Source of the DNA: a virus
Length of the DNA stretch: 64,000 bases
IMG/VR virus record: IMGVR_UViG_3300036466_000503
Location: 1 to 64,000 of that record
Strand: one strand, 5' to 3'
The notes under the pieces are model-generated. The model was not told the origin of the DNA and did not search any database. It worked only from the letters and a program-made list of their open reading frames with translations. This document shows positions 1 to 64,000 of this stretch, in pieces (position 1 is the stretch's first letter; each line of letters opens with the position of its first letter). The translations under genes and the position numbers were made by a program.

Positions 1-94
1 ATATTAGAGGCGTAAAAAATTAAACGGGATAATAATGATAATATTAAACGGGATTTATGAGGCGTAAAATTTAAAATTTAAAGTAATGGATAAT

Positions 95-127
95 AATATA
101 ATATAATATAATATAATATAATATAAT
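95..127. repeat. AATAT pentanucleotide microsatellite
   Basis: About six and a half tandem copies of AATAT. The tract lies in non-coding DNA, so slippage would not alter a protein. It could act as an easily melted segment. Confidence 0.9.
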
Positions 128-454
128 TATTAGATCGTTTATGGAGCCTGCCTTGTTCATGTATAAAAAAAACAACTTTTAAAATTTCCATAATTGTCCA
201 AGATTGACGAAATGTCCATTAATACATATTATGCGTCATTTATTATTTAATTCAAAAGTCCCGCCAGCCCCGTCATATCAAGGCTCGTGAGGGGTGGGGG
301 CTAAGTGCAGGATGGAGCGTTCAGTTTTATAATATTAACACTAAAGTGGTTTTTCACCACTCTTTCCCTATTTTCGACCCGTAATTTTACCCCTAATTTA
401 CCCCCTAATTTTGCCTTCCGTTTTTCACCATACTTTTACCCTTTTTCCCTTTTT

Positions 455-1170
455 AAACGCTTATTATTCCATTCTCCACCGTTTTAACCATTATTTAAAG
501 GTTTATTTTAACGCTCCCTTCCGTTTAATCAAGCATTTTAAAGCATTTTAAAGGAAAGTTTAAATCTTTACCCCTTATTAAACGCTTATATAAGCTCATA
601 TACGCTTACCTTCCTATTCAAGCTATAAACGCTTAATAAACGAATTAAAACCCGTAGAATTGCTTATTTTGAAGCCTGAATGATTAATTAACCCTGAAGG
701 TTTGAGACTATTCGGAGAATGGAAAAGTTTTAAATACGATTGAGAATTAAAAGTTTAAATTAATAAGTTTATCTTTTACGCTTTAAACGATTAAAGTATA
801 AACGCTTAATAAAAGTTTAATTAAAAGTTTAACAATTATGTTTGCAGCAGGAGATATTTTCAGGCTTTTATATAAACGCTCAATAAGCGATACCTGGCGT
901 TCAATTTTAAATTTATCGTTTATCAAAGTTTAATCTTTCATTTACTGACGACTTCCAATCCGTTTAAAAAACCTTTTAATCTTTATGTAATTAAACGATT
1001 GCTTTTAAAGTTTACATCTGCACTTTTAAACGCTTATTAAGATCCTCCAACTAACTCACTAATAAACGCCTACAAACTTTCCGTTTAAACTTATTGTTTT
1101 ATAAATGGAGGGTTATTTTGAACATACAAAAACATAAACGCTTATAAAAGTTTACAGGCGTTAATTAAGC
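455..1170. repeat. AAACGCTTA motif cluster
   Basis: AAACGCTTA or one-base variants recur roughly ten times (for example at 455, 580, 627, 800, 1026, 1135), with inverted forms such as AAGCGTTTA near 1165. Spacing is irregular. A related inverted form, AAGCGTTTACA, is present upstream of the ParM-like gene near 49055. That makes a ParR-binding or other partition role conceivable, but this is inference. Confidence 0.55.
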
Positions 1171-1300
1171 GTTTAATAGTCGTACCCTCTGAATAGTCTC
1201 CCATATCGCTTACTTATCGTCTGTATTCGTTTATGCTATTGTATCTAACGACTTACAAGTGTTTACAAGTTCTTTAACTTCTTTTTTTAACTTCTATAAG

Positions 1301-1360
1301 TAATAACAGTAAAAAACGACTTTTTTTTAGGGTTATTTTGAAAAAAAGTTTTAGAAAAAA
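1301..1360 (+). repeat. A/T-tract element, copy A
   Basis: First of four copies of a ~60-bp element. The core is a T8 run, then AGGGTTATTTTG, then an A-run and GTTTT. It is preceded by an AACAxxxAAAAAxGAC-like box. Copies B (1691) and C (2111) follow at ~400-bp intervals, and copy D lies inverted at 17481. Alternating T- and A-tracts suggest intrinsically curved DNA. Confidence 0.65.
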
Positions 1361-1690
1361 TGAAAAAGTTTATTTTAAAGAGTATATAATAGAATAAATG
1401 GTTTAATCCTTCCTTATAAGGTTTAAACGGAAATTAAAGGTTTATATTGGTATATAAAGAAAACTTCACCACCTAAGACGCTAAAAGTGTGAAGTTTAAA
1501 AAGAGATTTTCTAAACGATTATCAAGACGGTAGAATATAAATAACAAACTCTTTTAAATGCTCAATAAGCTCCTATCCCTTTGACAATACCCCCATCATT
1601 GTATTTATAAGCTTATTAACGATTATTATTAACTTATTTAACGATTAATAATAGTTTAGAAGATCTTAATAACTTTTTTAGTTCTAAAAC

Positions 1691-1760
1691 ATACAACAAG
1701 AAAAAAGGGACTTTTTTTAGGGTATTTTGAGAAAAAAGTTTTATTTTTTTTAAAAAAGTT
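1691..1760 (+). repeat. A/T-tract element, copy B
   Basis: Second copy of the element, with core T7-AGGGTATTTTGAG-A6-GTTTTA. It is preceded by ATACAACAAG, and a T-run/A-run follows. It shares similarity with copy A for another ~150 bp downstream, for example AGATTTTCTAA and CGGYAGAATATRAATAA. Confidence 0.65.
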
Positions 1761-2108
1761 TGATTTAGAGACCATAAGTGAGTATATCAGATTTAATTGC
1801 TCCTTATCCTGTTTAATCAACTAACAAATGTATATAATGTTAAATATAACCAAATACCTCCAACTATCCCTGATAAAAGGGTTAAAAAGATTATAAAGAT
1901 TTTCTAATCGAAGACAGCAAACGGCAGAATATGAATAATAAAAGCTGACAAACTTTAAATTCAATTAGAACTTTTTGACCATACTCCCGTCTCTTATATG
2001 TTTATATAAGCTTATAATCGTTTATTACTATTGTACTGACGATTACTAATAAGTTTACAAGATCTTTAACTTCTTTTTTTTTAACTGAACTATTTTTTAT
2101 TCTATAAT

Positions 2109-2180
2109 ATATAACAATGAAAAATGACTTTTTTTTAGGGTATTTTGGGAAAAAAGTTTTATTTTTTTTAAAAAACTTTG
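2109..2180 (+). repeat. A/T-tract element, copy C
   Basis: Third copy, with core T8-AGGGTATTTTGGG-A6-GTTTTA. It is preceded by ATAACAATGAAAAATGAC, the box best matching inverted copy D at 17481-17540. The upstream CTTTAACTTCTTTTTTT phrase is shared with copy A. Confidence 0.65.
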
Positions 2181-2824
2181 TATAGCCTATTATATCAAGG
2201 ATAATCAGCTATAATCAGTCCTGAAGAAACTTTTAAATAATCAAATAGAACTAAAACGATTTAGTAATATTCATAAATAAGAACAGCTTTTTTAGAATTT
2301 AATATAAAAGGGGGGCTTTATTTCAGGAGCACTTATTTTTTATATCCACCACTACCCCCAATATAAAAAAAGGGCTTTTATCTAAGACCCCTGACGAAAT
2401 ATATTTCAACGGGCATTAACTAAAAGTATTTTTAAAAGAAATTTTCCTATCAATTATTGGCAGCAGGAGTTTTTTTAAAAAAAGTGTATTCACTATAAGT
2501 GAAAGATAATTTAATTTATACAGTAAAAATCTTAATACAAAAGTGTATTCACTCTGAATACAAATAGTTAATACAAATTATGAATACAAAAAGGTTAATA
2601 CAATTACTGAATACAATATATACTGTATTAACTCCACTCTGAATACATCTAATAAAAAAGTGAATACAGCCTCCTGCCTGTCATATCAAGGGTTTTCTCC
2701 AAATTGTATTTATGTTCTGAATACAATTCAAATCATAAATATACGATATAGCAAGTTTAATACATTTTTTACAATATTTTGTAATACAAGCCTTATCCCT
2801 TATACAGCAAGGGTTTACCCCGAT

Positions 2825-3403
2825 TTTCAAAACATAAACTGAATACAATGATGTTTACACATACATTCCTGTTATGACGGGGTTTATAGGGGTTGTGTAT
2901 TCAATTTGTATTAACTTTTCAAAACATAAATTTATGATTTGAACGCATTTCAAAACATAAATACAAATTGTTATACAATTAATATCAAAAATGGAGACAA
3001 TCCCTGTTATATTAACATCTTTGCTGTATTCAATATATAAATACAAAAAATCAGATTATAAATTACTTTTTAATACAATATACACTAAAAATAGGTTTTT
3101 GTATTAAGATTGAGTATAAAATAAATACATTTTAAATAAAATCAGCGTCAAATTTGGACAAAAGTAAACAATATTTATGTTTTGAATTTTCAGAATATAA
3201 ACTTCTACCTTATACACGAAAGTGTGTAAGGTGGTATAAAACAGGCTCAATATAGTACAAAAACGGCTTGAAATATACTGCTGATTAAAATTAAACCCCC
3301 TTTTTCTTTAAATAAACCCCCTTTTTCGTTGAATAAACCCCCGAAAATTTATCTGTGGCTTATTTATGTTTCGATAACAATTTCAAAACATAAATTATAC
3401 ACT
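2825..3403. repeat. TTTCAAAACATAAA motif family
   Basis: Six copies of TTTCAAAACATAAA or its inverse are visible near 2825, 2928, 2949, 3170, 3364 and 3390, intermixed with the TGAATACAA array. Both orientations occur. They look like a second class of protein-binding site. Confidence 0.6.
3292..3342 (+). repeat. Three TAAACCCCC motifs at exact 21-bp spacing
   Basis: TAAACCCCC starts at 3292, 3313 and 3334, each followed by a short A/T stretch. A 21-bp interval is two helical turns, so bound proteins would sit on one face of the helix, as with iterons. Confidence 0.75.
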
Positions 3404-3483
3404 CTTTTTAAGAGTTATTACAAAAAAAAAGTGAATACACATTAAAACCACCCAAAAAAATTTAAAAAAATTATTAAAAAAAC

Positions 3484-3512
3484 TTGCATTACAAAGAAAA
3501 ATAATATATAAT
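3484..3512 (+). promoter_or_regulatory. Promoter of the 3564 gene
   Basis: TTGCAT at 3484-3489 and a perfect TATAAT at 3507-3512 are separated by 17 bp. The ATG of the small gene lies about 50 bp downstream, behind an AAAGGAGG site. Confidence 0.65.
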
Positions 3513-3563
3513 ATAATTAATCTAATAAAACAAGAACACAAAAAACAAAAGGAGGAATATAAA

Positions 3564-3725
3564 ATGTTAAATGAATTTTGGGTATATCTATCAAGTGGAT
3601 TAACCACAGAACAGTTATACAATATGACAGTTTTTGGTTTCTGTGGTACATTAGCCAACTTTATATTTATAATTTATTTAAATGTAAAAGCTGATTTAGA
3701 ATTAGATAAAATGAAGAAAAAATAA
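3564..3725 (+). CDS. Small single-pass membrane protein (53 aa)
   Basis: The ATG sits seven bases after a perfect AAAGGAGG ribosome binding site and behind a good promoter, so the frame is very likely real despite its size. The product has an N-terminal polar part, one hydrophobic segment near residues 22-40 (around GFCGTLANFIFIIYL) and a lysine-rich C-terminus. It is the only gene in the repeat-rich left segment. I do not recognise a family. A role at the membrane, such as immunity or anchoring, is only a guess. Confidence 0.7.
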   Translation: MLNEFWVYLSSGLTTEQLYNMTVFGFCGTLANFIFIIYLNVKADLELDKMKKK

Positions 3726-4225
3726 AAACCACCTAAAGACCACTTAAAAAAACAAGCCACCTAAGCCAAATAAAAAAAGAGTTATTAATTTAAAAAGAAT
3801 ACATTTATAATAATAATAAAACCACCTAAAAGGCACTTTAAATAAAATGGGAATTTAAAGAGCCTATGGGCTTAACAAAAAAACTCTTACATTTAAGTTT
3901 ACCTGGCTTTAAGTTTATGTTTTTTTAGGTATCTTTCAGTTAGTTTTAATTTTAAGTTTATGTTTTTTTAGGTATCTTTTAATTAGTTTTAAGTTTATAT
4001 TTTAGGTGCATTTTAAATTTACCTTTAGTTTTATATTTTTACTATCCTTTAAATTAACTTTAAATAAATAAAAGGATCACTTAAAGTTATAAATCTTCAA
4101 AGAGTAATTCTACCTTTATATACATCATTTTTTCTATTCCTTTTAAATAAAGGAAAACCAACTCAAAAAGCACTCAAAAGAAAATCCCCTTTTTTAAATA
4201 TAAATTAATGGATAATTATTAACAA

Positions 4226-4270
4226 GCAGGGTTTCTTGCTGCCGAAAGGCAAGGAAGCCTGCGTTTTGTT
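4226..4270 (+). terminator. Structured hairpin with GAAA tetraloop
   Basis: GCAGG (4226-4230) pairs with CCTGC (4258-4262). The apical stem GCC-GAAA-GGC forms a GNRA loop, and a T-rich GTTTTGTTT follows. It could be a terminator for the 3564 transcript or part of a structured RNA. Confidence 0.55.
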
Positions 4271-4293
4271 TATTAAAAGAAAAACACTTAAAG

Positions 4294-4363
4294 ACCACCA
4301 AAAGAAAAGTAAAGGGTTTCTACAATTAACAGTTTCCTTTACTAAGTCTTTGGTGGTTTTTTT
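4294..4363 (+). terminator. Two-stem intrinsic terminator
   Basis: The outer stem ACCACCAAAAGA/TCTTTGGTGGT and the inner stem AGTAAAGG/CCTTTACT (4308-4343) are followed by a T7 run. It would end any transcript crossing 3500-4300 and insulates the operon starting at 4498. Confidence 0.75.
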
Positions 4364-4424
4364 ATGTCTTCATATAAAAAGCAATTATTTATAATAATAA
4401 TTTAAATTTAATTTCAAATATTAC

Positions 4425-4454
4425 TTGAATAAAATGGAAAAGTATCAGTATAAT
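4425..4454 (+). promoter_or_regulatory. Phage promoter, TTGAAT-N18-TATAAT
   Basis: TTGAAT at 4425-4430, 18-bp spacer, TATAAT at 4449-4454. It belongs to the family of near-identical promoters at 6020, 10442, 15187, 52485, 57723 and 57842. It drives the 4498-5648 genes. Confidence 0.8.
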
Positions 4455-4497
4455 AATATTAGAGCAACAAAATAATATAAAAGGGAAGTGGTTTAAC

Positions 4498-4767
4498 TTG
4501 ATAAATTTAAATCGTGTTTTAAATGAAGAAGAAAAAGATTATTTAAATACACTTGATAACTATATTAATAAAGAAGCAACTCAAGAGGAAATTGACCTTT
4601 TTTTAGAAAACAATCCACTTGGTTTAAGTGCAGAGGTTAGTTTTGAGTTAGAAACAATGACTGAAGAAGAATTTAAAGAATACGAAAAAAAATTAGATAA
4701 AGAATTTGATGATTTACTTTTTTATATTAAGCGGGAGGTGAATAAAGTTGAAGAAGAAATTTTATGA
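4498..4767 (+). CDS. Acidic helical protein of unknown function (89 aa)
   Basis: The TTG start follows AAGGGAAGTGG at normal spacing. The protein is strongly acidic and predicted mostly helical (many E, D, K, L). I see no enzyme motif and do not recognise the family. Its last codons overlap the next start by 20 bp, so it is translationally coupled to the pyrophosphatase-like gene in the first operon behind the 4425 promoter. Confidence 0.75.
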   Translation: MINLNRVLNEEEKDYLNTLDNYINKEATQEEIDLFLENNPLGLSAEVSFELETMTEEEFKEYEKKLDKEFDDLLFYIKREVNKVEEEIL

Positions 4768-5104
4768 TAAATTAGTTCGGGACAACATTATTGATATTAT
4801 AAAAAAAGACGGTAAAGATTGCAGATACGAAGTTGTAAAAGGAGAAAAATATAAAAAGTACCTAAAAAGAAAGCTCTTAGAAGAGGTCAATGAGCTTTTA
4901 GCAGACGAAAATTCAACTGAAGAATACATTGATATTTTGGAAGTTTTAGCAGTCTATCAAGATATTTTTGATATAGATCCAAACTTCAGAAGGTTATTCT
5001 TTAAAAAACAGGAAGAAAAGGGTTCATTTAGGTTGGGCTTGATTTTGAAGGAAGTCAGGGAGTTTGATAGCAAAAGGGAGGCTAAATTTTATGAAGCTAA
5101 GTAA
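4748..5104 (+). CDS. MazG-like nucleoside triphosphate pyrophosphohydrolase
   Basis: The protein opens with YDKLVRDNIIDII, the signature start of the small phage and bacterial phosphoribosyl-ATP pyrophosphohydrolase/MazG-like family. The usual KLLEEVNELL helix follows, then EEYIDILEVLAVY, whose glutamates and aspartate bind Mg in the family, and the C-terminal EEKGSF segment. Length (118 aa) is normal. Such all-alpha enzymes hydrolyse unwanted or modified NTPs, or lower alarmone-like nucleotides. Substrate here is unknown. The TTG start follows GGGAGGTG, and the 3' end overlaps the next gene. Confidence 0.85.
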   Translation: MKKKFYDKLVRDNIIDIIKKDGKDCRYEVVKGEKYKKYLKRKLLEEVNELLADENSTEEYIDILEVLAVYQDIFDIDPNFRRLFFKKQEEKGSFRLGLILKEVREFDSKREAKFYEAK

Positions 5105-5648
5105 CGAAAGGTTTATTCCAATAAGTGATTTTGGCAACGCTGAAAAGATTTATACATTTAAAAGAGTGGAAAACGAAAAGGTTCTTTTGGAAGATACAAC
5201 AGGTTATAATATAGAAATATCACTTGAAGTTTTTTATACAGAGTTTCAGAGATTATCAAAAAATAAGGTTAACTTAAAGGTTGGAGAAAGTTATATCTAT
5301 AAAAAGAATAACTGTCATTATGAAGCAGAAGTTTTATTAATTCCAATTAAAGAAGAAAAAATAGGAGTTAGATTTATTAATATAGACGGAGAAATGGAAT
5401 ATAAATTTGTAAAAAGAGAAAACTTGAGTAAAAAACGGGGAAAGAATGACTTAATTAGAGACGATAGTTTTATGAGTACAGAGGGGAAATTTTATAAAGT
5501 ATTATCAAATGAATATGATAACGAAAAAGGCTTTATTTATGTCTGCAAAAACTATCAAACACAAAAATTAGAATTAGTACCAATTATAGACTTTCAGTTA
5601 TACCTCTATGAATACGATTTACAGAGAATATTAAATCCTGATAATTAA
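5091..5648 (+). CDS. Hypothetical protein (185 aa)
   Basis: I chose the ATG at 5091 because AAAAGGGAGG lies directly upstream; a longer frame from 5064 lacks a site. The start lies inside the preceding pyrophosphatase-like gene, so translation is coupled. The sequence alternates short beta-like and charged segments (two similar-looking blocks, residues ~1-60 and ~60-185) and has no transmembrane helix. No family is recognised. It is the last gene before a hairpin at 5655. Confidence 0.75.
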   Translation: MKLSNERFIPISDFGNAEKIYTFKRVENEKVLLEDTTGYNIEISLEVFYTEFQRLSKNKVNLKVGESYIYKKNNCHYEAEVLLIPIKEEKIGVRFINIDGEMEYKFVKRENLSKKRGKNDLIRDDSFMSTEGKFYKVLSNEYDNEKGFIYVCKNYQTQKLELVPIIDFQLYLYEYDLQRILNPDN

Positions 5649-5654
5649 AGATAA

Positions 5655-5681
5655 GGGGTTGAGTTTTTACTAATCAACCCC
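5655..5681 (+). terminator. Hairpin after the first operon
   Basis: GGGGTTGA (5655-5662) pairs with TCAACCCC (5674-5681). Only a weak T-rich stretch follows, so termination may be partial. Confidence 0.5.
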
Positions 5682-5690
5682 GATATTCAT

Positions 5691-5815
5691 TTAAAACTTG
5701 TTTTGTTTTTAAATTAAATAAACCAATTATAAATATTGATTTAAAACTTGTTTTGTTTTTAGTTTAATTTTAGTTTAGTTAAATAAACCATTAACTTTGA
5801 TTTAAAAGAAGTTTT
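5691..5815 (+). repeat. Intergenic TTTAAAACTTGTTT motif (two copies plus a variant)
   Basis: ATTTAAAACTTGTTTTG occurs near 5691 and 5750, with the variant ATTTAAAAGAAGTTTTA near 5800. Further copies sit in intergenic spaces near 6453, 7300, 8318, 10523, 11088 and, on the minus strand, 52410-52436. They always lie shortly upstream of a ribosome binding site. This suggests a shared regulatory or mRNA element. Confidence 0.6.
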
Positions 5816-5843
5816 AAATAAAATATAAAGGAGCTGATTAAAG

Positions 5844-6002
5844 GTGGCTACAAGTAGAATGTGTCCAAAGTGTGGATCAATGTTTCCAACAAGACTATGG
5901 AAAAGTATGAAAAGTATTCACGGCGTTTTTTATTACTGTCCTGAATGTAAGACAAAACACCATTGGAATGAGCTTAAATTAGTAAGACCAAAAGATGTTT
6001 AG
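5844..6002 (+). CDS. Small zinc-ribbon protein (52 aa)
   Basis: GTG start ten bases after AAAGGAG. The protein carries CPKC near the N-terminus and CPEC about 28 residues later, a four-cysteine zinc ribbon, with a basic and aromatic linker (RLWKSMKSIHGVFYY). Ribbons of this size in phages usually bind nucleic acid or RNA polymerase. The target here is unknown. The next promoter follows immediately. Confidence 0.75.
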   Translation: MATSRMCPKCGSMFPTRLWKSMKSIHGVFYYCPECKTKHHWNELKLVRPKDV

Positions 6003-6019
6003 TTTTTTTATAATTATAC

Positions 6020-6049
6020 TTGAATTAAATTTAAAAGTATAAGTATAAT
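6020..6049 (+). promoter_or_regulatory. Phage promoter, TTGAAT-N18-TATAAT
   Basis: TTGAAT at 6020-6025 and TATAAT at 6044-6049, followed by AATAATAGAAG. The early leader can fold: TAAAGTATTATT pairs with AATAATACTTTA downstream. It drives the 6147 operon. Confidence 0.8.
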
Positions 6050-6146
6050 AATAATAGAAGTTAATAAAGTATTATTTTTTTTGTTTGATTTATAATAATA
6101 CTTTAAATTAACTTTAAAATATTAATAAAAAAGAGGTGAATGGAAG

Positions 6147-6452
6147 ATGGATAGAAGGGAAGAAGAGGAATTTTACAGAGATTATAAAACTTTAAATAAT
6201 AATTTTTATCATTTAAAAAAGCAAATGGATAAATACCAAAAAGAAGTAGAGTTAAAACAGCAGAAAGAAAAACTAAAAACACTAAACGAAAAGGTTAACA
6301 GATTTTTTGTTTTCCTAAATTCAAATAAGGGTAACTTCAAAAACACCACAGAGGACATTATAGATTATGTAGATATTAAAAAAGATTTTGAAAAACTATC
6401 TAAAGAAGTAGCTGAACTGCAAAAAGATATAAGTAAGACAACGGGCTTTTAA
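6147..6452 (+). CDS. Coiled-coil protein (101 aa)
   Basis: ATG start after AAGAGGTG. Nearly the whole chain is charged and heptad-like, with long runs of E, K, Q and L around residues 18-50 and 72-98, so a coiled coil is likely. There is no enzyme motif or membrane segment and the family is not recognised. First gene behind the 6020 promoter. Confidence 0.7.
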   Translation: MDRREEEEFYRDYKTLNNNFYHLKKQMDKYQKEVELKQQKEKLKTLNEKVNRFFVFLNSNKGNFKNTTEDIIDYVDIKKDFEKLSKEVAELQKDISKTTGF

Positions 6453-6487
6453 TTTAAAACTTGTTTCATTTTAAAAGGGGTGATTAA

Positions 6488-7111
6488 GTGAAGAGATTAA
6501 AATTAACAGATATTAAGCTGTCAGTTGGTCAGTTTGAACACCAACTATCAAAAATGAGATTTGCAAAAAGCAACCACAAAACAAAATACATTGAAAATAA
6601 GAGAGTTCCTTATTTTAATAAGATATTTTATAAAATGCTCGTTGAAAACCAACAGATACCCACCCAAATGGACTTTTGGATAGAATACCTTGACTATTAT
6701 CAAGAAGACGAAGTGGTAAAAGAAATAATCGAAACAGGACATAAAGCAGGGCTTCAAGGAAGGGCTTTTAGAGCGTATCCTTCGTTAATCAGGGATATAC
6801 ACTTTGCCCTTATGCTGAAGTCGCTTGGGTTTCAGGGAGTATATCACAACAACTATCAAGACAGTGAGCAAGGAGTTGATGTGCTTTTAAAAGTTGGTAA
6901 AAATAAATATGCAATACACCTTTATACAGATACAAAAAGAGGGGTTGGATACAGAGATATTAAGCATACTAAAAGAGATGATATCACCCTTGAAATAGAG
7001 TTCCCTATTAATTTAGAACATTGTAAAGAAATAGGAAACATAAAATTATACTCAACAGAGTATTTCGTCAAACTCTTGGTTCAAATAATCAACTTTCACG
7101 GGCAGGAATAA
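6488..7111 (+). CDS. Putative nuclease-like protein (207 aa)
   Basis: GTG start after AAAAGGGGTG. The C-terminal half reads like a PD-(D/E)xK-type fold: a helical RAFRAYPSLIRDIH segment, then GVDVLLKVGKN followed by YAIHLYTDTKR, where an acidic residue precedes a beta strand ending in K. The match is by shape only and a classical ExK is not present. The rest is basic and could bind DNA. It sits among methyltransferase and nucleotide-metabolism genes. Hypothetical protein is the safe name. Confidence 0.55.
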   Translation: MKRLKLTDIKLSVGQFEHQLSKMRFAKSNHKTKYIENKRVPYFNKIFYKMLVENQQIPTQMDFWIEYLDYYQEDEVVKEIIETGHKAGLQGRAFRAYPSLIRDIHFALMLKSLGFQGVYHNNYQDSEQGVDVLLKVGKNKYAIHLYTDTKRGVGYRDIKHTKRDDITLEIEFPINLEHCKEIGNIKLYSTEYFVKLLVQIINFHGQE

Positions 7112-7124
7112 AGGGGGTGTTAAA

Positions 7125-7277
7125 ATGGAGTTATTAATTCTTTCAATTATTGTTATAGCAGCAGGTGCTTTTTTAAGATATGAATGTTTAAGAAAAGGAT
7201 CAGTAAAAGTTTTTAGAAAGACAAAAGAAAAAGTAAAAGATATAGTGGACCCAATTTTATATTGGATTACAAAGTAA
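7125..7277 (+). CDS. Small membrane protein (50 aa)
   Basis: ATG after AAGGGGGTG. A hydrophobic N-terminal segment (ELLILSIIVIAAGAFL) is followed by a basic tail rich in lysine and ending LYWITK. It is a likely one-pass membrane protein with its tail in the cytoplasm. Family unknown. Last gene before the terminator at 7365. Confidence 0.65.
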   Translation: MELLILSIIVIAAGAFLRYECLRKGSVKVFRKTKEKVKDIVDPILYWITK

Positions 7278-7364
7278 AACAATAATCTAACCATTTATTT
7301 AAAAGAAGTTTTGTTTGCATAAGATAGCCCTGATTAATTTCACGGGCAAGACTGATAAAAAATA

Positions 7365-7411
7365 AGGGGAACACTTTTAAGGTTAAGGTGTTCCCACTTA
7401 TATTTTTTTAT
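7365..7411 (+). terminator. Intrinsic terminator
   Basis: GGGAACAC (7367-7374) pairs with GTGTTCCC (7388-7395), followed within a few bases by a T7 run. Confidence 0.8.
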
Positions 7412-7438
7412 TTAAAAATATTAAAAGGAGTGGTTAGC

Positions 7439-7891
7439 TTGGATTATCAAAAAGCTAAAAATAGTTATGACTTTGTTTTTGAAAAAATGAACGGAGACAC
7501 TTATTTTCTTGGCAGTTGGAGATATACAGATATAAAAAGTGAAATTATAAATAAATCAAAAAACATTCTCAAATACCTGGCTTCTCAAATAGGAGCTTCT
7601 AAGGTAAAAATTAGTGAAAATAGTGGGAGATTATATTCTCCTGAATTAATAGCTTATATTTATATCAACGGTATAAAAAAATATATGATTGAGATTAATA
7701 CAGTGCAGCTTTTTAATAAAAATGGAGAATATTACAGTATGGTTATTATTGCAAGGGAATATGAAGGAAGAAGTTTTAGAAAGGGTTATCTTTTAGATAC
7801 ACATTATAAAGATAAGAGTTTCGAAAAGGTTTTGGATAACTTGGACTTTTTTGTTAACGAAGAATATATGTCCGTTTCATTTAATAATTAA
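7439..7891 (+). CDS. Hypothetical protein, paralogue of the next gene (150 aa)
   Basis: The TTG at 7439 is placed correctly after AAAAGGAG; an upstream frame start lies inside the terminator. The protein shares a spread pattern with the downstream gene: an N-terminal Y-x-x-F/L helix, KM-G-x-x-Y-x-GS, a central Y/M-x-P or YSPE region and REYEGRSF near the C-terminus with LDxxxKDxS after it. The pair looks like an old tandem duplication. No known domain is recognised. Confidence 0.7.
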   Translation: MDYQKAKNSYDFVFEKMNGDTYFLGSWRYTDIKSEIINKSKNILKYLASQIGASKVKISENSGRLYSPELIAYIYINGIKKYMIEINTVQLFNKNGEYYSMVIIAREYEGRSFRKGYLLDTHYKDKSFEKVLDNLDFFVNEEYMSVSFNN

Positions 7892-7904
7892 AGGGGGAAT
7901 TAAA

Positions 7905-8315
7905 GTGGAAAATATCAATCAGGTTTATGATTATTTAAAATCAAAAATGGAAGGCAAGATTTACGAAGGCTCATATTATAAACATATAGAAGAAGAAGAA
8001 AAAATAGAAAAGCACTTAAAAGAAATGATGTCCTATTTTGCTAAAGCTTTAAATACAGAGGTAGTAAGTAATAGTGTTCAGATACTTCCAATGTACAGAC
8101 CCGATATTGCTTCCGTTACTACCTTTGATACAAATAACTACTGTTGGTACAGAATATTAATAGACAGCAGGAAAGACAAAGAAGGTCAATACAAAATGGT
8201 GATTAAGGTATTAAGGGAAACAGAAAGAGATTTTGAAAAAGTGGAATTTATTTTAGACGCTGATGATAAAGATAGATCATTGGAAGAAATAGAAAAAAGA
8301 CTAAGGGAGTTTTAA
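7905..8315 (+). CDS. Hypothetical protein, paralogue of the previous gene (136 aa)
   Basis: GTG start after AAAGGGGG, thirteen bases past the preceding stop. It repeats the architecture of the 7439 product: KSKMEGKIYEGSYY at the start, GQYKMVIKVLRETERDF and LDADDKDRS near the end. Mixed alpha/beta and soluble. Function unknown. A terminator at 8379 ends this unit. Confidence 0.7.
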   Translation: MENINQVYDYLKSKMEGKIYEGSYYKHIEEEEKIEKHLKEMMSYFAKALNTEVVSNSVQILPMYRPDIASVTTFDTNNYCWYRILIDSRKDKEGQYKMVIKVLRETERDFEKVEFILDADDKDRSLEEIEKRLREF

Positions 8316-8378
8316 ACAAAACTTGTTTTAAATATAAATAAATGCTTTAAAATTGATTTAATAAAATAATATAAATTT

Positions 8379-8410
8379 AAAGGAGATAATATTAATTGTC
8401 TCCTTTTTTT
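8379..8410 (+). terminator. Intrinsic terminator
   Basis: AAAGGAGA (8379-8386) pairs with TCTCCTTT (8399-8406), followed by a T-run. It lies immediately upstream of the methyltransferase ribosome binding site, so read-through may set that gene's expression. Confidence 0.8.
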
Positions 8411-8426
8411 ATAAGGAGTGGTTATT

Positions 8427-10115
8427 TTGAAGAAAGAAAAACTATTAAGTTTAACTAAAGAGCAGTTGGCTGATTTAGTTTTAAAGAAAGATAATAAAAA
8501 AGACTATGGTTTGGTTTTTGAAGAAAGTTTAGAGGATACAGAGTTGGATTTAATTAAAAATGAACCAATACTGATACCTTATAACAGAAAATCTCAAGTA
8601 GTTAATATAAAAGATAAAGAAAAGAAAGTTAAAGAAATTAAGGATATCATGAATGACGAAAAAGGGAAAATGAATTATATTATTGAAGGAGATAATCTTC
8701 ATGGGTTGAAAGCTATTGAGAAGATATACCAAAATAGTATAGATTTGGTAGTCATAGACCCACCCTATAATACGGGGAAGGAGTTTCAATATAACGACAA
8801 AAAAGTTGATAAGAACGATAATTATAAACACTCTAAATGGTTATCTTTTATGAAGAAAAGATTGAAAATTGCAAAGGAATTAATGACCGAAGACGGTGTT
8901 ATTTTTGTTCACATTGATGATAATGAACAGGCTCAATTGAAACTATTAATGGATGAAATTTTTGGGGAGGAAAATAACCTTGGAATATTAAGTGTTGTAA
9001 ATAACCTTAAAGGAAGATCTGATGATAAATATTTTGCTACTGCTAATGAATTTTTGTGTGTATATGCAAAAAACAAATCTAAAGCAAAAATTAATGGGTT
9101 TCCAATGAATGATGAATATTTGAGCGAATACAAATTTGAAGATAAAATCAGTAAATATAAAAAAGTTTTATTTAGAAAAACTGGCAAAAATTCAAAAAGA
9201 TCTGATAGACCAAATATGTATTATCCTATTTATTATAATGAGAAAAACTCACATTTTTCTCTACAAAAACAAAATGAAAATTATATTAGAATTTTACCAT
9301 TAGATAGCAAAAACAAAGAAGGTTGTTGGAGATGGGGTAAAGAAACTTTTTTAAAGAAAAAAGATACTGAATTAATAGCAATTAAATATCAAGGTTCTTG
9401 GAGTATTTATACTAAACAAAGAACAATAATTGATGGGGAAAAAAGAACAATTAAACCTAAAACATTGTGGTTAGATAAAAGATATGATTCTGACAGAGGA
9501 ACTTTATTAATGAAAAAAATGTTTAACAAAAAAAATTTTAGCAATCCTAAACCTTTGGAATTTATAAAAGATATTATAAAAGTAGGATCTAATAAAAACG
9601 CAAACATTTTAGATTTTTTTGCAGGTTCAGGAACAACAGGGCACGCTGTTCTTGAATTAAATAAAGAAGATGGTGGAAGCAGAAATTTTATTTTAATAAC
9701 TAATAACGAGAATACCTCTTTAAATGAAAAATATCTTGTTTGGGATTATCTCGTAGAAAACAATGTTATTAAAGATTATGATAAATCAAAATGGACTTCT
9801 AAAAACAACAGATATCATTATTATAAAAAATATATTAATGAAAACTTCCCTTTAGGTATTGAAGGTAGCAATATTAAAATAAAAGATAATTATAAAGATA
9901 ATATTAAATTAAAAGAGATCATTAAAACCAATAAATTTAAATCTTTTTTAAAGAACTTACAATTATATGTTGCAGACAGAGGTATTTGTCAGAATGTAAC
10001 TTATCCCCGTATGGAAAAAGTTATCAATGGTTATATTGATAATAAAGGAAATAAGGTAGAGGGTTTGGGAGGAAATTTAAAATATTTAAAGACTTCTTTT
10101 TTGGATATTAATTAA
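8427..10115 (+). CDS. Type III Mod-like adenine DNA methyltransferase (562 aa)
   Basis: TTG start behind ATAAGGAG. The catalytic motif DPPYNTG is at residues 111-117 and the AdoMet-binding motif DFFAGSGTTGHA near 396-407. With the catalytic motif first, this is a beta-class N6-adenine methyltransferase, the order found in type III Mod subunits. About 270 residues between them would be the target-recognition part. No Res or other restriction subunit follows, so it is an orphan, probably protecting phage DNA from host restriction. The N- and C-terminal flanks are lysine/asparagine-rich and AT-skewed. Confidence 0.9.
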   Translation: MKKEKLLSLTKEQLADLVLKKDNKKDYGLVFEESLEDTELDLIKNEPILIPYNRKSQVVNIKDKEKKVKEIKDIMNDEKGKMNYIIEGDNLHGLKAIEKIYQNSIDLVVIDPPYNTGKEFQYNDKKVDKNDNYKHSKWLSFMKKRLKIAKELMTEDGVIFVHIDDNEQAQLKLLMDEIFGEENNLGILSVVNNLKGRSDDKYFATANEFLCVYAKNKSKAKINGFPMNDEYLSEYKFEDKISKYKKVLFRKTGKNSKRSDRPNMYYPIYYNEKNSHFSLQKQNENYIRILPLDSKNKEGCWRWGKETFLKKKDTELIAIKYQGSWSIYTKQRTIIDGEKRTIKPKTLWLDKRYDSDRGTLLMKKMFNKKNFSNPKPLEFIKDIIKVGSNKNANILDFFAGSGTTGHAVLELNKEDGGSRNFILITNNENTSLNEKYLVWDYLVENNVIKDYDKSKWTSKNNRYHYYKKYINENFPLGIEGSNIKIKDNYKDNIKLKEIIKTNKFKSFLKNLQLYVADRGICQNVTYPRMEKVINGYIDNKGNKVEGLGGNLKYLKTSFLDIN

Positions 10116-10204
10116 ATATAGATAAAAAATATAAATTTCGTTTGCATTCTTTAATAGTAACTAATACAATTAACAGACACTTAAAATAGAAGGGAATAGA
10201 TACA

Positions 10205-10339
10205 GTGAAAAAGATTGACAATTGGTTTAAAGAAGCAGAGGAAAGATACTCCAAAATGAACTCCGAAGAAAAAAGAGAGATCAGAAAGCTTTATCAGTTT
10301 GTGGTTTTTGTCAGTATGATAGAAAATATGAGCAGTTAA
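10205..10339 (+). CDS. Small helical protein (44 aa)
   Basis: GTG start after AAGGGAATAG. Charged amphipathic helices (KKIDNWFKEAEERY) are followed by a hydrophobic patch (YQFVVFVSMIENM). Family not recognised. A strong terminator follows at 10361, which supports a transcribed gene. Confidence 0.55.
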   Translation: MKKIDNWFKEAEERYSKMNSEEKREIRKLYQFVVFVSMIENMSS

Positions 10340-10360
10340 AACTAAATAAAAATATTTAAG

Positions 10361-10391
10361 GAGGTAGCCTTTTGTGGCTATCTCTTTTTTT
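10361..10391 (+). terminator. Intrinsic terminator
   Basis: GAGGTAGCC (10361-10369) pairs with GGCTATCTC (10376-10384) with one G-T pair, followed by T7. Confidence 0.85.
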
Positions 10392-10441
10392 ATTTAAAAT
10401 CAAATATAAATAAATACTTTAAAATAAATTTAATACATTAC

Positions 10442-10470
10442 TTGAATTATTTACCAATTTCAAGTATAAT
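10442..10470 (+). promoter_or_regulatory. Phage promoter, TTGAAT-N17-TATAAT
   Basis: TTGAAT at 10442-10447 and TATAAT at 10465-10470, followed by AATAACAGAAAGGCATTAAAG. The leader then carries the TTTAAAACTTGTTT motif. It drives the kinase-like and DNA polymerase genes. Confidence 0.85.
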
Positions 10471-10567
10471 AATAACAGAAAGGCATTAAAGTATTTATTT
10501 TTTTAATTTAATTACTAATAATAATTTAAAACTTGTTTCAAATAAAATTATAAAGGGGTTGGTTAGT

Positions 10568-11080
10568 TTGATTATTCAAATTGGAGGAACAAAGGAAAGT
10601 AACCATTATTATTTCGTAAATCTTTTAGAGGAAAAGCTAAGGGAAAAGACAGATAAAAAAATTAAAAGTTATTCATATAATACTGCTGCAAGAGATATTG
10701 CAGAGATTATGTTCAATCAGGATAATCCTGATAGGGATAAACTTGTACTTTTTAGAGAATTTGTAATGAGACATTTTGACAAAGATTATTTTGTAAGAGA
10801 CTTAGAGGAGCAGATAAATGCTTTTGATAACCACGATATTCACATTGTATCAGATTTATTATTTTTTAGAGAATCCGAATACTTTGCAGACAAATACAAA
10901 ACAATCAATATTAAGGTTGAGCAGAAAACATTAGACGAAATAAATCCTGAAGAATTGGAAAGAGAGGCTAAAAACGCTAATATCAACTTTGATTATGTAG
11001 CACCAATTATTTCAGACGCTTTGGGATTAACAGAGCAGTTGGCAGAAAATATTGCAGACAGAGTTATCGAAAGCCTTTAG
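10568..11080 (+). CDS. Deoxynucleoside monophosphate kinase-like protein (170 aa)
   Basis: The overall shape resembles phage dNMP kinases: an N-terminal LIIQIGG strand-loop, a central helical region with RREF-like REFVMRHFDKDYFVRDLEEQI, and HIVSDLLFFRESEYF where the family has a T/SDxRFxxE motif. The nucleotide-binding loop is abnormal: GGTKESNHY lacks the GK[ST] of a P-loop, so it may be inactive or regulatory. TTG start behind GGGGTTGG. It shares a promoter with the DNA polymerase gene, consistent with DNA precursor supply. Confidence 0.5.
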   Translation: MIIQIGGTKESNHYYFVNLLEEKLREKTDKKIKSYSYNTAARDIAEIMFNQDNPDRDKLVLFREFVMRHFDKDYFVRDLEEQINAFDNHDIHIVSDLLFFRESEYFADKYKTINIKVEQKTLDEINPEELEREAKNANINFDYVAPIISDALGLTEQLAENIADRVIESL

Positions 11081-11138
11081 TAAATATTAATTTAAAACAT
11101 CTTTCATTTTTGCTAAAAATTTAAGGAGGTTGATCAGT

Positions 11139-14100
11139 TTGGAAGAACAAAAATTTGTAGCCCTCCACAACCATACTGCTAAGGGTTCGCTCTTAGATAG
11201 TATGGTTCGTGTTGAGGAGTTAACCAAAAAGGCAAAAGAGCTTGGTATGAAGTCTGTCGCAATTTCTGACCACGGAACACTTCATTCAATGGTTGATTTT
11301 TATAAGTCTGCACTTAATGAAGGTATAAAACCTATTTTTGCAGTTGAAATGTATATGGTTGAGGATATAAAAGTTAAAGATAAAAACGAGAAAAAAAGAC
11401 ACTTATTATTAATAGCAAAAAACGAAAAGGGTTTTAAGAATTTATTTAAGTTAATTACTATTGGCAATGAACACTTTTACAAAAAACCTCAAATAGACTT
11501 TGAAACCCTATTAAAATATAAAGAAGGATTAATTGTAGGAAGTGCCTGTATTGGTGGAAAAATTCCACAGCTTGCTTTAAAGAAAGATTTTCAGAATATG
11601 ATGAATGAAATAATTAAATATAAAAAAGCTTTTGGTGAAGATTTTTACCTTGAAATAATGGCAAATAAGCTAAAAGAGCAGTTATATGTAAATAAGGTAT
11701 TGGTTAAAGCTTCAGAAAAAACAGGGGTAAAATTAATAGCAACAAACGATATTCACTATTTAAATAAAGAGGACTTTGAAACACACGATATAATGCTTGC
11801 AATACAGACAAAAGCAAAACTAACAGACGAAAACAGATTTAGATTTGAAGCAAACGAGTTTTACCTAAAAGATTATGAAGAAATGAAAGCTGATTTATTT
11901 AATGGAGATAAAAGTTATGACAAATACGCTGAAAAAGCACTTAAAAATACTATTGAAGTAGCTGATAAAGTAGAGGAATTTGAATTGAAATTAGGAGAAA
12001 CAAACTTTCCCGATTATTTAGACTTACCTGATAAATATACTCCTGACGAATACTTAACAGGAATAGCAAACCACAGATTAAAGGGTTTGGCTAAAAATAA
12101 GAATATAAACTATAAGGAATATAAAGAAAGATTGGATTATGAATTGGATATTATCACAGCTAAAGGTTTTTCAACTTACTTTTTAGTTATTGCAGATATT
12201 GTAGGTTGGGGAAAGAAAAATGATTTACTTTTCGGATACGGTCGTGGGAGTGCGGGAAGTAGTTTGGTTTCATATTTACTTGGAATAATTGAAATAGATC
12301 CAATTGAATATGATTTGGTATTTAGTAGATTTTTAAATAAAGAAAGAGATTCTTTACCTGACATCGATATCGACATAAGTAATCAAGCACGGGAAGAAGT
12401 TATTGAATATATAAAGAATAAATATGGTAAAGATTATGTAGCTCAAATCTGTACTTTTGGGACAATGAGTACAAAAGCAGTTTTAAAAGATGTGGGAAGA
12501 ACACTTGGCATAGATTTTATGGAGTTAAATAAAGGAATAGTTCCCTGTATTAAAGACGAGGCAGGCAGTTTATCTGAAGCATTAGAAATGAGCAGTAAAC
12601 TTAGAGGTTATCAAAAGAAATATCCCAAACTCTTTGAACACGCTTTAAAATTAGAAGGTTTGCCACGACATTTGTCAAAACACGCAGGAGCAGTTGTTGT
12701 ATCACCAAAAAAAATTACAGATATAGTACCAATGTCCAATACTAAAGGAGATATGGTTACTCAAACTGAAATGCATGATAGTGAAGAGTTGGGATTATTA
12801 AAGATTGACCTTTTAGGACTTAAAACATTGGATTTAGTAAAAAGAACAATTGACTTTATCGGGGAAAGAAAAGACTATGATAAATTGGATAAAAAAATAT
12901 CAACTAAGGGGTTAAAGAATTTAAGATTAGACGATCCAAAGGTATATAAATATATTTATGAAGAGGGAGACACAAGTGGAGTATTTCAGGTGGAGTCGAA
13001 ACTTTTTAGAGGACTGCTTGAAAAAATGAAACCTGATGACTTTGAACACATTATAGCAATACTTGCACTTGGAAGACCTTCTATCTTGCAGGCTGATTTA
13101 GATAAAACATTTATTAAAAGAATGCACGGAGAAGAAGAAGTAGAATATCCACACGAAGACTTAAAACCAATTTTAGAAAATACTTTTGGAATTATGCTTT
13201 ATCAGGAACAGGTTTTAAAGGTTGCTCAAAAAATTGCAGGGTTTAGTTTAGGTCGTGCTGATATACTTCGGAGAGCAATGGGAAAAAAGAAACCCGAAGT
13301 AATGGAAAAAATGAAAAAAGAGTTTATTGAAGGTTCTTTAGAAAATGGTTATACAAAAGAAAAGGCAGAAGAAATCTTTGAGTTAATAGAATACTTTGCA
13401 GGTTATGGATTTAATAGGTGTTTAAGTGGAGATACTCTATTAGAAAAATCAAATAATGAAAAGTTATCAGTTAAAAATTTATACGATACCTGGCACGAAA
13501 AACAAAAAATAAATTTATTAAGCTTATCAAGTGATGGAAGAATAAGACCACGAAAAGTTAAAAATGTATTTAAAACAGGCAAGAAGAAATTATATAAAAT
13601 CACATTAGAAAACGGTCAGACAATCAAATCAAGTAAAGATCATAAATTTATGACTTCAAATAAAGAATGGAAAAGGTTATATCAGCTATCAGCAGGAGAA
13701 GAGCTTTTAGTTAAGGGAGATTATGAAGAAGAAAGTTATCCTATCATTCCAACTAAAATAATCAGCATTGAATATATTGGAGAAGAAATGACCTATGATA
13801 TTGAAATGTACAGCGATAGTGAAAACGGACATAATTATATTGCAAACGATATTATAACCCACAATTCGCATTCGGCAGCTTATGCCAAACTATCATATAC
13901 AACAGCCTATCTAAAATATTACTTTCCAACAGAATTTTACGCTTCCTTATTAACAATGGAATCAGATAAAACTCCTAAAGACAGCAATATCTCAAAGTAT
14001 ATGTCAGAGTGTTTTCAGAAAGAAATTAATATTAAACCTCCACACATCAATAAAAGTATTGAAGACTTTAATGTAGTTGACGGTGAAATAAGGTTTGGAC

Positions 14101-14681
14101 TTAGAAATATAAGTGGAGTTGGTCAAAAGGCTTTAGAGGATATTTTAGAAAAAAGACCATTTGTAGATTTTTTAGACTTCTTTGAAAGAGTTGACCACAG
14201 GTTAGTTAATAAGACAGTAGTTGAAGCTTTAATTAAATCAGGTTCATTTGATTTTATCAACGAAAATAGAAATGAGTTATTATTTAAATATCAGGAATTA
14301 AGAAAAAATAATAAGGTTAGACAGTATTTACTTCCACAGTTTAATTATGCAGATCAAAAAGAAATACAGGTTTATGAAAAAGAAACACTTTCTTATTCAA
14401 TTACCTTTCCTTCAAAATGGGAAAAAGCTCAAATAGGAGAACACATTTATTATGAAGGAACAATTGAAGATGTATATATTCATAAAACTAAAAATAATAA
14501 TGAGATGGCATTTTTCACACTTGATTTTAAATCGGGGAAAGTAAAAGTTATTTCTTTTCCACAAAATTATTATAAAAATATAGAACAAATTAAAAACGGA
14601 AACTTTATTAAGTTAGTTGGAGAAAAATTGGATAACGAATCACTAAGTCTGAAAGGAGTTGATGAAGCCAATGGGGAATGA
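11139..14681 (+). CDS. dnaE: DNA polymerase III alpha subunit (DnaE type) with mini-intein
   Basis: C-family replicative DNA polymerase. The PHP domain starts at once (LHNHT, residues 8-12, and ISDHG). The palm carries PDIDID with aspartates near 408, 410 and 412. Finger motifs such as GRGSAGSSL, MLYQEQV and RRAMGKKK follow, and the C-terminus has an OB-like region. I use the TTG at 11139 because AAGGAGGT ends at 11130. The host-type polymerase is interrupted by a 149-residue intein (residues 761-909); the spliced enzyme is about 1031 aa. Phage-encoded DnaE implies partly host-independent replication. Confidence 0.95.
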   Translation: MEEQKFVALHNHTAKGSLLDSMVRVEELTKKAKELGMKSVAISDHGTLHSMVDFYKSALNEGIKPIFAVEMYMVEDIKVKDKNEKKRHLLLIAKNEKGFKNLFKLITIGNEHFYKKPQIDFETLLKYKEGLIVGSACIGGKIPQLALKKDFQNMMNEIIKYKKAFGEDFYLEIMANKLKEQLYVNKVLVKASEKTGVKLIATNDIHYLNKEDFETHDIMLAIQTKAKLTDENRFRFEANEFYLKDYEEMKADLFNGDKSYDKYAEKALKNTIEVADKVEEFELKLGETNFPDYLDLPDKYTPDEYLTGIANHRLKGLAKNKNINYKEYKERLDYELDIITAKGFSTYFLVIADIVGWGKKNDLLFGYGRGSAGSSLVSYLLGIIEIDPIEYDLVFSRFLNKERDSLPDIDIDISNQAREEVIEYIKNKYGKDYVAQICTFGTMSTKAVLKDVGRTLGIDFMELNKGIVPCIKDEAGSLSEALEMSSKLRGYQKKYPKLFEHALKLEGLPRHLSKHAGAVVVSPKKITDIVPMSNTKGDMVTQTEMHDSEELGLLKIDLLGLKTLDLVKRTIDFIGERKDYDKLDKKISTKGLKNLRLDDPKVYKYIYEEGDTSGVFQVESKLFRGLLEKMKPDDFEHIIAILALGRPSILQADLDKTFIKRMHGEEEVEYPHEDLKPILENTFGIMLYQEQVLKVAQKIAGFSLGRADILRRAMGKKKPEVMEKMKKEFIEGSLENGYTKEKAEEIFELIEYFAGYGFNRCLSGDTLLEKSNNEKLSVKNLYDTWHEKQKINLLSLSSDGRIRPRKVKNVFKTGKKKLYKITLENGQTIKSSKDHKFMTSNKEWKRLYQLSAGEELLVKGDYEEESYPIIPTKIISIEYIGEEMTYDIEMYSDSENGHNYIANDIITHNSHSAAYAKLSYTTAYLKYYFPTEFYASLLTMESDKTPKDSNISKYMSECFQKEINIKPPHINKSIEDFNVVDGEIRFGLRNISGVGQKALEDILEKRPFVDFLDFFERVDHRLVNKTVVEALIKSGSFDFINENRNELLFKYQELRKNNKVRQYLLPQFNYADQKEIQVYEKETLSYSITFPSKWEKAQIGEHIYYEGTIEDVYIHKTKNNNEMAFFTLDFKSGKVKVISFPQNYYKNIEQIKNGNFIKLVGEKLDNESLSLKGVDEANGE
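13419..13865 (+). other. Mini-intein in DnaE (149 aa)
   Basis: It begins CLSGDTLLEK (block A, catalytic Cys1). The block B region reads SSKDHKFM with the conserved histidine. The end is HNYIANDIITHN, giving the penultimate His and terminal Asn, and the +1 extein residue is Ser. Flanks join as GYGFNR and SHSAAYA, the continuous conserved DnaE motif. There is no homing endonuclease, so it is a compact splicing-only element. The insertion point lies four residues downstream of the position used by the known cyanobacterial split DnaE intein (before CFNKSHS). Confidence 0.95.
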
Positions 14682-14862
14682 TTTTAAAATTAACTTTTAT
14701 GACGATATAAAATTTGTAAGTTCAGAGCTTGAAGATATAAAAGCTGTTGCAGAAAAAATAAGAGTTTTTCACAAAGAATTAACAGCTTCGGGTATAGATC
14801 CCGATTTAGCATATGATTTAACCTATCAGTTAGCCAAAAAGTTAATGGATAGCATAGCATAG
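14671..14862 (+). CDS. Small helical protein after dnaE (63 aa)
   Basis: The frame overlaps the dnaE stop. GAAAGGAG at 14651-14658 serves it. ATG at 14662 is too close and ATG at 14671 a little far, so the exact start is uncertain. The chain is helical and ends in a conserved-looking DLTYQLAKKLMDSIA. Family unknown. Coupling to dnaE suggests a replication-related role. Confidence 0.65.
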   Translation: MGNDFKINFYDDIKFVSSELEDIKAVAEKIRVFHKELTASGIDPDLAYDLTYQLAKKLMDSIA

Positions 14863-14980
14863 AGAAAACTTTTGCTCTTATGAGCCTTTGGTCAAATGGT
14901 AAAAAAAGTAAGGTGTCGTATAATAATCATTATTAGACATAAATAATTAAGTTTTCACTTTAAAACTTTATAAATCAAAG

Positions 14981-15018
14981 AAAAAGGGAGTATAACCAAG
15001 CGAGGTTGCTCCCTTTTT
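14981..15018 (+). terminator. Strong intrinsic terminator
   Basis: AAAAAGGGAG pairs with CTCCCTTTTT and an inner AACC/GGTT stem closes the loop. It ends the dnaE transcript. Confidence 0.9.
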
Positions 15019-15186
15019 AGTTTATTTTATAATAATACATTATAATACCCAAAAAAGTCTAATCAATTCTAAGGGCATTTAAAGCTGTTTAAAGGGGTAT
15101 AAAGACAGAATAGGACTATTTTACCCTTATTTTTAAAGCATTATTTTAAATTTTAATATAATAATTAATATTATTTAAAGTATTGT

Positions 15187-15216
15187 TTGAATAAAAACGG
15201 AATTTACGGGTATAAT
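15187..15216 (+). promoter_or_regulatory. Phage promoter, TTGAAT-N18-TATAAT
   Basis: TTGAAT at 15187-15192 and TATAAT at 15211-15216, followed by AATAATAGAAAGACC. It drives the sigma-like factor, methyltransferase and ClpP-like genes. Confidence 0.85.
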
Positions 15217-15311
15217 AATAATAGAAAGACCAATTAATGTATTATTATACAATTATTTCTAATTATACATTAAAGTTAATTAAATATATTTTTATAAGGA
15301 GTGAATTTAAA

Positions 15312-15527
15312 ATGCAATTATTAAAAGGTTTATTTAATATTTCAATTCAGGCGGGTTTATTTACAGGGTTGGTTATGAGTATAGATAGAACAGATTGGAG
15401 ATATACTTTCTTTTTTTCTCTTTTATTAATTATTTGGACTTTAACACTTAAAGACCTTAGAGAACAGAATGAAAGAAATAGATTTATCAAAGAGCTGCAA
15501 GAAGGTGATCAAAGTGAACAAGATTAA
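15312..15527 (+). CDS. Small two-helix membrane protein (71 aa)
   Basis: ATG at 15312 behind ATAAGGAGTG. Two hydrophobic segments (residues ~6-22 and ~30-46, the latter FFFSLLLIIWTLTL) are followed by a charged helical tail. The last 14 bases overlap the start of the sigma-like gene, so the two are translationally coupled. A membrane partner controlling the sigma factor, like an anti-sigma, is possible but not shown. Confidence 0.65.
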   Translation: MQLLKGLFNISIQAGLFTGLVMSIDRTDWRYTFFFSLLLIIWTLTLKDLREQNERNRFIKELQEGDQSEQD

Positions 15528-16116
15528 AGAACTTAGAAAAAAAGAGTTGAAAAAAGTTTTAATCGACAATGATTATAAAAACATTAATGGAGTTTGGAAT
15601 TTATATAAAGACCTTGTATATTCAATAGCTTATACCTATGCAAGCACAAGAAAAGTTGATGTCAATGATGTAAAGCAAAATTCATATCTTTGTTGGCTTG
15701 AATTAACCAAAAGTTTTAAGGGTAAAAAAATGAATGGAGACAGCCTTGAAGGAAATTATGTTTCCTACATTAATAAGTATCTACCTAAAAGATTAAATAA
15801 CTATTGGAAAGACTATTCCCTTTTTAACGACTACAATATTTTTGAGTTAGACAGATTTGACGAATTTGAATTTCTTTCCCCTGATTTAATCCAAGAGGAT
15901 ATTGAAGATAACACACTTTCAACAGTTATAGGAAATAACATTGATATGTTTACTCCAAAAGAAAAAGAACTTTATTTTCTTTTAAAAGAGGGATATATCG
16001 CAACAGATATAGCTGATATGTTGGAAGTTTCAGACGCAACTATTAGTGAACACAGAAAAAATATTCAGGGAAAAATAAGAGAGTTAGTTGGAGAAGGTGT
16101 TTTAAATGGAAATTAA
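15514..16116 (+). CDS. Sigma-70-like transcription factor (200 aa)
   Basis: GTG start after AGAAGGTGA. The N-terminal part (WNLYKDLVYSIAYTYA and the following helices) matches sigma region 2, which binds core RNA polymerase and the -10 element. The C-terminal TPKEKELYFLLKEGYIATD with DMLEVSDATISEHRKNI is a region 4 helix-turn-helix. Two regions in 200 residues is the ECF layout. Placed just before the virion genes, it is a candidate activator of late transcription. It is distinct from the second sigma-like protein at 59702. Confidence 0.75.
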   Translation: MNKIKELRKKELKKVLIDNDYKNINGVWNLYKDLVYSIAYTYASTRKVDVNDVKQNSYLCWLELTKSFKGKKMNGDSLEGNYVSYINKYLPKRLNNYWKDYSLFNDYNIFELDRFDEFEFLSPDLIQEDIEDNTLSTVIGNNIDMFTPKEKELYFLLKEGYIATDIADMLEVSDATISEHRKNIQGKIRELVGEGVLNGN

Positions 16117-16966
16117 TTTAAACGAGCTATCCAACATTAAAGGTATTGGTAAAAAAACAATTCAGAGAGTTAGAGAATATAAGCTAAAAAAAAAGGGTTA
16201 TATAAGCAAATATAACCCTGATTTAAAACTTGATTTAAATTCGATAAATAATGGTGATTGTTTGGAATTAATGAACGGTATTCCTGATAAGAGTATAGAT
16301 ATGATACTTGCAGATTTACCTTATGGAACAACAGCTTGTTCTTGGGATAGTGTTATTAATTTAGATAAATTGTGGTTGCAGTACGAAAGAGTTATAAAGG
16401 ATAACGGAGCAATAGTTTTGACAGCAAAACAACCTTTTACAACTGAATTGATTAACAGTAATAAAAATTTATTTAGGTACACTTGGGTTTGGGATAAAGT
16501 TATCTCCCCCAACTTTATGAACGCAAAAAAAATGCACTTAAATGGTTTTGAAGAAATATTAGTTTTTTATAAAGAGCTACCAACATATAATCCTCAAATG
16601 GAAGAAGGAAAACCATTTATAGACAAAAGAAGTGGAAAAGGCAGATTAAAACACAATATGTATGGAGATAAACCCAATTATAAAGAGCAAATAAATACAG
16701 GAGAAAGATATCCACGAGGAATAATTAAGTTTTCAGCAAGAAATAATAACCCTATCCACCCAACTCAAAAACCAATTGCTTTATTTGAATATCTTATAAA
16801 AACTTATACTAATAAAGGAGATACTATTCTTGATAATGTTTCAGGTAGCGGAACAACAGCAATTGCTTCAATCAATACTGATAGAAATTATATCTGTATT
16901 GAAAAAGAAAAAAAATATTATGATTTATCTATTAAGAGAGTTGAAGGGGTGAAGGTAAATGGATAA
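16106..16966 (+). CDS. Orphan adenine methyltransferase with N-terminal HhH (286 aa)
   Basis: Residues ~8-25 (SNIKGIGKKTIQRVREY) form a helix-hairpin-helix DNA-binding motif. The catalytic motif is DLPYG at 70-74, a known variant of DPPY, and the AdoMet loop LDNVSGSGTTAIA lies near 242-254, where N-V replaces the common P-F. Beta-type motif order. GTTACSWD and HPTQKP match the phage family of such enzymes. It overlaps both neighbours by 8-11 bp. No restriction enzyme is adjacent, so protection of phage DNA is likely. Confidence 0.85.
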   Translation: MEINLNELSNIKGIGKKTIQRVREYKLKKKGYISKYNPDLKLDLNSINNGDCLELMNGIPDKSIDMILADLPYGTTACSWDSVINLDKLWLQYERVIKDNGAIVLTAKQPFTTELINSNKNLFRYTWVWDKVISPNFMNAKKMHLNGFEEILVFYKELPTYNPQMEEGKPFIDKRSGKGRLKHNMYGDKPNYKEQINTGERYPRGIIKFSARNNNPIHPTQKPIALFEYLIKTYTNKGDTILDNVSGSGTTAIASINTDRNYICIEKEKKYYDLSIKRVEGVKVNG

Positions 16967-17462
16967 AGAAAGAAGTGTTTATATTTTTGAAGATATTACG
17001 GAAGAGTTATCTGAAAAAATTATTAAGAAGTTAATAAAATTAGAAAATGAAAATGAAGAAAATGATATTAACCTTTATATCTCCTCTTTTGGAGGCTCTA
17101 TAATATCTACTTTTGCAATATATGATTTTATTCAAAATATGAAATGTAAAGTTAATACTATTGCTATTGGAAAAGCAATGTCAGGAGCCTCCGTTCTTTT
17201 AATGGGTGGTACAGGGAAAAGATTAATATATCCAAACACAAGGATTATGATCCACGAGGTAAGTGCGGGTTATGGAAGCGAAAAAATTACAGATATTAAT
17301 ATAAAACATAAAGAAAGTATGTTTATAAATGACACATTAATTAACTTATATAGTAAACATACAAAAAAAACTAAGGAAGAAGTTAAAAAAGAGCTTAAAA
17401 GAAATAGATATATGTCTGCCAAAGAAGCTGTGGAATATGGTTTGGCTGACGAAATTTTATAG
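16959..17462 (+). CDS. ClpP-like serine protease with altered triad (167 aa)
   Basis: Clear ClpP fold signature: YISSFGG, GKAMSGAS with Ser75 at the nucleophile position, and RIMIH with His99. The segment RNRYMSAKEAVEYGLAD aligns to RDRFLSAPEAVEYGLVD of bacterial ClpP, so the catalytic aspartate is replaced by Asn149. It is compact, near ClpP length without its N-terminal loop. It lies ~1.3 kb before the terminase genes. It could be a capsid-processing or regulatory protease, but a separate maturation protease is at 22109. Confidence 0.85.
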   Translation: MDKERSVYIFEDITEELSEKIIKKLIKLENENEENDINLYISSFGGSIISTFAIYDFIQNMKCKVNTIAIGKAMSGASVLLMGGTGKRLIYPNTRIMIHEVSAGYGSEKITDINIKHKESMFINDTLINLYSKHTKKTKEEVKKELKRNRYMSAKEAVEYGLADEIL

Positions 17463-17480
17463 CTCATAAAAATAATTTAG

Positions 17481-17574
17481 AAAAAAATAAAGTTTTTTCC
17501 AAAATAACCCTAAAAAAAATGCCTATTTCGTTGTTATATCTTTTAGAGTTGATAATTGATATACCGAATAGGCT
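17481..17574 (-). repeat. A/T-tract element, inverted copy D, with flanking hairpin
   Basis: On the minus strand it reads ATAACAACGAAATAGGCA-T8-AGGGTTATTTTGG-A6, matching copies A-C at 1.3-2.2 kb. GCCTATTTCG at 17521-17530 faces CCGAATAGGC at 17565-17574 as a near-perfect inverted repeat. It is the only copy outside the left segment, and it separates the ClpP-like gene from the packaging module. Confidence 0.65.
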
Positions 17575-17613
17575 TTAATTTAGTCTAAAAAAGTATTAAA
17601 GGGGTGTATGGGA

Positions 17614-17784
17614 ATGGGTAAGAAAAAACAAATGACTTCAAGAACAGAGTTTTTTGAACAGCAGGTAAGAGAAAGCGGTTATAAGAAGGAAGAAGTTAAT
17701 TCGGTTTATTATGCAGATGATACAATTTATAATAAAGATATTTACGGAGCTTCAAATAGATTTGTAATGATGACAAGAAAATAA
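17614..17784 (+). CDS. Small hypothetical protein (56 aa)
   Basis: ATG at 17614 follows AAAGGGGTG with good spacing; an earlier in-frame ATG at 17608 is too close. Polar, with basic N-terminus and tyrosine-rich centre. Family unknown. First gene of the packaging block, closed by the terminator at 17790. Confidence 0.65.
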   Translation: MGKKKQMTSRTEFFEQQVRESGYKKEEVNSVYYADDTIYNKDIYGASNRFVMMTRK

Positions 17785-17789
17785 AATTT

Positions 17790-17820
17790 GTGTGGGGTGC
17801 AAATCTCCACACTTTCTTTT
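17790..17820 (+). terminator. Intrinsic terminator
   Basis: GTGTGG (17790-17795) pairs with CCACAC (17807-17812), then TTTCTTTT. Confidence 0.75.
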
Positions 17821-17829
17821 GTAGTAAAC

Positions 17830-17847
17830 TTTCAGAATATTCTGAAA
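17830..17847. promoter_or_regulatory. 18-bp perfect palindrome
   Basis: TTTCAGAATATTCTGAAA is a perfect palindrome just before the ribosome binding site of the nuclease gene. It could be an operator or a short mRNA hairpin controlling the 17862 start. A partial cousin, ATTCAGAATATTAA, lies before the capsid gene near 23704. Confidence 0.6.
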
Positions 17848-17861
17848 AGAGGTAATGATAA

Positions 17862-18254
17862 ATGTACGAGGACAAGGGTAGGGTTGCAGAGTTAGAATTT
17901 GCTAAAGAATGTATAAAAAGAGATATGGTTGTATCGAGACCTATTGTTGGTGCTGAAAAATATGATTATATTCTTGATAACAGAAAAAAATTACTTCGGA
18001 TACAGGTTAAATCAACAAAAAACTTTTCAGAAAAAAATTCACGCTTTAAAGTTAATGTTGCTTACGGAAACAGTATTAAGAAAATATACACTAAAAAAGA
18101 TATAGACTTTTTTGCTGTATATATTGAAGAATATGATATTTGGTATTTTATACCCGTTGAAGAAGTCGGGGTTAAAACATTAAATTTATACCCTCACAGA
18201 AAGTCAGAGGGTACTTTTGAAACTTATAAAAATAATTGGTCATTGATAAGTTAG
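17862..18254 (+). CDS. PD-(D/E)xK endonuclease-like protein (130 aa)
   Basis: ATG start behind AAAGAGGTAATG. GRVAELEF (Glu10), KYDYIL (Asp35) and RIQVKST (Gln48, Lys50) line up with the PD-(D/E)xK core in the small archaeal-resolvase or intron-endonuclease-like group. Length is typical for a one-domain nuclease. Located directly before terminase genes, it may act in packaging or recombination. The exact cut specificity is unknown. Confidence 0.65.
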   Translation: MYEDKGRVAELEFAKECIKRDMVVSRPIVGAEKYDYILDNRKKLLRIQVKSTKNFSEKNSRFKVNVAYGNSIKKIYTKKDIDFFAVYIEEYDIWYFIPVEEVGVKTLNLYPHRKSEGTFETYKNNWSLIS

Positions 18255-18267
18255 GTGGTGGTTTTAT

Positions 18268-19056
18268 TTGGCTATGTCAGCTTGGAAGTTTAAAGAGTAT
18301 GAAAAAGATATTATGAGTGATGAACTTGTAAAGGAAGCTCTTCATATTTTAGAAAAAAAATACGATAAAATGTCGAATTGGATTAAAGAAAATAAGAGTA
18401 TTGATAGCTGTCCTAAATGTGATAGTAAAAATCTTGAATATAAACATAACGGAATAGTTTGTAATGACTGTAATCATAAAGTTGAAATTAAAGTACCATA
18501 TCCTGCTAAAGGTGGAGTTTGTGCAAGTAGAAAGTTAGAAAGTATTATTAAAGAATTATTCTCTTCTAAAATGAATAAGCAGATAGAAAACGAAAAACCA
18601 CCAACTGAAATGATTAATAACTTACCATTTGATATTAATAGTTTTGATACGGGCGAATATACAAAAGAGCAGGCTAACTATCTAAAAAATAGATACAGTA
18701 CGCTTATTGAACAAAACAATATAACAAATGAAGTTGATAAATTCTATGTTCGTTCATTGGTAGTTAGAGAATTAAAGCTATTTACATTGGAAAGACAAAT
18801 TGCTATTGGAGAAGAAGTAGAGAGTGTTGATTTAAAAAGAGAATATAAAATTTATGATGATCTTGCTTCTAAACTAAAAGCTAATAAAGCTTCAAGAGGA
18901 GATAATGATGAAGAAAGTTTCTTTGCAGATATGGAAAAGGTTATAGAGGGTGAAGAAATAGAAGAAATGATTAAAAAATATTATAACAATAGTGAACGAG
19001 AAGAATATCTCAAAAAATCAAAAAAGAGAAGAGAAGAAGCAGGAAATCCTTATTAG
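18268..19056 (+). CDS. Probable terminase small subunit with zinc ribbon (262 aa)
   Basis: TTG start after GGTGGTGG. Named mainly by its place directly before the large terminase. The N-terminal third holds CPKC and CNDC (about residues 48-70), a zinc ribbon suited to DNA binding. The remainder is helical and strongly charged, and a basic RREEAGNPY tail ends it. Small terminases recognise the packaging site and hand DNA to the motor. No clear helix-turn-helix of the common families is visible. Confidence 0.55.
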   Translation: MAMSAWKFKEYEKDIMSDELVKEALHILEKKYDKMSNWIKENKSIDSCPKCDSKNLEYKHNGIVCNDCNHKVEIKVPYPAKGGVCASRKLESIIKELFSSKMNKQIENEKPPTEMINNLPFDINSFDTGEYTKEQANYLKNRYSTLIEQNNITNEVDKFYVRSLVVRELKLFTLERQIAIGEEVESVDLKREYKIYDDLASKLKANKASRGDNDEESFFADMEKVIEGEEIEEMIKKYYNNSEREEYLKKSKKRREEAGNPY

Positions 19057-19072
19057 GTTGGTTGGTGATTAA

Positions 19073-20692
19073 ATGGATAATAAGACGAGAAAGAAAATTC
19101 TTAAAGTTATTGAGGTTGCAAGATACATTCCCGTTATCGGGGCAGAAAAGTTATTAAAGATTAAACTTCCATATCACCAACAGGATATGTTGGACAGGAT
19201 GTGGAAAAAGAAATTCCCTATTTTCCTTTGTTCAAGACGGACAGGGAAAACTTTTGTAATGTCTATTGGTTCTGTTATGAAAGCTGCACTATATCCACAG
19301 ATAAAAATTGGTATAGTTGCTCCCGTATTTAGACAGTCAAAAACAGTATTTATGGAGATAGTTGATTTAATTAAAAGGTCTCCTTTTTTGCAGGCACAAA
19401 TGAGTGGAGAACCGACACGGGGTTCAAGTGAATGGAGAATAGAATTTAAAAACGGCAGTTCTATTTCAGCACTTCCACTATCAGATAATATTCGCTCTAA
19501 AGGTTTTAATGTGATAATTGTTGACGAATACGGTTATGGAGATAATATTGACCAAATGATGAAAAGAATTATTGAGCCTATGATTTTTACAAAGCGTTCA
19601 GCTAAATTAGATACAGAGCCACACCCAACAGATATTGGAAACCAAATAATAATAGCTTCAACAGCAACTTTTAAATTTAATGATTATTATAAAAAGATAA
19701 AAGAATATGAACAAAAAATAAAAGAGGGGAAAACTCAATATGACATTATTTCCTATGACTATAGAGATGGACTTGACGCAGGAATATTTGAAGAAGAACA
19801 GGTATTAGAAAAATTCGAAAATAGTGATAGTCTTACACAAAAAATGGAGTATTTAAATATATTCCCTGATGATGACGGTTCTTTTATTCCTTATAGATTA
19901 ATTCAAAAATATGCTATTGATACTGAAGAAGTAGAAAACGAAAAAGGAGAAATAGTACCGAGTACACAGATAGAGTTTAAACAGCCTTTAGATAAAAAAG
20001 GAAACCCCAAATATGAATATGTACTAACTTTTGACGATGCAGATGTTGGAGATAACTTTGCTATTTCATTAATCAGGTTAGAAGGCAATATTAAAAAGAT
20101 AGTTAGAATTGTTGCTATGAACAATAAACCAATACAGGAAAAGACAAAAGTTATTAGAGAACTTCTTAAAAACTTTAATATTGTTCGTATTTTTTGTGAT
20201 CAGAGGCATAAAAATATTAAAGATAATCTTGCTAAACCATATAGATATGAAGACGGAATAAGAGGGAAAATTATTCTTGATAGAAATGATAAAGAGCAAG
20301 AAAAGTATGTTAAACAAAAGTTCCCGACTGAAGAAATAGAAAAACTTATTGTAGTTCATAACTTTTCAGGACCCACTAATGAAACAAGAGCCAGGCACTT
20401 ACTTGGAGAATTAGAAAACGGAAGAGTTAAATTCCCTGCACCAATTGGAGCTGAAACAAAAAAGGAAGAAGACGCTATTACAGAGCTGAAGAAAACTTGG
20501 AATGAAATAACAAGTATTCAACCTACAATTAATGGAAAGTATATAAAGTTTGATACACCAAGCAGGTCGCAGAAAAAAGATAGGTGGACAGTTACGGAGT
20601 TGGGAGTATATATGAGTGATCAGTATTTAAAAGAAAAAACAACAAGTAATAGTGATACTGAAGTATATATGGGTGGTTGGAATAAGAAATAA
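19073..20692 (+). CDS. terL: Terminase large subunit (539 aa)
   Basis: Packaging motor ATPase-nuclease. CSRRTGKT at residues 53-60 is the Walker A variant, VIIVDE at 147-152 the Walker B with catalytic glutamate, and STATFKF near 205 resembles the coupling motif III. The RNase H-like nuclease half includes LTFDDADVGDN near 317-327 and later acidic residues. Full length for the family. ATG start 17 bases after the small subunit. The portal follows, as is usual. Confidence 0.9.
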   Translation: MDNKTRKKILKVIEVARYIPVIGAEKLLKIKLPYHQQDMLDRMWKKKFPIFLCSRRTGKTFVMSIGSVMKAALYPQIKIGIVAPVFRQSKTVFMEIVDLIKRSPFLQAQMSGEPTRGSSEWRIEFKNGSSISALPLSDNIRSKGFNVIIVDEYGYGDNIDQMMKRIIEPMIFTKRSAKLDTEPHPTDIGNQIIIASTATFKFNDYYKKIKEYEQKIKEGKTQYDIISYDYRDGLDAGIFEEEQVLEKFENSDSLTQKMEYLNIFPDDDGSFIPYRLIQKYAIDTEEVENEKGEIVPSTQIEFKQPLDKKGNPKYEYVLTFDDADVGDNFAISLIRLEGNIKKIVRIVAMNNKPIQEKTKVIRELLKNFNIVRIFCDQRHKNIKDNLAKPYRYEDGIRGKIILDRNDKEQEKYVKQKFPTEEIEKLIVVHNFSGPTNETRARHLLGELENGRVKFPAPIGAETKKEEDAITELKKTWNEITSIQPTINGKYIKFDTPSRSQKKDRWTVTELGVYMSDQYLKEKTTSNSDTEVYMGGWNKK

Positions 20693-20707
20693 GGGAGGTG
20701 TTAGTTA

Positions 20708-22093
20708 TTGGTAGAAAAAAATAAAGAAAACAAAGAACAAAAGGTAAGTATGGGTTCTTTTAATCATTTTGGTTTTGATATGAGTGATTATGAGCAACCT
20801 TCTTTACAGTCATTTTTAAAACCAAAGTCAAGAGAACGAATAATTGACAAGGCAAAGGAGTATGTTTGGAGCAACGGTTTATTATTTAGAATTATAAAAT
20901 TAAAGGTTGATTTTGCTTCAGCAGGAGTTGAACCAATACACGAAGATCCTAAAATAGAAAAATTCTATAAGGACATATACGAAGAGATTAATATTAATGA
21001 ATTTGTTAAAAATGCTGTATATGAACACGAGATAGTTGGAGAATGGTATCCCTATTATAATTTTGAAGACGGAAAACCAACTAACCTATCCCTTGTTGAT
21101 CCTAAACTTATTGAAGTTGAAACTGTTTTTAATAACGACTTAATTTTTATGAGACCACCAAAGGGAATACAGAGAATGCTTAGTAATTACTCAAAATTAG
21201 ACGCAAAACAGCAGGAACAAGTCAAAAAAAGAATACCAAAGAAATTCTTAAAAGATTGGAAAAATAACAATGCAGTTTTATTAGAGGGTGCAAAAAGATA
21301 TACCAACTTAAAATCAAGTTATGAAAAATATGCACATTCACCAATAGAACCAATATTTAACGACTTGGAGATATACAGAACAATGCAGCAGGCTGATTTT
21401 GCAACAGCGAAAAAACTAAAGCAGTTATTACTTCACATTAAAATAGGAAGTAAAGATTATAATAATGGAAATGCAGTTGATAAAAAGTTAATTGACGCTG
21501 TAATGGAAATGTTTAATAATCCCTCAAAAAATATGGAAGTTTTTACTCAATATTTTGTTGACGCTGAATATATTATACCTGATATGGATATATTTGATAG
21601 TAAAAAATACGAAGCTGTTATTCAAAGCATAGTTAATTGGTCAGGCGTTAATGTAATGGTAGAACAGGGTGGAAGTTATTCGCAAGGGTATATAAAGATT
21701 AAAGGACTTAAACAGTCAGTTGAAAATGCAAGAGATACAGTTAGAAGTGCTTTAAATGATTTAAATAGAAAAATTGCAGAGGAAAATGACCTTAAATATT
21801 ATGGAAAACTAAAACTTCCAACTATTAAATTTAATAATAATGCACTTAAAGACGATAAAGAAATCAGAAATATCACTACATTATTATACAAGCACGGTTT
21901 ATTAAGTGGAGAAGACACAATGAAAACATTTGATTATAACTTTGAAAGACAGATGAAGAAAAAAGAGAGTGAACAAAAATATGATGATCTAATTAAAATA
22001 CCATTTGAACCAAGTCAGGGTTTACTTGCTGACAATGATAATAGTACAGATAATAAAAATCCTAAAAATGCAGAACAGCCACGAGCAAACTAA
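20708..22093 (+). CDS. Portal protein (461 aa)
   Basis: TTG start after GGGAGGTG. Position between terminase and protease-scaffold, length and layout fit a portal, the dodecameric ring at the capsid vertex through which DNA passes. The N-terminal alpha/beta wing contains EHEIVGEWYPYYNF and VDPKLIEVE. A long helical stem spans roughly residues 330-370, and the tail is asparagine- and acidic-rich. Individual residues are poorly conserved, so the call rests on context and shape. Confidence 0.8.
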   Translation: MVEKNKENKEQKVSMGSFNHFGFDMSDYEQPSLQSFLKPKSRERIIDKAKEYVWSNGLLFRIIKLKVDFASAGVEPIHEDPKIEKFYKDIYEEININEFVKNAVYEHEIVGEWYPYYNFEDGKPTNLSLVDPKLIEVETVFNNDLIFMRPPKGIQRMLSNYSKLDAKQQEQVKKRIPKKFLKDWKNNNAVLLEGAKRYTNLKSSYEKYAHSPIEPIFNDLEIYRTMQQADFATAKKLKQLLLHIKIGSKDYNNGNAVDKKLIDAVMEMFNNPSKNMEVFTQYFVDAEYIIPDMDIFDSKKYEAVIQSIVNWSGVNVMVEQGGSYSQGYIKIKGLKQSVENARDTVRSALNDLNRKIAEENDLKYYGKLKLPTIKFNNNALKDDKEIRNITTLLYKHGLLSGEDTMKTFDYNFERQMKKKESEQKYDDLIKIPFEPSQGLLADNDNSTDNKNPKNAEQPRAN

Positions 22094-22108
22094 AGGGGGT
22101 GATATATT

Positions 22109-23164
22109 TTGAAGAACACAAATATTAAAGTAACTGATATTAAAATCAGTAAGGCTTCTAAAAAAGCAACTCACGATAAAATGTATATTACATTTATTTT
22201 ACTTCATACACTCCCCCGCATTAACGGTAACGGAGAAGCTTTTCATATAGAGGAAACCAAGAAAGCTGCCAAAACTGTTGAAGAAGGTTTTTTGAATATA
22301 AAACACATACAGGGGTTTAATGTTGGTTCTGTATTAGAAGCAGAATATAAAGAAGACGAACAGGGAACAGGCTATATAGAATGTGTTGGTGTGTTGTGGA
22401 AGTCAAGTTTAAAAGAATTTGATATCAATGTACAGGATATTCTTGACGGTAAGTTTGGTGTTTCTATGGAGGTAAGTTATACAGATTATTACTATCTATT
22501 AGATGAAGAAAGAGTAGAAAGACCACAGGGTGAAGATTATCTGAAAGACTATATTGGCGGAATGTATGAAGGAAAAAGAGTTGTTAGAGTTATTAAACCG
22601 ATAGAATTTCGGGGTGGAGCAATAACAGATACTCCTGCTGATACGGGAGCTGTAATAAAGAAAGCTATTGCTCAACTTAATAATAAAGGAGGAAAACAAA
22701 TGTTTAAAGAGTTACAATTTGAAACTGAAAAAGAGTACAATCAGTTTTTAGAAGAACAAAGAAAAGGATTTGTTAGTGTTGCAGAGGTGCTAAGTTCACT
22801 TCCTGAAGATATGGAAATTGAGAGTTTAGCTGAATTAAACGAAAAAGTTAATGAAATTAGAGAAGACTTAAAAGTATCTAAAGCAGAATTTGTTGAATAC
22901 AAAAAAGAAGTTCTTTTTAAAGAAAGAAAAGAAGCACTTGCTGAATTAGATATCGAAGTTGAAGACGAAGCAAAAGAAGAAATTGTTAGTATGTCAGAAC
23001 TTGCTTTTGACTTAATCGTAAAAAGCAACAAATCAAAAGTAGAAAAACTTAAAGAATCTAAAGCTTCTTTGGAAACTAAAAAAGAAGAAAAATTAGATCT
23101 TTCCGTTCAGATTGAAGATGAAGGTACAGAATTAAGTGTTGAAGAAATTATTGACGCACTTTAA
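22109..23164 (+). CDS. Head maturation protease fused to scaffold (351 aa)
   Basis: The N-terminal ~190 residues fit the prohead serine protease fold: FHIEETKKAAKTVEEGF, then NIKH (His66), GSVLEAEYKEDE, and DGKFGVSMEVSY (Ser119) and a C-terminal GGAITDTPAD strand. Residues ~198-351 are a charged coiled coil typical of a capsid scaffold. A second start for the scaffold alone lies inside at 22700. TTG start after AAGGGGGTG. The protease would clear the scaffold after shell assembly. Confidence 0.8.
   Translation: MKNTNIKVTDIKISKASKKATHDKMYITFILLHTLPRINGNGEAFHIEETKKAAKTVEEGFLNIKHIQGFNVGSVLEAEYKEDEQGTGYIECVGVLWKSSLKEFDINVQDILDGKFGVSMEVSYTDYYYLLDEERVERPQGEDYLKDYIGGMYEGKRVVRVIKPIEFRGGAITDTPADTGAVIKKAIAQLNNKGGKQMFKELQFETEKEYNQFLEEQRKGFVSVAEVLSSLPEDMEIESLAELNEKVNEIREDLKVSKAEFVEYKKEVLFKERKEALAELDIEVEDEAKEEIVSMSELAFDLIVKSNKSKVEKLKESKASLETKKEEKLDLSVQIEDEGTELSVEEIIDAL
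22700..23164 (+). CDS. Nested scaffold protein from an internal start (154 aa)
   Basis: ATG at 22700 (residue 198 of the fusion) is preceded at seven bases by a perfect AAAGGAGG (22685-22692), which is not expected by chance in mid-gene. It would give the coiled-coil scaffold without the protease, as in lambda C/Nu3. Most scaffold could come from this start, the fusion being the minor protease source. The fusion is seen; the abundance ratio is inference. Confidence 0.75.
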   Translation: MFKELQFETEKEYNQFLEEQRKGFVSVAEVLSSLPEDMEIESLAELNEKVNEIREDLKVSKAEFVEYKKEVLFKERKEALAELDIEVEDEAKEEIVSMSELAFDLIVKSNKSKVEKLKESKASLETKKEEKLDLSVQIEDEGTELSVEEIIDAL

Positions 23165-23210
23165 TTCATTGGTTTAAATTTTAAAAAAATAATAAGGAGT
23201 TGAAATTTTA

Positions 23211-23702
23211 ATGAAAAGTAAAACTACAGTTTTTGAGTTTGGTTTTAATTTAATTGGAGCGAGAGTTAGTCTTGAAGGTGAAGACTTAGTTGGTGTTTTT
23301 AAAGCCCCTGCTGATATGCCTACACCTACTCTTTCAGGAACACCTGTTAACATTAGTGAAGTTAATGAAGGAGAAGTTGAAATTAGTGCAGACGGTGCAA
23401 AGCCTGAATTTTTACTGTTTTCAAAGGTTGCCGAGAGAGCAGATAATACCTTCTTTTATGAAGGAATTAAAGTTGAAGATACAGTAGAGCCTGGCAACCC
23501 TGTAACTATTGTTCCTTTCAAATCAGGTGCTATTGTTAATACAGCATTACTTGCTGAAGGTTATACACCTGCTGTTGGGGATAACTTATACTTTGCAGGC
23601 GGAAAATTTACTGCAACTGATCCAACAGGAGATGCAAGTGGAGTTGTTGTTGGTGTAGTCAAGCAAGTTGTTAATGGTAGAGCAAGAGTTCTGCTTAAGT
23701 AA
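23211..23702 (+). CDS. Capsid decoration or head protein (163 aa)
   Basis: ATG start after ATAAGGAG. Glycine- and valine-rich beta protein whose C-terminal part (VGDNLYFAGGKFT...GVVVGVVKQVVNGRARVLL) reads like the SH3-like beta barrel of small capsid cement proteins. Position between scaffold and major capsid also fits. Such proteins bind the shell at three-fold sites. The N-terminal 60 residues look extended. Confidence 0.65.
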   Translation: MKSKTTVFEFGFNLIGARVSLEGEDLVGVFKAPADMPTPTLSGTPVNISEVNEGEVEISADGAKPEFLLFSKVAERADNTFFYEGIKVEDTVEPGNPVTIVPFKSGAIVNTALLAEGYTPAVGDNLYFAGGKFTATDPTGDASGVVVGVVKQVVNGRARVLLK

Positions 23703-23750
23703 AATATTCAGAATATTAATAATTTTCAAATATTATAAGGAGGAATTAAT

Positions 23751-24818
23751 GTGAAAAGATTAGATACTTTACTGCCACAAAACAAAGAAAGAATTGTTTC
23801 AAGGGCAGAAAAAAGAAAAGAAGAACAAGGAAAAGTGAGTAAGGCTGAAAAGAAAAAAATTATCACAAGTTTAGCTTCAAACAAAAAAATTCAAACAGCT
23901 TATGCTGCAAAAGTTGCAAATAAAACTTCCGTAGGTATTGAAGGACAGTTGGTTTTTACTGACTTTTTCAATATGGGAACAATCGGATTAGACGAGCCAC
24001 TTATTTATACTTTAGACGAGCCTGTTGAAGAAGCAGTTATTAATGAAATCTCAACTCACGGTGGAAACCCAAGAGAGACTGTAATTAATAACACAGACTA
24101 TGTTCAGGTATCACCTTATGAAATCTCTTCCCCAACACGCTCAATGTCCAAGTTTTCATTGAGACAGGGAGATATTTCTACTGAAGAAAAAATGCTTCGT
24201 GGAATTGAGAAAGGTTTGGCAAAAAGATTAGATAAAGACGCTAAAGCAATTCTTGAAGCAGGAATTACAAATAACCTTGCAGGTATTAAAGGTATTAATG
24301 TAGATCCTGATGTATATGACTTCCCTGCAAGTAATGTCTTAGACTTTACTGCTGAAGGAAAAGTTACTCTGAATGTATTAAAAGGTATTGCTGCATATAT
24401 GAGTGTTTTAGGTAAGAAAATCAGAAATGTATATATTCCTGCAACACGCAGAACTGATGTTTGGGACTTCTTATCTCTTCCTGCGGGATACAGTGATGGT
24501 AGTGGTGTTACTGCTGATAGTGTAGTTCCACAATCATTACACGAACAAGTAATCAGAACAGGTACTCTTTCCAATGTATTTGGTTATAATATGAACCTTA
24601 TTCCTGTAAACACTCTTAATGGAGACCCTGCTAACGGAGAAGTAGCTCTTTGGGTATCAACTACTGAAGCAGCAGGAGAATACAGAGAAATTCCAAAAGT
24701 AACTGATACATTCGTAGAAGAAGACAAGAAAAGATTATACTACACATTAAACAAAGGGGTAGCAATGTTCCAAACTCCTAATCAGAGACTTAACTATGCA
24801 AAAGTAATTATCGGTTAA
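23751..24818 (+). CDS. Major capsid protein (355 aa)
   Basis: GTG start after ATAAGGAGG. HK97-fold layout: a basic, helical N-terminal arm (residues ~1-60), an E-loop region with ISSPTRSMSKFSL, a spine helix TEEKMLRGIEKGLAKRLDKDAKAIL, and a beta-rich C-terminus ending NKGVAMFQTPNQRLNYAKVII. The strong ribosome binding site and a dedicated terminator directly behind the gene fit the most abundant virion protein. N-terminal arm cleavage by the 22109 protease is possible. Confidence 0.85.
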   Translation: MKRLDTLLPQNKERIVSRAEKRKEEQGKVSKAEKKKIITSLASNKKIQTAYAAKVANKTSVGIEGQLVFTDFFNMGTIGLDEPLIYTLDEPVEEAVINEISTHGGNPRETVINNTDYVQVSPYEISSPTRSMSKFSLRQGDISTEEKMLRGIEKGLAKRLDKDAKAILEAGITNNLAGIKGINVDPDVYDFPASNVLDFTAEGKVTLNVLKGIAAYMSVLGKKIRNVYIPATRRTDVWDFLSLPAGYSDGSGVTADSVVPQSLHEQVIRTGTLSNVFGYNMNLIPVNTLNGDPANGEVALWVSTTEAAGEYREIPKVTDTFVEEDKKRLYYTLNKGVAMFQTPNQRLNYAKVIIG

Positions 24819-24823
24819 TAATT

Positions 24824-24858
24824 AAAGGGGTATTTATTATTTATACCCCTTTCTTTTT
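24824..24858 (+). terminator. Terminator behind the capsid gene
   Basis: AAAGGGGTA pairs with TACCCCTTT, followed by CTTTTTT. Confidence 0.85.
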
Positions 24859-24891
24859 TAAAAAACATTAACAAGGGGGAAGGAAAGGAAT

Positions 24892-25323
24892 ATGAAGGTA
24901 AAATTATTTGAAAGAACAGCAACTCCACATATAGGTGGTCAGGCACTTGGTTATAAGAAAGAAGTTTTAATTTCAAATGAAGAGGCTTTGAAATTTTATT
25001 TAAAAAAGGGTTTGGATATCAGAATTAAAAAAGGAGATAAATACATTACAGCAGACGAATATTACAGTCAAGAAGAAAAAGTAGAAGCTGTTGTTAATGA
25101 AGGGCCAAAAGAAGAAAAAACAAAAAAAGTTTCAAGTGAAATTAATACTACAGTTGATTTTGAAGAATTGTTTAATAAACATTGGAAAACCCAAATAAAA
25201 GAAGTTGAAAAAATAGAAAGTAAAACAATCCTTAAAAAAGCGTTAGAGTATGCAGAAAATATTGAAGCTTCCGATTCTGTTTTAGAGGCAATTAAAAAAC
25301 AATTACAGGTTATTGATAGTTAG
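24892..25323 (+). CDS. Head-associated hypothetical protein (143 aa)
   Basis: ATG after AAGGGGGAAGG. The N-terminal 60 residues are mixed alpha/beta (HIGGQALGYKKEVLISNEEALKFYL), and an acidic, lysine-rich linker leads to a C-terminal helical part. Position between capsid and connector suggests a head-completion or internal protein. Family not recognised. Confidence 0.65.
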   Translation: MKVKLFERTATPHIGGQALGYKKEVLISNEEALKFYLKKGLDIRIKKGDKYITADEYYSQEEKVEAVVNEGPKEEKTKKVSSEINTTVDFEELFNKHWKTQIKEVEKIESKTILKKALEYAENIEASDSVLEAIKKQLQVIDS

Positions 25324-25335
25324 GGGGTGGAATAA

Positions 25336-25788
25336 ATGACTAATATTAAGGAAGAAATGTTGCCAAAATTGAGACGATTAATAGGAGATACTGAAGAACC
25401 TTATGCTTATACAGATACATTATTAATTGAGTATATAGAAGACAGTTTTGACGGTCTATATCTTGATTGGCAGCACGATTATGTTGTAGATAGAAGCCTT
25501 CACGGTGTTAATCCTGAAGTTATTCCACCACACCAAATACTATTTGTTATGAAGGCAAAATTAGACATAATAGAAAGGCAGTCTGATAATTCATTCAGAG
25601 CAGGCTCCGTTTATATCACCAAAAAACACGATAATGAAGATAGACTTCGTGATGATTTGGAAAAAATAATAAACAATATACTTGCAAGAGAATGTATTGG
25701 AAGAAGCCAAACAGAATTTGATGACTTCAAAAATTATGCTTATAAGGATTGGGGGATCAAAAAATGGATAATGAACGATATATATTAG
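25336..25788 (+). CDS. Head-tail connector, gp6/adaptor-like (150 aa)
   Basis: ATG start after AGGGGGTGG. The opening MLPKLRRLIGDT with YTDTLLIEYIEDSF is the typical start of the HK97 gp6-type adaptor that docks under the portal. The rest is helical and ends in a basic IKKWIMNDIY. Overlaps the next start by 25 bp. Confidence 0.75.
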   Translation: MTNIKEEMLPKLRRLIGDTEEPYAYTDTLLIEYIEDSFDGLYLDWQHDYVVDRSLHGVNPEVIPPHQILFVMKAKLDIIERQSDNSFRAGSVYITKKHDNEDRLRDDLEKIINNILARECIGRSQTEFDDFKNYAYKDWGIKKWIMNDIY

Positions 25789-26021
25789 AGAAGGTTTCTA
25801 ACTTAGAGGGCAGTATTTCAGCAATTTTATTTGAACATTTTTCAAATATGAAAGTTATTAAAAAAGATATGACCAATGCTTTAGATATTTTAGATACTAT
25901 TCAAAAAGAAAAAACCCAAGAAAAAAAGTTGTTAAGAAAGAAGATTTTAGACAACTACAATGATTTAATCCGAGAAAATCTTATTCTCTTAGAAGAGATA
26001 GTAGATTTTTTGGAAAAATAA
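25764..26021 (+). CDS. Small coiled-coil protein (85 aa)
   Basis: ATG at 25764 behind GGGGGATC, inside the adaptor gene. All-helical with heptads (LEKVSNLEGSISAILF and the lysine-rich TQEKKLLRKKIL) and an acidic end. Unknown family, probably a virion-assembly component by context. Confidence 0.6.
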   Translation: MDNERYILEKVSNLEGSISAILFEHFSNMKVIKKDMTNALDILDTIQKEKTQEKKLLRKKILDNYNDLIRENLILLEEIVDFLEK

Positions 26022-26037
26022 AAAGGAGTGAGAAATA

Positions 26038-26487
26038 ATGGCAAGAACATTTTCAGATGTTTATGATGGTTCGGAAATAAGCGTCTCTATTGGTAGATAC
26101 GAAGAGGGAGTTTGGAATTACTACCCTATCGAATATCGTAGAGACTTTAATAATGACAACCCTGATAATACAAGAAATGTCTATGACAAGTTAAAATTAA
26201 AGGGTAAAAAGTTAATCAGAACAGAAAAAACTTTATCAATTGCACAGGAGTTCCGTGGATATGGTAGAGGCTTGGACTTATTTACAGAAGAAGACGGATT
26301 AATTGTTAAAGAAGAAATTCTTCCTAATGATGGTTCTATTCCTGATGTTCCTGTAAGATACTACACCAATTGGTGTACTATTCCATTACAGGTTGACGGA
26401 ATACCTGATGTTGGGGAATTTAATGCAACATTAGAGGGTTCTTATGATGATGTAGTTACTGAAGAGCCTTTAGACAATAACTTTTAA
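26038..26487 (+). CDS. Virion structural protein, candidate tail tube (149 aa)
   Basis: ATG after AAAGGAGTG. Soluble, beta-rich with many tyrosines and acidic residues (RTEKTLSIAQEFRGYGRGLD, then EFNATLEGSYDDVV). It has its own terminator directly behind, like the major capsid gene, which suggests high expression. That pattern and the position make a tail-tube or abundant decoration protein plausible. Direct homology is not visible to me. Confidence 0.55.
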   Translation: MARTFSDVYDGSEISVSIGRYEEGVWNYYPIEYRRDFNNDNPDNTRNVYDKLKLKGKKLIRTEKTLSIAQEFRGYGRGLDLFTEEDGLIVKEEILPNDGSIPDVPVRYYTNWCTIPLQVDGIPDVGEFNATLEGSYDDVVTEEPLDNNF

Positions 26488-26490
26488 TTT

Positions 26491-26526
26491 AAAAGTGGGA
26501 TAGTTGATATTATCCCACTTTTTTAC
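26491..26526 (+). terminator. Intrinsic terminator
   Basis: AAAAGTGGGATA pairs with TATCCCACTTTT, then T-run. Confidence 0.9.
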
Positions 26527-26567
26527 AATTTTACTATTTTTAATTTAAGTAAAAGGGGTGAATAATT

Positions 26568-26891
26568 TTGGCAAAATTAAATATACAGTTAGAGGGCGTT
26601 TTAAACTTTGTTCCCGCTGATATAAACGGTGATTATTTTAACAATAAAGCAAAAAGAAAGATAGTTATTTGGAATCAGGGTATGGAACCCGTTGATGTTA
26701 CTGTTGTTGCTCAAAAAGAGTGTCAATTAGGACATTTACACGATAGAACATTTACTGTTGGGGCAGACGAGAGTTTTCTTATTCCTGAATTAAATGATCA
26801 GTTTTATGTTGACGAAGAAGGAAACACATATTTAGAGTACACAACTGCGGGAGATATTTCTCTTATTGGTGTGGCAGTTGTTGACGCATAG
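26568..26891 (+). CDS. Small beta-rich virion protein (107 aa)
   Basis: TTG start after AAAAGGGGTG. Entirely beta-like with evenly spaced hydrophobics (KRKIVIWNQGMEPVDVTVVA and ISLIGVAVVDA) and a conserved-looking end. It resembles small decoration or tail-spike-base proteins in composition only. Family not recognised. Confidence 0.6.
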   Translation: MAKLNIQLEGVLNFVPADINGDYFNNKAKRKIVIWNQGMEPVDVTVVAQKECQLGHLHDRTFTVGADESFLIPELNDQFYVDEEGNTYLEYTTAGDISLIGVAVVDA

Positions 26892-26906
26892 AGGTAGGTG
26901 ATAGCT

Positions 26907-27665
26907 TTGGCAAGGTCAGAAGTTTTATCGGGATATAATGGTGAAGCTTATTTGTCTTTTTTAACAGAAAAGGTTGATAATTATACCTTCACAAATAGTG
27001 AAACATTTACAATTGACAACTTAAATAATCCGTTATTTTTTCCAAAAATAAAAATAACTGCTTTAGCTGATAATGTAAATATTCAAAGTATTACAAATGA
27101 AGACTTATTAATTACTATTCAGGAAACACTTAATAGTGGTGATATTTTAGTTTTAGATTTTAACCCAAATAAGCAGAGATATACTCTCAATGATAATAAC
27201 ATTGTGGATATTATTATTATGAATAGTTTATTGCTAATTAAAAAAGATAAAGTTAATACATTTAGTATTGAGGCAGTTGGAGATTATGAAGTTGAAATCA
27301 CATATCCCATATATGAAACTCAAAAGAGATTAGCTTATGTAGAGGGTTTAGACCTTAGTTATTCGTTGAGTTTTGATAAAAGAAGAGAATATATATCAAA
27401 TCAAATAATTGGTTCTGATATAACAAATAGAGAATACAGTTTTGGTATTACAAAGTTTTCTATTAATCAGAGTATTTTGGATAATATTTTACTTGGAAAA
27501 GAGTTTAAATTTCACTATCAAATTAATAATGAAGTCGTTGGAGAAGAAATAAATCATTATCTTACAGGGTGCAAGTTTAATAAATATAATTACAGTTATT
27601 CTTCCCCTGACGATATTATTGCAAGTCAGATAGACGGTTTTGCAGAAAATTTAATTAAAAAATAA
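26907..27665 (+). CDS. Tail protein, possible tail-tube or Dit-like (252 aa)
   Basis: TTG at 26907 after AGAGGTAGGTG. Residues ~20-120 resemble the beta-sandwich found in Dit C-terminal domains (NPLFFPKIKITALADN, then LNSGDILVLDF and KDKVNTFSIEAVGDYEVEITYP). The second half (YVEGLDLSYSLSF...YSFGITKFSINQ) looks like a tail-tube barrel. It lies upstream of the chaperone genes, where the tube gene is expected. Either assignment is tentative. Confidence 0.55.
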   Translation: MARSEVLSGYNGEAYLSFLTEKVDNYTFTNSETFTIDNLNNPLFFPKIKITALADNVNIQSITNEDLLITIQETLNSGDILVLDFNPNKQRYTLNDNNIVDIIIMNSLLLIKKDKVNTFSIEAVGDYEVEITYPIYETQKRLAYVEGLDLSYSLSFDKRREYISNQIIGSDITNREYSFGITKFSINQSILDNILLGKEFKFHYQINNEVVGEEINHYLTGCKFNKYNYSYSSPDDIIASQIDGFAENLIKK

Positions 27666-27677
27666 GGAGTGGTTAGT

Positions 27678-28157
27678 GTGGCAAAGGTAAATATTTGGGA
27701 AGAATTAGAAGGCGTAAAGGAAAACTTAAAGGGCGAAGTAAAGGTACAACTTGGTGAAAAAACTTTTGTGTTTGAAGTAAAAATGATTGAACACGATAGA
27801 ATACAAGAAATCAACGAAGAGTATGAAAGCGATAAATATCCAAAACCTAAAATTGAAGTACCAACAAGTGATGGAGGAACAAGAGACTTAAAAGTTCCTA
27901 CTGATATTCAAAAATACAAGCGTTTCAATACCCACCCAAAAGCTAAAGAGTGGAAGAAAAACATTGAGAAAGAAAAAGATTATCGTGTAGCTTATGAAGT
28001 TTTAACTGACGAATATAAGCCTGCTGATAACCCAAAAGACGGAATTAAACTTTTAAAAGAAAGATTAAGATACCTTGATATTCAAAGAATTGTTTCTAAA
28101 GGATTAGAGCTTGGTGGATTTGGGGAGCAATTGGGAAAGCAAGAAGACGCCTCCTAA
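27678..28157 (+). CDS. Tail assembly chaperone, G-like (159 aa)
   Basis: GTG start after ATAAGGAGTG. Soluble, charged alpha/beta protein beginning with a strand pair (GEVKVQLGEKTFVFEVKMIEH). It ends shortly after a GGGAAAG slippery heptamer in the correct phase, the same heptamer used by lambda G/GT. An overlapping open frame follows in -1. Chaperones of this type coat the tape measure while the tail tube assembles. Confidence 0.7.
   Translation: MAKVNIWEELEGVKENLKGEVKVQLGEKTFVFEVKMIEHDRIQEINEEYESDKYPKPKIEVPTSDGGTRDLKVPTDIQKYKRFNTHPKAKEWKKNIEKEKDYRVAYEVLTDEYKPADNPKDGIKLLKERLRYLDIQRIVSKGLELGGFGEQLGKQEDAS
28133..28139 (+). promoter_or_regulatory. Programmed -1 ribosomal frameshift site
   Basis: G GGA AAG in the zero frame, an X-XXY-YYZ heptamer identical to lambda's. 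Slipping lets both tRNAs re-pair. Confidence 0.8.
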
Positions 28158-28357
28158 GTAATGACAACCCAACAGAAAAGATAGAAAAAGGGGTATCTTT
28201 AAGATATCAGGTTTTATGTGTTTGGGAGAAGTACGGATATACGGAAAGTGATTGGGAAAATACTTCAAAGTCAACAAAGATGGATCTTATTGCAAAATTA
28301 ATGTTGGATAATGAAAGAGAAAAAAGAATAAGCGATAGTATGAAAGACGGAGATTAA
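28133..28357 (+). CDS. T-like extension reached by -1 frameshift (72 aa)
   Basis: The -1 frame is open from 28100 to the TAA at 28355-28357 and has no start codon with a ribosome binding site. Slippage at GGGAAAG (28133-28139) would append 72 residues, including SLRYQVLCVWEKYGYTESDWE, to give a 226-residue GT-like fusion starting at 27678. In lambda the T part binds tail tube protein. The downstream gene starts only after this stop. Confidence 0.75.
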   Translation, partial: GKARRRLLSNDNPTEKIEKGVSLRYQVLCVWEKYGYTESDWENTSKSTKMDLIAKLMLDNEREKRISDSMKDGD

Positions 28358-28398
28358 TGTTTTTCATACTATCTTTTTAAAAAAAAAGGGGTGATAAA

Positions 28399-28791
28399 AT
28401 GAATTTTCTTACAGAGTTAGAAAAAAAGCATATTATTCAAAACTCAAATAGAGTATTAAAACAAATAAAACTCCCTATAAGATATGAACAAAGTAATTTT
28501 CAATCCTCCTTTGATAGCAGTAAAGACGCTAATTATTCTGATTGGAAAGAATATTGGTGTACTATTGAAAAAATAACAAGATTAAAAACCAAAAAATATA
28601 AATTCGCTGAAGTTCAGGAAGGGGATATAATAATTTATTTTCCCTCTGATACAGATTTAAACTTAGAAGCACAAAAATATGAAATACAGTTTATGAATGA
28701 TATTTACAAATCAGAATTTAAACCACAGCCGTATGACATTTTAGTAGATAGAGTTATTTCATATATGTTAGTTGGTGAATTAAATGATTAA
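28399..28791 (+). CDS. Head closure / connector-like protein (130 aa)
   Basis: ATG start after AAAAGGGGTG. Composition and pattern (a helical start, then YWCTIEKITRLKTKKYKFAE and EGDIIIYFPSDTDL, beta-rich) fit the small barrel of head-closure or stopper proteins. It overlaps the HK97 gp10-like gene by 8 bp, a usual neighbour. Moderate support only. Confidence 0.55.
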   Translation: MNFLTELEKKHIIQNSNRVLKQIKLPIRYEQSNFQSSFDSSKDANYSDWKEYWCTIEKITRLKTKKYKFAEVQEGDIIIYFPSDTDLNLEAQKYEIQFMNDIYKSEFKPQPYDILVDRVISYMLVGELND

Positions 28792-29395
28792 ATTTGATAC
28801 CTCTGATATAGATAAACTAATACAAAAACTTGATAATGTAGATTCTAAAAGGGAAAGTTTAGAAAGTATTATTTCAAATACTATTTATATTGAAGCAGGG
28901 CTTTTAACTTTACTGAAAACAAATATTGGAAAAGAAGTTTACGGAACCAATACTTCAAATCCTGATAGTGTAGCAAGTGATCCTAAAGGAAGTCCTTCTC
29001 CGAATAAAATGTATCACAGGACAGGAGACCTTATGCGAGCTGCTAAGATTAAAAAGGTTAAAGGTAAAGTTGTATTATATATAGATAGTGATTTTCTAAA
29101 AAATAAACCACAGGCTAAATTATCAGTAGGAGAACAGTATAAGGATAACCTTACTTGGCTAAATGATAGGGGAAGAGAAACAGTTAGTTTTGGTGAAGCG
29201 GTAAATGCACACAATGGAGAAAGTTATGAGTTAAGAGTTGAAGAAGGGTTTACTTATCTTAACCCAACGAGTACACACAGCGAAAAACCAAGACCATTTA
29301 TGAAAGCAACTTTTGACGATTTGCCAAAACAGTTAGAAAAAGTTAATAAAGATAAGTTATTGGATAGAATAGTTCGTGTTATTTTTGGAGTATAA
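28784..29395 (+). CDS. HK97 gp10-like head-tail joining protein (203 aa)
   Basis: ATG start inside the previous gene. The N-terminal helix DIDKLIQKLDNV, the PSPNKMYHRTGDLMRAAKI centre and the C-terminal EKPRPFMKATFDD with final helices match the HK97 gp10 family, which joins head and tail. Somewhat longer than usual (203 versus ~130-150 aa) because of an insertion between residues ~85 and 145. Confidence 0.75.
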   Translation: MIKFDTSDIDKLIQKLDNVDSKRESLESIISNTIYIEAGLLTLLKTNIGKEVYGTNTSNPDSVASDPKGSPSPNKMYHRTGDLMRAAKIKKVKGKVVLYIDSDFLKNKPQAKLSVGEQYKDNLTWLNDRGRETVSFGEAVNAHNGESYELRVEEGFTYLNPTSTHSEKPRPFMKATFDDLPKQLEKVNKDKLLDRIVRVIFGV

Positions 29396-29428
29396 CCCCC
29401 CAAATAATCACAGAAAGGGGTATTAATT

Positions 29429-29896
29429 ATGTATAAAAAAATAGATCCTGATAATTATTTAAATGATATTGAATTTAACTTAAAAGAGTTTATAGAACAA
29501 AATTTTGACGCTCATTATGTATTTGATATAGATAACAGCTATAAGGCAGTAGCCTCTGAACCATATAAACCCGTATTCTTCTTTCAGTTTGGAGATACTA
29601 ATATTATCAGAGAAAATGTTATTACTGCTGACGATTATAAGAGAGCAGACTTTATATCTTTTGAGTATGTAGTATTTTTATTATTAAACGATAATTTTAC
29701 AGATAATAATACAAAAAGAGAGTTAAATAAAATATCAAACCAATTTTTAAATACTTTTATTCAAAAACAACCTAAATTGTTAGAATATTTTGAAAGTATT
29801 AATTTAAGCTCACAGGGTAACGGAAACATAAAAAGTCCTAACGGTTTTCTTGTTAGTCAGCATAATTTAAACGGGATTATAAAAAAGGAAAGATAA
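29429..29896 (+). CDS. Tail terminator / completion-like protein (155 aa)
   Basis: ATG start after AGAAAGGGG. The layout (helix NDIEFNLKEFIEQNF, paired strands with KPVFFFQFGD, ISFEYVVFLLL, then a C-terminal helix) resembles proteins that cap the tail tube. It sits between gp10-like and tape measure genes, as expected for tail completion. Weakly conserved family, so this is inference from shape and order. Confidence 0.6.
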   Translation: MYKKIDPDNYLNDIEFNLKEFIEQNFDAHYVFDIDNSYKAVASEPYKPVFFFQFGDTNIIRENVITADDYKRADFISFEYVVFLLLNDNFTDNNTKRELNKISNQFLNTFIQKQPKLLEYFESINLSSQGNGNIKSPNGFLVSQHNLNGIIKKER

Positions 29897-29960
29897 ATTA
29901 TCAAATCGGGTACAAAGGGAGGGATGATTAATCTTAAACGAATAGAGGTGAAGGTTAAAA

Positions 29961-32900
29961 ATGTCCAAAGAATATAAATTAAATATTGATATGCAAATGC
30001 AGGATAAATACAGCACAAGTATTGATAAATTAAAGAAAGATTTATTATCAGTTAGTCAGGCATTCGACAAAATAGAACAATCCTCTCAAAGTATGTCAGA
30101 TAAAGTAAATACAGCTTTAGATAGTAAGGGCACCACTCAAAAATATACAGAGGGTATGGATAAAGCTAATAAATCAATAGAAGAAAACACTAAAAAGACA
30201 AAAAAAGCTAAAGAAGAAAATGAGAGTTTTGGAAAAACATTTAAGAAGACAATGGGTAATGCACTTTCTTCGGTTGCAACTTGGGGTGTTGCCACAACAG
30301 CTATTTACGGAACACAAAGGGCTATGCGTGAGCTTCACAGCGTAATGTTAGAAGTTGACCAAGAAATGATAGCTTTACGAAGAGTTATGGATAAAACAAC
30401 AACTGATTTTCAAGAAATGCAAAAAACAGCTTCTACACTTGGTATTGATTATGCAACAAATATACAGGAGGTTGTACAATCAATGGTACAGTGGGGAAGA
30501 CAAGGTAAAGAACAGATAGAGGTATTGCAGTTAACGGAAGCTGCACTACTTGCAACGAATGTAGCAGAAATGGAAGCAAAACAGAGCGTTGACCTTTTGA
30601 CTGCTGCTGTATTACAGTTTAATCTTGAAGCTTCAGAGGCAACAGGAATTGTCGATAAACTTAATGAAGTTGCAAATAATTATGCAACAACTGCTGAAGA
30701 CCTTGCTATGTCTATTAGAGAGTCAGGGGCAGCTGCAAATAATGCAGGTATTAGTATTGACGAATTAATTGGTATGACAACAGCACTTACTGCTTCAACA
30801 GCAAAAAGTGGAAATAGAATTGGTCGAGCTTTGCGGACCGTCTTTTCAAGAATGATGGGAGACGCTCAAGGAACAGGCGAAGCATTAGGAAAAGTTGAGG
30901 TTGCTTTAAATAGTGTTGGAATAGCAGTTAGAAAAGACGAAACCACTTATAGAAATTTAACTGATGTTATGACTGATTTAGCTTCAAGTTGGCACGATAT
31001 GGATCAGGTTATGCAGGCTAATATTGCAAGAGCTATGGGTGGTAGAAGGAGATATTCTGATGTTATTTCATTAATTGAAAATTGGGATATGGCACTTGGA
31101 GCAACAACTTCTTCAATGAACTCTTTTAACTCAGCAGTAGAAGAGAACGAAACCTATATGGAAAGTATGCAGGCAAAGTGGCAACAGGTTAAGAATGAAT
31201 TTCAAAATATCGCTGTAACCTTAGAAAGTGTTGGAGTTGGAGAATTTTCAAAAGATGTTGCAGAGTTTGCAGCAGGAGCTTTAAATAGTGTTAGTGATTT
31301 GATTGTTGGTATAGACAAATTAAAATGGGTATTAGCAGGACTTGGAACTGTCGGTGGGCTTTCTAAAATAACAAAAATGTTTTCTTCACTAAATTCAACA
31401 ACTCAATTATCACAAGGAGCTATGGGACTTAATTCTCTTAGTATGGGTGTAGAAAACATAAGTAAACTTGCAAAAATTCAGGGAAAATTAAGTACAGCAA
31501 GTAATAAAATTTCTTCTATTGCATCAAAAATTAACTTTAATATAGTTGGAATAGGTATTGCAGTTGCGGGTATTACAGCACTTGTTTCAGCTTATGGAGA
31601 TTATTCAAAACAGTTAGAAGAAGCTTCAGATAAAAAAGAAAAGTTTAATAAATTGATAGAAAAAGGAAATTCCCTTTCGTCTGAAGAGTTAAAAAATACT
31701 CAGGAAGTAATAGATGGTAGTATGAATCAACTAAAAGAATATGAAAAGTATGCAAAAATGGTCAATAGCAACGAGATAAGTATGAATGATTTGTCTATTA
31801 TAGGACAAGATGATTTTTTAGGGGTTGCTACAACAAAATATGAAAAAATAAAGTCTATGTTTGCATTGGTTGATAGAAATAAATCAAAACAACTTGTCAA
31901 TGCTTCAGAGGCAGTTATTCAGTTAAGAATGGCTTTTAGTGATTTGTCAGATAAACATAAAGATGTGGAAAGCTTTATAAAAGCAGTTAATAGAGAGTTA
32001 TTGGAACTTCAAAATACATTAGATAATACGGCACTTTCCCAAATTGAATTTACTAAATCATTATTAAATAATACAATTTCAGGAAGAAGAGAATTAAAGG
32101 TACTCAATTCACAAATAAAAAGATATGAAGAACTTTATAAAATTAAAGATAAAACAGAAAGACAGCAACTTGAAATGAGTGATATAGAAAATAATTTACA
32201 GAGAGATCACTATGAACTTGGGGGATTAAACAATGAAGAGTTAATTAAAGAAGGAAATAAAATTGCTCAAGAAATATCAAAAAAGATAAGAATAGATACA
32301 ACTAAAGCTTTAAAAGAAGCAGAATCGTCAATAATAAATAAAAATGGAGCTATTAAAGAAAATACAGAAAGAATAAAGACATTAAGAAAAACTATTGAAC
32401 AATATGACAAACAGTTAATTAAACTTAAAAATTCAGAAGAAGAAAATGCAGACGCTATATTAAAAACAAAAGAAAAAAGAAGAAAAGCTCAAGCTGAATA
32501 TATTAGTTTAATAGAACAGAAAGAAAAAATAAATCAAAAAAATAAAGAGATGATTGAATTACAAGAAACATTAAATGAAGGAGAAAATAATTCAAGATTA
32601 CTTTTTCAATTTGAAGAAGCTGATAAATTATTTGAGGATTTAGGAGATCAGATAGCAAAAGTTAGTACAAAACTAAAGGACTTTAAATCTAATTTAAATA
32701 TAGAATTACAGGTTTCTCAACTAAAATCAAGTCTTTTAAATCTTGGATTTGAAGAAACCCTTTCTAATGAAGTTAGTATTTTAGAAAAAAACAGAGACGA
32801 ACTTTTTAACTACATTGAAGAAATAGAAAACATTTCAAATAAAGCCAAAAGCAGTGAAATGAAAGATAGTATAAAAGAGCTTCTTGAAAGTGAAGACGGA

Positions 32901-34400
32901 ATTAATGCAGATAATATGATTGGTCTTGATAAGGTTATTGCAAATTGGGATCATCAAAGTTTAGAAGAGCAGAAAAATGCTCTAAAATCAGCGTTAATTA
33001 AAACTATCGAAGAATTAAACACAACAGTAGAGAAAAAATCTAAAGACTTAAATATTACAGAGGGTATTTTAGAAGGAATTACTAAGATAGATACCTCAAA
33101 CTATAAAGGAATTATAGGTTCTTCTAAAGCATTAGACCAATTCCATAAGAATTTAGAGTTTGCAAAAAGCTCAATTAATGACTTAAAGAAAGAATATAGT
33201 CAATTAACAGAAAAAGATGTAGATAACTTAATGGGTAAACTTGGATACTCAGAGAAAGAAATAACAAAACTTGTTAAAACAATGAATGACCAAATACGAA
33301 GCACTCAAACAGCTTGGGCTGACGCTATAACAGGTGCTATTGATAGTTCACTAAATGATAGTAATTTAAATTCAGTATTTGACAAAATACAGGGTGGTTT
33401 ACGCTCCGTATTATCAACAGCGTTTTCCAATCAGGGTATGAAGTCGGATATGGAAAGCCTTATTAGTAGTTTTTCTCAAAGTATAAGTCAAAATTCACAG
33501 GGATTAAGTCAGGGAATAATGAGTGGACTTGAAAACTTTTCAGGTGGAGGATCTATTGCAGGTAGTGTTATGTCGGGTATAGGAACAGCCTTAATGAGTA
33601 GTGGAAACCCCTTCGGAATGGCACTTGGTGCTGTTTCAAAGATAGGAGAAACTATTTGGGGTGGAACTTCAGGAGAAGAATATATCGGACAGGTTGAAAC
33701 TGCCAACAGTACACAAAAACAATTAAATTCTCAATTAGAAAAGTTCGGTCTTGATATGCAGACTATTAATGCAAAGGTTAAAAATTCAGCTAACTTTTGG
33801 GAAAAAATGTGGGGTGGAGCTGATTATAAAGCAGTCAATTTAGATAAAGCTAATGAGCAGATAGAAAAAATGCAGGATAGGTTAAAAGGTGTACAAAATA
33901 CATTCTCCTCTCTTGGAAGTAGTTTTGCAGATACTCTTAAAAATGCAACTTCCTATACAGAATTTGCTACACACTTTAAACAGTCTATTGGTGGTGCTTT
34001 AAAGAATGCAGTTGTTGATAGTCTATTAAAATCAAGTGCTATTGAAGGTGCTGTAAAGAAATTATCAGCTCAAGTTTATAAGGCAGCAGAAGACGGAATA
34101 GTAACTAATAGTGAGTTAGATAGTTTAAAAGGTATTTATAACGGTATGCAAAGTAGTATGCAAAATGCTTACAGTATAATTGAACAATTAAATCAGAGTG
34201 GATTTATGTCAGAAGGTGTATCAGTAGATAATACAAGTAATGAACAGAGAACATTCCAAGCAGGAAGTACAAGTAATATAACTTATAATCAGCAGTTTGT
34301 CGTAAAATCACAAGCCTTTAATGGTTCAAGAGAAGAAGCTGAAGAATTTGCACACCTAATAGCTCCCTATATAAAAGAAGAGTTAGAAAGAGTAGGTTAG
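29961..34400 (+). CDS. Tail tape measure protein (1479 aa)
   Basis: ATG start after AGAGGTGAAGG. The largest gene in the window. Residues ~95-430 carry the TP901-type core (MLEVDQEMIALRRVMDKTT and RAMGGRRRYSD). A hydrophobic stretch near 525-545 is followed by long coiled coils up to ~1090 and a second glycine/serine-rich hydrophobic area near 1150-1240. At the common rule of ~1.5 Angstrom per residue the tail would be about 220 nm. No peptidase or lysozyme motif is evident. Confidence 0.9.
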   Translation: MSKEYKLNIDMQMQDKYSTSIDKLKKDLLSVSQAFDKIEQSSQSMSDKVNTALDSKGTTQKYTEGMDKANKSIEENTKKTKKAKEENESFGKTFKKTMGNALSSVATWGVATTAIYGTQRAMRELHSVMLEVDQEMIALRRVMDKTTTDFQEMQKTASTLGIDYATNIQEVVQSMVQWGRQGKEQIEVLQLTEAALLATNVAEMEAKQSVDLLTAAVLQFNLEASEATGIVDKLNEVANNYATTAEDLAMSIRESGAAANNAGISIDELIGMTTALTASTAKSGNRIGRALRTVFSRMMGDAQGTGEALGKVEVALNSVGIAVRKDETTYRNLTDVMTDLASSWHDMDQVMQANIARAMGGRRRYSDVISLIENWDMALGATTSSMNSFNSAVEENETYMESMQAKWQQVKNEFQNIAVTLESVGVGEFSKDVAEFAAGALNSVSDLIVGIDKLKWVLAGLGTVGGLSKITKMFSSLNSTTQLSQGAMGLNSLSMGVENISKLAKIQGKLSTASNKISSIASKINFNIVGIGIAVAGITALVSAYGDYSKQLEEASDKKEKFNKLIEKGNSLSSEELKNTQEVIDGSMNQLKEYEKYAKMVNSNEISMNDLSIIGQDDFLGVATTKYEKIKSMFALVDRNKSKQLVNASEAVIQLRMAFSDLSDKHKDVESFIKAVNRELLELQNTLDNTALSQIEFTKSLLNNTISGRRELKVLNSQIKRYEELYKIKDKTERQQLEMSDIENNLQRDHYELGGLNNEELIKEGNKIAQEISKKIRIDTTKALKEAESSIINKNGAIKENTERIKTLRKTIEQYDKQLIKLKNSEEENADAILKTKEKRRKAQAEYISLIEQKEKINQKNKEMIELQETLNEGENNSRLLFQFEEADKLFEDLGDQIAKVSTKLKDFKSNLNIELQVSQLKSSLLNLGFEETLSNEVSILEKNRDELFNYIEEIENISNKAKSSEMKDSIKELLESEDGINADNMIGLDKVIANWDHQSLEEQKNALKSALIKTIEELNTTVEKKSKDLNITEGILEGITKIDTSNYKGIIGSSKALDQFHKNLEFAKSSINDLKKEYSQLTEKDVDNLMGKLGYSEKEITKLVKTMNDQIRSTQTAWADAITGAIDSSLNDSNLNSVFDKIQGGLRSVLSTAFSNQGMKSDMESLISSFSQSISQNSQGLSQGIMSGLENFSGGGSIAGSVMSGIGTALMSSGNPFGMALGAVSKIGETIWGGTSGEEYIGQVETANSTQKQLNSQLEKFGLDMQTINAKVKNSANFWEKMWGGADYKAVNLDKANEQIEKMQDRLKGVQNTFSSLGSSFADTLKNATSYTEFATHFKQSIGGALKNAVVDSLLKSSAIEGAVKKLSAQVYKAAEDGIVTNSELDSLKGIYNGMQSSMQNAYSIIEQLNQSGFMSEGVSVDNTSNEQRTFQAGSTSNITYNQQFVVKSQAFNGSREEAEEFAHLIAPYIKEELERVG

Positions 34401-34409
34401 ACTTAAAAA

Positions 34410-34441
34410 ATAAAGGGGTATTGAAATATATACCCCTTTTA
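34410..34441 (+). terminator. Intrinsic terminator
   Basis: AAAGGGGTA pairs with TACCCCTTTT directly behind the tape measure gene. Confidence 0.8.
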
Positions 34442-34458
34442 AATAAAGAGGTGTTTTT

Positions 34459-34809
34459 ATGATACAATTAGAAAATTATTTTTTTGAAGTGAGTGATTAT
34501 GATGAAAAAATAATAGAAATAGGAAACTCAAATAGAAGTTTTTCGGGCAAAAATCATATAGATTATATTAATAGATACAGACAGTTTCAGATTGGTTTAA
34601 AAGGTATATCTGAAGAAATGCACAGCAATTTATTGTGGCTTGTGTCTTTAAATAGAGGACTAAATGGAGAAGCAAAAAATTTAAGATATATAAGTCTTGA
34701 TAATAAAGAATACAGCGTAGATATTGGTTTAAACGGTTATAAATTTAATATTGAAAAGGGCAAAGATAAACTTAGTTATGAATGGAATTTAACATTATTG
34801 GAGGTGTAA
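34459..34809 (+). CDS. Minor tail protein (116 aa)
   Basis: ATG after AAGAGGTG. Beta-rich small protein with YINRYRQFQIGLKGIS and a final LSYEWNLTLLEV strand, the look of a distal-tail or tail-tip adaptor. It lies between tape measure and the large tip protein. The exact family is not recognised. Confidence 0.6.
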   Translation: MIQLENYFFEVSDYDEKIIEIGNSNRSFSGKNHIDYINRYRQFQIGLKGISEEMHSNLLWLVSLNRGLNGEAKNLRYISLDNKEYSVDIGLNGYKFNIEKGKDKLSYEWNLTLLEV

Positions 34810-34812
34810 GTA

Positions 34813-37800
34813 TTGCGAGAAATATCAAGTAGTTTATTGGAAAGTTTAACTAAATATAATAGAAAAATTCATTTAAAACAGTTGATAGATTGGGATAATG
34901 ACGGAGTTTTTGAAACAGATATTAAAGACGATATTCTTTCAGCAACAATAGATATTCAATCAAGTGGAAACCTTAATACCGCAATACTTGATAAGGCAAC
35001 AATCACCACCAATAATACTAACAGAAATTATTCTCCAAAAAATTATAATAGTGCCTGGCAGGGAAATGTTATTCCTTTCCGTATGTCAAAAATTTTTGCA
35101 GGAGACCAAAATGAAGAAGTAGAAATTTTTTCAGGGAACATAAAAGGAATTAATCCTAATTATAACAATAATCAGGTATCTATTAATCTTGGTGATACAT
35201 TAGAGATTTTAAAAAGAGAAGACGCTCCTGAAAAGTTTTATATTGAAGAATATAAAGAAGACATTATAAAAGAATGGTTAGATACTCTTAATCTTAACTA
35301 TACCGAAGAAAGTATTGATCAGACGGGAGAGAAAATAAACTATTCTTTTGAAGGAATGACTTATTTTGACGCTATTCAATTAATTGCAGAGAGCTGTTGG
35401 GCTAAGTTTTATTTTTCAAACGGAAACTTTTATTTCAGAGTTGATAAAAATAGAGAAGGTATTAATGAAGTTGCTTATACATTAAGCACCTATGAAGATA
35501 AAGAGAATGGAATAATTGAAAATATTGATAAAATTTCTGAAGAATATAACAATGATGAAATATATAACGAGGTTGAAATAGTAAGTGAGCCACTAACAAT
35601 ACAGCCAAGACAGGTTGTTTGGTCAGGGATAGAAAGAGAATCAAAGGTTAATACAATAAAACAATATTCGGATATTAATTCTAAAATATTAAAAGTAGCT
35701 GATAAAAACAGGGTTCCTTTAAATGAAAATTCTCTTGTTATTACTGATAAAAACGGAGAAGTGTACAGCCTTGTTAATAAAAAAATTAGCAAGTTATATT
35801 ATAACAGCAACGGTTGTTATATAAATTTTAAAGAGGATTATTTTGTGGGAGAAGGAGACTTAAATGTTAGTTATACTTATTATACATTAAAACTAAGACC
35901 TTTTTCCAAAAAAGAATATATTGTAGAGTTTGAAGTTCCAATGGTTGAGCCAAAGGTACCACTTCTAAAGGCAAAAAATCTTGATTATGACCTCGATATA
36001 AGAAGAGACCAAAAAGATTTTTCTGCAAGTATTACTAAAGAAGAAAAAGAAAATTTTGACGAATATACAGTTGATTTATCACTTGGAGCAAGGGCAGAAA
36101 TTAGCTTAAATCTAAATTTAACTCCTAATGTTTATAGTTATGTTGAAAATAGTAGTTTTTATGTTGATGATTATAATTATATCCAACAAAATTATATAAC
36201 TTATGACATAGAGATTGACGGAAAAAGAAGTAGTTTAGATTCTCAATTAAAGCAAAGAATATTAGCAGAAAATGAATATACAACTTATGGTTGGGAAAGT
36301 AATGCAGATAGCAGTATTTCTATTTCAAAAAACATTACATTAAGTAGTGGAGAAGTAAAATTAATAATTAAAAACCATAAATTTTTACAATCAAAAATGA
36401 TTTCAGATAATGTATATTTTAGTACGATTTTAAGGGGTTTATCTGATATAAGTTTTCAGAAAGCAGAATATATTACTGAAGAATATGCTCATAATGATTA
36501 TCCTCTTGGACACTCTGAATTTAATAATTTACCAAATACTAATTGGTGGTTTATAAAAACAGACGATATGTTTCAGACGGAGCTTGAATTATTTGAAAAT
36601 AGAAAAAAAGCAAGATTAACTTTAATTAATAATTCAGAATATAATTTGAGTGTTTATAGTGATAACAACCCTAATAATATATATCTAACAGGACAGCCGA
36701 TTAAAAATACTCAAAAATTTAAATCAGTTAAAAAAGACCAAGATAGTATTGATAGTTTCGGAGCCAAAAAGAAATTAACTGTAAAAAACAATTTACTTTT
36801 ACGAGAAGACGAACTTGTAAAACTAAGAGATTATCTTATAAATCAATATTCAACTCCTTATTCAAATCTAAAAGTTGAAACAAAAGGAATACCACACCTT
36901 GAAATAGGAGATACGGTTTATATTAATCAAAAAGATAGACAGGCTGACAATACATTTTTAATTAAAGGTATGAGATATAAATTTCAAGATGGAAGTTGGA
37001 AAGTTGAGTTTAATTTAAGGCAGGAAACAGCTTCCAATTGGCAGTACAGCGGTGATAAAGCAGAAATAAGTTTTAAGCCACAAAAAGGAACAACAGAATA
37101 TGTGTATGAACAAACACCTGAAGTAGAGAACTTAAAAGCTTATGAAAATAGTTATGTTGATAACAGAGGGCAATTGAGAATAAATATTGATTTAAGTTAT
37201 ATAATTCCACGAGATAACAATATAACAAGTATATTTATTTATATGAAGGAAAATAATGGAGAATACAAAAAAATAACAGAAACCATTAACTCAGAATATA
37301 CAGTAAAAGACCTTGATATAAACAATAAATATCAATTTAAAGTTTACACTCATTCAAATATAGAATATGTTCCTGACTTTAGTAACGGGATAGAAAGTGA
37401 AGAAATAATAACAAAAGGAAGAGATCTTCCACCTTCTCCACCAAGTGATTTTCAGGTTGCTCAAAGAGGAAGAGAAGTTGTTTTCTCTTGGACAAAACCC
37501 GATAATCAAGATATTAAAGCCTATGAAATTAGACAGGGTGATACTTGGGAATATGGAGAATTATTTGGAGAAAATATAACCATAACAGAATTTTCAAAAG
37601 AAATATCACTTAATGGTAAAAAGACATATATGATTAAATCAATTGATAACGGAAATAATTATTCTGAAATACCAATTTATACAAATATTAATATTACAAA
37701 TGTAGAAAGAGAATATAATATTTTAGTTGACGAAGACGAAACAGAAATTGGAGATGGAATAAAACAAAACATCTTTCATTTGGTTAATACAGAAAGAAGT

Positions 37801-38430
37801 GCCCTTATAATGCCTCATTGTTTAACATTTAATGATTTAAAAGATAAGAGTTTTCAGACTATTACTTCCTTTGATAGCTTCCCTAATTTTACAGACTATG
37901 CAGTTTATGAAACACAGCCCATTGATACATTAAAATCAGAAGCTTTTCGGTTGCAGGTTGACTATGTAACAAGTGTGAAAAACAATTTAGAAGAAATAGA
38001 TATTTCAGATAGTGATTATACCTTTGGTATTTTTGTTTCAATAAGCAATGATAATGAAAATTGGAGCGATTGGAAAAAATATATTGAAGGTGATTATTCG
38101 GGTAGATATTACAAATTAAAACTTGAAGTTTATATCACTAACAAAAATATCAATTGGAGCATAGATAAATTTCGTGAAGTTGTTCAGGTTCAGTCAAAAA
38201 TTATAGAGGATAATATAACGGTTGCAGAAAGTGGAATAACCATTAATTATAAAACTGATTATAATGTAGAGTATATAAACCCTCCAACTAAGTATTCTTT
38301 TATTGCAACAGACGGAGTTAAATTTGCAGTATTTGATAATGTAACTGCTCAAGAGATAACTTTTCATTTAGAGGATATTGGAGGGGTTAATATTGCAGGA
38401 GAAGGAAATTTGGAAATTAAAGGATTTTAA
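34813..38430 (+). CDS. Tail tip / baseplate protein with fibronectin-like domains (1205 aa)
   Basis: TTG start three bases after the preceding stop, behind GGAGGTG. The N-terminal ~200 residues (KQLIDWDNDGVFETDI, YFDAIQLIAESCWAKFYF) match the hub-type domains of tail-associated proteins. Around residues 770-960 lie two fibronectin III-like modules (TVKDLDINNKYQFKVYT; SPPSDFQVAQRGREVVFSW). The C-terminus is beta-rich. It probably forms the tail tip carrying fibres. No lytic domain is seen. Confidence 0.75.
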   Translation: MREISSSLLESLTKYNRKIHLKQLIDWDNDGVFETDIKDDILSATIDIQSSGNLNTAILDKATITTNNTNRNYSPKNYNSAWQGNVIPFRMSKIFAGDQNEEVEIFSGNIKGINPNYNNNQVSINLGDTLEILKREDAPEKFYIEEYKEDIIKEWLDTLNLNYTEESIDQTGEKINYSFEGMTYFDAIQLIAESCWAKFYFSNGNFYFRVDKNREGINEVAYTLSTYEDKENGIIENIDKISEEYNNDEIYNEVEIVSEPLTIQPRQVVWSGIERESKVNTIKQYSDINSKILKVADKNRVPLNENSLVITDKNGEVYSLVNKKISKLYYNSNGCYINFKEDYFVGEGDLNVSYTYYTLKLRPFSKKEYIVEFEVPMVEPKVPLLKAKNLDYDLDIRRDQKDFSASITKEEKENFDEYTVDLSLGARAEISLNLNLTPNVYSYVENSSFYVDDYNYIQQNYITYDIEIDGKRSSLDSQLKQRILAENEYTTYGWESNADSSISISKNITLSSGEVKLIIKNHKFLQSKMISDNVYFSTILRGLSDISFQKAEYITEEYAHNDYPLGHSEFNNLPNTNWWFIKTDDMFQTELELFENRKKARLTLINNSEYNLSVYSDNNPNNIYLTGQPIKNTQKFKSVKKDQDSIDSFGAKKKLTVKNNLLLREDELVKLRDYLINQYSTPYSNLKVETKGIPHLEIGDTVYINQKDRQADNTFLIKGMRYKFQDGSWKVEFNLRQETASNWQYSGDKAEISFKPQKGTTEYVYEQTPEVENLKAYENSYVDNRGQLRINIDLSYIIPRDNNITSIFIYMKENNGEYKKITETINSEYTVKDLDINNKYQFKVYTHSNIEYVPDFSNGIESEEIITKGRDLPPSPPSDFQVAQRGREVVFSWTKPDNQDIKAYEIRQGDTWEYGELFGENITITEFSKEISLNGKKTYMIKSIDNGNNYSEIPIYTNINITNVEREYNILVDEDETEIGDGIKQNIFHLVNTERSALIMPHCLTFNDLKDKSFQTITSFDSFPNFTDYAVYETQPIDTLKSEAFRLQVDYVTSVKNNLEEIDISDSDYTFGIFVSISNDNENWSDWKKYIEGDYSGRYYKLKLEVYITNKNINWSIDKFREVVQVQSKIIEDNITVAESGITINYKTDYNVEYINPPTKYSFIATDGVKFAVFDNVTAQEITFHLEDIGGVNIAGEGNLEIKGF

Positions 38431-38446
38431 ATAAATAAATATTTAA

Positions 38447-38480
38447 TAAAGAGGGGTTAATAAAGCCCTTCTTTATTTTT
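38447..38480 (+). terminator. Intrinsic terminator
   Basis: AAAGAGGGG pairs with CCCTTCTTT (one mismatch), then ATTTTTT. Confidence 0.75.
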
Positions 38481-38496
38481 TAAAGGAGGAACACTT

Positions 38497-38628
38497 GTGG
38501 AATTAATATTTTTATTGTTAGCATTTTTTGGTTGGTTATTTTACGAGAAAAAAAGAACTCCTTTAGAAATTTTAAAGTGCAATATATTAAGAGTTTGGTA
38601 TAAATTTAAAAGAAAGTTTTTAAGATAA
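38497..38628 (+). CDS. Small membrane protein (43 aa)
   Basis: GTG after AAAGGAGG. Residues 2-17 (ELIFLLLAFFGWLFY) form one membrane helix, then a basic tail (KFKRKFLR). It sits between tail tip and fibre genes. Family unknown. Confidence 0.65.
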   Translation: MELIFLLLAFFGWLFYEKKRTPLEILKCNILRVWYKFKRKFLR

Positions 38629-38646
38629 AAGGAAGGAGTGATTTAA

Positions 38647-39531
38647 TTGTCTCAAAACTTTATTAAAGATAGAAATTATCAGGATATATTATTTGCAAAT
38701 ATTGGAGAAGCACTTAGAAATGATTTTGACGCTTTATTATCCTCTTTTTCATGTGATACAGCACCCTCTTCTCCTATTGTTGGTCAGGTTTGGTTTGATA
38801 CTATCAACAATAGATTAATGCAGTTTAACGGCTCTATTTGGACTGATATAACCAACAATACAGCAATTTATAAAGATATTCAGAATGCAAAAGGTACAAA
38901 GGGTTCTCTTTGGGAAAGGTTGGAAGTATCCCTCAATGAAGACGGAACATTAAAATCGGGAGCTGCTGAAAACTTAACAGAGTGGATAGATTCGGGAATA
39001 ACTCCAAACTATGTTGCCTCTAATGAGTTTTTTGTTAGTGGAGACCAAAGGGATATATTTGTTGTTAATAGAAGTGTAAAATTTACACTTGACGCTTCTT
39101 TAGTTTATTCACACATATTGTCGGTAAGTTATGACACCAATAACAATGAAACAAGTGTAATATTAAGAGAAGGTATTTTAGATAGCACCGTTCAAAAGGT
39201 TGAACACGGAGTTGTTGATCCAAGTGAAAAAGGAAGCCTGGCTTTTATCACAGCTTTAATGGTACATTATGACAATTCAAATACACCAATAACCTCAAAT
39301 ACCCTTCAGGGAACTATTGAAGAAATGATTAATGGGTTTGTTGCACAAGGTGATATTGATTTAAACGGAAATAGTCTTAATAATGTAACTAATATTAATG
39401 GAACACCTGTATCAGAGTTAGGTGGAGGTGGAAGTTTATCAGTTAGTGATCAAATAGTTTTTAACGAAGGGAATATTGAAATATATGATACTAACGGAAA
39501 TTTAAGGGTAAGGATGGGTGATTTAGCGTGA
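38647..39531 (+). CDS. Tail fibre protein (294 aa)
   Basis: TTG after GGAAGGAGTG. The N-terminal 60 residues contain PIVGQVWFDTINNRLMQFNG and W.DI, the short tail-fibre attachment module seen in many phages. The middle is beta-rich, and the C-terminus ends EGNIEIYDTNGNLRVRMGD, echoing the EIYDENGNLK start of the next protein. The next gene overlaps by 4 bp. Likely links tail tip to the receptor-binding fibres. Confidence 0.7.
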   Translation: MSQNFIKDRNYQDILFANIGEALRNDFDALLSSFSCDTAPSSPIVGQVWFDTINNRLMQFNGSIWTDITNNTAIYKDIQNAKGTKGSLWERLEVSLNEDGTLKSGAAENLTEWIDSGITPNYVASNEFFVSGDQRDIFVVNRSVKFTLDASLVYSHILSVSYDTNNNETSVILREGILDSTVQKVEHGVVDPSEKGSLAFITALMVHYDNSNTPITSNTLQGTIEEMINGFVAQGDIDLNGNSLNNVTNINGTPVSELGGGGSLSVSDQIVFNEGNIEIYDTNGNLRVRMGDLA

Positions 39532-41819
39532 GTTTTGGAATAGAGATATATGATGAAAACGGAAATTTAAAACTTGATAACAATACTTTAAAGTTCAAAC
39601 TTTTTCAAGAGATTGATTTTGTTATTGGAAACGGAGAATATTCTCAAATACAAAAATTCTTTTTTGATAAACCATTAGAAAATCAACCATTAATAATACC
39701 AATTTTAAAAGAAGCTTATCAGGATACGGTTATAGAGTGGGATTTTATTAATTTTAATGGTTTATTTTATGGAATTATTATAGAACAAAATAATTATTCT
39801 TTACTTGCAGAAGGTACATTTTATGTTTTAACTTCAGAAATATTAGAAAATATATCTTTATCATATAAATACTATAACAATAAATCAATATCAGATACCC
39901 TCAACACCCTTGATACTTCAAATGTTATTAATACAGCAGGGACTTTTAAATATGCAGAAAATTTCAATCAGGATATAACTCTTTGGGATACTTCAAAAAT
40001 AACAAATATGTCCGATATGTTTTATAATGCAAAAACATTTAATCAACCAATAGGACTATGGAATACGGAAAATGTAGAGCTTTTGGATTCAACTTTTTAT
40101 GGAGCAGAAAGTTTTAATCGCAATATATCTAATTGGAATACAAAAAAAGTCAAAACGATGGCTGATTTATTTAATGGAGCTATTAGTTTTAATCAGGATT
40201 TAAGTTCTTGGAACTGTCAAAATGTACAAAACATGCAGAGAATGTTTAATAATTCAGGGCTTACAACAGAAAACTATGATAGATTTTTAGTTGGACTAAA
40301 GTCTCAAGAAGACGAGGGAATACCAATTCAATATAATGTAACACTTGGAGCAGAGGGTATTAAATATGGTCTTGATGATAATGCAGTTATAGCACACGAT
40401 TGGTTAATAAATGCAAAGGGTTGGATTATTAACGATGACGGTTCATTCCAATTAATACTTTCTTCTGACAGTAGTGAGTTATTTAGAAATGGAACTCATA
40501 GAGATAACGGAGATAGTGTTGATAATTATGACTTAGTTAATGCTGATACGAGTGCTGTTATTAATGCAGATATGATGTTTTATTATGCGACCTCTTTTAA
40601 TCAGGATATAGGATCTTGGAATACAGTTAATTTACAAACTGCAAGAAACATGTTTAATGGTGCCGATAGTTTTAATCAGAATATAAATAATTGGAATACC
40701 TCAAGTCTTACTAACACATATAGAATGTTTTGGAGTGCTAACAATTTCAACCAACCTCTAAATAATTGGGATGTGTCAAAAGTTACTACATTTGAAGAAA
40801 TGTTTGCATGGACAAATATTTTTAATCAAGATCTAAATAATTGGAATACAGTCAGTTTAATTAATTTAAAGGGAGTATTTTATCAGGCAAAAGTTTTTAA
40901 TGGAGATATTTCAACTTGGGACACATCTAAGGTAGTAGATATGAGTAATTTATTTAGTTACGCCGAAGCATTCAATCAACCTCTTAATAGTTGGGACACT
41001 TCAAGTGTTCAAACTATGGAAAGAACATTTAATTATGCAAAAAACTTTAATCAAGATATCTCAACTTGGAATATGTCGAGCGTTACAAATATAAATAATA
41101 TGTTTGACCATGCGTATTCTTTTAATCAAAATATTAACAGTTGGAATATAACAAATATTACAAGTCTTAGTAGTATGTTTAGCTATGCCAAAACCTTCAA
41201 TCAGCCACTTGGCAATTGGAATACCTCTAATGTTACAGATATGAGTTCTATGTTTTTTGCTTGTGATAACTTCAATCAACCACTTAATACTTGGAACACA
41301 TCAATGGTTACAAATTTTGAAAAAATGTTTTATGGAAATAAAGCTTTTAATCAGGATTTAAATAATTGGAATATGTCAAGTGCAATAAATATTAGTGGAA
41401 TGTTTCAGGCTACAGACACTTTTAATGGTAATATTTCAACTTGGGATACTTCTAACATTACAGATATGAGTTCTGTATTTGCTTTTGCGAAAGCTTTTAA
41501 TAGTGATATAAGTCAATGGAATACGAATAAAGTTACGACAATGAAAAATATGTTTTATTACAATTCAGCTTTTAATCAAGATTTAAGCTCATGGGATTTT
41601 TCAAGCGTAACAGATATGAGCGGAATGTTTAGCACTTCAGGATTAAGTACAGCTAACTATGATAAATTACTTAATAGACTATATGAACAAGGAGACGCTA
41701 TTAATAATAATGTATCATTAGGTGCAAAAGGAATTAATTACACCTCTGCTGCACAGGTGGCACACGATTGGTTGGTTAATACAAAAGGTTGGACTATTGA
41801 TGACGAAGGTATGATATAA
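39528..41819 (+). CDS. Fibre protein with 18 BspA-like (DUF285) repeats (763 aa)
   Basis: GTG start overlapping the previous stop. N-terminal module FGIEIYDENGNLKL, then two solenoids of ~24-residue units of the form MFxxAxxFNQDIxxWNTSxVTxM. The first has four units (residues ~145-245), the second fourteen (~345-715). Each ends in a similar cap (LGAEGIKYG...AHDWLINAKGW and LGAKGINYT...AHDWLVNTKGW), so the cassette is duplicated. This is the leucine-rich-like fold of BspA/DUF285 surface proteins, here probably forming a host-binding fibre. Confidence 0.85.
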   Translation: MSFGIEIYDENGNLKLDNNTLKFKLFQEIDFVIGNGEYSQIQKFFFDKPLENQPLIIPILKEAYQDTVIEWDFINFNGLFYGIIIEQNNYSLLAEGTFYVLTSEILENISLSYKYYNNKSISDTLNTLDTSNVINTAGTFKYAENFNQDITLWDTSKITNMSDMFYNAKTFNQPIGLWNTENVELLDSTFYGAESFNRNISNWNTKKVKTMADLFNGAISFNQDLSSWNCQNVQNMQRMFNNSGLTTENYDRFLVGLKSQEDEGIPIQYNVTLGAEGIKYGLDDNAVIAHDWLINAKGWIINDDGSFQLILSSDSSELFRNGTHRDNGDSVDNYDLVNADTSAVINADMMFYYATSFNQDIGSWNTVNLQTARNMFNGADSFNQNINNWNTSSLTNTYRMFWSANNFNQPLNNWDVSKVTTFEEMFAWTNIFNQDLNNWNTVSLINLKGVFYQAKVFNGDISTWDTSKVVDMSNLFSYAEAFNQPLNSWDTSSVQTMERTFNYAKNFNQDISTWNMSSVTNINNMFDHAYSFNQNINSWNITNITSLSSMFSYAKTFNQPLGNWNTSNVTDMSSMFFACDNFNQPLNTWNTSMVTNFEKMFYGNKAFNQDLNNWNMSSAINISGMFQATDTFNGNISTWDTSNITDMSSVFAFAKAFNSDISQWNTNKVTTMKNMFYYNSAFNQDLSSWDFSSVTDMSGMFSTSGLSTANYDKLLNRLYEQGDAINNNVSLGAKGINYTSAAQVAHDWLVNTKGWTIDDEGMI

Positions 41820-41831
41820 AGGGGGATTAAA

Positions 41832-42101
41832 ATGTTTGGTTTTGATATAAATAATCAAGAAAATATGTCTATTTTTGATTTTAATAATTTATACAGTTTT
41901 TCTGAAAAAATAATAGTGGAAACAACAGGAGACCAAAAAGGGAATTATATACCATTTAATAATTCCCCTACTGCTCCAATAGTTAGTTTTAATATTGACA
42001 ATTATTACTGTTCAGTTACAGCTATTTCGGAAAATGGTTTTTATTACAACACAAATGCCCCACAGGGTGAAACAATTAACTTTTATGTTTATAGCTTATA
42101 A
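41832..42101 (+). CDS. Short fibre-associated protein (89 aa)
   Basis: ATG after AAAGGGGG. Starts MFGFDINNQENM, the same FGxxI-type module as its neighbours, followed by a beta-rich domain with DNYYCSVTAISENGFYY. Possibly a small trimerisation or tip unit of the fibre set. Confidence 0.6.
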   Translation: MFGFDINNQENMSIFDFNNLYSFSEKIIVETTGDQKGNYIPFNNSPTAPIVSFNIDNYYCSVTAISENGFYYNTNAPQGETINFYVYSL

Positions 42102-42113
42102 GGAGGGGTTTAA

Positions 42114-42518
42114 GTGGCTTTTGGAATACAAATAAATAATGAAGGACAAAGTTTTGAAATAAATTCTGATACTGATTATATTAAACCAATTACTTTTGGT
42201 GGAATTGATATAGATAATATATACGATTTAGGAGGAAGTTTATATCAGATTAATTTTCCTGCAACCCAAAAGAAGCCTTCTATTATGGTAGAAGGGAATA
42301 CGAAACAGTATATTGAGATGACTACTATTAGCGATACTGAAATTGAAATTAAAATATACAAAACTCTTGCAGGGGATTATATAACAGATATTGATAATAA
42401 TTATGTTGGTATTAATGTAGGGGTGTTTTTGATTGAAACAAAAGTTGTTTTAAATGATGATTATATTCCTCAATCCACACCTCTACCGTGGAATATAGGA
42501 TATGCTGTATTAGCATAG
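42114..42518 (+). CDS. Fibre-associated protein (134 aa)
   Basis: GTG start after AAGGAGGGG. Again begins with the AFGIQINNEGQSFEI module, then a beta-rich region to the end. Fourth member of the FGxxI-starting series (39528, 41832, 42114, 43921). It likely belongs to the tail-fibre complex. Confidence 0.6.
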   Translation: MAFGIQINNEGQSFEINSDTDYIKPITFGGIDIDNIYDLGGSLYQINFPATQKKPSIMVEGNTKQYIEMTTISDTEIEIKIYKTLAGDYITDIDNNYVGINVGVFLIETKVVLNDDYIPQSTPLPWNIGYAVLA

Positions 42519-42551
42519 GGAGGGAAAATAAAAGTATGGAGAGTGTTAATA

Positions 42552-42929
42552 TTGGAAAAACAAAACAGCAAAGAGGAAATCTACAACGGTTGTCCTCACG
42601 AAAAGAGGATAACCAAATTGGAAATTATTGTTGATGGATACGGAAAACAGCTTGACAAGATAGAAAATAAAATTGACGAGTTGGGAAATGGAAAATTAAG
42701 TAGAGCTATTCAGGAGCAAAATTCCAAACTATTAGAAAATCTTATTGAACAAATGAATAACGAAAGAAATATTTACTTCCAAAGTAATAAGCTAAAGGTA
42801 GAAGATCAAAAAGATGATAGGGCAAAAAGCGTAAAAAAATATCAAATATTGTTTGGTTTTCTTGGTAGTGGAGCAGTTATTGGTATTATTAATTTATTAG
42901 GTGAATTTCTAAAGAATAACATTTGGTAG
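42552..42929 (+). CDS. XhlA-like membrane-anchored coiled-coil protein (125 aa)
   Basis: TTG at 42552 after GGAGAG. A CPHEKRITKLE start and a long heptad region (KQLDKIENKIDELG) lead to a single C-terminal membrane helix (ILFGFLGSGAVIGIINLL). This is the layout of XhlA-type lysis accessory proteins, and the amidase follows directly. Confidence 0.65.
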   Translation: MEKQNSKEEIYNGCPHEKRITKLEIIVDGYGKQLDKIENKIDELGNGKLSRAIQEQNSKLLENLIEQMNNERNIYFQSNKLKVEDQKDDRAKSVKKYQILFGFLGSGAVIGIINLLGEFLKNNIW

Positions 42930-42944
42930 TGGGAGGTGTTTAAA

Positions 42945-43529
42945 GTGAAAGATTTTATTGTTTGCTTGGATTTTGGACACGGAGGAAAAGATGTCGGAGC
43001 AGTTGATAAAATAGGAGACGATGCAATTTATAAAGATAAATATTATACAGAAGAAAGTAGATTAGTTTTAAAAGTAGGATTAAAACTAAAAAAGAAACTT
43101 GAAGAAAAAACTAATTATAAAGTTATATTAACAAGAAAAGACGATAACTATTTAAAATTAAGTACAAGAACTCAAATAGCAAATAGAGCAAATGCAGATA
43201 TTTTTGTATCTCTGCATGCAAATGCGTTCTTTAAAGCAAGCGTTAGTGGAATAGAGACACTTTTCTATCCCACTTCTAAGTTAGGAAGAAAGTTAGCAAC
43301 AGAGCTTCAAATAGAAATGATTGAAAATACTGATGCAGTAGATAGGGGTATAAGAGAAAGAGACGATTTATATGTATTAAAACACACAGATATGCCTGCT
43401 GCCTTAGTAGAATTAGGGTTTATTACAAATACTCGAGAAGAAGAGTTTTTACAGAGTGAAAATTATCAGAATATTTTGATAAATTCTATAATTGATGGTA
43501 TCAACTCTTATTATGAGAGTACAAAATAA
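42945..43529 (+). CDS. N-acetylmuramoyl-L-alanine amidase (endolysin, 194 aa)
   Basis: GTG start after GGGAGGTG. Amidase_3 family: LDFGHGGKDVGAV with zinc ligand His12, TEESRLVLK with the glutamate ligand near 36, VSLHANA with His91, and PAALVELGF with the catalytic glutamate. A catalytic domain alone, with no cell-wall binding repeats or signal peptide, so release would need a holin. It cleaves the bond between muramic acid and the stem peptide. Confidence 0.9.
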   Translation: MKDFIVCLDFGHGGKDVGAVDKIGDDAIYKDKYYTEESRLVLKVGLKLKKKLEEKTNYKVILTRKDDNYLKLSTRTQIANRANADIFVSLHANAFFKASVSGIETLFYPTSKLGRKLATELQIEMIENTDAVDRGIRERDDLYVLKHTDMPAALVELGFITNTREEEFLQSENYQNILINSIIDGINSYYESTK

Positions 43530-43547
43530 AATAAAGGGGTGTTTAAT

Positions 43548-43907
43548 TTGGCTTATCAAAGAGACAAGGACCTTATTAGAAAAAATGGAGATCCAATACC
43601 ACAGTATTGGAATGATAAAGAACAAAAATTTGTTGAATACGAAGGTAAAGTTGGAATTATTGGAGAAACCGTTGCAGAACAAAAAAATAATACTAACGCT
43701 GATGTAAATAATGTATTAACATTTTCAGAACCAATAGAATTTGTCGAAATATATCATAATGAAAGTGGACTACAAACATTCGTGGTTAATGGTATCAGTC
43801 TTCAAATAGCAAGTGGTGGTTGGAGAAGTCCTGTTAGTAATACAAATGCAAGTGTTGAAGTAACAATACCTGAAGGAATAGTCTGTACGGTTGCAAGGTT
43901 AATATAA
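43548..43907 (+). CDS. Hypothetical virion-associated protein (119 aa)
   Basis: TTG start after AAAGGGGTG. N-terminus YQRDKDLIRKNGDPIPQYWND is polar; the rest is beta-rich with FVEIYHNESGLQTFVVNG, a pattern seen in fibre-tip or carbohydrate-contacting modules. Sits between amidase and the second repeat fibre. Family not recognised. Confidence 0.6.
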   Translation: MAYQRDKDLIRKNGDPIPQYWNDKEQKFVEYEGKVGIIGETVAEQKNNTNADVNNVLTFSEPIEFVEIYHNESGLQTFVVNGISLQIASGGWRSPVSNTNASVEVTIPEGIVCTVARLI

Positions 43908-43920
43908 GGGAGGCGATTAA

Positions 43921-45351
43921 ATGGCTTTTGGATATAAGGGTGGAAGAGTTAGCATGAATAGAACAAAACTTCCAAGCGACTCCTCTTATTTTTCTAATGA
44001 AATACTGAATCTGTTGGATTTAAACACACTTGATACCTCAGAGGTTACCAATTTAAATAGTGCTTTTTCATATAGTTGGGAGTTTAATCAACCACTAAAT
44101 AATTGGGATACTTCAAATGTAATTAATATGAGCCGTATGTTTTATAACTCTGATATGTTCAATGGAGACATTACAACTTGGGATACTGCGAAAGTACAAG
44201 ATATGTCAGAAATGTTTAATGGTGCAATGATGTTTAATCAAGATTTAAGCAAGTGGGATTTTTCAAGTGTAAATACTATGTCAGGAATGTTTGATTATTC
44301 GGGATTGTCTGATATTAATTACAATAAATTAGTTGAGAAATTGTATAGCCAAAAAAATGAATTAAATGAAAATGTAGAGCTTGGAGCAAAAAATACAGCA
44401 GTTGATAATACTAATCGTTCTAAAAGATTAGAATTAATTAACGATAAAGGTTGGGTTTTAAAGGATAATTCTGTTGTAGTTACAGTTGTAGATAGAAACG
44501 GAAGATTAATAAAAATTTCAAAAGACGGAGAAATAATAGAAGAAAAACAGTTAATTGATAGCGAAACTTACGGCAGTCATTTGGGAAGTTGTATTATGAC
44601 AAGGGGAGAATATATATACCTCAATACAAACCAACGGTACCTTTTAAAGTTTGATTTTGACGGCAATTTATTGTATGAAAGACAGTTTTTAAGCCCTGTC
44701 AATATTTTCGTAAACGAAGATAATGATGATATTTTTATATCTTATAACCTTTATATTGAAAAGATAAATGAAGATCTTTCTCAAATATGGAGGGTTAATA
44801 TAGGCGAACCACTTACAGAAGTTGCCGTTGATTATAATAACCAATATATATATATAGCAACAGATGTAGGACAGGATAATTCTTTAATTATGCAATTTGA
44901 TATGGAAGGAAATGAATTAAAGAGAAGTAATATTTATACCATTTTTCCGAAGGGGACAATAGTTGATAATGGGGGGAATATATATATTAGAGATTATTAT
45001 GAAAGGATTCGAAAATACAATTCAAATTTTGTGTTGCAGTGGACTTTTACAGGTCATTCTGATTATATAGATAAAATAAAATATAATAATGGAAATTATA
45101 TTTATTCAGTAAGTAGAGATGCGACAGTTAAAAAAATCAGCACAAGCGGAAGTGAACGGTGGTCTTTCGGCGGTTTCTCTTCGGCAGTATCAAATTTAGA
45201 TATTGACTTAAATGAATTTGTTTACGCTATTTCAAATCAACTAATATTAAAAAAGATTAGGCTTAATGGAGCAGAAGAATGGAGTCTTGATTTGGGTAGT
45301 GGTGGAGTAGATCATAATATGGTCGGTTTATCAGTCAATAATAAAATATAA
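43921..45351 (+). CDS. Second fibre protein: DUF285 repeats plus beta-propeller (476 aa)
   Basis: ATG start after GGGAGGCG. Opens MAFGYKGGRV, followed by three BspA-like units (FNQPLNNWDT, FNGDITTWDT, FNQDLSKWDF; residues ~58-130) and a cap with LGAKN and INDKGWVL. Residues ~185-476 contain repeated blocks (YIYLNT, IFISYN, YIYIAT, IYIRDY, YIYSVS, FVYAIS) that fit a six-bladed propeller. The fusion resembles an adhesin and is probably a receptor-binding protein. Confidence 0.75.
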   Translation: MAFGYKGGRVSMNRTKLPSDSSYFSNEILNLLDLNTLDTSEVTNLNSAFSYSWEFNQPLNNWDTSNVINMSRMFYNSDMFNGDITTWDTAKVQDMSEMFNGAMMFNQDLSKWDFSSVNTMSGMFDYSGLSDINYNKLVEKLYSQKNELNENVELGAKNTAVDNTNRSKRLELINDKGWVLKDNSVVVTVVDRNGRLIKISKDGEIIEEKQLIDSETYGSHLGSCIMTRGEYIYLNTNQRYLLKFDFDGNLLYERQFLSPVNIFVNEDNDDIFISYNLYIEKINEDLSQIWRVNIGEPLTEVAVDYNNQYIYIATDVGQDNSLIMQFDMEGNELKRSNIYTIFPKGTIVDNGGNIYIRDYYERIRKYNSNFVLQWTFTGHSDYIDKIKYNNGNYIYSVSRDATVKKISTSGSERWSFGGFSSAVSNLDIDLNEFVYAISNQLILKKIRLNGAEEWSLDLGSGGVDHNMVGLSVNNKI

Positions 45352-45364
45352 GGAGATGGTTTAA

Positions 45365-45556
45365 GTGATAGGATTAATGTTTAATGAAAGCAACAAGATA
45401 AAACTTGTTCATTATTTTCCTGATAGTGTAGATTTTCAGTTTGATATGTTGGTAGAAAGCCTTCCTACTAAAGATCCTGCGAAAGAGGGTATGAAAGCAA
45501 ACCTCTATCGTGATGAAAATGATAGTCTTTTTTGGAAGTACACAGAGGTTGTATAA
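45365..45556 (+). CDS. Small tail-accessory protein (63 aa)
   Basis: GTG start after AAGGAGATGG. Compact, with strands ESNKIKLVHYF, a short helix and NDSLFWKYTEVV at the end, similar in outline to the tiny proteins found after phage fibres. Function unknown. Confidence 0.6.
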   Translation: MIGLMFNESNKIKLVHYFPDSVDFQFDMLVESLPTKDPAKEGMKANLYRDENDSLFWKYTEVV

Positions 45557-45569
45557 GGGGTGAATCAAA

Positions 45570-45773
45570 GTGGATAAAAATAATAACGGTTTTGACGATA
45601 AAAAAGAAGCTCAAATATCATATGGGCTTGCTGCAATTGGTATTATAATGTCTTTATGTGCAATGTTTATTTTTGAAGAGTTTCAGGTTGCACAAAATAT
45701 GTTTTTTGCTTCAATGATACTTTCAGGTGGAAGAGATATTGTCAGCGGTCTAAAAATGATTATAAAGGGGTAG
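45570..45773 (+). CDS. Holin candidate (67 aa)
   Basis: GTG start after AAGGGGTG. A polar N-terminus (KNNNGFDDKKEAQ) leads to two membrane helices (LAAIGIIMSLCAMFIF and NMFFASMILSGGRDI) and a short basic tail. That size and topology, three genes after the amidase, suit a class II holin. Small-terminase or other small membrane proteins cannot be excluded. Confidence 0.6.
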   Translation: MDKNNNGFDDKKEAQISYGLAAIGIIMSLCAMFIFEEFQVAQNMFFASMILSGGRDIVSGLKMIIKG

Positions 45774-45775
45774 TT

Positions 45776-45904
45776 ATGAATAAGAATATTAATAGGTGTA
45801 CAGTTTACAGCCGTGTTGTTGGTTACCTTTCACCTGTTAACAATTGGAATGTAGGAAAAAAGGAAGAGTATAAAGACAGAAAAGAGTTTAATTTAAAGAA
45901 ATAA
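45776..45904 (+). CDS. Stand-alone glycyl-radical peptide, NrdD C-terminus-like (42 aa)
   Basis: ATG five bases after AAAGGGG. The peptide reads CTVYSRVVGYLSPVNNWN followed by GKKEEYKDRKEF. This is the C-terminal glycyl-radical segment of class III (anaerobic) ribonucleotide reductase, RVxGYLxPVxxWNxGKxxEFxxR, with the radical Gly at residue 16. The catalytic barrel is absent. By analogy with YfiD, which replaces the damaged radical domain of pyruvate formate-lyase, it may repair host NrdD. It is not a gene fragment: it has its own start, stop and ribosome binding site. Confidence 0.75.
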   Translation: MNKNINRCTVYSRVVGYLSPVNNWNVGKKEEYKDRKEFNLKK

Positions 45905-45910
45905 AATATA

Positions 45911-45940
45911 TAAGGGGTAGTTTATTCTACCCCTTTAAAA
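45911..45940 (+). terminator. Hairpin after the glycyl-radical gene
   Basis: AAGGGGTAG pairs with CTACCCCTT. An A-rich rather than T-rich stretch follows, so it is a weak terminator at best. Confidence 0.45.
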
Positions 45941-45953
45941 AAGGGTGATAAAA

Positions 45954-46313
45954 ATGTTTGAAAAAATAAAAAGTTATGCCCTGATAATACTGTCTGCTAT
46001 TGTTGGTCTGTTGACGCTTGGAAAGTTTACAAAAAGCAATCAAAAAATTAAAAAGTCGCAAAAGAGAATAGAAGAAATAAATAAAAAAAATAAAGATAGT
46101 AAAGAAAAAGTAAAAGATATTGAAGAAGAAATAGAAAAGATAGATAAAAAAGATAATAATAAAAGGTTAGATAAATTAGAAAGACAAACTATCATATTGC
46201 AAAAAAGAAAAAAGAAGTTAAACGAAAAGCTAAAAGAATTAGAAGAAGAGGGTGTTAAAAGTGAAGAAGACATTAGTGTTGATACTGATTATTTTGATGA
46301 TATTCTCAACTAA
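45954..46313 (+). CDS. Membrane-anchored coiled-coil protein, i-spanin-like (119 aa)
   Basis: ATG at 45954 after AAAGGGTG. One N-terminal membrane helix (YALIILSAIVGLLTLG) is followed by an almost continuous lysine/glutamate coiled coil and an acidic end. This is the layout of an Rz-type inner-membrane spanin. It overlaps the next gene by 53 bp in another frame, as Rz and Rz1 often do. The assignment is by topology and place, not homology. Confidence 0.55.
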   Translation: MFEKIKSYALIILSAIVGLLTLGKFTKSNQKIKKSQKRIEEINKKNKDSKEKVKDIEEEIEKIDKKDNNKRLDKLERQTIILQKRKKKLNEKLKELEEEGVKSEEDISVDTDYFDDILN

Positions 46314-46698
46314 TATTAGTGTTTTTGCTTATCAGAAAACAGAAGAAGGGTTTACCTTTTCTCATGAAGAATTAAACCAAATGATTAATAGAATGAAAAA
46401 ACAGGATAAAAAAATTGAGCTTCAGGATCAGAAAATAGATAACTTAGAAAAACAGCTATCTATCAGTAGAGAAACTAATGACCTTTTATTTCAGGACAAA
46501 GAGAATTTAAAACAAAAAATTAATCTTTTAGAAAAAAGAGACAAAGAAAAAGATATTCAAATAGATTTATTAGAGCAAAAAGTAGAAGAAAAAGATCTCC
46601 AAATAAGCGAATACAAAAGCCAGGCTTCTTTGGGTTATTCAGTAAAAATAGGAATTGTGGCTTTAGTTGGTGTTGTTGGTCTTAGTTTGATTAATTAA
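46261..46698 (+). CDS. Exported coiled-coil protein, spanin-partner candidate (145 aa)
   Basis: GTG at 46261 after AGAGGGTG. A strong signal sequence (KKTLVLILIILMIFSTNISVFA, cut likely after VFA) is followed by ~85 residues of coiled coil and a C-terminal hydrophobic helix (VKIGIVALVGVVGLSLI). There is no lipobox cysteine, so it is not a standard o-spanin. It would span the space between two membranes. Function is inferred from its overlap with 45954. Confidence 0.55.
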   Translation: MKKTLVLILIILMIFSTNISVFAYQKTEEGFTFSHEELNQMINRMKKQDKKIELQDQKIDNLEKQLSISRETNDLLFQDKENLKQKINLLEKRDKEKDIQIDLLEQKVEEKDLQISEYKSQASLGYSVKIGIVALVGVVGLSLIN

Positions 46699-46709
46699 AA
46701 AAGAAATTC

Positions 46710-46739
46710 AAGAGGGGGTTTTCCCCTCTCTTTTTTTTT
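46710..46739. terminator. Terminator between convergent arms
   Basis: AGAGGGG pairs with CCCCTCT, followed by T9 on the plus strand. It ends the late operon where it meets the minus-strand genes. Confidence 0.9.
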
Positions 46740-47184
46740 ACAAAAAAATCATATCGTCTGTAAAAAATTTTACAATAAGCATTCCTTCTTCATTTACATA
46801 GGATTTATAATCAGCTAATTTAAAGTTTTCAGCCTTAGCTCTTAAATACAAAAAATCATATATTTCTTTGTCGGTTATAACCTTTTGTTTTCCTACATAC
46901 TGTCCTTCTTCGGTGGTGTTTATCTTAAAGCTACTTGCATAGTCTGCTTTTTCTTTAAATAAACCTATTACAAAAGCATCTCTTTCTTCTTCATTTTCAA
47001 CTCCAACCATAATATAAGGGTTATTATCAGCTTCCTCTATAAAATTATCGTGTTTTTCGTTTAAATCTTCAAGAAGGGAAGAGGTAAAATAAATAAACAC
47101 TTTATTATTTTCGTTTAATTCTACCCTTGCAAAAGTTGAAGTTGAGCCACCAATCCAATTGAATTTATATTTTTCTTTACTCAT
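46738..47184 (-). CDS. Hypothetical protein of the par operon (148 aa)
   Basis: ATG at 47184 fits GAGGGGGAAG better than the TTG at 47190. Mixed alpha/beta, acidic. It faintly resembles its upstream neighbour (FARVELNENNKVFIYF against PFVSISNKNFNKIYLN), so they may be paralogues. Last gene of the ParM/ParR operon. Function unknown. Confidence 0.65.
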   Translation of the reverse strand: MSKEKYKFNWIGGSTSTFARVELNENNKVFIYFTSSLLEDLNEKHDNFIEEADNNPYIMVGVENEEERDAFVIGLFKEKADYASSFKINTTEEGQYVGKQKVITDKEIYDFLYLRAKAENFKLADYKSYVNEEGMLIVKFFTDDMIFL

Positions 47185-47587
47185 TTTCAACTTCCCCCTC
47201 TTTTAATGGTTCATTAAAATTAGTGTAAAATATATTATCAGAATGTTTTTTTATTTCATAGTGATATTTTTCTCCCTTTGGAACACCTGCAACCTCTGTT
47301 ATTTTCTCAATTAACTTTATTCCATTAATCATTGCTCCAATACCATCAGAGGGTTGAGATATTTTTACAGCGTGTATTTCTTCAGGATCAGCTTCAGTAA
47401 TATACATTTCTTTTTTCTCTTCGTCTAAGGCTATTTTTACAAAATCAGCATTATTTATTTTATCTCTTAAAAAGGTTGAATTTAAATATATCTTATTGAA
47501 ATTTTTATTACTTATTGAAACAAATGGTTTGTTAGGAGTGCTGCCTTGAGCAGAACTTTTAACTTTTTTTCTCCATTTAATAGCCAA
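47177..47587 (-). CDS. Hypothetical protein of the par operon (136 aa)
   Basis: TTG at 47587 after GAAGGGGGA, two bases past the ParR-like stop. Basic N-terminus (KWRKKVKSSAQG) then an alpha/beta body with a ITEADPEEIHAVKIS segment. It overlaps the next gene by 8 bp. Cotranscription with parM and parR suggests a role in maintenance. Confidence 0.65.
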   Translation of the reverse strand: MAIKWRKKVKSSAQGSTPNKPFVSISNKNFNKIYLNSTFLRDKINNADFVKIALDEEKKEMYITEADPEEIHAVKISQPSDGIGAMINGIKLIEKITEVAGVPKGEKYHYEIKKHSDNIFYTNFNEPLKEGEVENE

Positions 47588-47589
47588 TT

Positions 47590-47889
47590 TTATTTATCCC
47601 CCTTCTTTTTTAGAAAACCTTTTTCCATTAATTGAATTAATTTTTTATGGTTTTCTTCATTATTATTGATTATTTCCCCTTTTTTATCAGTATTTTGGAG
47701 TTTTTTTATCAACTCTTCATAAAAATATCCTTCTTCGTGCTTGTGGTATATTTTAAGGGCGTTCCTTATCAATTCGCTCTGTGGCATATTTTTTAATTTT
47801 TCTTTAATAAAATCCAATTCTTCCCTTGTCATATTATTTTCAGATATTCTTGCAGAAATAAGGAAGTGTTCAACTCTTTTTCTACTCAT
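47590..47889 (-). CDS. parR: ParR-like DNA-binding adaptor (99 aa)
   Basis: Directly downstream of and overlapping the ParM-like gene. Small and basic. The part HFLISARISENNMTREELDF with LKNMPQSELIRNALKIY is compatible with a ribbon-helix-helix followed by helices, the fold of ParR-type adaptors, and the C-terminal KKGDK tail is flexible. Such proteins bind centromere repeats and connect them to the actin filament. Gene order and size are the main evidence. Confidence 0.65.
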   Translation of the reverse strand: MSRKRVEHFLISARISENNMTREELDFIKEKLKNMPQSELIRNALKIYHKHEEGYFYEELIKKLQNTDKKGEIINNNEENHKKLIQLMEKGFLKKKGDK

Positions 47890-48910
47890 TATTACTCAAC
47901 CTTTGAGAATGGTACACTCCCAACTTATAATAACCTTTCACATTAGCCTGCTGTGGTTGGTCTAAAACTATTACATTCTTGTTGTTTTTATTTATAAATA
48001 GCTTTTTAATATAATCACCAACAACAATAGCTCCTCCACCTGCCAGGACTATGGTATCAACTCTATCTATCTGCCTATTCCATTGATCTATTAATTGAGT
48101 ATATATGTCTTCTGCAATTATTTCAAAGTTTTTTTGACATTTTGTTAAAATGTTTTCATATTTTTTTGTTCCGTGTCTGATTGTATCATTTCCCTGAAGG
48201 AAGTTATATTGGATAATGTTGTGGGGAATATCAGCTTCAATTGACTTAAAAGCGTCAGAAAGACCAATTTCAAGACCAATTTCTGTATTATTTACAGGCT
48301 CTATTCCTTCACCAATAAAAGCGTCAACAGTATTTCCTCCAATATCACACATAGCATATCTTGCATTAAGAAGAGAGTCTTCTTTAATTTCTCCCGAATA
48401 AGTAAGTATTTGGTTATAATAAGCTCCAATTCCCTGTGGAATACATATTACATTATCAACTATAACCTTTTTTTCCTGACCATTAATTGTAAACCTAAAG
48501 GTTCTATCTGAATAAAACTCCTTTAATTTTTCTTCGTATTCGCTGAATGTATGAATAGAGAGACCAAGAATAAGGTTACCTATTTCTACTGTGTCTTCAT
48601 TTTCTAAAAGGTTAATACCTGCAAGAAATTTTGCAACCTCACTATCGTCTCTAAATTTATCTTTACCAAAGTTTCCAATTCCACCATTACTGCCCTGCCT
48701 AATAGCATATTCTCCAACAAAATAATCTGTATCATTATAATTTAAGATCATTTTATCTTTTGAAAAACTATAATCATTATCATAAAGAATATTTGTTATA
48801 CTTTTTGGTCTGTGGATAATAGAAGGGAAGGTCTCTATTTTATCAACCTCTGTCATTATTTTCTCGCTATCATAACCATTATCCCAACCTACATTTTGAA
48901 TATATTTCAT
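47882..48910 (-). CDS. parM: ParM-like actin ATPase for DNA segregation (342 aa)
   Basis: Actin-family fold: phosphate-1 loop VGWDNGYDS (residues 7-15), phosphate-2 loop MCDIGGNTVDA (187-197) and adenosine motif LAGGGAIVV (289-297). Length 342 is right for plasmid ParM/Alp7A-type proteins. It polymerises with ATP and pushes sister plasmids apart through ParR bound at the centromere. First gene of a minus-strand operon behind a consensus promoter. A ParM in a phage genome implies a low-copy plasmid prophage. Confidence 0.85.
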   Translation of the reverse strand: MKYIQNVGWDNGYDSEKIMTEVDKIETFPSIIHRPKSITNILYDNDYSFSKDKMILNYNDTDYFVGEYAIRQGSNGGIGNFGKDKFRDDSEVAKFLAGINLLENEDTVEIGNLILGLSIHTFSEYEEKLKEFYSDRTFRFTINGQEKKVIVDNVICIPQGIGAYYNQILTYSGEIKEDSLLNARYAMCDIGGNTVDAFIGEGIEPVNNTEIGLEIGLSDAFKSIEADIPHNIIQYNFLQGNDTIRHGTKKYENILTKCQKNFEIIAEDIYTQLIDQWNRQIDRVDTIVLAGGGAIVVGDYIKKLFINKNNKNVIVLDQPQQANVKGYYKLGVYHSQRLSNNE

Positions 48911-48934
48911 TATTTACCCTCAACTCCTTATTTT

Positions 48935-49070
48935 ATAGTGTTTACGCCTTCATTACTGTCATTATAACAGCTTTCAGCTTTTGTGTCAACACTTTCTTTT
49001 ATTTTTTTAAAAGTGTAAACATAAATGTTTATAATTACTGATAGAATAGACCTTAAAGCGTTTACATTTT
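48935..49070 (-). promoter_or_regulatory. par operon promoter with centromere/operator-like motifs
   Basis: TTGACA (complement at 48984-48989), 17-bp spacer and TATAAT (48961-48966) form a perfect consensus promoter. Around it, GTAAAC motifs occur: GTAAACACTAT (48935-48945), a TAAACAT/ATGTTTA inverted repeat near 49016-49031, and TGTAAACGCTTT near 49055-49066. Type II plasmid centromeres usually lie at exactly this place and ParR bound there represses the operon. Confidence 0.75.
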
Positions 49071-49349
49071 AAGAATATAGTGCTGATAAGCATACTGTCC
49101 ATCTTCTGTTATTTCTATGATAGTTTTTCTACCCTCTGACCTTGATTTTAGAAACAATATATTCTCCAACTTCCACAATGTTTTGGTTAGTTGGTGATAG
49201 GTTGTATTCTCCCTAAATTGCCTGTCTAATTGATTTGCTACTTCCTGTCTATTAAGAGTACCTAATTCCCCAAATATCCTCAAAACAGCCCTTTCTCGCT
49301 TATTTAAAGTGGCAATAAAAACTTCTATACATTGTCTTTCTAATTGCAT
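49062..49349 (-). CDS. Winged-helix regulator (95 aa)
   Basis: ATG at 49349 after GAAGGGGG. Residues ~15-60 (LNKRERAVLRIFGELG then LNRQEVANQLDRQF) form a helix-turn-helix and the end (RKTIIEITEDGQYAYQHY) the wing. Located directly before the par operon, with an inverted repeat over its own promoter. A likely local repressor. Confidence 0.7.
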   Translation of the reverse strand: MQLERQCIEVFIATLNKRERAVLRIFGELGTLNRQEVANQLDRQFRENTTYHQLTKTLWKLENILFLKSRSEGRKTIIEITEDGQYAYQHYILKM

Positions 49350-49365
49350 AAAAAAACCCCCTTCA

Positions 49366-49407
49366 ATACGATATAAATATAATATCATACTAAAGAGGGA
49401 ATTTCAA
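49366..49407 (-). promoter_or_regulatory. Promoter and operator of the winged-helix gene
   Basis: Minus-strand TTGAAA (49402-49407) and TATTAT (49379-49384) with 17-bp spacing. ATACGATAT at 49366-49374 and its imperfect inverse ATATCATA at 49382-49389 flank the -10, suggesting autoregulation. Confidence 0.55.
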
Positions 49408-49424
49408 ATATTGTATTAAATTTA

Positions 49425-49649
49425 TTATACTGCATCTATATATTTTCGTTTACTTTTAGGTAAAAACAAAGGGGAAAGAAAACTGCCGTGCATATATATA
49501 GTTGCTTCAAATAGAAAATGTATGTGATCAGCGAAACTTGGGGAAGAAACAAGAAAAACGGTAAAGTAAGAGTTGATTGCTTTTAAAGTGTGTCCCATAA
49601 ATCCCAACAAGTATATCGCTGTTATTATTTTATAAGTTAGTTCTAACAT
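49425..49649 (-). CDS. Small membrane protein, tandem paralogue 1 (74 aa)
   Basis: ATG after AAAGGAGAG. Shares IYLLGFMGHTLKA, F..FL.SSP and FLPKSKRKYI with the next gene upstream; both are exactly 74 aa. Two membrane helices with the conserved SSP turn between them, and a basic KSKRKYI end. A duplicated membrane pair in the maintenance region could exclude superinfection, but there is no direct evidence. Confidence 0.65.
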   Translation of the reverse strand: MLELTYKIITAIYLLGFMGHTLKAINSYFTVFLVSSPSFADHIHFLFEATIYMHGSFLSPLFLPKSKRKYIDAV

Positions 49650-49680
49650 TTTTTCTACTCTCCTTTGTTAGTAGTTTAAA

Positions 49681-49905
49681 TTAAATTTTAATATACTTTC
49701 TTTTCTCTTTTGGAAAGAATAATAAAGAGAAGAAACTCAATAATGAATATATAATACTTTCTATATAAAAGGAGAAGATATCAACAATAGTTGGAGAAGA
49801 AGGTAAAAACTCTGTCCAAAATACATGTAAAGCTTTCAGTAAGTGTCCTAATACGCCCAAGAGATATATATTCTTTACAATTAAGATAATAATTTCTTCA
49901 TTCAT
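49681..49905 (-). CDS. Small membrane protein, tandem paralogue 2 (74 aa)
   Basis: ATG after AGAGGAGTG. Paralogue of the 49425 gene (IYLLGVLGHLLKAL, FLPSSPT, FFPKEKRKYI). Two hydrophobic helices (residues ~5-25 and ~45-64) and a basic C-terminus on the cytoplasmic side. Divergence is high outside the core, so the duplication is old or kept by selection for two different partners. Confidence 0.65.
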   Translation of the reverse strand: MNEEIIILIVKNIYLLGVLGHLLKALHVFWTEFLPSSPTIVDIFSFYIESIIYSLLSFFSLLFFPKEKRKYIKI

Positions 49906-49975
49906 TTTTTAATCACTCCTCTTTATTAGTATATGAATATAATACCATAATTTAAATTAGCTGTCAAGCATTATT

Positions 49976-50476
49976 TTAAATTTCTTTAAAATCACTAAAT
50001 AATACCCTCAAATCCCAACCCTTACCCAACCTTTTCAACTCTGTTGTTTCTTCAATAAAATATTCTAAAGGAATACTTTTAGCATTTCTTGGATACTTAT
50101 CTAAAAAATATTCGTTATTAACCATTGCATACCTTAAATATAAAAACTCTTCTATTGTTAAAGCAAAAGTCCTGCCTTTATGACTATTAATCCACCTGAA
50201 ATTTATCAATATATACGATTTATGATTCCAATGTTTATTAAATTCAATTAATCCCCTTATTTGTTCTTCAGATAATCTTTCAAAGGGGAAAGATTTACTT
50301 TCTGCTTTATCATTTATTATCTTTGCTTCAATAGCAATACTTTTTCCGTTTGCTGCAATAATTTCATCAAAAGGGCTTGAGCTTCCCCTGTACATTTGAA
50401 CATCTCTTAACCTTCTATGCCAAAGTCCTATTATTTCTGCCGAATCTTTAATATCATTTTGAAGTAAGTTTGCCAA
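49976..50476 (-). CDS. recU: RecU-like Holliday junction resolvase (166 aa)
   Basis: TTG start after AAGGTGGTG. PD-(D/E)xK core: SPFDEII with Asp37, then IAIEAKII with Glu50 and Lys52, then FPFERLSEEQIRGLIEF and YILINFRW, all typical of RecU and its phage relatives. It cuts four-way junctions formed by recombination or replication. Length agrees with a compact phage form. Next to small uncharacterised genes. Confidence 0.8.
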   Translation of the reverse strand: MANLLQNDIKDSAEIIGLWHRRLRDVQMYRGSSSPFDEIIAANGKSIAIEAKIINDKAESKSFPFERLSEEQIRGLIEFNKHWNHKSYILINFRWINSHKGRTFALTIEEFLYLRYAMVNNEYFLDKYPRNAKSIPLEYFIEETTELKRLGKGWDLRVLFSDFKEI

Positions 50477-50488
50477 ATGAACACCACC

Positions 50489-50680
50489 TTATATCCCAAA
50501 TAAGCTATTAAAAGGAATTTTAATATCACTTTCTCCTTTTTGTTCAACCAATACATAAACCCCATTGTATCCTTCATTATCAATTCTTCTCATAATTATA
50601 TCAGTATTACTAATATCAACCTTTGTGTTATCTGAAAACATAACAGAAACAGTTTGTTTTTTTAAATTTAATTCTTTCAA
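50489..50680 (-). CDS. Small hypothetical protein (63 aa)
   Basis: TTG at 50680 after AAAGGGGTG, the spacing used throughout this genome. Beta-rich (KQTVSVMFSDNTKVDI, GVYVLVEQKG). Family unknown. Confidence 0.6.
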   Translation of the reverse strand: MKELNLKKQTVSVMFSDNTKVDISNTDIIMRRIDNEGYNGVYVLVEQKGESDIKIPFNSLFGI

Positions 50681-50693
50681 GTTAAACACCCCT

Positions 50694-51146
50694 TTATAAA
50701 GTACTTAAAATTAATAAACTAAAACTTAAAGCAAGAAATAATAATTTTACATATCTTAAATCAGAGTACATTTTATTTACAATTTTCATATTTATTTCTT
50801 CTATTTCAGCATAATGATTAATCATTTTTTCATTTGCATTTAATTTGCTATCAAATTCATTAATAATTTTTTCAATAGTTTTTATCTTTTCCTGATAAGC
50901 CCAATTAAAACCCTTAAATAATTTAAATAAATAATAAAAAATAAAGACTATAACTGTTAATGCAGTCATGCTAAAGAAAATAACTATACTATTTGAATTA
51001 TTTAAATCTATTAGATATTCAATTTTAGTAATTAATATGATTAAAATAAAGAAATAAAATGTTGAAATTGCTTTAATAAAATAATAATCTTTATTAAGTC
51101 TTTCAATAAACTTTAAATACATATCTAATCTATCTTTTTCTTTCAA
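50694..51146 (-). CDS. Membrane protein (150 aa)
   Basis: TTG at 51146 after AAAGGGGTG. Two central hydrophobic helices (STFYFFILIILITKI and IVIFFSMTALTVIVFIFYYLF), a coiled-coil part (TIEKIINEFDSKLNANEKM) and a final helix (LLFLALSFSLLILSTL). This coiled-coil-in-membrane layout is seen in some abortive-infection or exclusion proteins, but nothing here proves it. Confidence 0.6.
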   Translation of the reverse strand: MKEKDRLDMYLKFIERLNKDYYFIKAISTFYFFILIILITKIEYLIDLNNSNSIVIFFSMTALTVIVFIFYYLFKLFKGFNWAYQEKIKTIEKIINEFDSKLNANEKMINHYAEIEEINMKIVNKMYSDLRYVKLLFLALSFSLLILSTL

Positions 51147-51159
51147 AGTAAACACCCCT

Positions 51160-51348
51160 TTATAAAATTATTGTACAAATTATTTCAGCTTTTCCATTTT
51201 CCCAAGTAAAAAGTTGGAGGAATTGATTATATGGAGTTACCTGAATAATTCTTTCTTCTAACCAACCCTCCTGATATCCACCCAAATGTTCAGGGTGGTG
51301 TTTTTGGAGATACTTCTCAATAAAATTAAGCTCTTTGTAATAAACCAT
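51160..51348 (-). CDS. Small hypothetical protein (62 aa)
   Basis: ATG at 51348 behind AAAGGAG and sharing one base with the stop of the preceding gene. Contains HHPEHLGGYQEGWLEERII. Soluble. Family unknown. Confidence 0.55.
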   Translation of the reverse strand: MVYYKELNFIEKYLQKHHPEHLGGYQEGWLEERIIQVTPYNQFLQLFTWENGKAEIICTIIL

Positions 51349-51653
51349 TATTCATTCTCCTTTCTCAACTTCAAATAATCATTAATAGACTTTCTTAAAG
51401 TTCTTACTATATGAAGGACAATGTTTTCATTGTAAAAAATACCAACTGACATAAGGTAAGCTCTTATATCTTTAATAGCTTGATAATCACGAAAAATAAA
51501 AACTTCTCCGTCTATAATGACTAAACAATCACCAATATTTGTGTCTTTAATTTCTCTTTTTTCTAAAATACTCAAACGACCATTTAGTTTATCTGTATAA
51601 ATAATATTTTCTTCCTTATCAACAACAATTTCATAGTCAATCTCTTTAATCAT
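51348..51653 (-). CDS. Hypothetical protein (101 aa)
   Basis: ATG at 51653 after AAGGTGGTG. Beta-rich first half (IGDCLVIIDGEVFIFRDYQAI) and a basic helical second half. Family unknown. Directly behind the exonuclease in the same transcript. Confidence 0.6.
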   Translation of the reverse strand: MIKEIDYEIVVDKEENIIYTDKLNGRLSILEKREIKDTNIGDCLVIIDGEVFIFRDYQAIKDIRAYLMSVGIFYNENIVLHIVRTLRKSINDYLKLRKENE

Positions 51654-51668
51654 TTTTTTTCACCACCT

Positions 51669-52388
51669 TTAAATTCTCCTAATACTATTCCAAACTTCTT
51701 TTGAAGGGAAAAAATCAATAAATTCTTCCAACAGCTTATTGGTTCTAATTACATCATTAAAATTATGTCTATATACTTCTTCTACTTTCCCTGCCTTAAC
51801 CAACTTATTGGTATCTGCACCGTCTATATATTCTTCCTTCTTCATTGGATCAAAAAAGAATTGATATACACTCTGTAAATCATTTTTTTCTGTACTTTTT
51901 GTCTCCTGATAATCCAACCAATCAATATTTTTCTTTTCAAGTATTGCAGCAAGTGTTTTTTTCTTTGTATCATATTTGAGGTTGTTTGCTTTTGCTAATT
52001 TTTCTATATCCTCTTTTAATAATCTTGATTTAGGTGTTGGTTTAGTTATATCAACTGTTGTATTGAGATATTTTTTAATTAAAGGGTAGATATCAAGGTG
52101 ATCCATTTCTTTTAATAACCAAGGTTTTTTCTGCTTTAAAAAGGCTGTTCTTAAAAATGGAATATCAAAGCCTGAATAATAGTTTTCCCCGTTAAAGGTA
52201 ACCAAAATTGCTTTATTATACATTTTATCTTTAATTTCTTTTACAATATCCTCAAAATCATTTAGATTTTTTGCTAACTTATAACTATCTCCCACCTTAA
52301 AAACTGCTGAAACAAAATCTCCATTAACCGCTGATAGAGAAGTAGTTTCAATATCAAACGGGATAAAAAGTTTACCATTCCAATACAT
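51669..52388 (-). CDS. DnaQ-like 3'-5' exonuclease (239 aa)
   Basis: ATG after AAGGAGTG. DEDD exonuclease motifs in order: FDIETTSL (Exo I), FNGENYYSGFDIPFL (Exo II) and HNFNDVIRT (Exo III). RNase H fold, using two metal ions. It would proofread for the phage polymerase or degrade DNA/RNA ends. Driven by the conserved promoter at 52485. Confidence 0.8.
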   Translation of the reverse strand: MYWNGKLFIPFDIETTSLSAVNGDFVSAVFKVGDSYKLAKNLNDFEDIVKEIKDKMYNKAILVTFNGENYYSGFDIPFLRTAFLKQKKPWLLKEMDHLDIYPLIKKYLNTTVDITKPTPKSRLLKEDIEKLAKANNLKYDTKKKTLAAILEKKNIDWLDYQETKSTEKNDLQSVYQFFFDPMKKEEYIDGADTNKLVKAGKVEEVYRHNFNDVIRTNKLLEEFIDFFPSKEVWNSIRRI

Positions 52389-52484
52389 AAAATAATCACT
52401 CCTTATAATTTTAAATGAAACAAGTTTTAAATCATTATTTTAAATAAACAAAAAAAAGAAACACTTTAATATCTTTCTATTATT

Positions 52485-52514
52485 ATTATACCTGTATCTT
52501 TGGTTTTAATTCAA
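52485..52514 (-). promoter_or_regulatory. Phage promoter, TTGAAT-N18-TATAAT (minus strand)
   Basis: TTGAAT (52509-52514) and TATAAT (52485-52490), followed by AATAATAGAAAGATATTAAAG. The leader carries the TTTAAAACTTGTTTCA motif near 52410-52436. It drives the exonuclease gene and those behind it. Confidence 0.85.
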
Positions 52515-52553
52515 AAGATATATGAAAATAATATTAAAGTATTTCTTTAAAAA

Positions 52554-53531
52554 CTAATTAAGTTTATCTCTTTTTTCAAAAAACTTATCAAATATTTCTT
52601 TTTCTTTAATTTCTGCTATGTCTTTATACTTTTCTTTATCTTTATCGTCTTTTAAATAGAGTTTAATAACTTCAACATTAACTATTGGTAGAAGCTCTTT
52701 GATAGCCTTATTTCGCCCATTTACACCCTCTGTGTCATTATCAAAGGCAAGTATAACCGTACCTGATAACTGCCTTAACAACCACTTTCTCTGTCCTATA
52801 TCGTTGTTTCCAAGTGCAACTGCCTTATATCCCCACTCTGCAAGTCTTAATACGGACTTTTCGTCTTCAACAACTATTACATAATCATTTTTTTTATTTA
52901 TCAGCTTTTGAATACCAAAAAGAGTATCTGTTTTCTGACCACCTGATTTTGTTTTATATTTATTCTCCATTTTTTCTGTAATATCTCTGCCTGCAATAGC
53001 AATAACCGTATTATCTTTATCATACCAAGGAAAAGTAACCCTGTTATATAATTCATCTTGCGGATCATAGCAGAAACCAATCTTAAATTCTTTCAATATT
53101 TCAAGACTAAAACCCTTATCAAGCATATATTGGTGCTGATTTTCTGCATATTTATTAACCATTGTTTGACTGACTACATTTTTTTCTTTATCTCTTTCAA
53201 CCAATGATAGCAGGCTGTTTTGTTTTTTCTTTTGAGTGCTTTTAAAATCAATCGTCTGACCTCTTAAATCTTTTCCTGCTATTAGCTTTAATGCTTCGTA
53301 AAAGTCAACTTTTTCAACTGCTTTTACAAAATCAATCAAATCACCACTTGCTCCACAACCAAAGCATTTATAAAGCTGTTTTTCTTCATTTACAAATAGG
53401 GAAGGTGTGCTGTCCTCGTGAAAAGGACATACACCTTTATATTCATTTGAACTCTGCTGTTCAAGGTTTGTATAGACACCAACAACCCCAATCATTGAAG
53501 TGTTATCTTTAATCTCCTGTATATTTACCAT
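52554..53531 (-). CDS. dnaG: DnaG-type primase (325 aa)
   Basis: ATG at 53531 after CAGGGTTGAG. N-terminal CHC2 zinc finger (CPFH, Cys35/His38, and CFGC, Cys56/Cys59). The catalytic toprim core is in the second half (VIVVEDEKSVLRLAEWG and VILAFDNDTEG). The C-terminal helicase-binding part is short, so it is smaller than host DnaG (~600 aa). It makes RNA primers for the phage polymerase. Its partner helicase lies one gene upstream. Confidence 0.9.
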   Translation of the reverse strand: MVNIQEIKDNTSMIGVVGVYTNLEQQSSNEYKGVCPFHEDSTPSLFVNEEKQLYKCFGCGASGDLIDFVKAVEKVDFYEALKLIAGKDLRGQTIDFKSTQKKKQNSLLSLVERDKEKNVVSQTMVNKYAENQHQYMLDKGFSLEILKEFKIGFCYDPQDELYNRVTFPWYDKDNTVIAIAGRDITEKMENKYKTKSGGQKTDTLFGIQKLINKKNDYVIVVEDEKSVLRLAEWGYKAVALGNNDIGQRKWLLRQLSGTVILAFDNDTEGVNGRNKAIKELLPIVNVEVIKLYLKDDKDKEKYKDIAEIKEKEIFDKFFEKRDKLN

Positions 53532-53532
53532 A

Positions 53533-53904
53533 TTACTCAACCCTGTCATTAACTTCTACATTAGTGCCAACATAAACCCTTCCATATGCTTTAATTATTG
53601 TTTTATTTCCTGTTCTTAATACTACTGTTTCGTCTTTCATTTGATATACTTCTTTAATTAACATATCAATAAGTTCATCTGCTATTTCAACCCCTCTGAC
53701 TTTTTTAAAGTTTTCGGGATAATCACTAACCTTAACTACATTTTTTGCTAAAAACTCAAACTCTCCATCTAAAGTTTGTACTTCTATACTTTCCCCAATA
53801 TCAACAACCCTCAATGGTCTCCCAAGAAGACTATTATCTTTTGGAAAATCAATATCCTCTAACTTTTCCACAACCACAATATCGTTCACATTAATATTTT
53901 TCAC
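53533..53904 (-). CDS. Hypothetical replication-operon protein (123 aa)
   Basis: GTG at 53904 after AAAGGAGTG. Two beta-rich parts (VNDIVVVEKLEDI, LRVVDIGESIEVQTLDGEFEFL) and a C-terminal barrel-like part. It sits between helicase and primase genes with almost no gap, suggesting a role at the fork. Family unknown. Confidence 0.6.
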   Translation of the reverse strand: MKNINVNDIVVVEKLEDIDFPKDNSLLGRPLRVVDIGESIEVQTLDGEFEFLAKNVVKVSDYPENFKKVRGVEIADELIDMLIKEVYQMKDETVVLRTGNKTIIKAYGRVYVGTNVEVNDRVE

Positions 53905-53919
53905 ATTAACCACTCCTTT

Positions 53920-55314
53920 TTATTTGTTAACTTCCTGAAAAAGTAATCTATTTTCGTCAAGTCTAAGCTCCACACATTCTCCATTAGCCTCAAAGTTATG
54001 CTTTTTTCCACTTCGTGTTTTCTTTGCAATGAGTGCAAAGTCTCCACTAAAAAGAAACTTTTCTCTTTCTTCTTTTGTTATTGTTTTTAATATTAAAAAG
54101 TTGGAAGCATATCTTTCTATATCCTGACTTTCAGCAGCAAGCATACTATCATAGGTTTTTGCCTGACTTGCAGTTATTACAAATATATCTAATGGAATTG
54201 CTATTTTTTCCTTCATTACATTAACTACATTCCCCAACCAATGTCTTGTTACCATTTCGTCTTTACCCCGATAAGCACTACTAACTTTCACATAATCCCA
54301 CACAAAACCAACTATACCGTATTTTTTCTTAAAATATCTTGCTCTTCTCAATAGTTTTTCAGGTGTATAATCATCCATTTGGTCAAGATAGATAGGGCTT
54401 TTTTGAAGTTCTGCTATTGCTCTGCTTATTTTTTGCTTTAATTTTTCGTTACCTGGCTTATTATATAGTCCGTTTTCAATATATATCATTGGAATGCCTG
54501 TCATTTCAGAAAGAAGTCTTTCTCTTTGTTCTTTTAGCGTCATTTCATTAGCACCCCAATAGATAGGTTGTTTTAGGTCAACTCCAATTTTTTTAACAAT
54601 ACTTTTTAGTATTAGTGATTTTCCAACATTAGTTTGAGCGTTAATTACTGTTACAGCACCCTTTCTTAAAATACCTCTTGTATATTTGTCGATTGAAGGG
54701 AATGGACTTTCAAAGCCTTTAAATGACTTCTCTACAACTTCCCTGTTCATAAACTCTTCCATCATACCCTCTGCTATATGTTCTGCTTTATCGGTGGTAT
54801 CTGTGAAGGTATCAGTTATTTCTAATACTTCTTCTTCAACTTTTTGGAGTACATCTTCAAGTTCAAGTGTTTTATAATTATTTTCAAGATCTATATTAAT
54901 TTTTTCATTTCTTAATACTATTTCATTAACCGCTGAAATTTTCTTTAATTCTGTGATATACATATCTATACTTTTTGAATCCACATCAAATTTATGAAGT
55001 GCTCTTACATATTTTGAAACTGACTGCTCTGCATTATCTTTAGCGGACCCAAGTTCTTTTGCAAAAACTTCTCTTACATTATGAAATTTATCAATATAAT
55101 TAATAATTGTTACTTCGTCAAACTTTGAATTTTCCATATCTTTTTTTCTCGATATATAGTCAAGAATTTCAAAAAGAGATCTGTTGTACTCAACCCCTGT
55201 ATATTTATCAAAATCTTCAGCAGTTAGCCCTGTTTCATATATCAGGGAAGGGTTTTGAATTATAGAAGCCAAAATACTCTGTTCAATTATCTTGCTATTT
55301 ATCATTTTTTCCAT
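53920..55314 (-). CDS. dnaB: DnaB-like replicative helicase (464 aa)
   Basis: ATG after ATAGGAGG. N-terminal helical domain (QSILASIIQNP, ~1-110) followed by a RecA-like ATPase: NAQTNVGKS at 225-233 (Walker A), VGFVWDYVK (Walker B), and VITASQ (motif H3) and KTRSGKK with the arginine finger. Ring helicase that unwinds DNA ahead of the polymerase. Gene order helicase, unknown, primase is compact and cotranscribed. Confidence 0.9.
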   Translation of the reverse strand: MEKMINSKIIEQSILASIIQNPSLIYETGLTAEDFDKYTGVEYNRSLFEILDYISRKKDMENSKFDEVTIINYIDKFHNVREVFAKELGSAKDNAEQSVSKYVRALHKFDVDSKSIDMYITELKKISAVNEIVLRNEKINIDLENNYKTLELEDVLQKVEEEVLEITDTFTDTTDKAEHIAEGMMEEFMNREVVEKSFKGFESPFPSIDKYTRGILRKGAVTVINAQTNVGKSLILKSIVKKIGVDLKQPIYWGANEMTLKEQRERLLSEMTGIPMIYIENGLYNKPGNEKLKQKISRAIAELQKSPIYLDQMDDYTPEKLLRRARYFKKKYGIVGFVWDYVKVSSAYRGKDEMVTRHWLGNVVNVMKEKIAIPLDIFVITASQAKTYDSMLAAESQDIERYASNFLILKTITKEEREKFLFSGDFALIAKKTRSGKKHNFEANGECVELRLDENRLLFQEVNK

Positions 55315-55350
55315 AGATATACCTCCTATTTATTGAAAAAAAACCAATTT

Positions 55351-55389
55351 AAAAAAGAAAAAGGGGATAGGTTTTGTATTTATCCCCTT
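55351..55389 (-). terminator. Terminator of the Sak4-like gene
   Basis: AAGGGGATA (55361-55369) and TATCCCCTT (55381-55389) form the stem; on the minus strand a T-rich stretch follows. It may attenuate transcription into helicase and primase genes. Confidence 0.75.
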
Positions 55390-55405
55390 ATTTTACTGCC
55401 TAAAA

Positions 55406-56395
55406 CTAATCAGATTGAGCTGTATCGTCTTCTTTAGTATTAATCATACTTTGATACTGTTTAGAGCTTAAAACCTCTAAATACTTCTTTTGCTCGCCTA
55501 TATTAAGTTCTGCAATGCTTTCTTTTTTAAATAACTGCTGTAAAATAGCTTTATTATCTTCAGGACTTACTTTTTCAGTCTTTAGTATTTTAATCAGAGA
55601 TTTTTTTACTTCTTTTTCTTCCTGCTTTTGATAATAATTTTTAATCATTTCTTCAGTTACACCCTGCTTTTTATTATTCTTTTCAATAGCAGAATTAAAA
55701 GCTTCTTTTAATTCGTCAAAATCAAGGTTGATTGTGTCAACTCCAAAATCTAACCTGCCACCTGCCTCTTGATTAGTGGTTGGTCTTACAAATAACTTTC
55801 TGTTGCCTTCATTATCAAAATCAGCCAATAAGAAAATATCAGCAATATTTTTGATAAAATCTCCACTACTTCCTCCAATATCAAGATCTATAATATCCTT
55901 TTCTCCACCTATACCGTTTTTCTCATTCTTAACTTTGATATGAGCAATTATCACAACACCAAAATTATTTGAGAGGAGTTTTCTTGTTACATTAGCAAAT
56001 TCAGTCTTTACATAACCCCAACCTTCCCCATAATCAAGCTGTGAAGGGTGTGTTATTCCGTGCTTTTTACATACATAATCCTGACATTGGTCATAAGCTA
56101 CACCGTATGGATCAACTATTACAGTCTGAAAACCATAACCTTTATTCTGAATAAATTCGTCAATTAGCTTCTTAAAAATCAACCAAGGGTGTGCATTTAA
56201 TTCGTTGGCTTTTTCTATAATATCTGTTTCATGAGTTAATAACCCTGAAGTTGACGGTTCAAATTTAAAGTGATAAGGTTTTGGATACTTATTAGCAAGT
56301 GTTGTTTTACCAATCTTATTTCGCCCTGTAAGAACCCAAATAAACTCATTCATTTTTTGCTTTGGAATTGAGACTTCCAAATTTACTAAACTCAA
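55406..56395 (-). CDS. Sak4-like RecA-fold ATPase (329 aa)
   Basis: TTG at 56395 after ATAAGGAGTG. Walker A GRNKIGKT (residues 24-31), VIVDPYG as Walker B and GVVIIAHIK as the sensor-like strand, the pattern of phage AAA/Sak4-type proteins. A basic helical C-terminus (KKSLIKILKTEKVS) follows. In phages such ATPases work in single-strand annealing recombination with an SSB-like partner, here the upstream gene. Confidence 0.75.
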   Translation of the reverse strand: MSLVNLEVSIPKQKMNEFIWVLTGRNKIGKTTLANKYPKPYHFKFEPSTSGLLTHETDIIEKANELNAHPWLIFKKLIDEFIQNKGYGFQTVIVDPYGVAYDQCQDYVCKKHGITHPSQLDYGEGWGYVKTEFANVTRKLLSNNFGVVIIAHIKVKNEKNGIGGEKDIIDLDIGGSSGDFIKNIADIFLLADFDNEGNRKLFVRPTTNQEAGGRLDFGVDTINLDFDELKEAFNSAIEKNNKKQGVTEEMIKNYYQKQEEKEVKKSLIKILKTEKVSPEDNKAILQQLFKKESIAELNIGEQKKYLEVLSSKQYQSMINTKEDDTAQSD

Positions 56396-56423
56396 ATAAA
56401 CCACTCCTTATTTTTTATATTAA

Positions 56424-56453
56424 ATCCCCTAAATCAACCAAGACTTAGGGGAT
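56424..56453 (-). promoter_or_regulatory. Hairpin before the Sak4-like gene
   Basis: ATCCCCTAA pairs with TTAGGGGAT between the SSB-like stop and the next ribosome binding site. No clear T-run follows, so it may be an attenuator or processing site. Confidence 0.45.
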
Positions 56454-56515
56454 ATTTAAAACTTTACAATAATATTATTAAAGTCATTTAATGTATTATT
56501 TTAAATATGAATAAA

Positions 56516-57469
56516 TTAATAAATATCAGCAAAATCACTTGCGTCAAATTCGTCTTCTTCTGTATCGTCTAAAGTAATACCTTCATTTAAGTCAATGCCT
56601 TCAAGGTCTTCGTCTTCAATTGGTTTATATTTAGCATTTACTTTACCTACATATTTAATTTCAACTTCATTTAGGTTGCCCTGTACAATATCATATTCGT
56701 TTACAATCTTTCTTGTGTTAATACTGCAACCAAGAACTATATTGTCATACAGGTTAACTTTTTCGTCAATTTCTTCTGCCTTATCTCCATAAGCCACAAT
56801 GTGAAGGAAGGTGATCTTATACAGCTTATTTTTAATACCTTGAATTTTTTCAGCAAGTGAATAGAGCTGCTTTAGATTTTCTGCGTCTGTATTTTCTACT
56901 TCTTTTTTAAGTAGTAAAACCTTTTGGCTTACATCATTACTTTTATATTTAATGTATCCTTCAATTTCCTGAATAAGAGCCTGTTTAATATCAAGATCCT
57001 TTTTTCTTGTTTCAGAATTAAATCTGTTTAAAATCGCAACTACAACTTCTGCTTTAGTCTGCTTTTGATTAACTTTTTCTCCTCTGACTGTATCTGTCAG
57101 GCTAATGTTTTTTTCTACAATATCGCAATTAAAATTAGTAATTGCTTTTTCTTCAGAAAGCTCTGATACTTTTTCAAGGTTATACACTTTATCTTTACCG
57201 ATAATTTTATTGTTTACCTGGCGGCTGTATTCTCCATTATATAAATTTTCTTCAAGTTCTCCTTTAATCTCGTACTTATCACCCTCTACAATACCATTAA
57301 GTGTTTTCTTTACAATTCCACTTGGCTTTTCCCACATCATAGCTGTTACAAGGTTTCCATTAGCGTCTAATTTAATTTTTCCAAATGGAGTTCTTAATCC
57401 TTCAGTTCTGTACTCCACAGAAACCACAGTACCAATAACCCTTGCGTTGTTCTCAAATTTACCTCTCAC
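56516..57469 (-). CDS. SSB-like OB-fold protein with acidic tail (317 aa)
   Basis: GTG at 57469 after AAAGGAGTG. Residues ~1-110 read as an OB barrel (NARVIGTVVSVEYRT, YEIKGELEEN), a helical middle follows, then a second beta region. The end is strongly acidic (DDTEEDEFDASDFADIY), like the interaction tip of bacterial SSB. Longer than classic SSB (~170 aa). Single-stranded DNA binding next to the Sak4-like gene is the natural inference. Confidence 0.65.
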   Translation of the reverse strand: MRGKFENNARVIGTVVSVEYRTEGLRTPFGKIKLDANGNLVTAMMWEKPSGIVKKTLNGIVEGDKYEIKGELEENLYNGEYSRQVNNKIIGKDKVYNLEKVSELSEEKAITNFNCDIVEKNISLTDTVRGEKVNQKQTKAEVVVAILNRFNSETRKKDLDIKQALIQEIEGYIKYKSNDVSQKVLLLKKEVENTDAENLKQLYSLAEKIQGIKNKLYKITFLHIVAYGDKAEEIDEKVNLYDNIVLGCSINTRKIVNEYDIVQGNLNEVEIKYVGKVNAKYKPIEDEDLEGIDLNEGITLDDTEEDEFDASDFADIY

Positions 57470-57531
57470 AAAAATCACTCCTTAAAAGTTTTTTTGAGGG
57501 GGTTCAAATTGCGATACCCCCTTATTTAATT

Positions 57532-57666
57532 TTATCTTAAAATCTCAATCGCCTTTACCAACTTATCAGATTGTTCATCTGTTAGGTCAGCTCCAAATGT
57601 ATTTAAAATACCAAGAAGATTTTCTCTTCCAAGCTCTAATGGAATATTATCTCTGTTAGTTCTCAC
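57532..57666 (-). CDS. Small helical protein (44 aa)
   Basis: GTG at 57666, seven bases after a perfect AAAGGAGG. Sequence includes LELGRENLLGILNTFG and TDEQSDKLVKAIEIL, two amphipathic helices. First gene behind the two tandem early promoters, so made early and in quantity. Function unknown. Confidence 0.65.
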   Translation of the reverse strand: MRTNRDNIPLELGRENLLGILNTFGADLTDEQSDKLVKAIEILR

Positions 57667-57722
57667 TCTTCAACCTCCTTTGTAAAATTTCCATAATTGG
57701 TAATTTTTTCTTATCTGATGTT

Positions 57723-57751
57723 ATTATACCCTATCTCTTATTTTTATTCAA
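57723..57751 (-). promoter_or_regulatory. Early promoter 1, TTGAAT-N17-TATAAT
   Basis: TTGAAT (57746-57751) and TATAAT (57723-57728) reading left. Its spacer ends ATAGGG, as in the second copy at 57842. Together they drive the replication operon. Confidence 0.8.
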
Positions 57752-57841
57752 GCAATTTTAAAAAAATATTTAAAACTTTTTTTTAAAACTTCTATTTTGT
57801 TAGCTTTTCCAAAAATGCAATTTTTTTCCTTTTCTAATTCT

Positions 57842-57870
57842 ATTATACCCTATGTATTTTTTTAATTCAA
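57842..57870 (-). promoter_or_regulatory. Early promoter 2, TTGAAT-N17-TATAAT
   Basis: TTGAAT (57865-57870) and TATAAT (57842-57847) reading left, 119 bp upstream of early promoter 1. The spacer also ends ATAGGG. Confidence 0.8.
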
Positions 57871-57902
57871 AAAGAAATTACAAATTATTTATTAAATTTT
57901 TT

Positions 57903-58982
57903 CTAATAGGAAGAATTTCTCCTATTAAACCTCTTATGGTCGTTGATATGTCGGACTATTTCGCCCTTTTTAGTTAGTCCGTTTGAAAATACATCTTCCA
58001 ATACTGTAAAGAAATAACCGATATTAGCATTTCTCATAGCTGTAATTTCTAAGAGGTAAAACATTACTCTATTATCCAATGTACGCTCAAAAATAAGCTC
58101 TAACTGCTTCAATGAAGGATATTTGGAGAAGGTTTTGTAAAAATCGACCACAAATTGGTAATTGACTTCTGTCTGATACTCTTCAGGCAAGTTATCCACA
58201 AGCCTTTTTGATTTTTCGAAAAATGAGAGCCTTTCTTCTCCTTCTTCTTTAAGTTCTTGTTTAAGATCTTTAGGGCTATTCTTTGTGGGGTACAACTGTC
58301 GTGGGGACAGAGGTTCCCCACGGTCATTTTTTTTAGTTGCAAAATGTTCCCTACGGTCAGCTTCCTGATTTGACGGGGACTTCTCCTCCTCTGCAAAATG
58401 TTCCCCACGGTGTGCAAAATGTTCCCCACGGTCGCCGTTATCTGCAAAATGTTCCCCACGGTCATTTTTATTTGAGTTTTTTTTGCTTGCCTGTGGATAA
58501 CTTTCTTCTTTACCCTGATTTTCTTTATCTTGACCAACAAAAGGAAAGAGGGAATATGTATTAGTTGCAAATCTACCTAATTTTTCATTTAATATTTTAT
58601 CTCTCTTTTCCTTATTTTTATCTTTTCCATTATCATCTTTTTTAATTGGATATCTTTCATAGGCTAATTGTTCAGTCCAAACTTCCTGTCTTACATGAAG
58701 ATAACCTTCTTCTATCAATTCTCTTTTTGCCCTTTTAACTGTCTTCAGCGAAACCCCCGCTTCTTGTTTAATTCTTTCATTTGAAATAAAACATTTACCA
58801 TCTCCGTCAATGTGTGAAGCAAGAGAAAGAAAAACAACTACTGTACTTGTCTTTAGTTCATTCATTTGAAGTCGTGGGAACATAGTATATAATTTTACAA
58901 AGGAAAGTTTAGAAAAATCTTTGTACATATTAAGCCTTCCTTCGTTCCCGAAGGTTATTGTAGCATCTCTAAATTTACTCAT
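57903..58982 (-). CDS. Replication initiator containing the origin (359 aa)
   Basis: ATG after AAAGGAGTG. N-terminal winged helix (ISNERIKQEAGVSLKTVKRAKREL, ~residues 65-95) and a DnaD-like helical C-terminus (~280-340). The middle is a low-complexity linker with repeated DRGEHFA peptides, produced by 20-bp iterons in the DNA. Lambda O and similar initiators also bind iterons within their own gene. It would recruit helicase and primase encoded downstream. Confidence 0.85.
   Translation of the reverse strand: MSKFRDATITFGNEGRLNMYKDFSKLSFVKLYTMFPRLQMNELKTSTVVVFLSLASHIDGDGKCFISNERIKQEAGVSLKTVKRAKRELIEEGYLHVRQEVWTEQLAYERYPIKKDDNGKDKNKEKRDKILNEKLGRFATNTYSLFPFVGQDKENQGKEESYPQASKKNSNKNDRGEHFADNGDRGEHFAHRGEHFAEEEKSPSNQEADRREHFATKKNDRGEPLSPRQLYPTKNSPKDLKQELKEEGEERLSFFEKSKRLVDNLPEEYQTEVNYQFVVDFYKTFSKYPSLKQLELIFERTLDNRVMFYLLEITAMRNANIGYFFTVLEDVFSNGLTKKGEIVRHINDHKRFNRRNSSY
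58192..58500. other. Replication origin: iterons between two DnaA boxes
   Basis: TGCAAAATGTTCCCCACGGT occurs at 58392, 58413 and 58443, and with one change at 58338. A half copy (GTTCCCCACGGT) is at 58313, facing a GTGGGGA inverse at 58301. Perfect DnaA boxes lie on both sides in opposite orientation: TTATCCACA at 58192-58200 and its complement TGTGGATAA at 58492-58500. T-rich tracts lie between. This is the layout of an iteron-controlled replicon. Confidence 0.85.
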
Positions 58983-59092
58983 TTTTTCACTCCTTTTTTT
59001 TTAATTTTGTCTTGAAACTTAAAAGAAAAAGTTATATAATAATAAATGCCTAATCAAACTTCTATCAAAAGCTCATTTTTTCATTCCTTTTT

Positions 59093-59110
59093 CCGAAGGT
59101 TATTGTAGCA
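59093..59110. repeat. 18-bp repeat shared with the initiator gene start
   Basis: CCGAAGGTTATTGTAGCA occurs here and at 58948-58965, inside the initiator's first codons. Adjacent CTCATTTTTTCAYTCCTTTTT is also duplicated (58978 and 59072). It probably comes from a partial duplication of the gene start; the promoter of the candidate RNA begins right after it. Confidence 0.65.
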
Positions 59111-59113
59111 GTT

Positions 59114-59142
59114 TTTAGATAGTGGTTTTAAGGTAATATAAT
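59114..59142 (+). promoter_or_regulatory. Promoter of candidate small RNA
   Basis: TTTAGA (59114-59119), 17-bp spacer, TATAAT (59137-59142), reading right, opposite to the surrounding genes. The -35 is weak. Confidence 0.5.
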
Positions 59143-59148
59143 AATAAG

Positions 59149-59253
59149 AGAAAGTTTTTAGAGGGCTTTCTTAGTTTTACGATTACAATAATGTTTAGCT
59201 GGCAGAATTGTAATCTCTCTTTTGAGAGCAGTTTTTATACTGCTCTTTTTTTT
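59149..59253 (+). ncRNA. Candidate ~100-nt phage small RNA
   Basis: Between two minus-strand genes there is a rightward promoter, no open frame, a stem GATTACAAT (59181-59189) with ATTGTAATC (59207-59215), and a strong rightward terminator GAGCAGT/ACTGCTC (59226-59245) with T8. A terminator facing right has no other rightward transcript to serve. This makes a short structured RNA likely. Possible targets are initiator or regulator mRNAs. Confidence 0.55.
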
Positions 59254-59257
59254 ATTT

Positions 59258-59581
59258 TTATTCATCTTTTATTACAATCCAATCATCGTCTTTTAGCCCC
59301 TTTATAACCCTCTTTGCTGTTCTTTCACTAATTCCTGCCTTCTCTGCAACAAAATCCAATGGTAACTCTTCCATACCACCTTCTCCTAAAGTTTGAGCGT
59401 AAAGCAGAAAAACTTTTATTCTTGATCCGTGTAAATGCCTAAGTGCTTTTTCTGAAAAATTCCTGTTAAATCTTATATATTCCTTTTCTACAACTGTTCC
59501 GTCTTCTTTTACTATTCTATCTACACCTGTTCCAAGTCCAAGCTCTTCAAAACTATGTTTTCTTCTATGATCTTCGCTCAT
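59258..59581 (-). CDS. Winged-helix protein (107 aa)
   Basis: ATG after AAGGGGG. Residues ~45-107 (GSRIKVFLLYAQTLGEGG, then LDFVAEKAGISERTAKRVIKGL) are a typical winged helix as in phage initiator or DnaD-like N-domains. A promoter at 59620 with a GTAAACACTAT site shared with the par promoter controls it. It may be an early regulator or initiator accessory. Confidence 0.7.
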   Translation of the reverse strand: MSEDHRRKHSFEELGLGTGVDRIVKEDGTVVEKEYIRFNRNFSEKALRHLHGSRIKVFLLYAQTLGEGGMEELPLDFVAEKAGISERTAKRVIKGLKDDDWIVIKDE

Positions 59582-59619
59582 TATTAAATCCCCCTTTTTT
59601 TGATTATTTATTAAATATC

Positions 59620-59648
59620 ATCATACCATAGTGTTTACATTTTTTCAA
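59620..59648 (-). promoter_or_regulatory. Promoter of the 59258 gene with GTAAACACTAT site
   Basis: TTGAAA (59643-59648), 17-bp spacer, TATGAT (59620-59625) reading left. GTAAACACTAT (59628-59638) fills the spacer and is identical to 11 bp at 48935-48945 in the par promoter, so a common regulator is plausible. Confidence 0.65.
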
Positions 59649-59662
59649 AAAATTATGTACAT

Positions 59663-59693
59663 AAAAAAAAGGTACGGAATGAACCCGCACCTT
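59663..59693 (-). terminator. Terminator of the second sigma-like gene
   Basis: AAGGTACGG (59669-59677) and CCGCACCTT (59685-59693) pair with one wobble; on the minus strand a T8 run follows. Confidence 0.85.
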
Positions 59694-59701
59694 CTAATTA
59701 A

Positions 59702-60298
59702 TTAAGCTACATTTTTTTCAATAATACCTTTAAGCTTTTTTCTTATTTTCTTTAATCTATAATCAATAGCCTGAAAGGATACACCCTCTATTTCTGCTAT
59801 TTCTGTAATAGTTAACTCTTCCATATAGTACATATCTATCATACGGGCTTCCTGCTCATTTAAATGATAATATAGATAATCAATAGTGTTTTGGTCTATA
59901 TAACTTGCTTCAAGGTCATAATCGTCTTCAAAATCTAATGTCTGACCGTCTTCATACTCATAGTCAAGGCTGATAGAGTTATCCATTATTTCATCACTTT
60001 CAGAGTTATAAAAGTCCTTTACAGCACTATCTAATACATAATAAAGGAAAGTATTAAATGCTGCTTTTTCAGGTTTATATAACCTAATAGCCTTTTCTAT
60101 TGTTTCAAGAAGAAGATACTGCATAAGATCTTCGTTGATATAACCATTATTTTTTGCAGAACTTTTAATTGTCCTGATATTATTATCAATTACTTTTTTA
60201 ACCTCTTTTTTATCACCATTTTTTGCTTTTTCCCAATTAACCTCTTGACCATACTGTTCAGCAGAAACCTCATATTTACTTAGTTCAAATTTATTCAA
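59702..60298 (-). CDS. Sigma-70-like factor, second copy (198 aa)
   Basis: TTG at 60298 after AAGGAGTG. Region 2-like helices are at residues ~50-110 (KSSAKNNGYINEDLMQYLLLE, AFNTFLYYVLD). The region 4 helix-turn-helix near 150-190 is LTITEIAEIEGVSFQAIDYRL. An acidic linker (EDGQTLDFEDDYDLE) joins them. Transcribed away from the XRE repressor, so probably an early activator under repressor control. Confidence 0.75.
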   Translation of the reverse strand: MNKFELSKYEVSAEQYGQEVNWEKAKNGDKKEVKKVIDNNIRTIKSSAKNNGYINEDLMQYLLLETIEKAIRLYKPEKAAFNTFLYYVLDSAVKDFYNSESDEIMDNSISLDYEYEDGQTLDFEDDYDLEASYIDQNTIDYLYYHLNEQEARMIDMYYMEELTITEIAEIEGVSFQAIDYRLKKIRKKLKGIIEKNVA

Positions 60299-60325
60299 AT
60301 TAACCACTCCTTAGTTTTTTTTAGT

Positions 60326-60460
60326 TTTCACTTATAACTATACTATTAATCGCTTTTCATATTATTTATATTTTAATTAATAGTATAGCAGAATGGTTTA
60401 ATTAACATTTAAAATAATGCTTGACAAGGTTTGTCATATAATATATAATTATAAGTGAAA
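60326..60460. promoter_or_regulatory. Nested dyads in the divergent control region
   Basis: TTTCACTTATAA (60326-60337) faces TTATAAGTGAAA (60449-60460). CTATACTATTAAT (60338-60350) faces ATTAATAGTATAG (60376-60388) with 13-bp perfect arms. TGACAAGGTTTGTCA (60422-60436) overlaps the repressor -35. These are good candidates for operators of the XRE repressor acting on both directions. Confidence 0.7.
60421..60449 (+). promoter_or_regulatory. Repressor promoter
   Basis: Perfect TTGACA (60421-60426) and TATAAT (60444-60449) with 17-bp spacing. Confidence 0.9.
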
Positions 60461-60501
60461 TAACAGTCTTACTACAACCAAATCAGAAAGGATTTGATTA
60501 T

Positions 60502-60897
60502 ATGAAATCAGAAAATAAATTACAACTTTCAAAAGAAGAATTTGCAGAGAAAATAGGTCAAAATATGAGAAAGTATAGAGATGATAGAGGACTTACTCTT
60601 CGTGAAATGGGAGAAAGAACTGACTATACAGGTGGCTATATTGGCTTATTAGAAAAGGGAAATGCCGTTCCTAATACTTATGTCCTAATGCAGATATCAA
60701 AAGCCTTAAATGTGCCTGTAAGCAAGTTATTATCAGAAGATACTTCTCCAATACCTGAAAGTTTAAATGATCCTATCTTTCAGAAAGAAGAGAGTAAACC
60801 TTATATCCAACTAATCAAAGAAATAATGAGCAAAGGTATTGAGCCTGATAAAGTAAGAGAAATAATATCTTTTTATGAAAAAATGAAAAGTGAATAA
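60502..60897 (+). CDS. XRE-family repressor, CI-like (131 aa)
   Basis: ATG after AGAAAGGATT. Residues ~12-65 form a classical helix-turn-helix (NMRKYRDDRGLTLREMGERTDYTGGYIGLLEKGNAVP). The C-terminal helical part (IQLIKEIMSKGIEPDKVREI) probably dimerises. No LexA-type protease domain, so induction would not be by self-cleavage. Divergent from the sigma-like gene with dyad-rich DNA between: a lysogeny switch by layout. Confidence 0.8.
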   Translation: MKSENKLQLSKEEFAEKIGQNMRKYRDDRGLTLREMGERTDYTGGYIGLLEKGNAVPNTYVLMQISKALNVPVSKLLSEDTSPIPESLNDPIFQKEESKPYIQLIKEIMSKGIEPDKVREIISFYEKMKSE

Positions 60898-60908
60898 TAT
60901 TAATAGTG

Positions 60909-60947
60909 AACCCGCTTATTCTTAATAAAAGTATAGATAAGCGGGTT
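60909..60947. terminator. Perfect 11-bp hairpin after the repressor
   Basis: AACCCGCTTAT pairs perfectly with ATAAGCGGGTT. There is no T-run on either side, so it may be a processing or pause site rather than a full terminator. Confidence 0.5.
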
Positions 60948-61023
60948 ATTGCTCGTCTATTTAAACCCTGCTGTTATATTATATCATAGATAGAAATTTT
61001 TTCCAACTGATTTAAAAAAATAT

Positions 61024-61353
61024 TTATAATACTATTGCATTATTAACTTCCATATCATAATCAAGAATTGTTACTATATTAATTTTATTATTTTCAAATG
61101 TAAAAAGAATGGTTCCAATTCCACTTTTGAGTGCATAAAACTTTTGTGATAAATATTTTGCGTATTGCAGGTCGTGAAATCTATTATGAAATACATAGTT
61201 AATTTCCTGAATTGCTACATTTCTATCATTCATTCTCTTTACAGCGTGTTTTGTGAAATATACATTATAGTGATTGATTTTTGTTTTATTCACGCTTTTT
61301 TGCATTTTTTCAATATCAAAATCATTTGCGTTAATTGAGTTAATATTAATCAT
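61024..61353 (-). CDS. DUF4258/RelE-like protein (109 aa)
   Basis: ATG start. The centre FTKHAVKRMNDRNVAIQEINYVF fits the DUF4258 pattern (HAxxRMxxRxI), a fold related to RelE/BrnT-type toxins, followed by strands with FYALKSGIGTILFTF. No antitoxin gene is adjacent, which leaves an orphan or a non-toxin. The ribosome binding site lies in an inverted repeat (61360-61399). Confidence 0.6.
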   Translation of the reverse strand: MININSINANDFDIEKMQKSVNKTKINHYNVYFTKHAVKRMNDRNVAIQEINYVFHNRFHDLQYAKYLSQKFYALKSGIGTILFTFENNKINIVTILDYDMEVNNAIVL

Positions 61354-61359
61354 TGTTTG

Positions 61360-61399
61360 ACACTCCTTTCTTATTTTAAGTTTAATAAGGGGGGAGTGT
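61360..61399 (-). promoter_or_regulatory. Leader hairpin masking the ribosome binding site
   Basis: On the minus strand ACACTCC pairs with GGAGTGT, the latter being the ribosome binding site of the 61024 gene. The RNA can therefore fold to block translation. Confidence 0.55.
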
Positions 61400-61468
61400 T
61401 TTATGTTTTGTTATGACTAAAATTTAACCATTTTTTTCTGTAAAACCCCCTGCTGCCTTCCTAATTAA

Positions 61469-62371
61469 TTAAAATGTTAATGAGTTAACCTGTTTCTTTT
61501 TACCTTCATTATCAAGGTGGATATATATTTGAGTTGTTGAAATATTTGAGTGCCCTAAAATTTCCTGAAGTGCTTTTATATCTTTTGTCTGTGAATAGAA
61601 GAGATATCCGAATGTGTGTCTTAGGCTGTGTGCTCTTATCTTTTTTTCAATATCTGTCTTTTTTAAATATTTGTCAATGGTTCTGTTTATTGTCTTTTTA
61701 CAAATTCCTCTCCCGCTGCCACTAATAAATAGTTTTGGACTACCTTCTACTGTAAAATCGTTTTTAGCTCTTTCAGTTTCCATATATTCTAATATCTTTT
61801 CTTTTGCCTTCTTATTGAGTGGAACTGTTCTCTGCTTTTTACCTTTTCCGACAAATGTCAGAGAATCGTTTTCAAAGTCAAATTCTTTAATTTTAATATT
61901 AGTTACTTCAGAAGCTCTTAATCCTGAAAAAATCATAAAATAAATAAGTGCTTGGTTTCTTTTGTGGTTTCTGCCTTGATCACTATCAACTACTTTCATA
62001 TACCTGCGTAATTCCTTTTTATTTAAATAGATAGGTTTTGTGTTTTTTTCTTCCTTTGTTCCTTCAAGTTCAAGAGTTGGATTTTCTGAAATGTAATTTT
62101 TACGAGAAAGAAAGAAGAAGAACTTTTTTAGGGCATACATTTTTTTGTTTCTTGTCTTTGGCAGGTTTCCCTGATTGACGCTGTTAAGGTATTCTTCAAT
62201 TGCTATTCTGTCAATATCTCCATTGATAATGTCTTCATATATATAACCGTTGTAATCTATAAAGTTTTCAACTTCTCTTATATAATCTTCAGCAGTTGTT
62301 TCAGCGTTTCCTTTTTCTTCAAGCATATACCCTTCAAAACCACCAAGTAAACCTCTAATCTTTTTATCCAC
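61469..62371 (-). CDS. Tyrosine recombinase / integrase (300 aa)
   Basis: GTG after AAGGAGG. N-terminal SAM-like domain (~1-95), catalytic domain with Arg152 (SGLRASE), His248-Arg251 (HSLRHTFG), His274 (LGHSNISTT) and nucleophile Tyr283 (QIYIHLD). XerC/D-like length. It could integrate the phage or resolve dimers of the plasmid form; the ParM system and origin make the second attractive. Attachment sites are not identified. Confidence 0.9.
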   Translation of the reverse strand: MDKKIRGLLGGFEGYMLEEKGNAETTAEDYIREVENFIDYNGYIYEDIINGDIDRIAIEEYLNSVNQGNLPKTRNKKMYALKKFFFFLSRKNYISENPTLELEGTKEEKNTKPIYLNKKELRRYMKVVDSDQGRNHKRNQALIYFMIFSGLRASEVTNIKIKEFDFENDSLTFVGKGKKQRTVPLNKKAKEKILEYMETERAKNDFTVEGSPKLFISGSGRGICKKTINRTIDKYLKKTDIEKKIRAHSLRHTFGYLFYSQTKDIKALQEILGHSNISTTQIYIHLDNEGKKKQVNSLTF

Positions 62372-62422
62372 TTTAAAAACCTCCTTATTTTTTTAAAACC
62401 TTTTCCTCAACCCCACAACTTA

Positions 62423-62451
62423 ATTTTACTATATATTATATATTATGTCAA
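62423..62451 (-). promoter_or_regulatory. Recombinase promoter 1
   Basis: TTGACA (62446-62451) and TAAAAT (62423-62428) reading left, 17-bp spacing, about 50 bp before the recombinase start. Confidence 0.7.
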
Positions 62452-62590
62452 GAACTTTTTTTAAATTATTTTTAATATATTCTTATTATATTATACTTTG
62501 TTTATTTTGTAAAGGGATTTTTAAAAGTTTTTTAAAAGTTTTTACATATTATATATTCTTTTAAAAACCCCTTCTTTATGGTATGTCTTA

Positions 62591-62619
62591 ATTATACTAT
62601 TTATAATATTATTTGTCAA
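62591..62619 (-). promoter_or_regulatory. Recombinase promoter 2
   Basis: Perfect TTGACA (62614-62619) and TATAAT (62591-62596) reading left, 17-bp spacing. The DNA between the two promoters has AAAAGTTTTTTAAAAGTTTTT repeats. Confidence 0.8.
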
Positions 62620-62664
62620 GAGAAATAAAGCATTATTTTAAATTTATTTAAAAGTTTTTTTAAA

Positions 62665-63192
62665 TTAGTATAAATCCAATACATTCTCAAACTTCTTAAT
62701 CGTTTTTACTATTTCTTCGTGTTCACGGGTAAATAAATCATATGGTTTTATAATTCCAATCAATTCGTCTTCTTTAATAATACTTATATTTTCCTGTATT
62801 TCGTCATAGTAAAAATCGCAACTATCAGCTAAAAACTCCAAGTAATCTGCATTAATACTTCCAATATTATTGTCTGCTACAAATATAGGAGAATTTTTAT
62901 ACTGCAAGTTAGTTATTTCTGCTTTTTTACCCCTATTATCAGGAAGTGGTATAGATTGTTCTATTTTAGAAAATCCTTCACCTTTATTAATGTATATATC
63001 GCCTTTTTCTATATTTGGAAGTTCACCGTTTCTTTTATAACCCTCCCATTTTTCTTTGAAATTTTTATAGTCATTTTCTCCTACAAAAAGTGCAACTATC
63101 AAATCGCTTATAATATACTTTGTATCTGAAATCTTTTCTATGAGTATCTGATCGGAACCATTAAGAATTTGTGCTAATTTTTTACCATCCAC
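62665..63192 (-). CDS. Hypothetical protein (175 aa)
   Basis: GTG after AAGGAGTTGG. Soluble, acidic alpha/beta protein (SDLIVALFVGENDYKNF; EDELIGIIKPYDLF). No membrane segment. Unknown family, second gene of a rightmost minus-strand unit. Confidence 0.65.
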   Translation of the reverse strand: MDGKKLAQILNGSDQILIEKISDTKYIISDLIVALFVGENDYKNFKEKWEGYKRNGELPNIEKGDIYINKGEGFSKIEQSIPLPDNRGKKAEITNLQYKNSPIFVADNNIGSINADYLEFLADSCDFYYDEIQENISIIKEDELIGIIKPYDLFTREHEEIVKTIKKFENVLDLY

Positions 63193-63233
63193 TTTTAACC
63201 AACTCCTTATTATTTTTTTAAAAAAGAATGAAT

Positions 63234-63257
63234 AGAGAAGAGAAGAGAAGAGAAGAG
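63234..63257. repeat. AGAGA pentanucleotide microsatellite
   Basis: About five tandem AGAGA units between two genes, not in a frame. Slippage could vary the distance between genes in the operon. Confidence 0.85.
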
Positions 63258-63265
63258 TTTATAAA

Positions 63266-63607
63266 TTAAACCAACTGAAAATAGTTTTCTTTATACTCAA
63301 CTCTCTCTAAAATATACTCTTCCTGAATAACCCCAAATACCTCGTTTTTTAGACCATTGCTGTTTTGTCTTAAAAAGTCATTTGCCTGCTCTTGAAAATT
63401 ATCTATTTCAGCCTGTGTATAATCCTTTTCTCCTTCAAACTCTATAATATCTTCCTGAAGATTGACCCTCCAAAAGAATAATATCTCTATTACAGCGTCT
63501 TTAAGTGTCATTTCTGCTATACTATCCCAAGTATCACTTATAGCTTCTTTGAAACCCTCTTCAGAATCAACCAATTTTTTAAAATCAAATCTCCAATGTT
63601 TAGTCAA
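63266..63607 (-). CDS. Hypothetical protein (113 aa)
   Basis: TTG at 63607 after AAAGGGTGG. Mostly helical and acidic (EEGFKEAISDTWDSIAEM; EIDNFQEQANDFLRQN). Family unknown. First gene of the rightmost unit, directly downstream of the triple repeat region. Confidence 0.65.
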   Translation of the reverse strand: MTKHWRFDFKKLVDSEEGFKEAISDTWDSIAEMTLKDAVIEILFFWRVNLQEDIIEFEGEKDYTQAEIDNFQEQANDFLRQNSNGLKNEVFGVIQEEYILERVEYKENYFQLV

Positions 63608-63655
63608 AATAACCACCCTTTGTATTCGTATTTTTTGAAAAATGAAGCAACATAG

Positions 63656-63875
63656 CGACTCGTTTTTCCGCCCCTGGCTGTTCAGAAAAAATTTGTCTAT
63701 TTTCCTGCAAAATATTTTTTCTAAAATTTCTAAACTAAAATTTAAAAATTTAAAAATTAATTTAGAGAAAATGACTCGTTTTTCAGCCCGTCGCCGTTCA
63801 GGAAAAATGCCTATATTTCCCCAAAACGACTCGTTTTTCAGGGTGCGGCTGTTCTGAAAAGAAGTGTCTATTTCT
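63656..63875. repeat. Three ~49-bp repeats at the right end
   Basis: Copies start at 63656, 63772 and 63827. Each has ACTCGTTTTTC, a short GC-rich centre, TTCxGAAAA and then TCTATTTYC or similar. Copy 1 to 2 is 116 bp and 2 to 3 is 55 bp, near multiples of each other. TTTTTC and GAAAAA can pair across the GC-rich centre. Function unknown. Confidence 0.75.
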
Positions 63876-64000
63876 GTACATAAATGACCTCAATTGTCAT
63901 TTTGTTCATAAATGTCAAGAAATGACCAAAAAAGCCTAAAAAGTGGATATAAATTAATAAATTACAGTAAATGTCCGCAATTGTCAAAATCTATATCCAC
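63876..64000. other. Non-coding right end
   Basis: No gene. AATTGTC, AAATGTC and their neighbours recur, similar to 189-215 at the left end. GTGGATATA (63943-63951) faces TATATCCAC (63992-64000), an inverted repeat ending exactly at the window border. Confidence 0.55.

What the first reader, a model, noticed from the sequence alone, without database searches (positions are those of the whole stretch)
47590..49070. ParM/ParR segregation operon in a complete tailed-phage genome: a phage-plasmid
A ParM-like actin with all nucleotide-binding motifs, an overlapping ParR-like gene and a consensus promoter surrounded by repeat motifs sit beside a full virion gene set, an iteron origin and a tyrosine recombinase. 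This is strong evidence for maintenance as a low-copy plasmid. Two further genes of unknown function (47177, 46738) share the operon and could be new parts of the segregation system.
Basis: partly seen in the sequence, partly recalled or inferred. Interest (0 to 1): 0.8.

Follow-up and report, generated by a model that had tools for sequence, protein, structure and literature searches.

The report
ParM-type DNA-segregation operon in a phage
A complete tailed-phage genome carries an actin-like DNA-segregation operon of the sort low-copy plasmids use, so the phage probably persists as a plasmid; this is a diverged new example of a known arrangement, with two extra co-transcribed genes of unknown role.

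Summary
Window 47882-48910(-) encodes a ParM-family actin-like protein (Pfam ALP_N 6e-18, MreB-like_C 7e-16; PHROG 'partition protein' 1e-45). An overlapping small gene looks like a ribbon-helix-helix ParR. A perfect TTGACA-17-TATAAT promoter is surrounded by four boxes of AAAGYGTWRACA type. The only relative found with this operon (IMG/VR, 87.7 kb) has the same four genes in the same order: ParM 54% identical, ParR about 35-39%, the two extra genes 36% and 28%. Boxes learned from one phage find the par promoter of the other, and in both the -35 hexamer is the end of a box. That makes a conserved operator/centromere well supported. The record has identical 127-bp ends, an XRE-type repressor, a XerD-like recombinase with all catalytic residues, and a replication initiator whose gene holds iterons flanked by DnaA boxes. 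Plasmid-prophage maintenance is therefore the best reading. It is not proven: corynephage CGP3 uses a similar system for lytic-phase DNA positioning. ParM/RHH/Xer plasmid prophages are already known in Bacillus, so this is a new, very diverged member. The two extra genes form a diverged pair found only in these two phages; their link to segregation is untested.

The parts
47882..48910 (-). parM: ParM-family actin-like protein, 342 aa
   Evidence: Pfam ALP_N 6.3e-18 and MreB-like_C 7.2e-16; phrog_691 1.1e-45; nearest solved structures pCBH ParM 6izr/6ixw; 54% identical orthologue in G012
47590..47889 (-). parR-like adaptor, 99 aa, predicted RHH N-terminus, pI 9.4
   Evidence: overlaps parM by 8 nt; weak RHH_1 match here and in the relative; 35-39% identical orthologue
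47177..47587 (-). gene X, 136 aa, unknown; starts right after parR
   Evidence: 36% identical orthologue at the same place in G012; no significant match in Pfam, PHROGs, NCBIfam, phages or plasmids
46738..47184 (-). gene Y, 148 aa, unknown; ATG overlaps X by 8 nt; probable diverged paralogue of X
   Evidence: 28% identical orthologue; best profile match of X among 50 conserved gene pairs and vice versa (E 0.0025, 112 columns)
48961..48989 (-). par promoter TTGACA-N17-TATAAT with TG extension
   Evidence: 12/12 consensus
48935..48946 (+). parC/operator-like box ATAGTGTTTACG
48984..48995 (-). parC/operator-like box AAAGTGTTGACA, containing the -35 hexamer
   Evidence: same register in G012 12717-12728(-)
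49010..49021 (+). parC/operator-like box AAAGTGTAAACA
49055..49066 (+). parC/operator-like box AAAGCGTTTACA
46710..46732 (.). terminator-like hairpin between the convergent operons
49062..49388 (-). winged-helix-like 108-aa gene upstream of par, conserved in the relative; its 3' end overlaps the outermost box
57903..58982 (-). replication initiator (HTH_36 / O-like) containing iterons at 58338, 58392, 58413 and 58443, flanked by DnaA boxes at 58192 and 58492
60502..60897 (+). XRE-family repressor-like protein
   Evidence: HTH_3 3.4e-10; 44% orthologue in G012
61469..62371 (-). XerC/XerD-like tyrosine recombinase with all catalytic residues
   Evidence: TIGR02225 XerD 1.3e-56, below its curated cut-off; R-K-HxxR-H-Y conserved

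Best explanation
This is a type II (ParMRC-class) DNA-segregation operon of a temperate tailed phage that lives as a circular plasmid prophage. ParR dimers bind the AAAGYGTWRACA boxes around the promoter. These boxes act as the centromere and, because one contains the -35 hexamer, also as an operator that represses the operon. The ParR-DNA complex captures ParM filaments, whose growth pushes sister phage-plasmids apart before division. The XerD-like recombinase probably resolves multimers, and the O-like initiator with internal iterons drives episomal replication. Shown here: the genes, the ParM family, operon order, the conserved boxes and their register with the promoter, a record that closes on itself, and a Xer-like recombinase with an intact active site. 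Inferred: ParR function, box binding, filament formation, and maintenance as a plasmid.
For: ParM family by Pfam and PHROGs, with plasmid ParMs as nearest structures and 108 plasmid records against one phage record in tblastn. Overlapping small RHH-like gene. Same operon in a second phage whose par proteins are only 28-54% identical. Box model learned in one phage ranks the par promoter of the other first, in both directions; 0 of 200 column-shuffled models do as well. Identical -35/box register in both. Identical 127-bp and 123-bp ends in the two records. XerD-like recombinase with only SAM-like and catalytic domains, and an XRE repressor. Iterons plus DnaA boxes in the initiator gene. Published plasmid prophages with the same gene set (PMC8026635, PMC6669507).
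Against: The ParR RHH assignment is below Pfam's cut-off. Identical ends also arise from circularly permuted virion DNA. ParM-like systems in phages can serve lytic DNA transport (PMC4446434). No lysogen, host or att site was found. Only four boxes, fewer than the ten of R1 parC (recalled from general knowledge).
Confidence: 0.7

Rival explanations
1. The system works like AlpA-AlpC-alpS of corynephage CGP3: after induction or infection, ParM filaments carry replicating phage DNA to a favoured site (membrane), raising viral replication rather than stabilising a plasmid prophage.
For: The phage brings its own replisome (DnaE, DnaB-like helicase, primase), and CGP3 has the same motor/adaptor/promoter-repeat anatomy with that role (PMC4446434).
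Against: CGP3 is an integrated prophage. This phage has an initiator with iterons, a repressor and a XerD-like recombinase, the gene set of known plasmid prophages. A consensus promoter with a -35-overlapping operator suggests autoregulated constitutive expression rather than lytic-only control.
Confidence: 0.22
2. X and Y are working parts of the segregation system (extra adaptor, filament regulator or DNA-binding proteins), making a four-protein par operon. This is compatible with the main explanation, so the confidences do not sum to one.
For: Tightly coupled to parR, with the order kept in a phage where another gene lies between promoter and parM but none inside the block. X and Y appear to be diverged paralogues and are about as diverged as ParR.
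Against: Gene order is conserved over much of the two genomes, so linkage is weak evidence. No X/Y relative was seen beside three plasmid ParM operons or the Moorella phage one. AlphaFold models too poor to use.
Confidence: 0.25
3. The phage is virulent or only transiently episomal; the operon is a relic or has another use.
For: No host or lysogen seen; ends compatible with packaged permuted DNA.
Against: Intact ParM motifs and conserved boxes despite strong divergence; repressor and recombinase present.
Confidence: 0.08

Closest known systems
Bacillus plasmid prophages with ParM-like plus RHH protein (IEBH, vB_BtS_B83, pBtic235-like group)
   Same: ParM-like protein next to a small RHH gene, iterons in the 165 bp before parM (B83), Xer-family recombinase in B83 and the pBtic235-like group; the latter also carry a DNA polymerase III alpha subunit, helicases, primase and a Holliday junction resolvase (PMC8026635, PMC6669507)
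   Different: The ParM search hit only a Moorella phage in the phage collection at E<=1e-3, so this ParM is very diverged. IEBH and B83 were not found under the accessions tried and could not be compared directly. Two extra genes X and Y here.
pCBH ParMRC of Clostridium botulinum
   Same: nearest solved ParM (6izr, 1.5e-11 with a two-sequence profile); parC directly upstream of parM (PMC6599009)
   Different: described on a large plasmid; low identity; ParR there is separated from parM by about 470 bp
AlpA-AlpC-alpS of corynephage CGP3
   Same: phage-encoded actin, co-transcribed DNA-binding adaptor, repeats in the promoter region (PMC4446434)
   Different: integrated prophage; role in lytic replication; no sequence comparison was made here
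Moorella phage MTATph1 partition protein
   Same: phage ParM-like protein, 31% identical over 57%, followed by small genes, one RHH-like by eye
   Different: 176-kb phage, gene inside a replication cluster, no X/Y

Membership tests
ParMRC (type II) partition system | ParM-family actin-like ATPase with phosphate-1, phosphate-2 and adenosine motifs | tested here: met
ParMRC (type II) partition system | small RHH DNA-binding adaptor encoded just downstream | tested here: inconclusive
   position and size fit; pI 9.4 here but 6.3 in the relative; RHH_1 only at E 0.1-0.16 in both phages
ParMRC (type II) partition system | centromere of repeated sites at the operon promoter | tested here: met
   four boxes; conserved motif and register in the second phage. 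Binding by ParR is not testable here.
ParMRC (type II) partition system | nucleotide-dependent filaments that segregate DNA | not testable with these tools
   needs purified protein and cells
phage-plasmid (plasmid prophage) | virion genes: terminase, tape measure, lysis; conserved head/tail block | tested here: met
phage-plasmid (plasmid prophage) | plasmid-type replication, partition and multimer-resolution genes | tested here: met
   initiator with iterons and DnaA boxes, par operon, XerD-like recombinase
phage-plasmid (plasmid prophage) | circular extrachromosomal prophage in a lysogen | tested here: inconclusive
   record closes by a 127-bp overlap, which also fits permuted virion DNA; the two genome scans (84,980 genomes, short exact patterns) found no relative

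The most novel reading that the evidence does not exclude
The two phages carry a four-protein actin-based segregation operon in which a diverged paralogous pair (X and Y) of an undescribed family regulates the ParM filament or the ParR-centromere complex.
Probability: 0.25. Interest if true: 0.55.

Novelty: new member of a known kind. Interest (0 to 1): 0.35.

Why it matters
It adds a deeply diverged phage lineage to the small set of tailed phages with an actin-type partition system, together with a conserved, testable centromere motif. If X and Y prove to act in segregation, ParMRC would gain accessory components.

Tried and rejected
Searches for ParM, ParM pair profile, terminase, X and DnaB relatives in IMG/VR returned only G012 with this operon; two partial relatives (G011, G013) do not cover the par region. 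Two scans of 84,980 genomes found none, so host and integration state remain unknown. These scans need short exact peptide matches, so distant relatives can be missed. AlphaFold of X and Y with two sequences gave mean pLDDT 38-39 and was not used for fold searches; only the similar order of strands and helices was noted. X/Y profile against solved structures: nothing. I rejected 'conserved synteny proves X and Y belong to the par system' because the genomes are broadly collinear. I rejected a classical phage integrase for the recombinase because the closest models are XerD and XerC and the protein is 300 aa with only the SAM-like and catalytic domains; it scores below the Xer equivalog cut-offs, so it is Xer-like, not XerC or XerD itself.

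Full report
What was checked. The window is 64,000 bases of a 66,704-bp IMG/VR virus record whose first and last 127 bases are identical, so the record closes on itself. Gene 47882-48910(-) is a ParM-family actin-like protein by Pfam and PHROGs. Its nearest solved relatives are ParM proteins, above all pCBH ParM of Clostridium botulinum. The three nucleotide-binding motifs are intact.

Operon anatomy. parM, a small parR-like gene, X (47177-47587) and Y (46738-47184) run head to tail: an 8-nt overlap (parM/parR), a 2-nt gap (parR/X) and an 8-nt overlap (X/Y), with purine-rich stretches before the starts. A perfect consensus promoter with TG extension lies at 48989-48961, and a hairpin at 46710-46732 separates the operon from the convergent plus-strand genes. 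The parR assignment rests on position, size and the RHH-like pattern. The Pfam RHH score is below cut-off here and in the relative, and the protein is basic here (pI 9.4) but not in the relative (6.3).

Comparison. One other phage with the operon was found, G012 (IMGVR_UViG_3300011187_000003, 87,725 bp, 123-bp identical ends). It is broadly collinear with the window: 51 reciprocal gene pairs, terminase 73%, ParM 54%, ParR 35-39%, X 36%, Y 28%. In G012 a 185-aa gene with a signal-like N-terminus lies between promoter and parM, yet the block parM-parR-X-Y is unbroken.

Centromere/operator. Four 12-bp boxes of the form AAAGYGTWRACA surround the promoter of the window phage, and four lie at the corresponding place in G012. 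A weight matrix made from one phage's boxes ranked the other's par promoter first, with two hits in the top three in both directions. The test is not wholly independent of the promoter, because one box in each phage contains the -35 hexamer TTGACA; but the flanking AAAGYG and the boxes outside the promoter are not explained by that. A column-shuffled control gave no comparable cluster in 200 trials. The box containing the -35 has the same register in both phages, which suggests autoregulation by the box-binding protein, as in ParMRC systems.

Context. A 300-aa XerD-like tyrosine recombinase keeps R, K, HxxR, H and Y. An XRE-type repressor gene is present. The replication initiator gene carries three exact and one near-exact iteron between two of the genome's three TTATCCACA DnaA boxes. 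The terminase, tape measure and amidase are named by HMMs; other head and tail genes are conserved in order but unnamed. The phage encodes its own DnaE, DnaB-like helicase and primase.

Interpretation. The gene set matches plasmid prophages described in Bacillus: ParM-like protein, RHH protein, upstream iterons, Xer recombinase, and in the pBtic235-like group DNA polymerase III alpha (PMC8026635; PMC6669507). The authors of PMC8026635 stress that a partition system alone does not prove a plasmid prophage, citing CGP3, whose AlpAC system positions DNA during induction (PMC4446434). I therefore put about 0.7 on plasmid maintenance by a ParMRC mechanism and 0.22 on a lytic positioning role.

The extra genes. 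X and Y have no significant match in Pfam, PHROGs, NCBIfam, phages or plasmids beyond the second phage. Profile comparison against 50 conserved gene pairs makes X and Y each other's best match, Y to X at E 0.0025 over 112 columns and X to Y at 0.023. They are probably diverged paralogues, though two-sequence profiles make this tentative. Structure predictions were too poor to use. Four other ParM operons examined have no recognisable X/Y. Whether they serve segregation is open.

Verdict. Observation confirmed, interpretation partly supported: a strongly diverged new member of a known kind. Host, lysogenic state, DNA binding and filament formation were not testable here.

Noticed in passing
11130-14681: The phage DNA polymerase III alpha (DnaE) carries an intein-like insertion at about residues 764-913.
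   Followed up: no
63657-63880: Three copies of a roughly 47-bp repeat beginning GACTCGTTTTTC in non-coding DNA near the recombinase; could be a recombination or origin site.
   Followed up: no
L002 7062-7227 (record 65062-65227): Perfect 66-bp tandem repeat, 2.5 copies, in an AT-rich stretch.
   Followed up: no
49425-49649 and 49681-49905: Two adjacent 74-aa membrane-protein-like ORFs that look like a tandem duplication (translations).
   Followed up: no
61024-61353 and record 64774-65064: Two small ORFs; the first matches DUF4258 weakly (1e-4) and the second has a similar TKHAxKxM pattern; possible toxin-like genes.
   Followed up: no
G012:C1 49127-49232: Six DnaA boxes about 11-23 bp apart in the relative, away from its initiator gene: a possible second origin.
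   Followed up: no
L018:15835-18945: Ribonucleotide reductase of the relative appears to contain an intein-like insertion (read from the translation).
   Followed up: no
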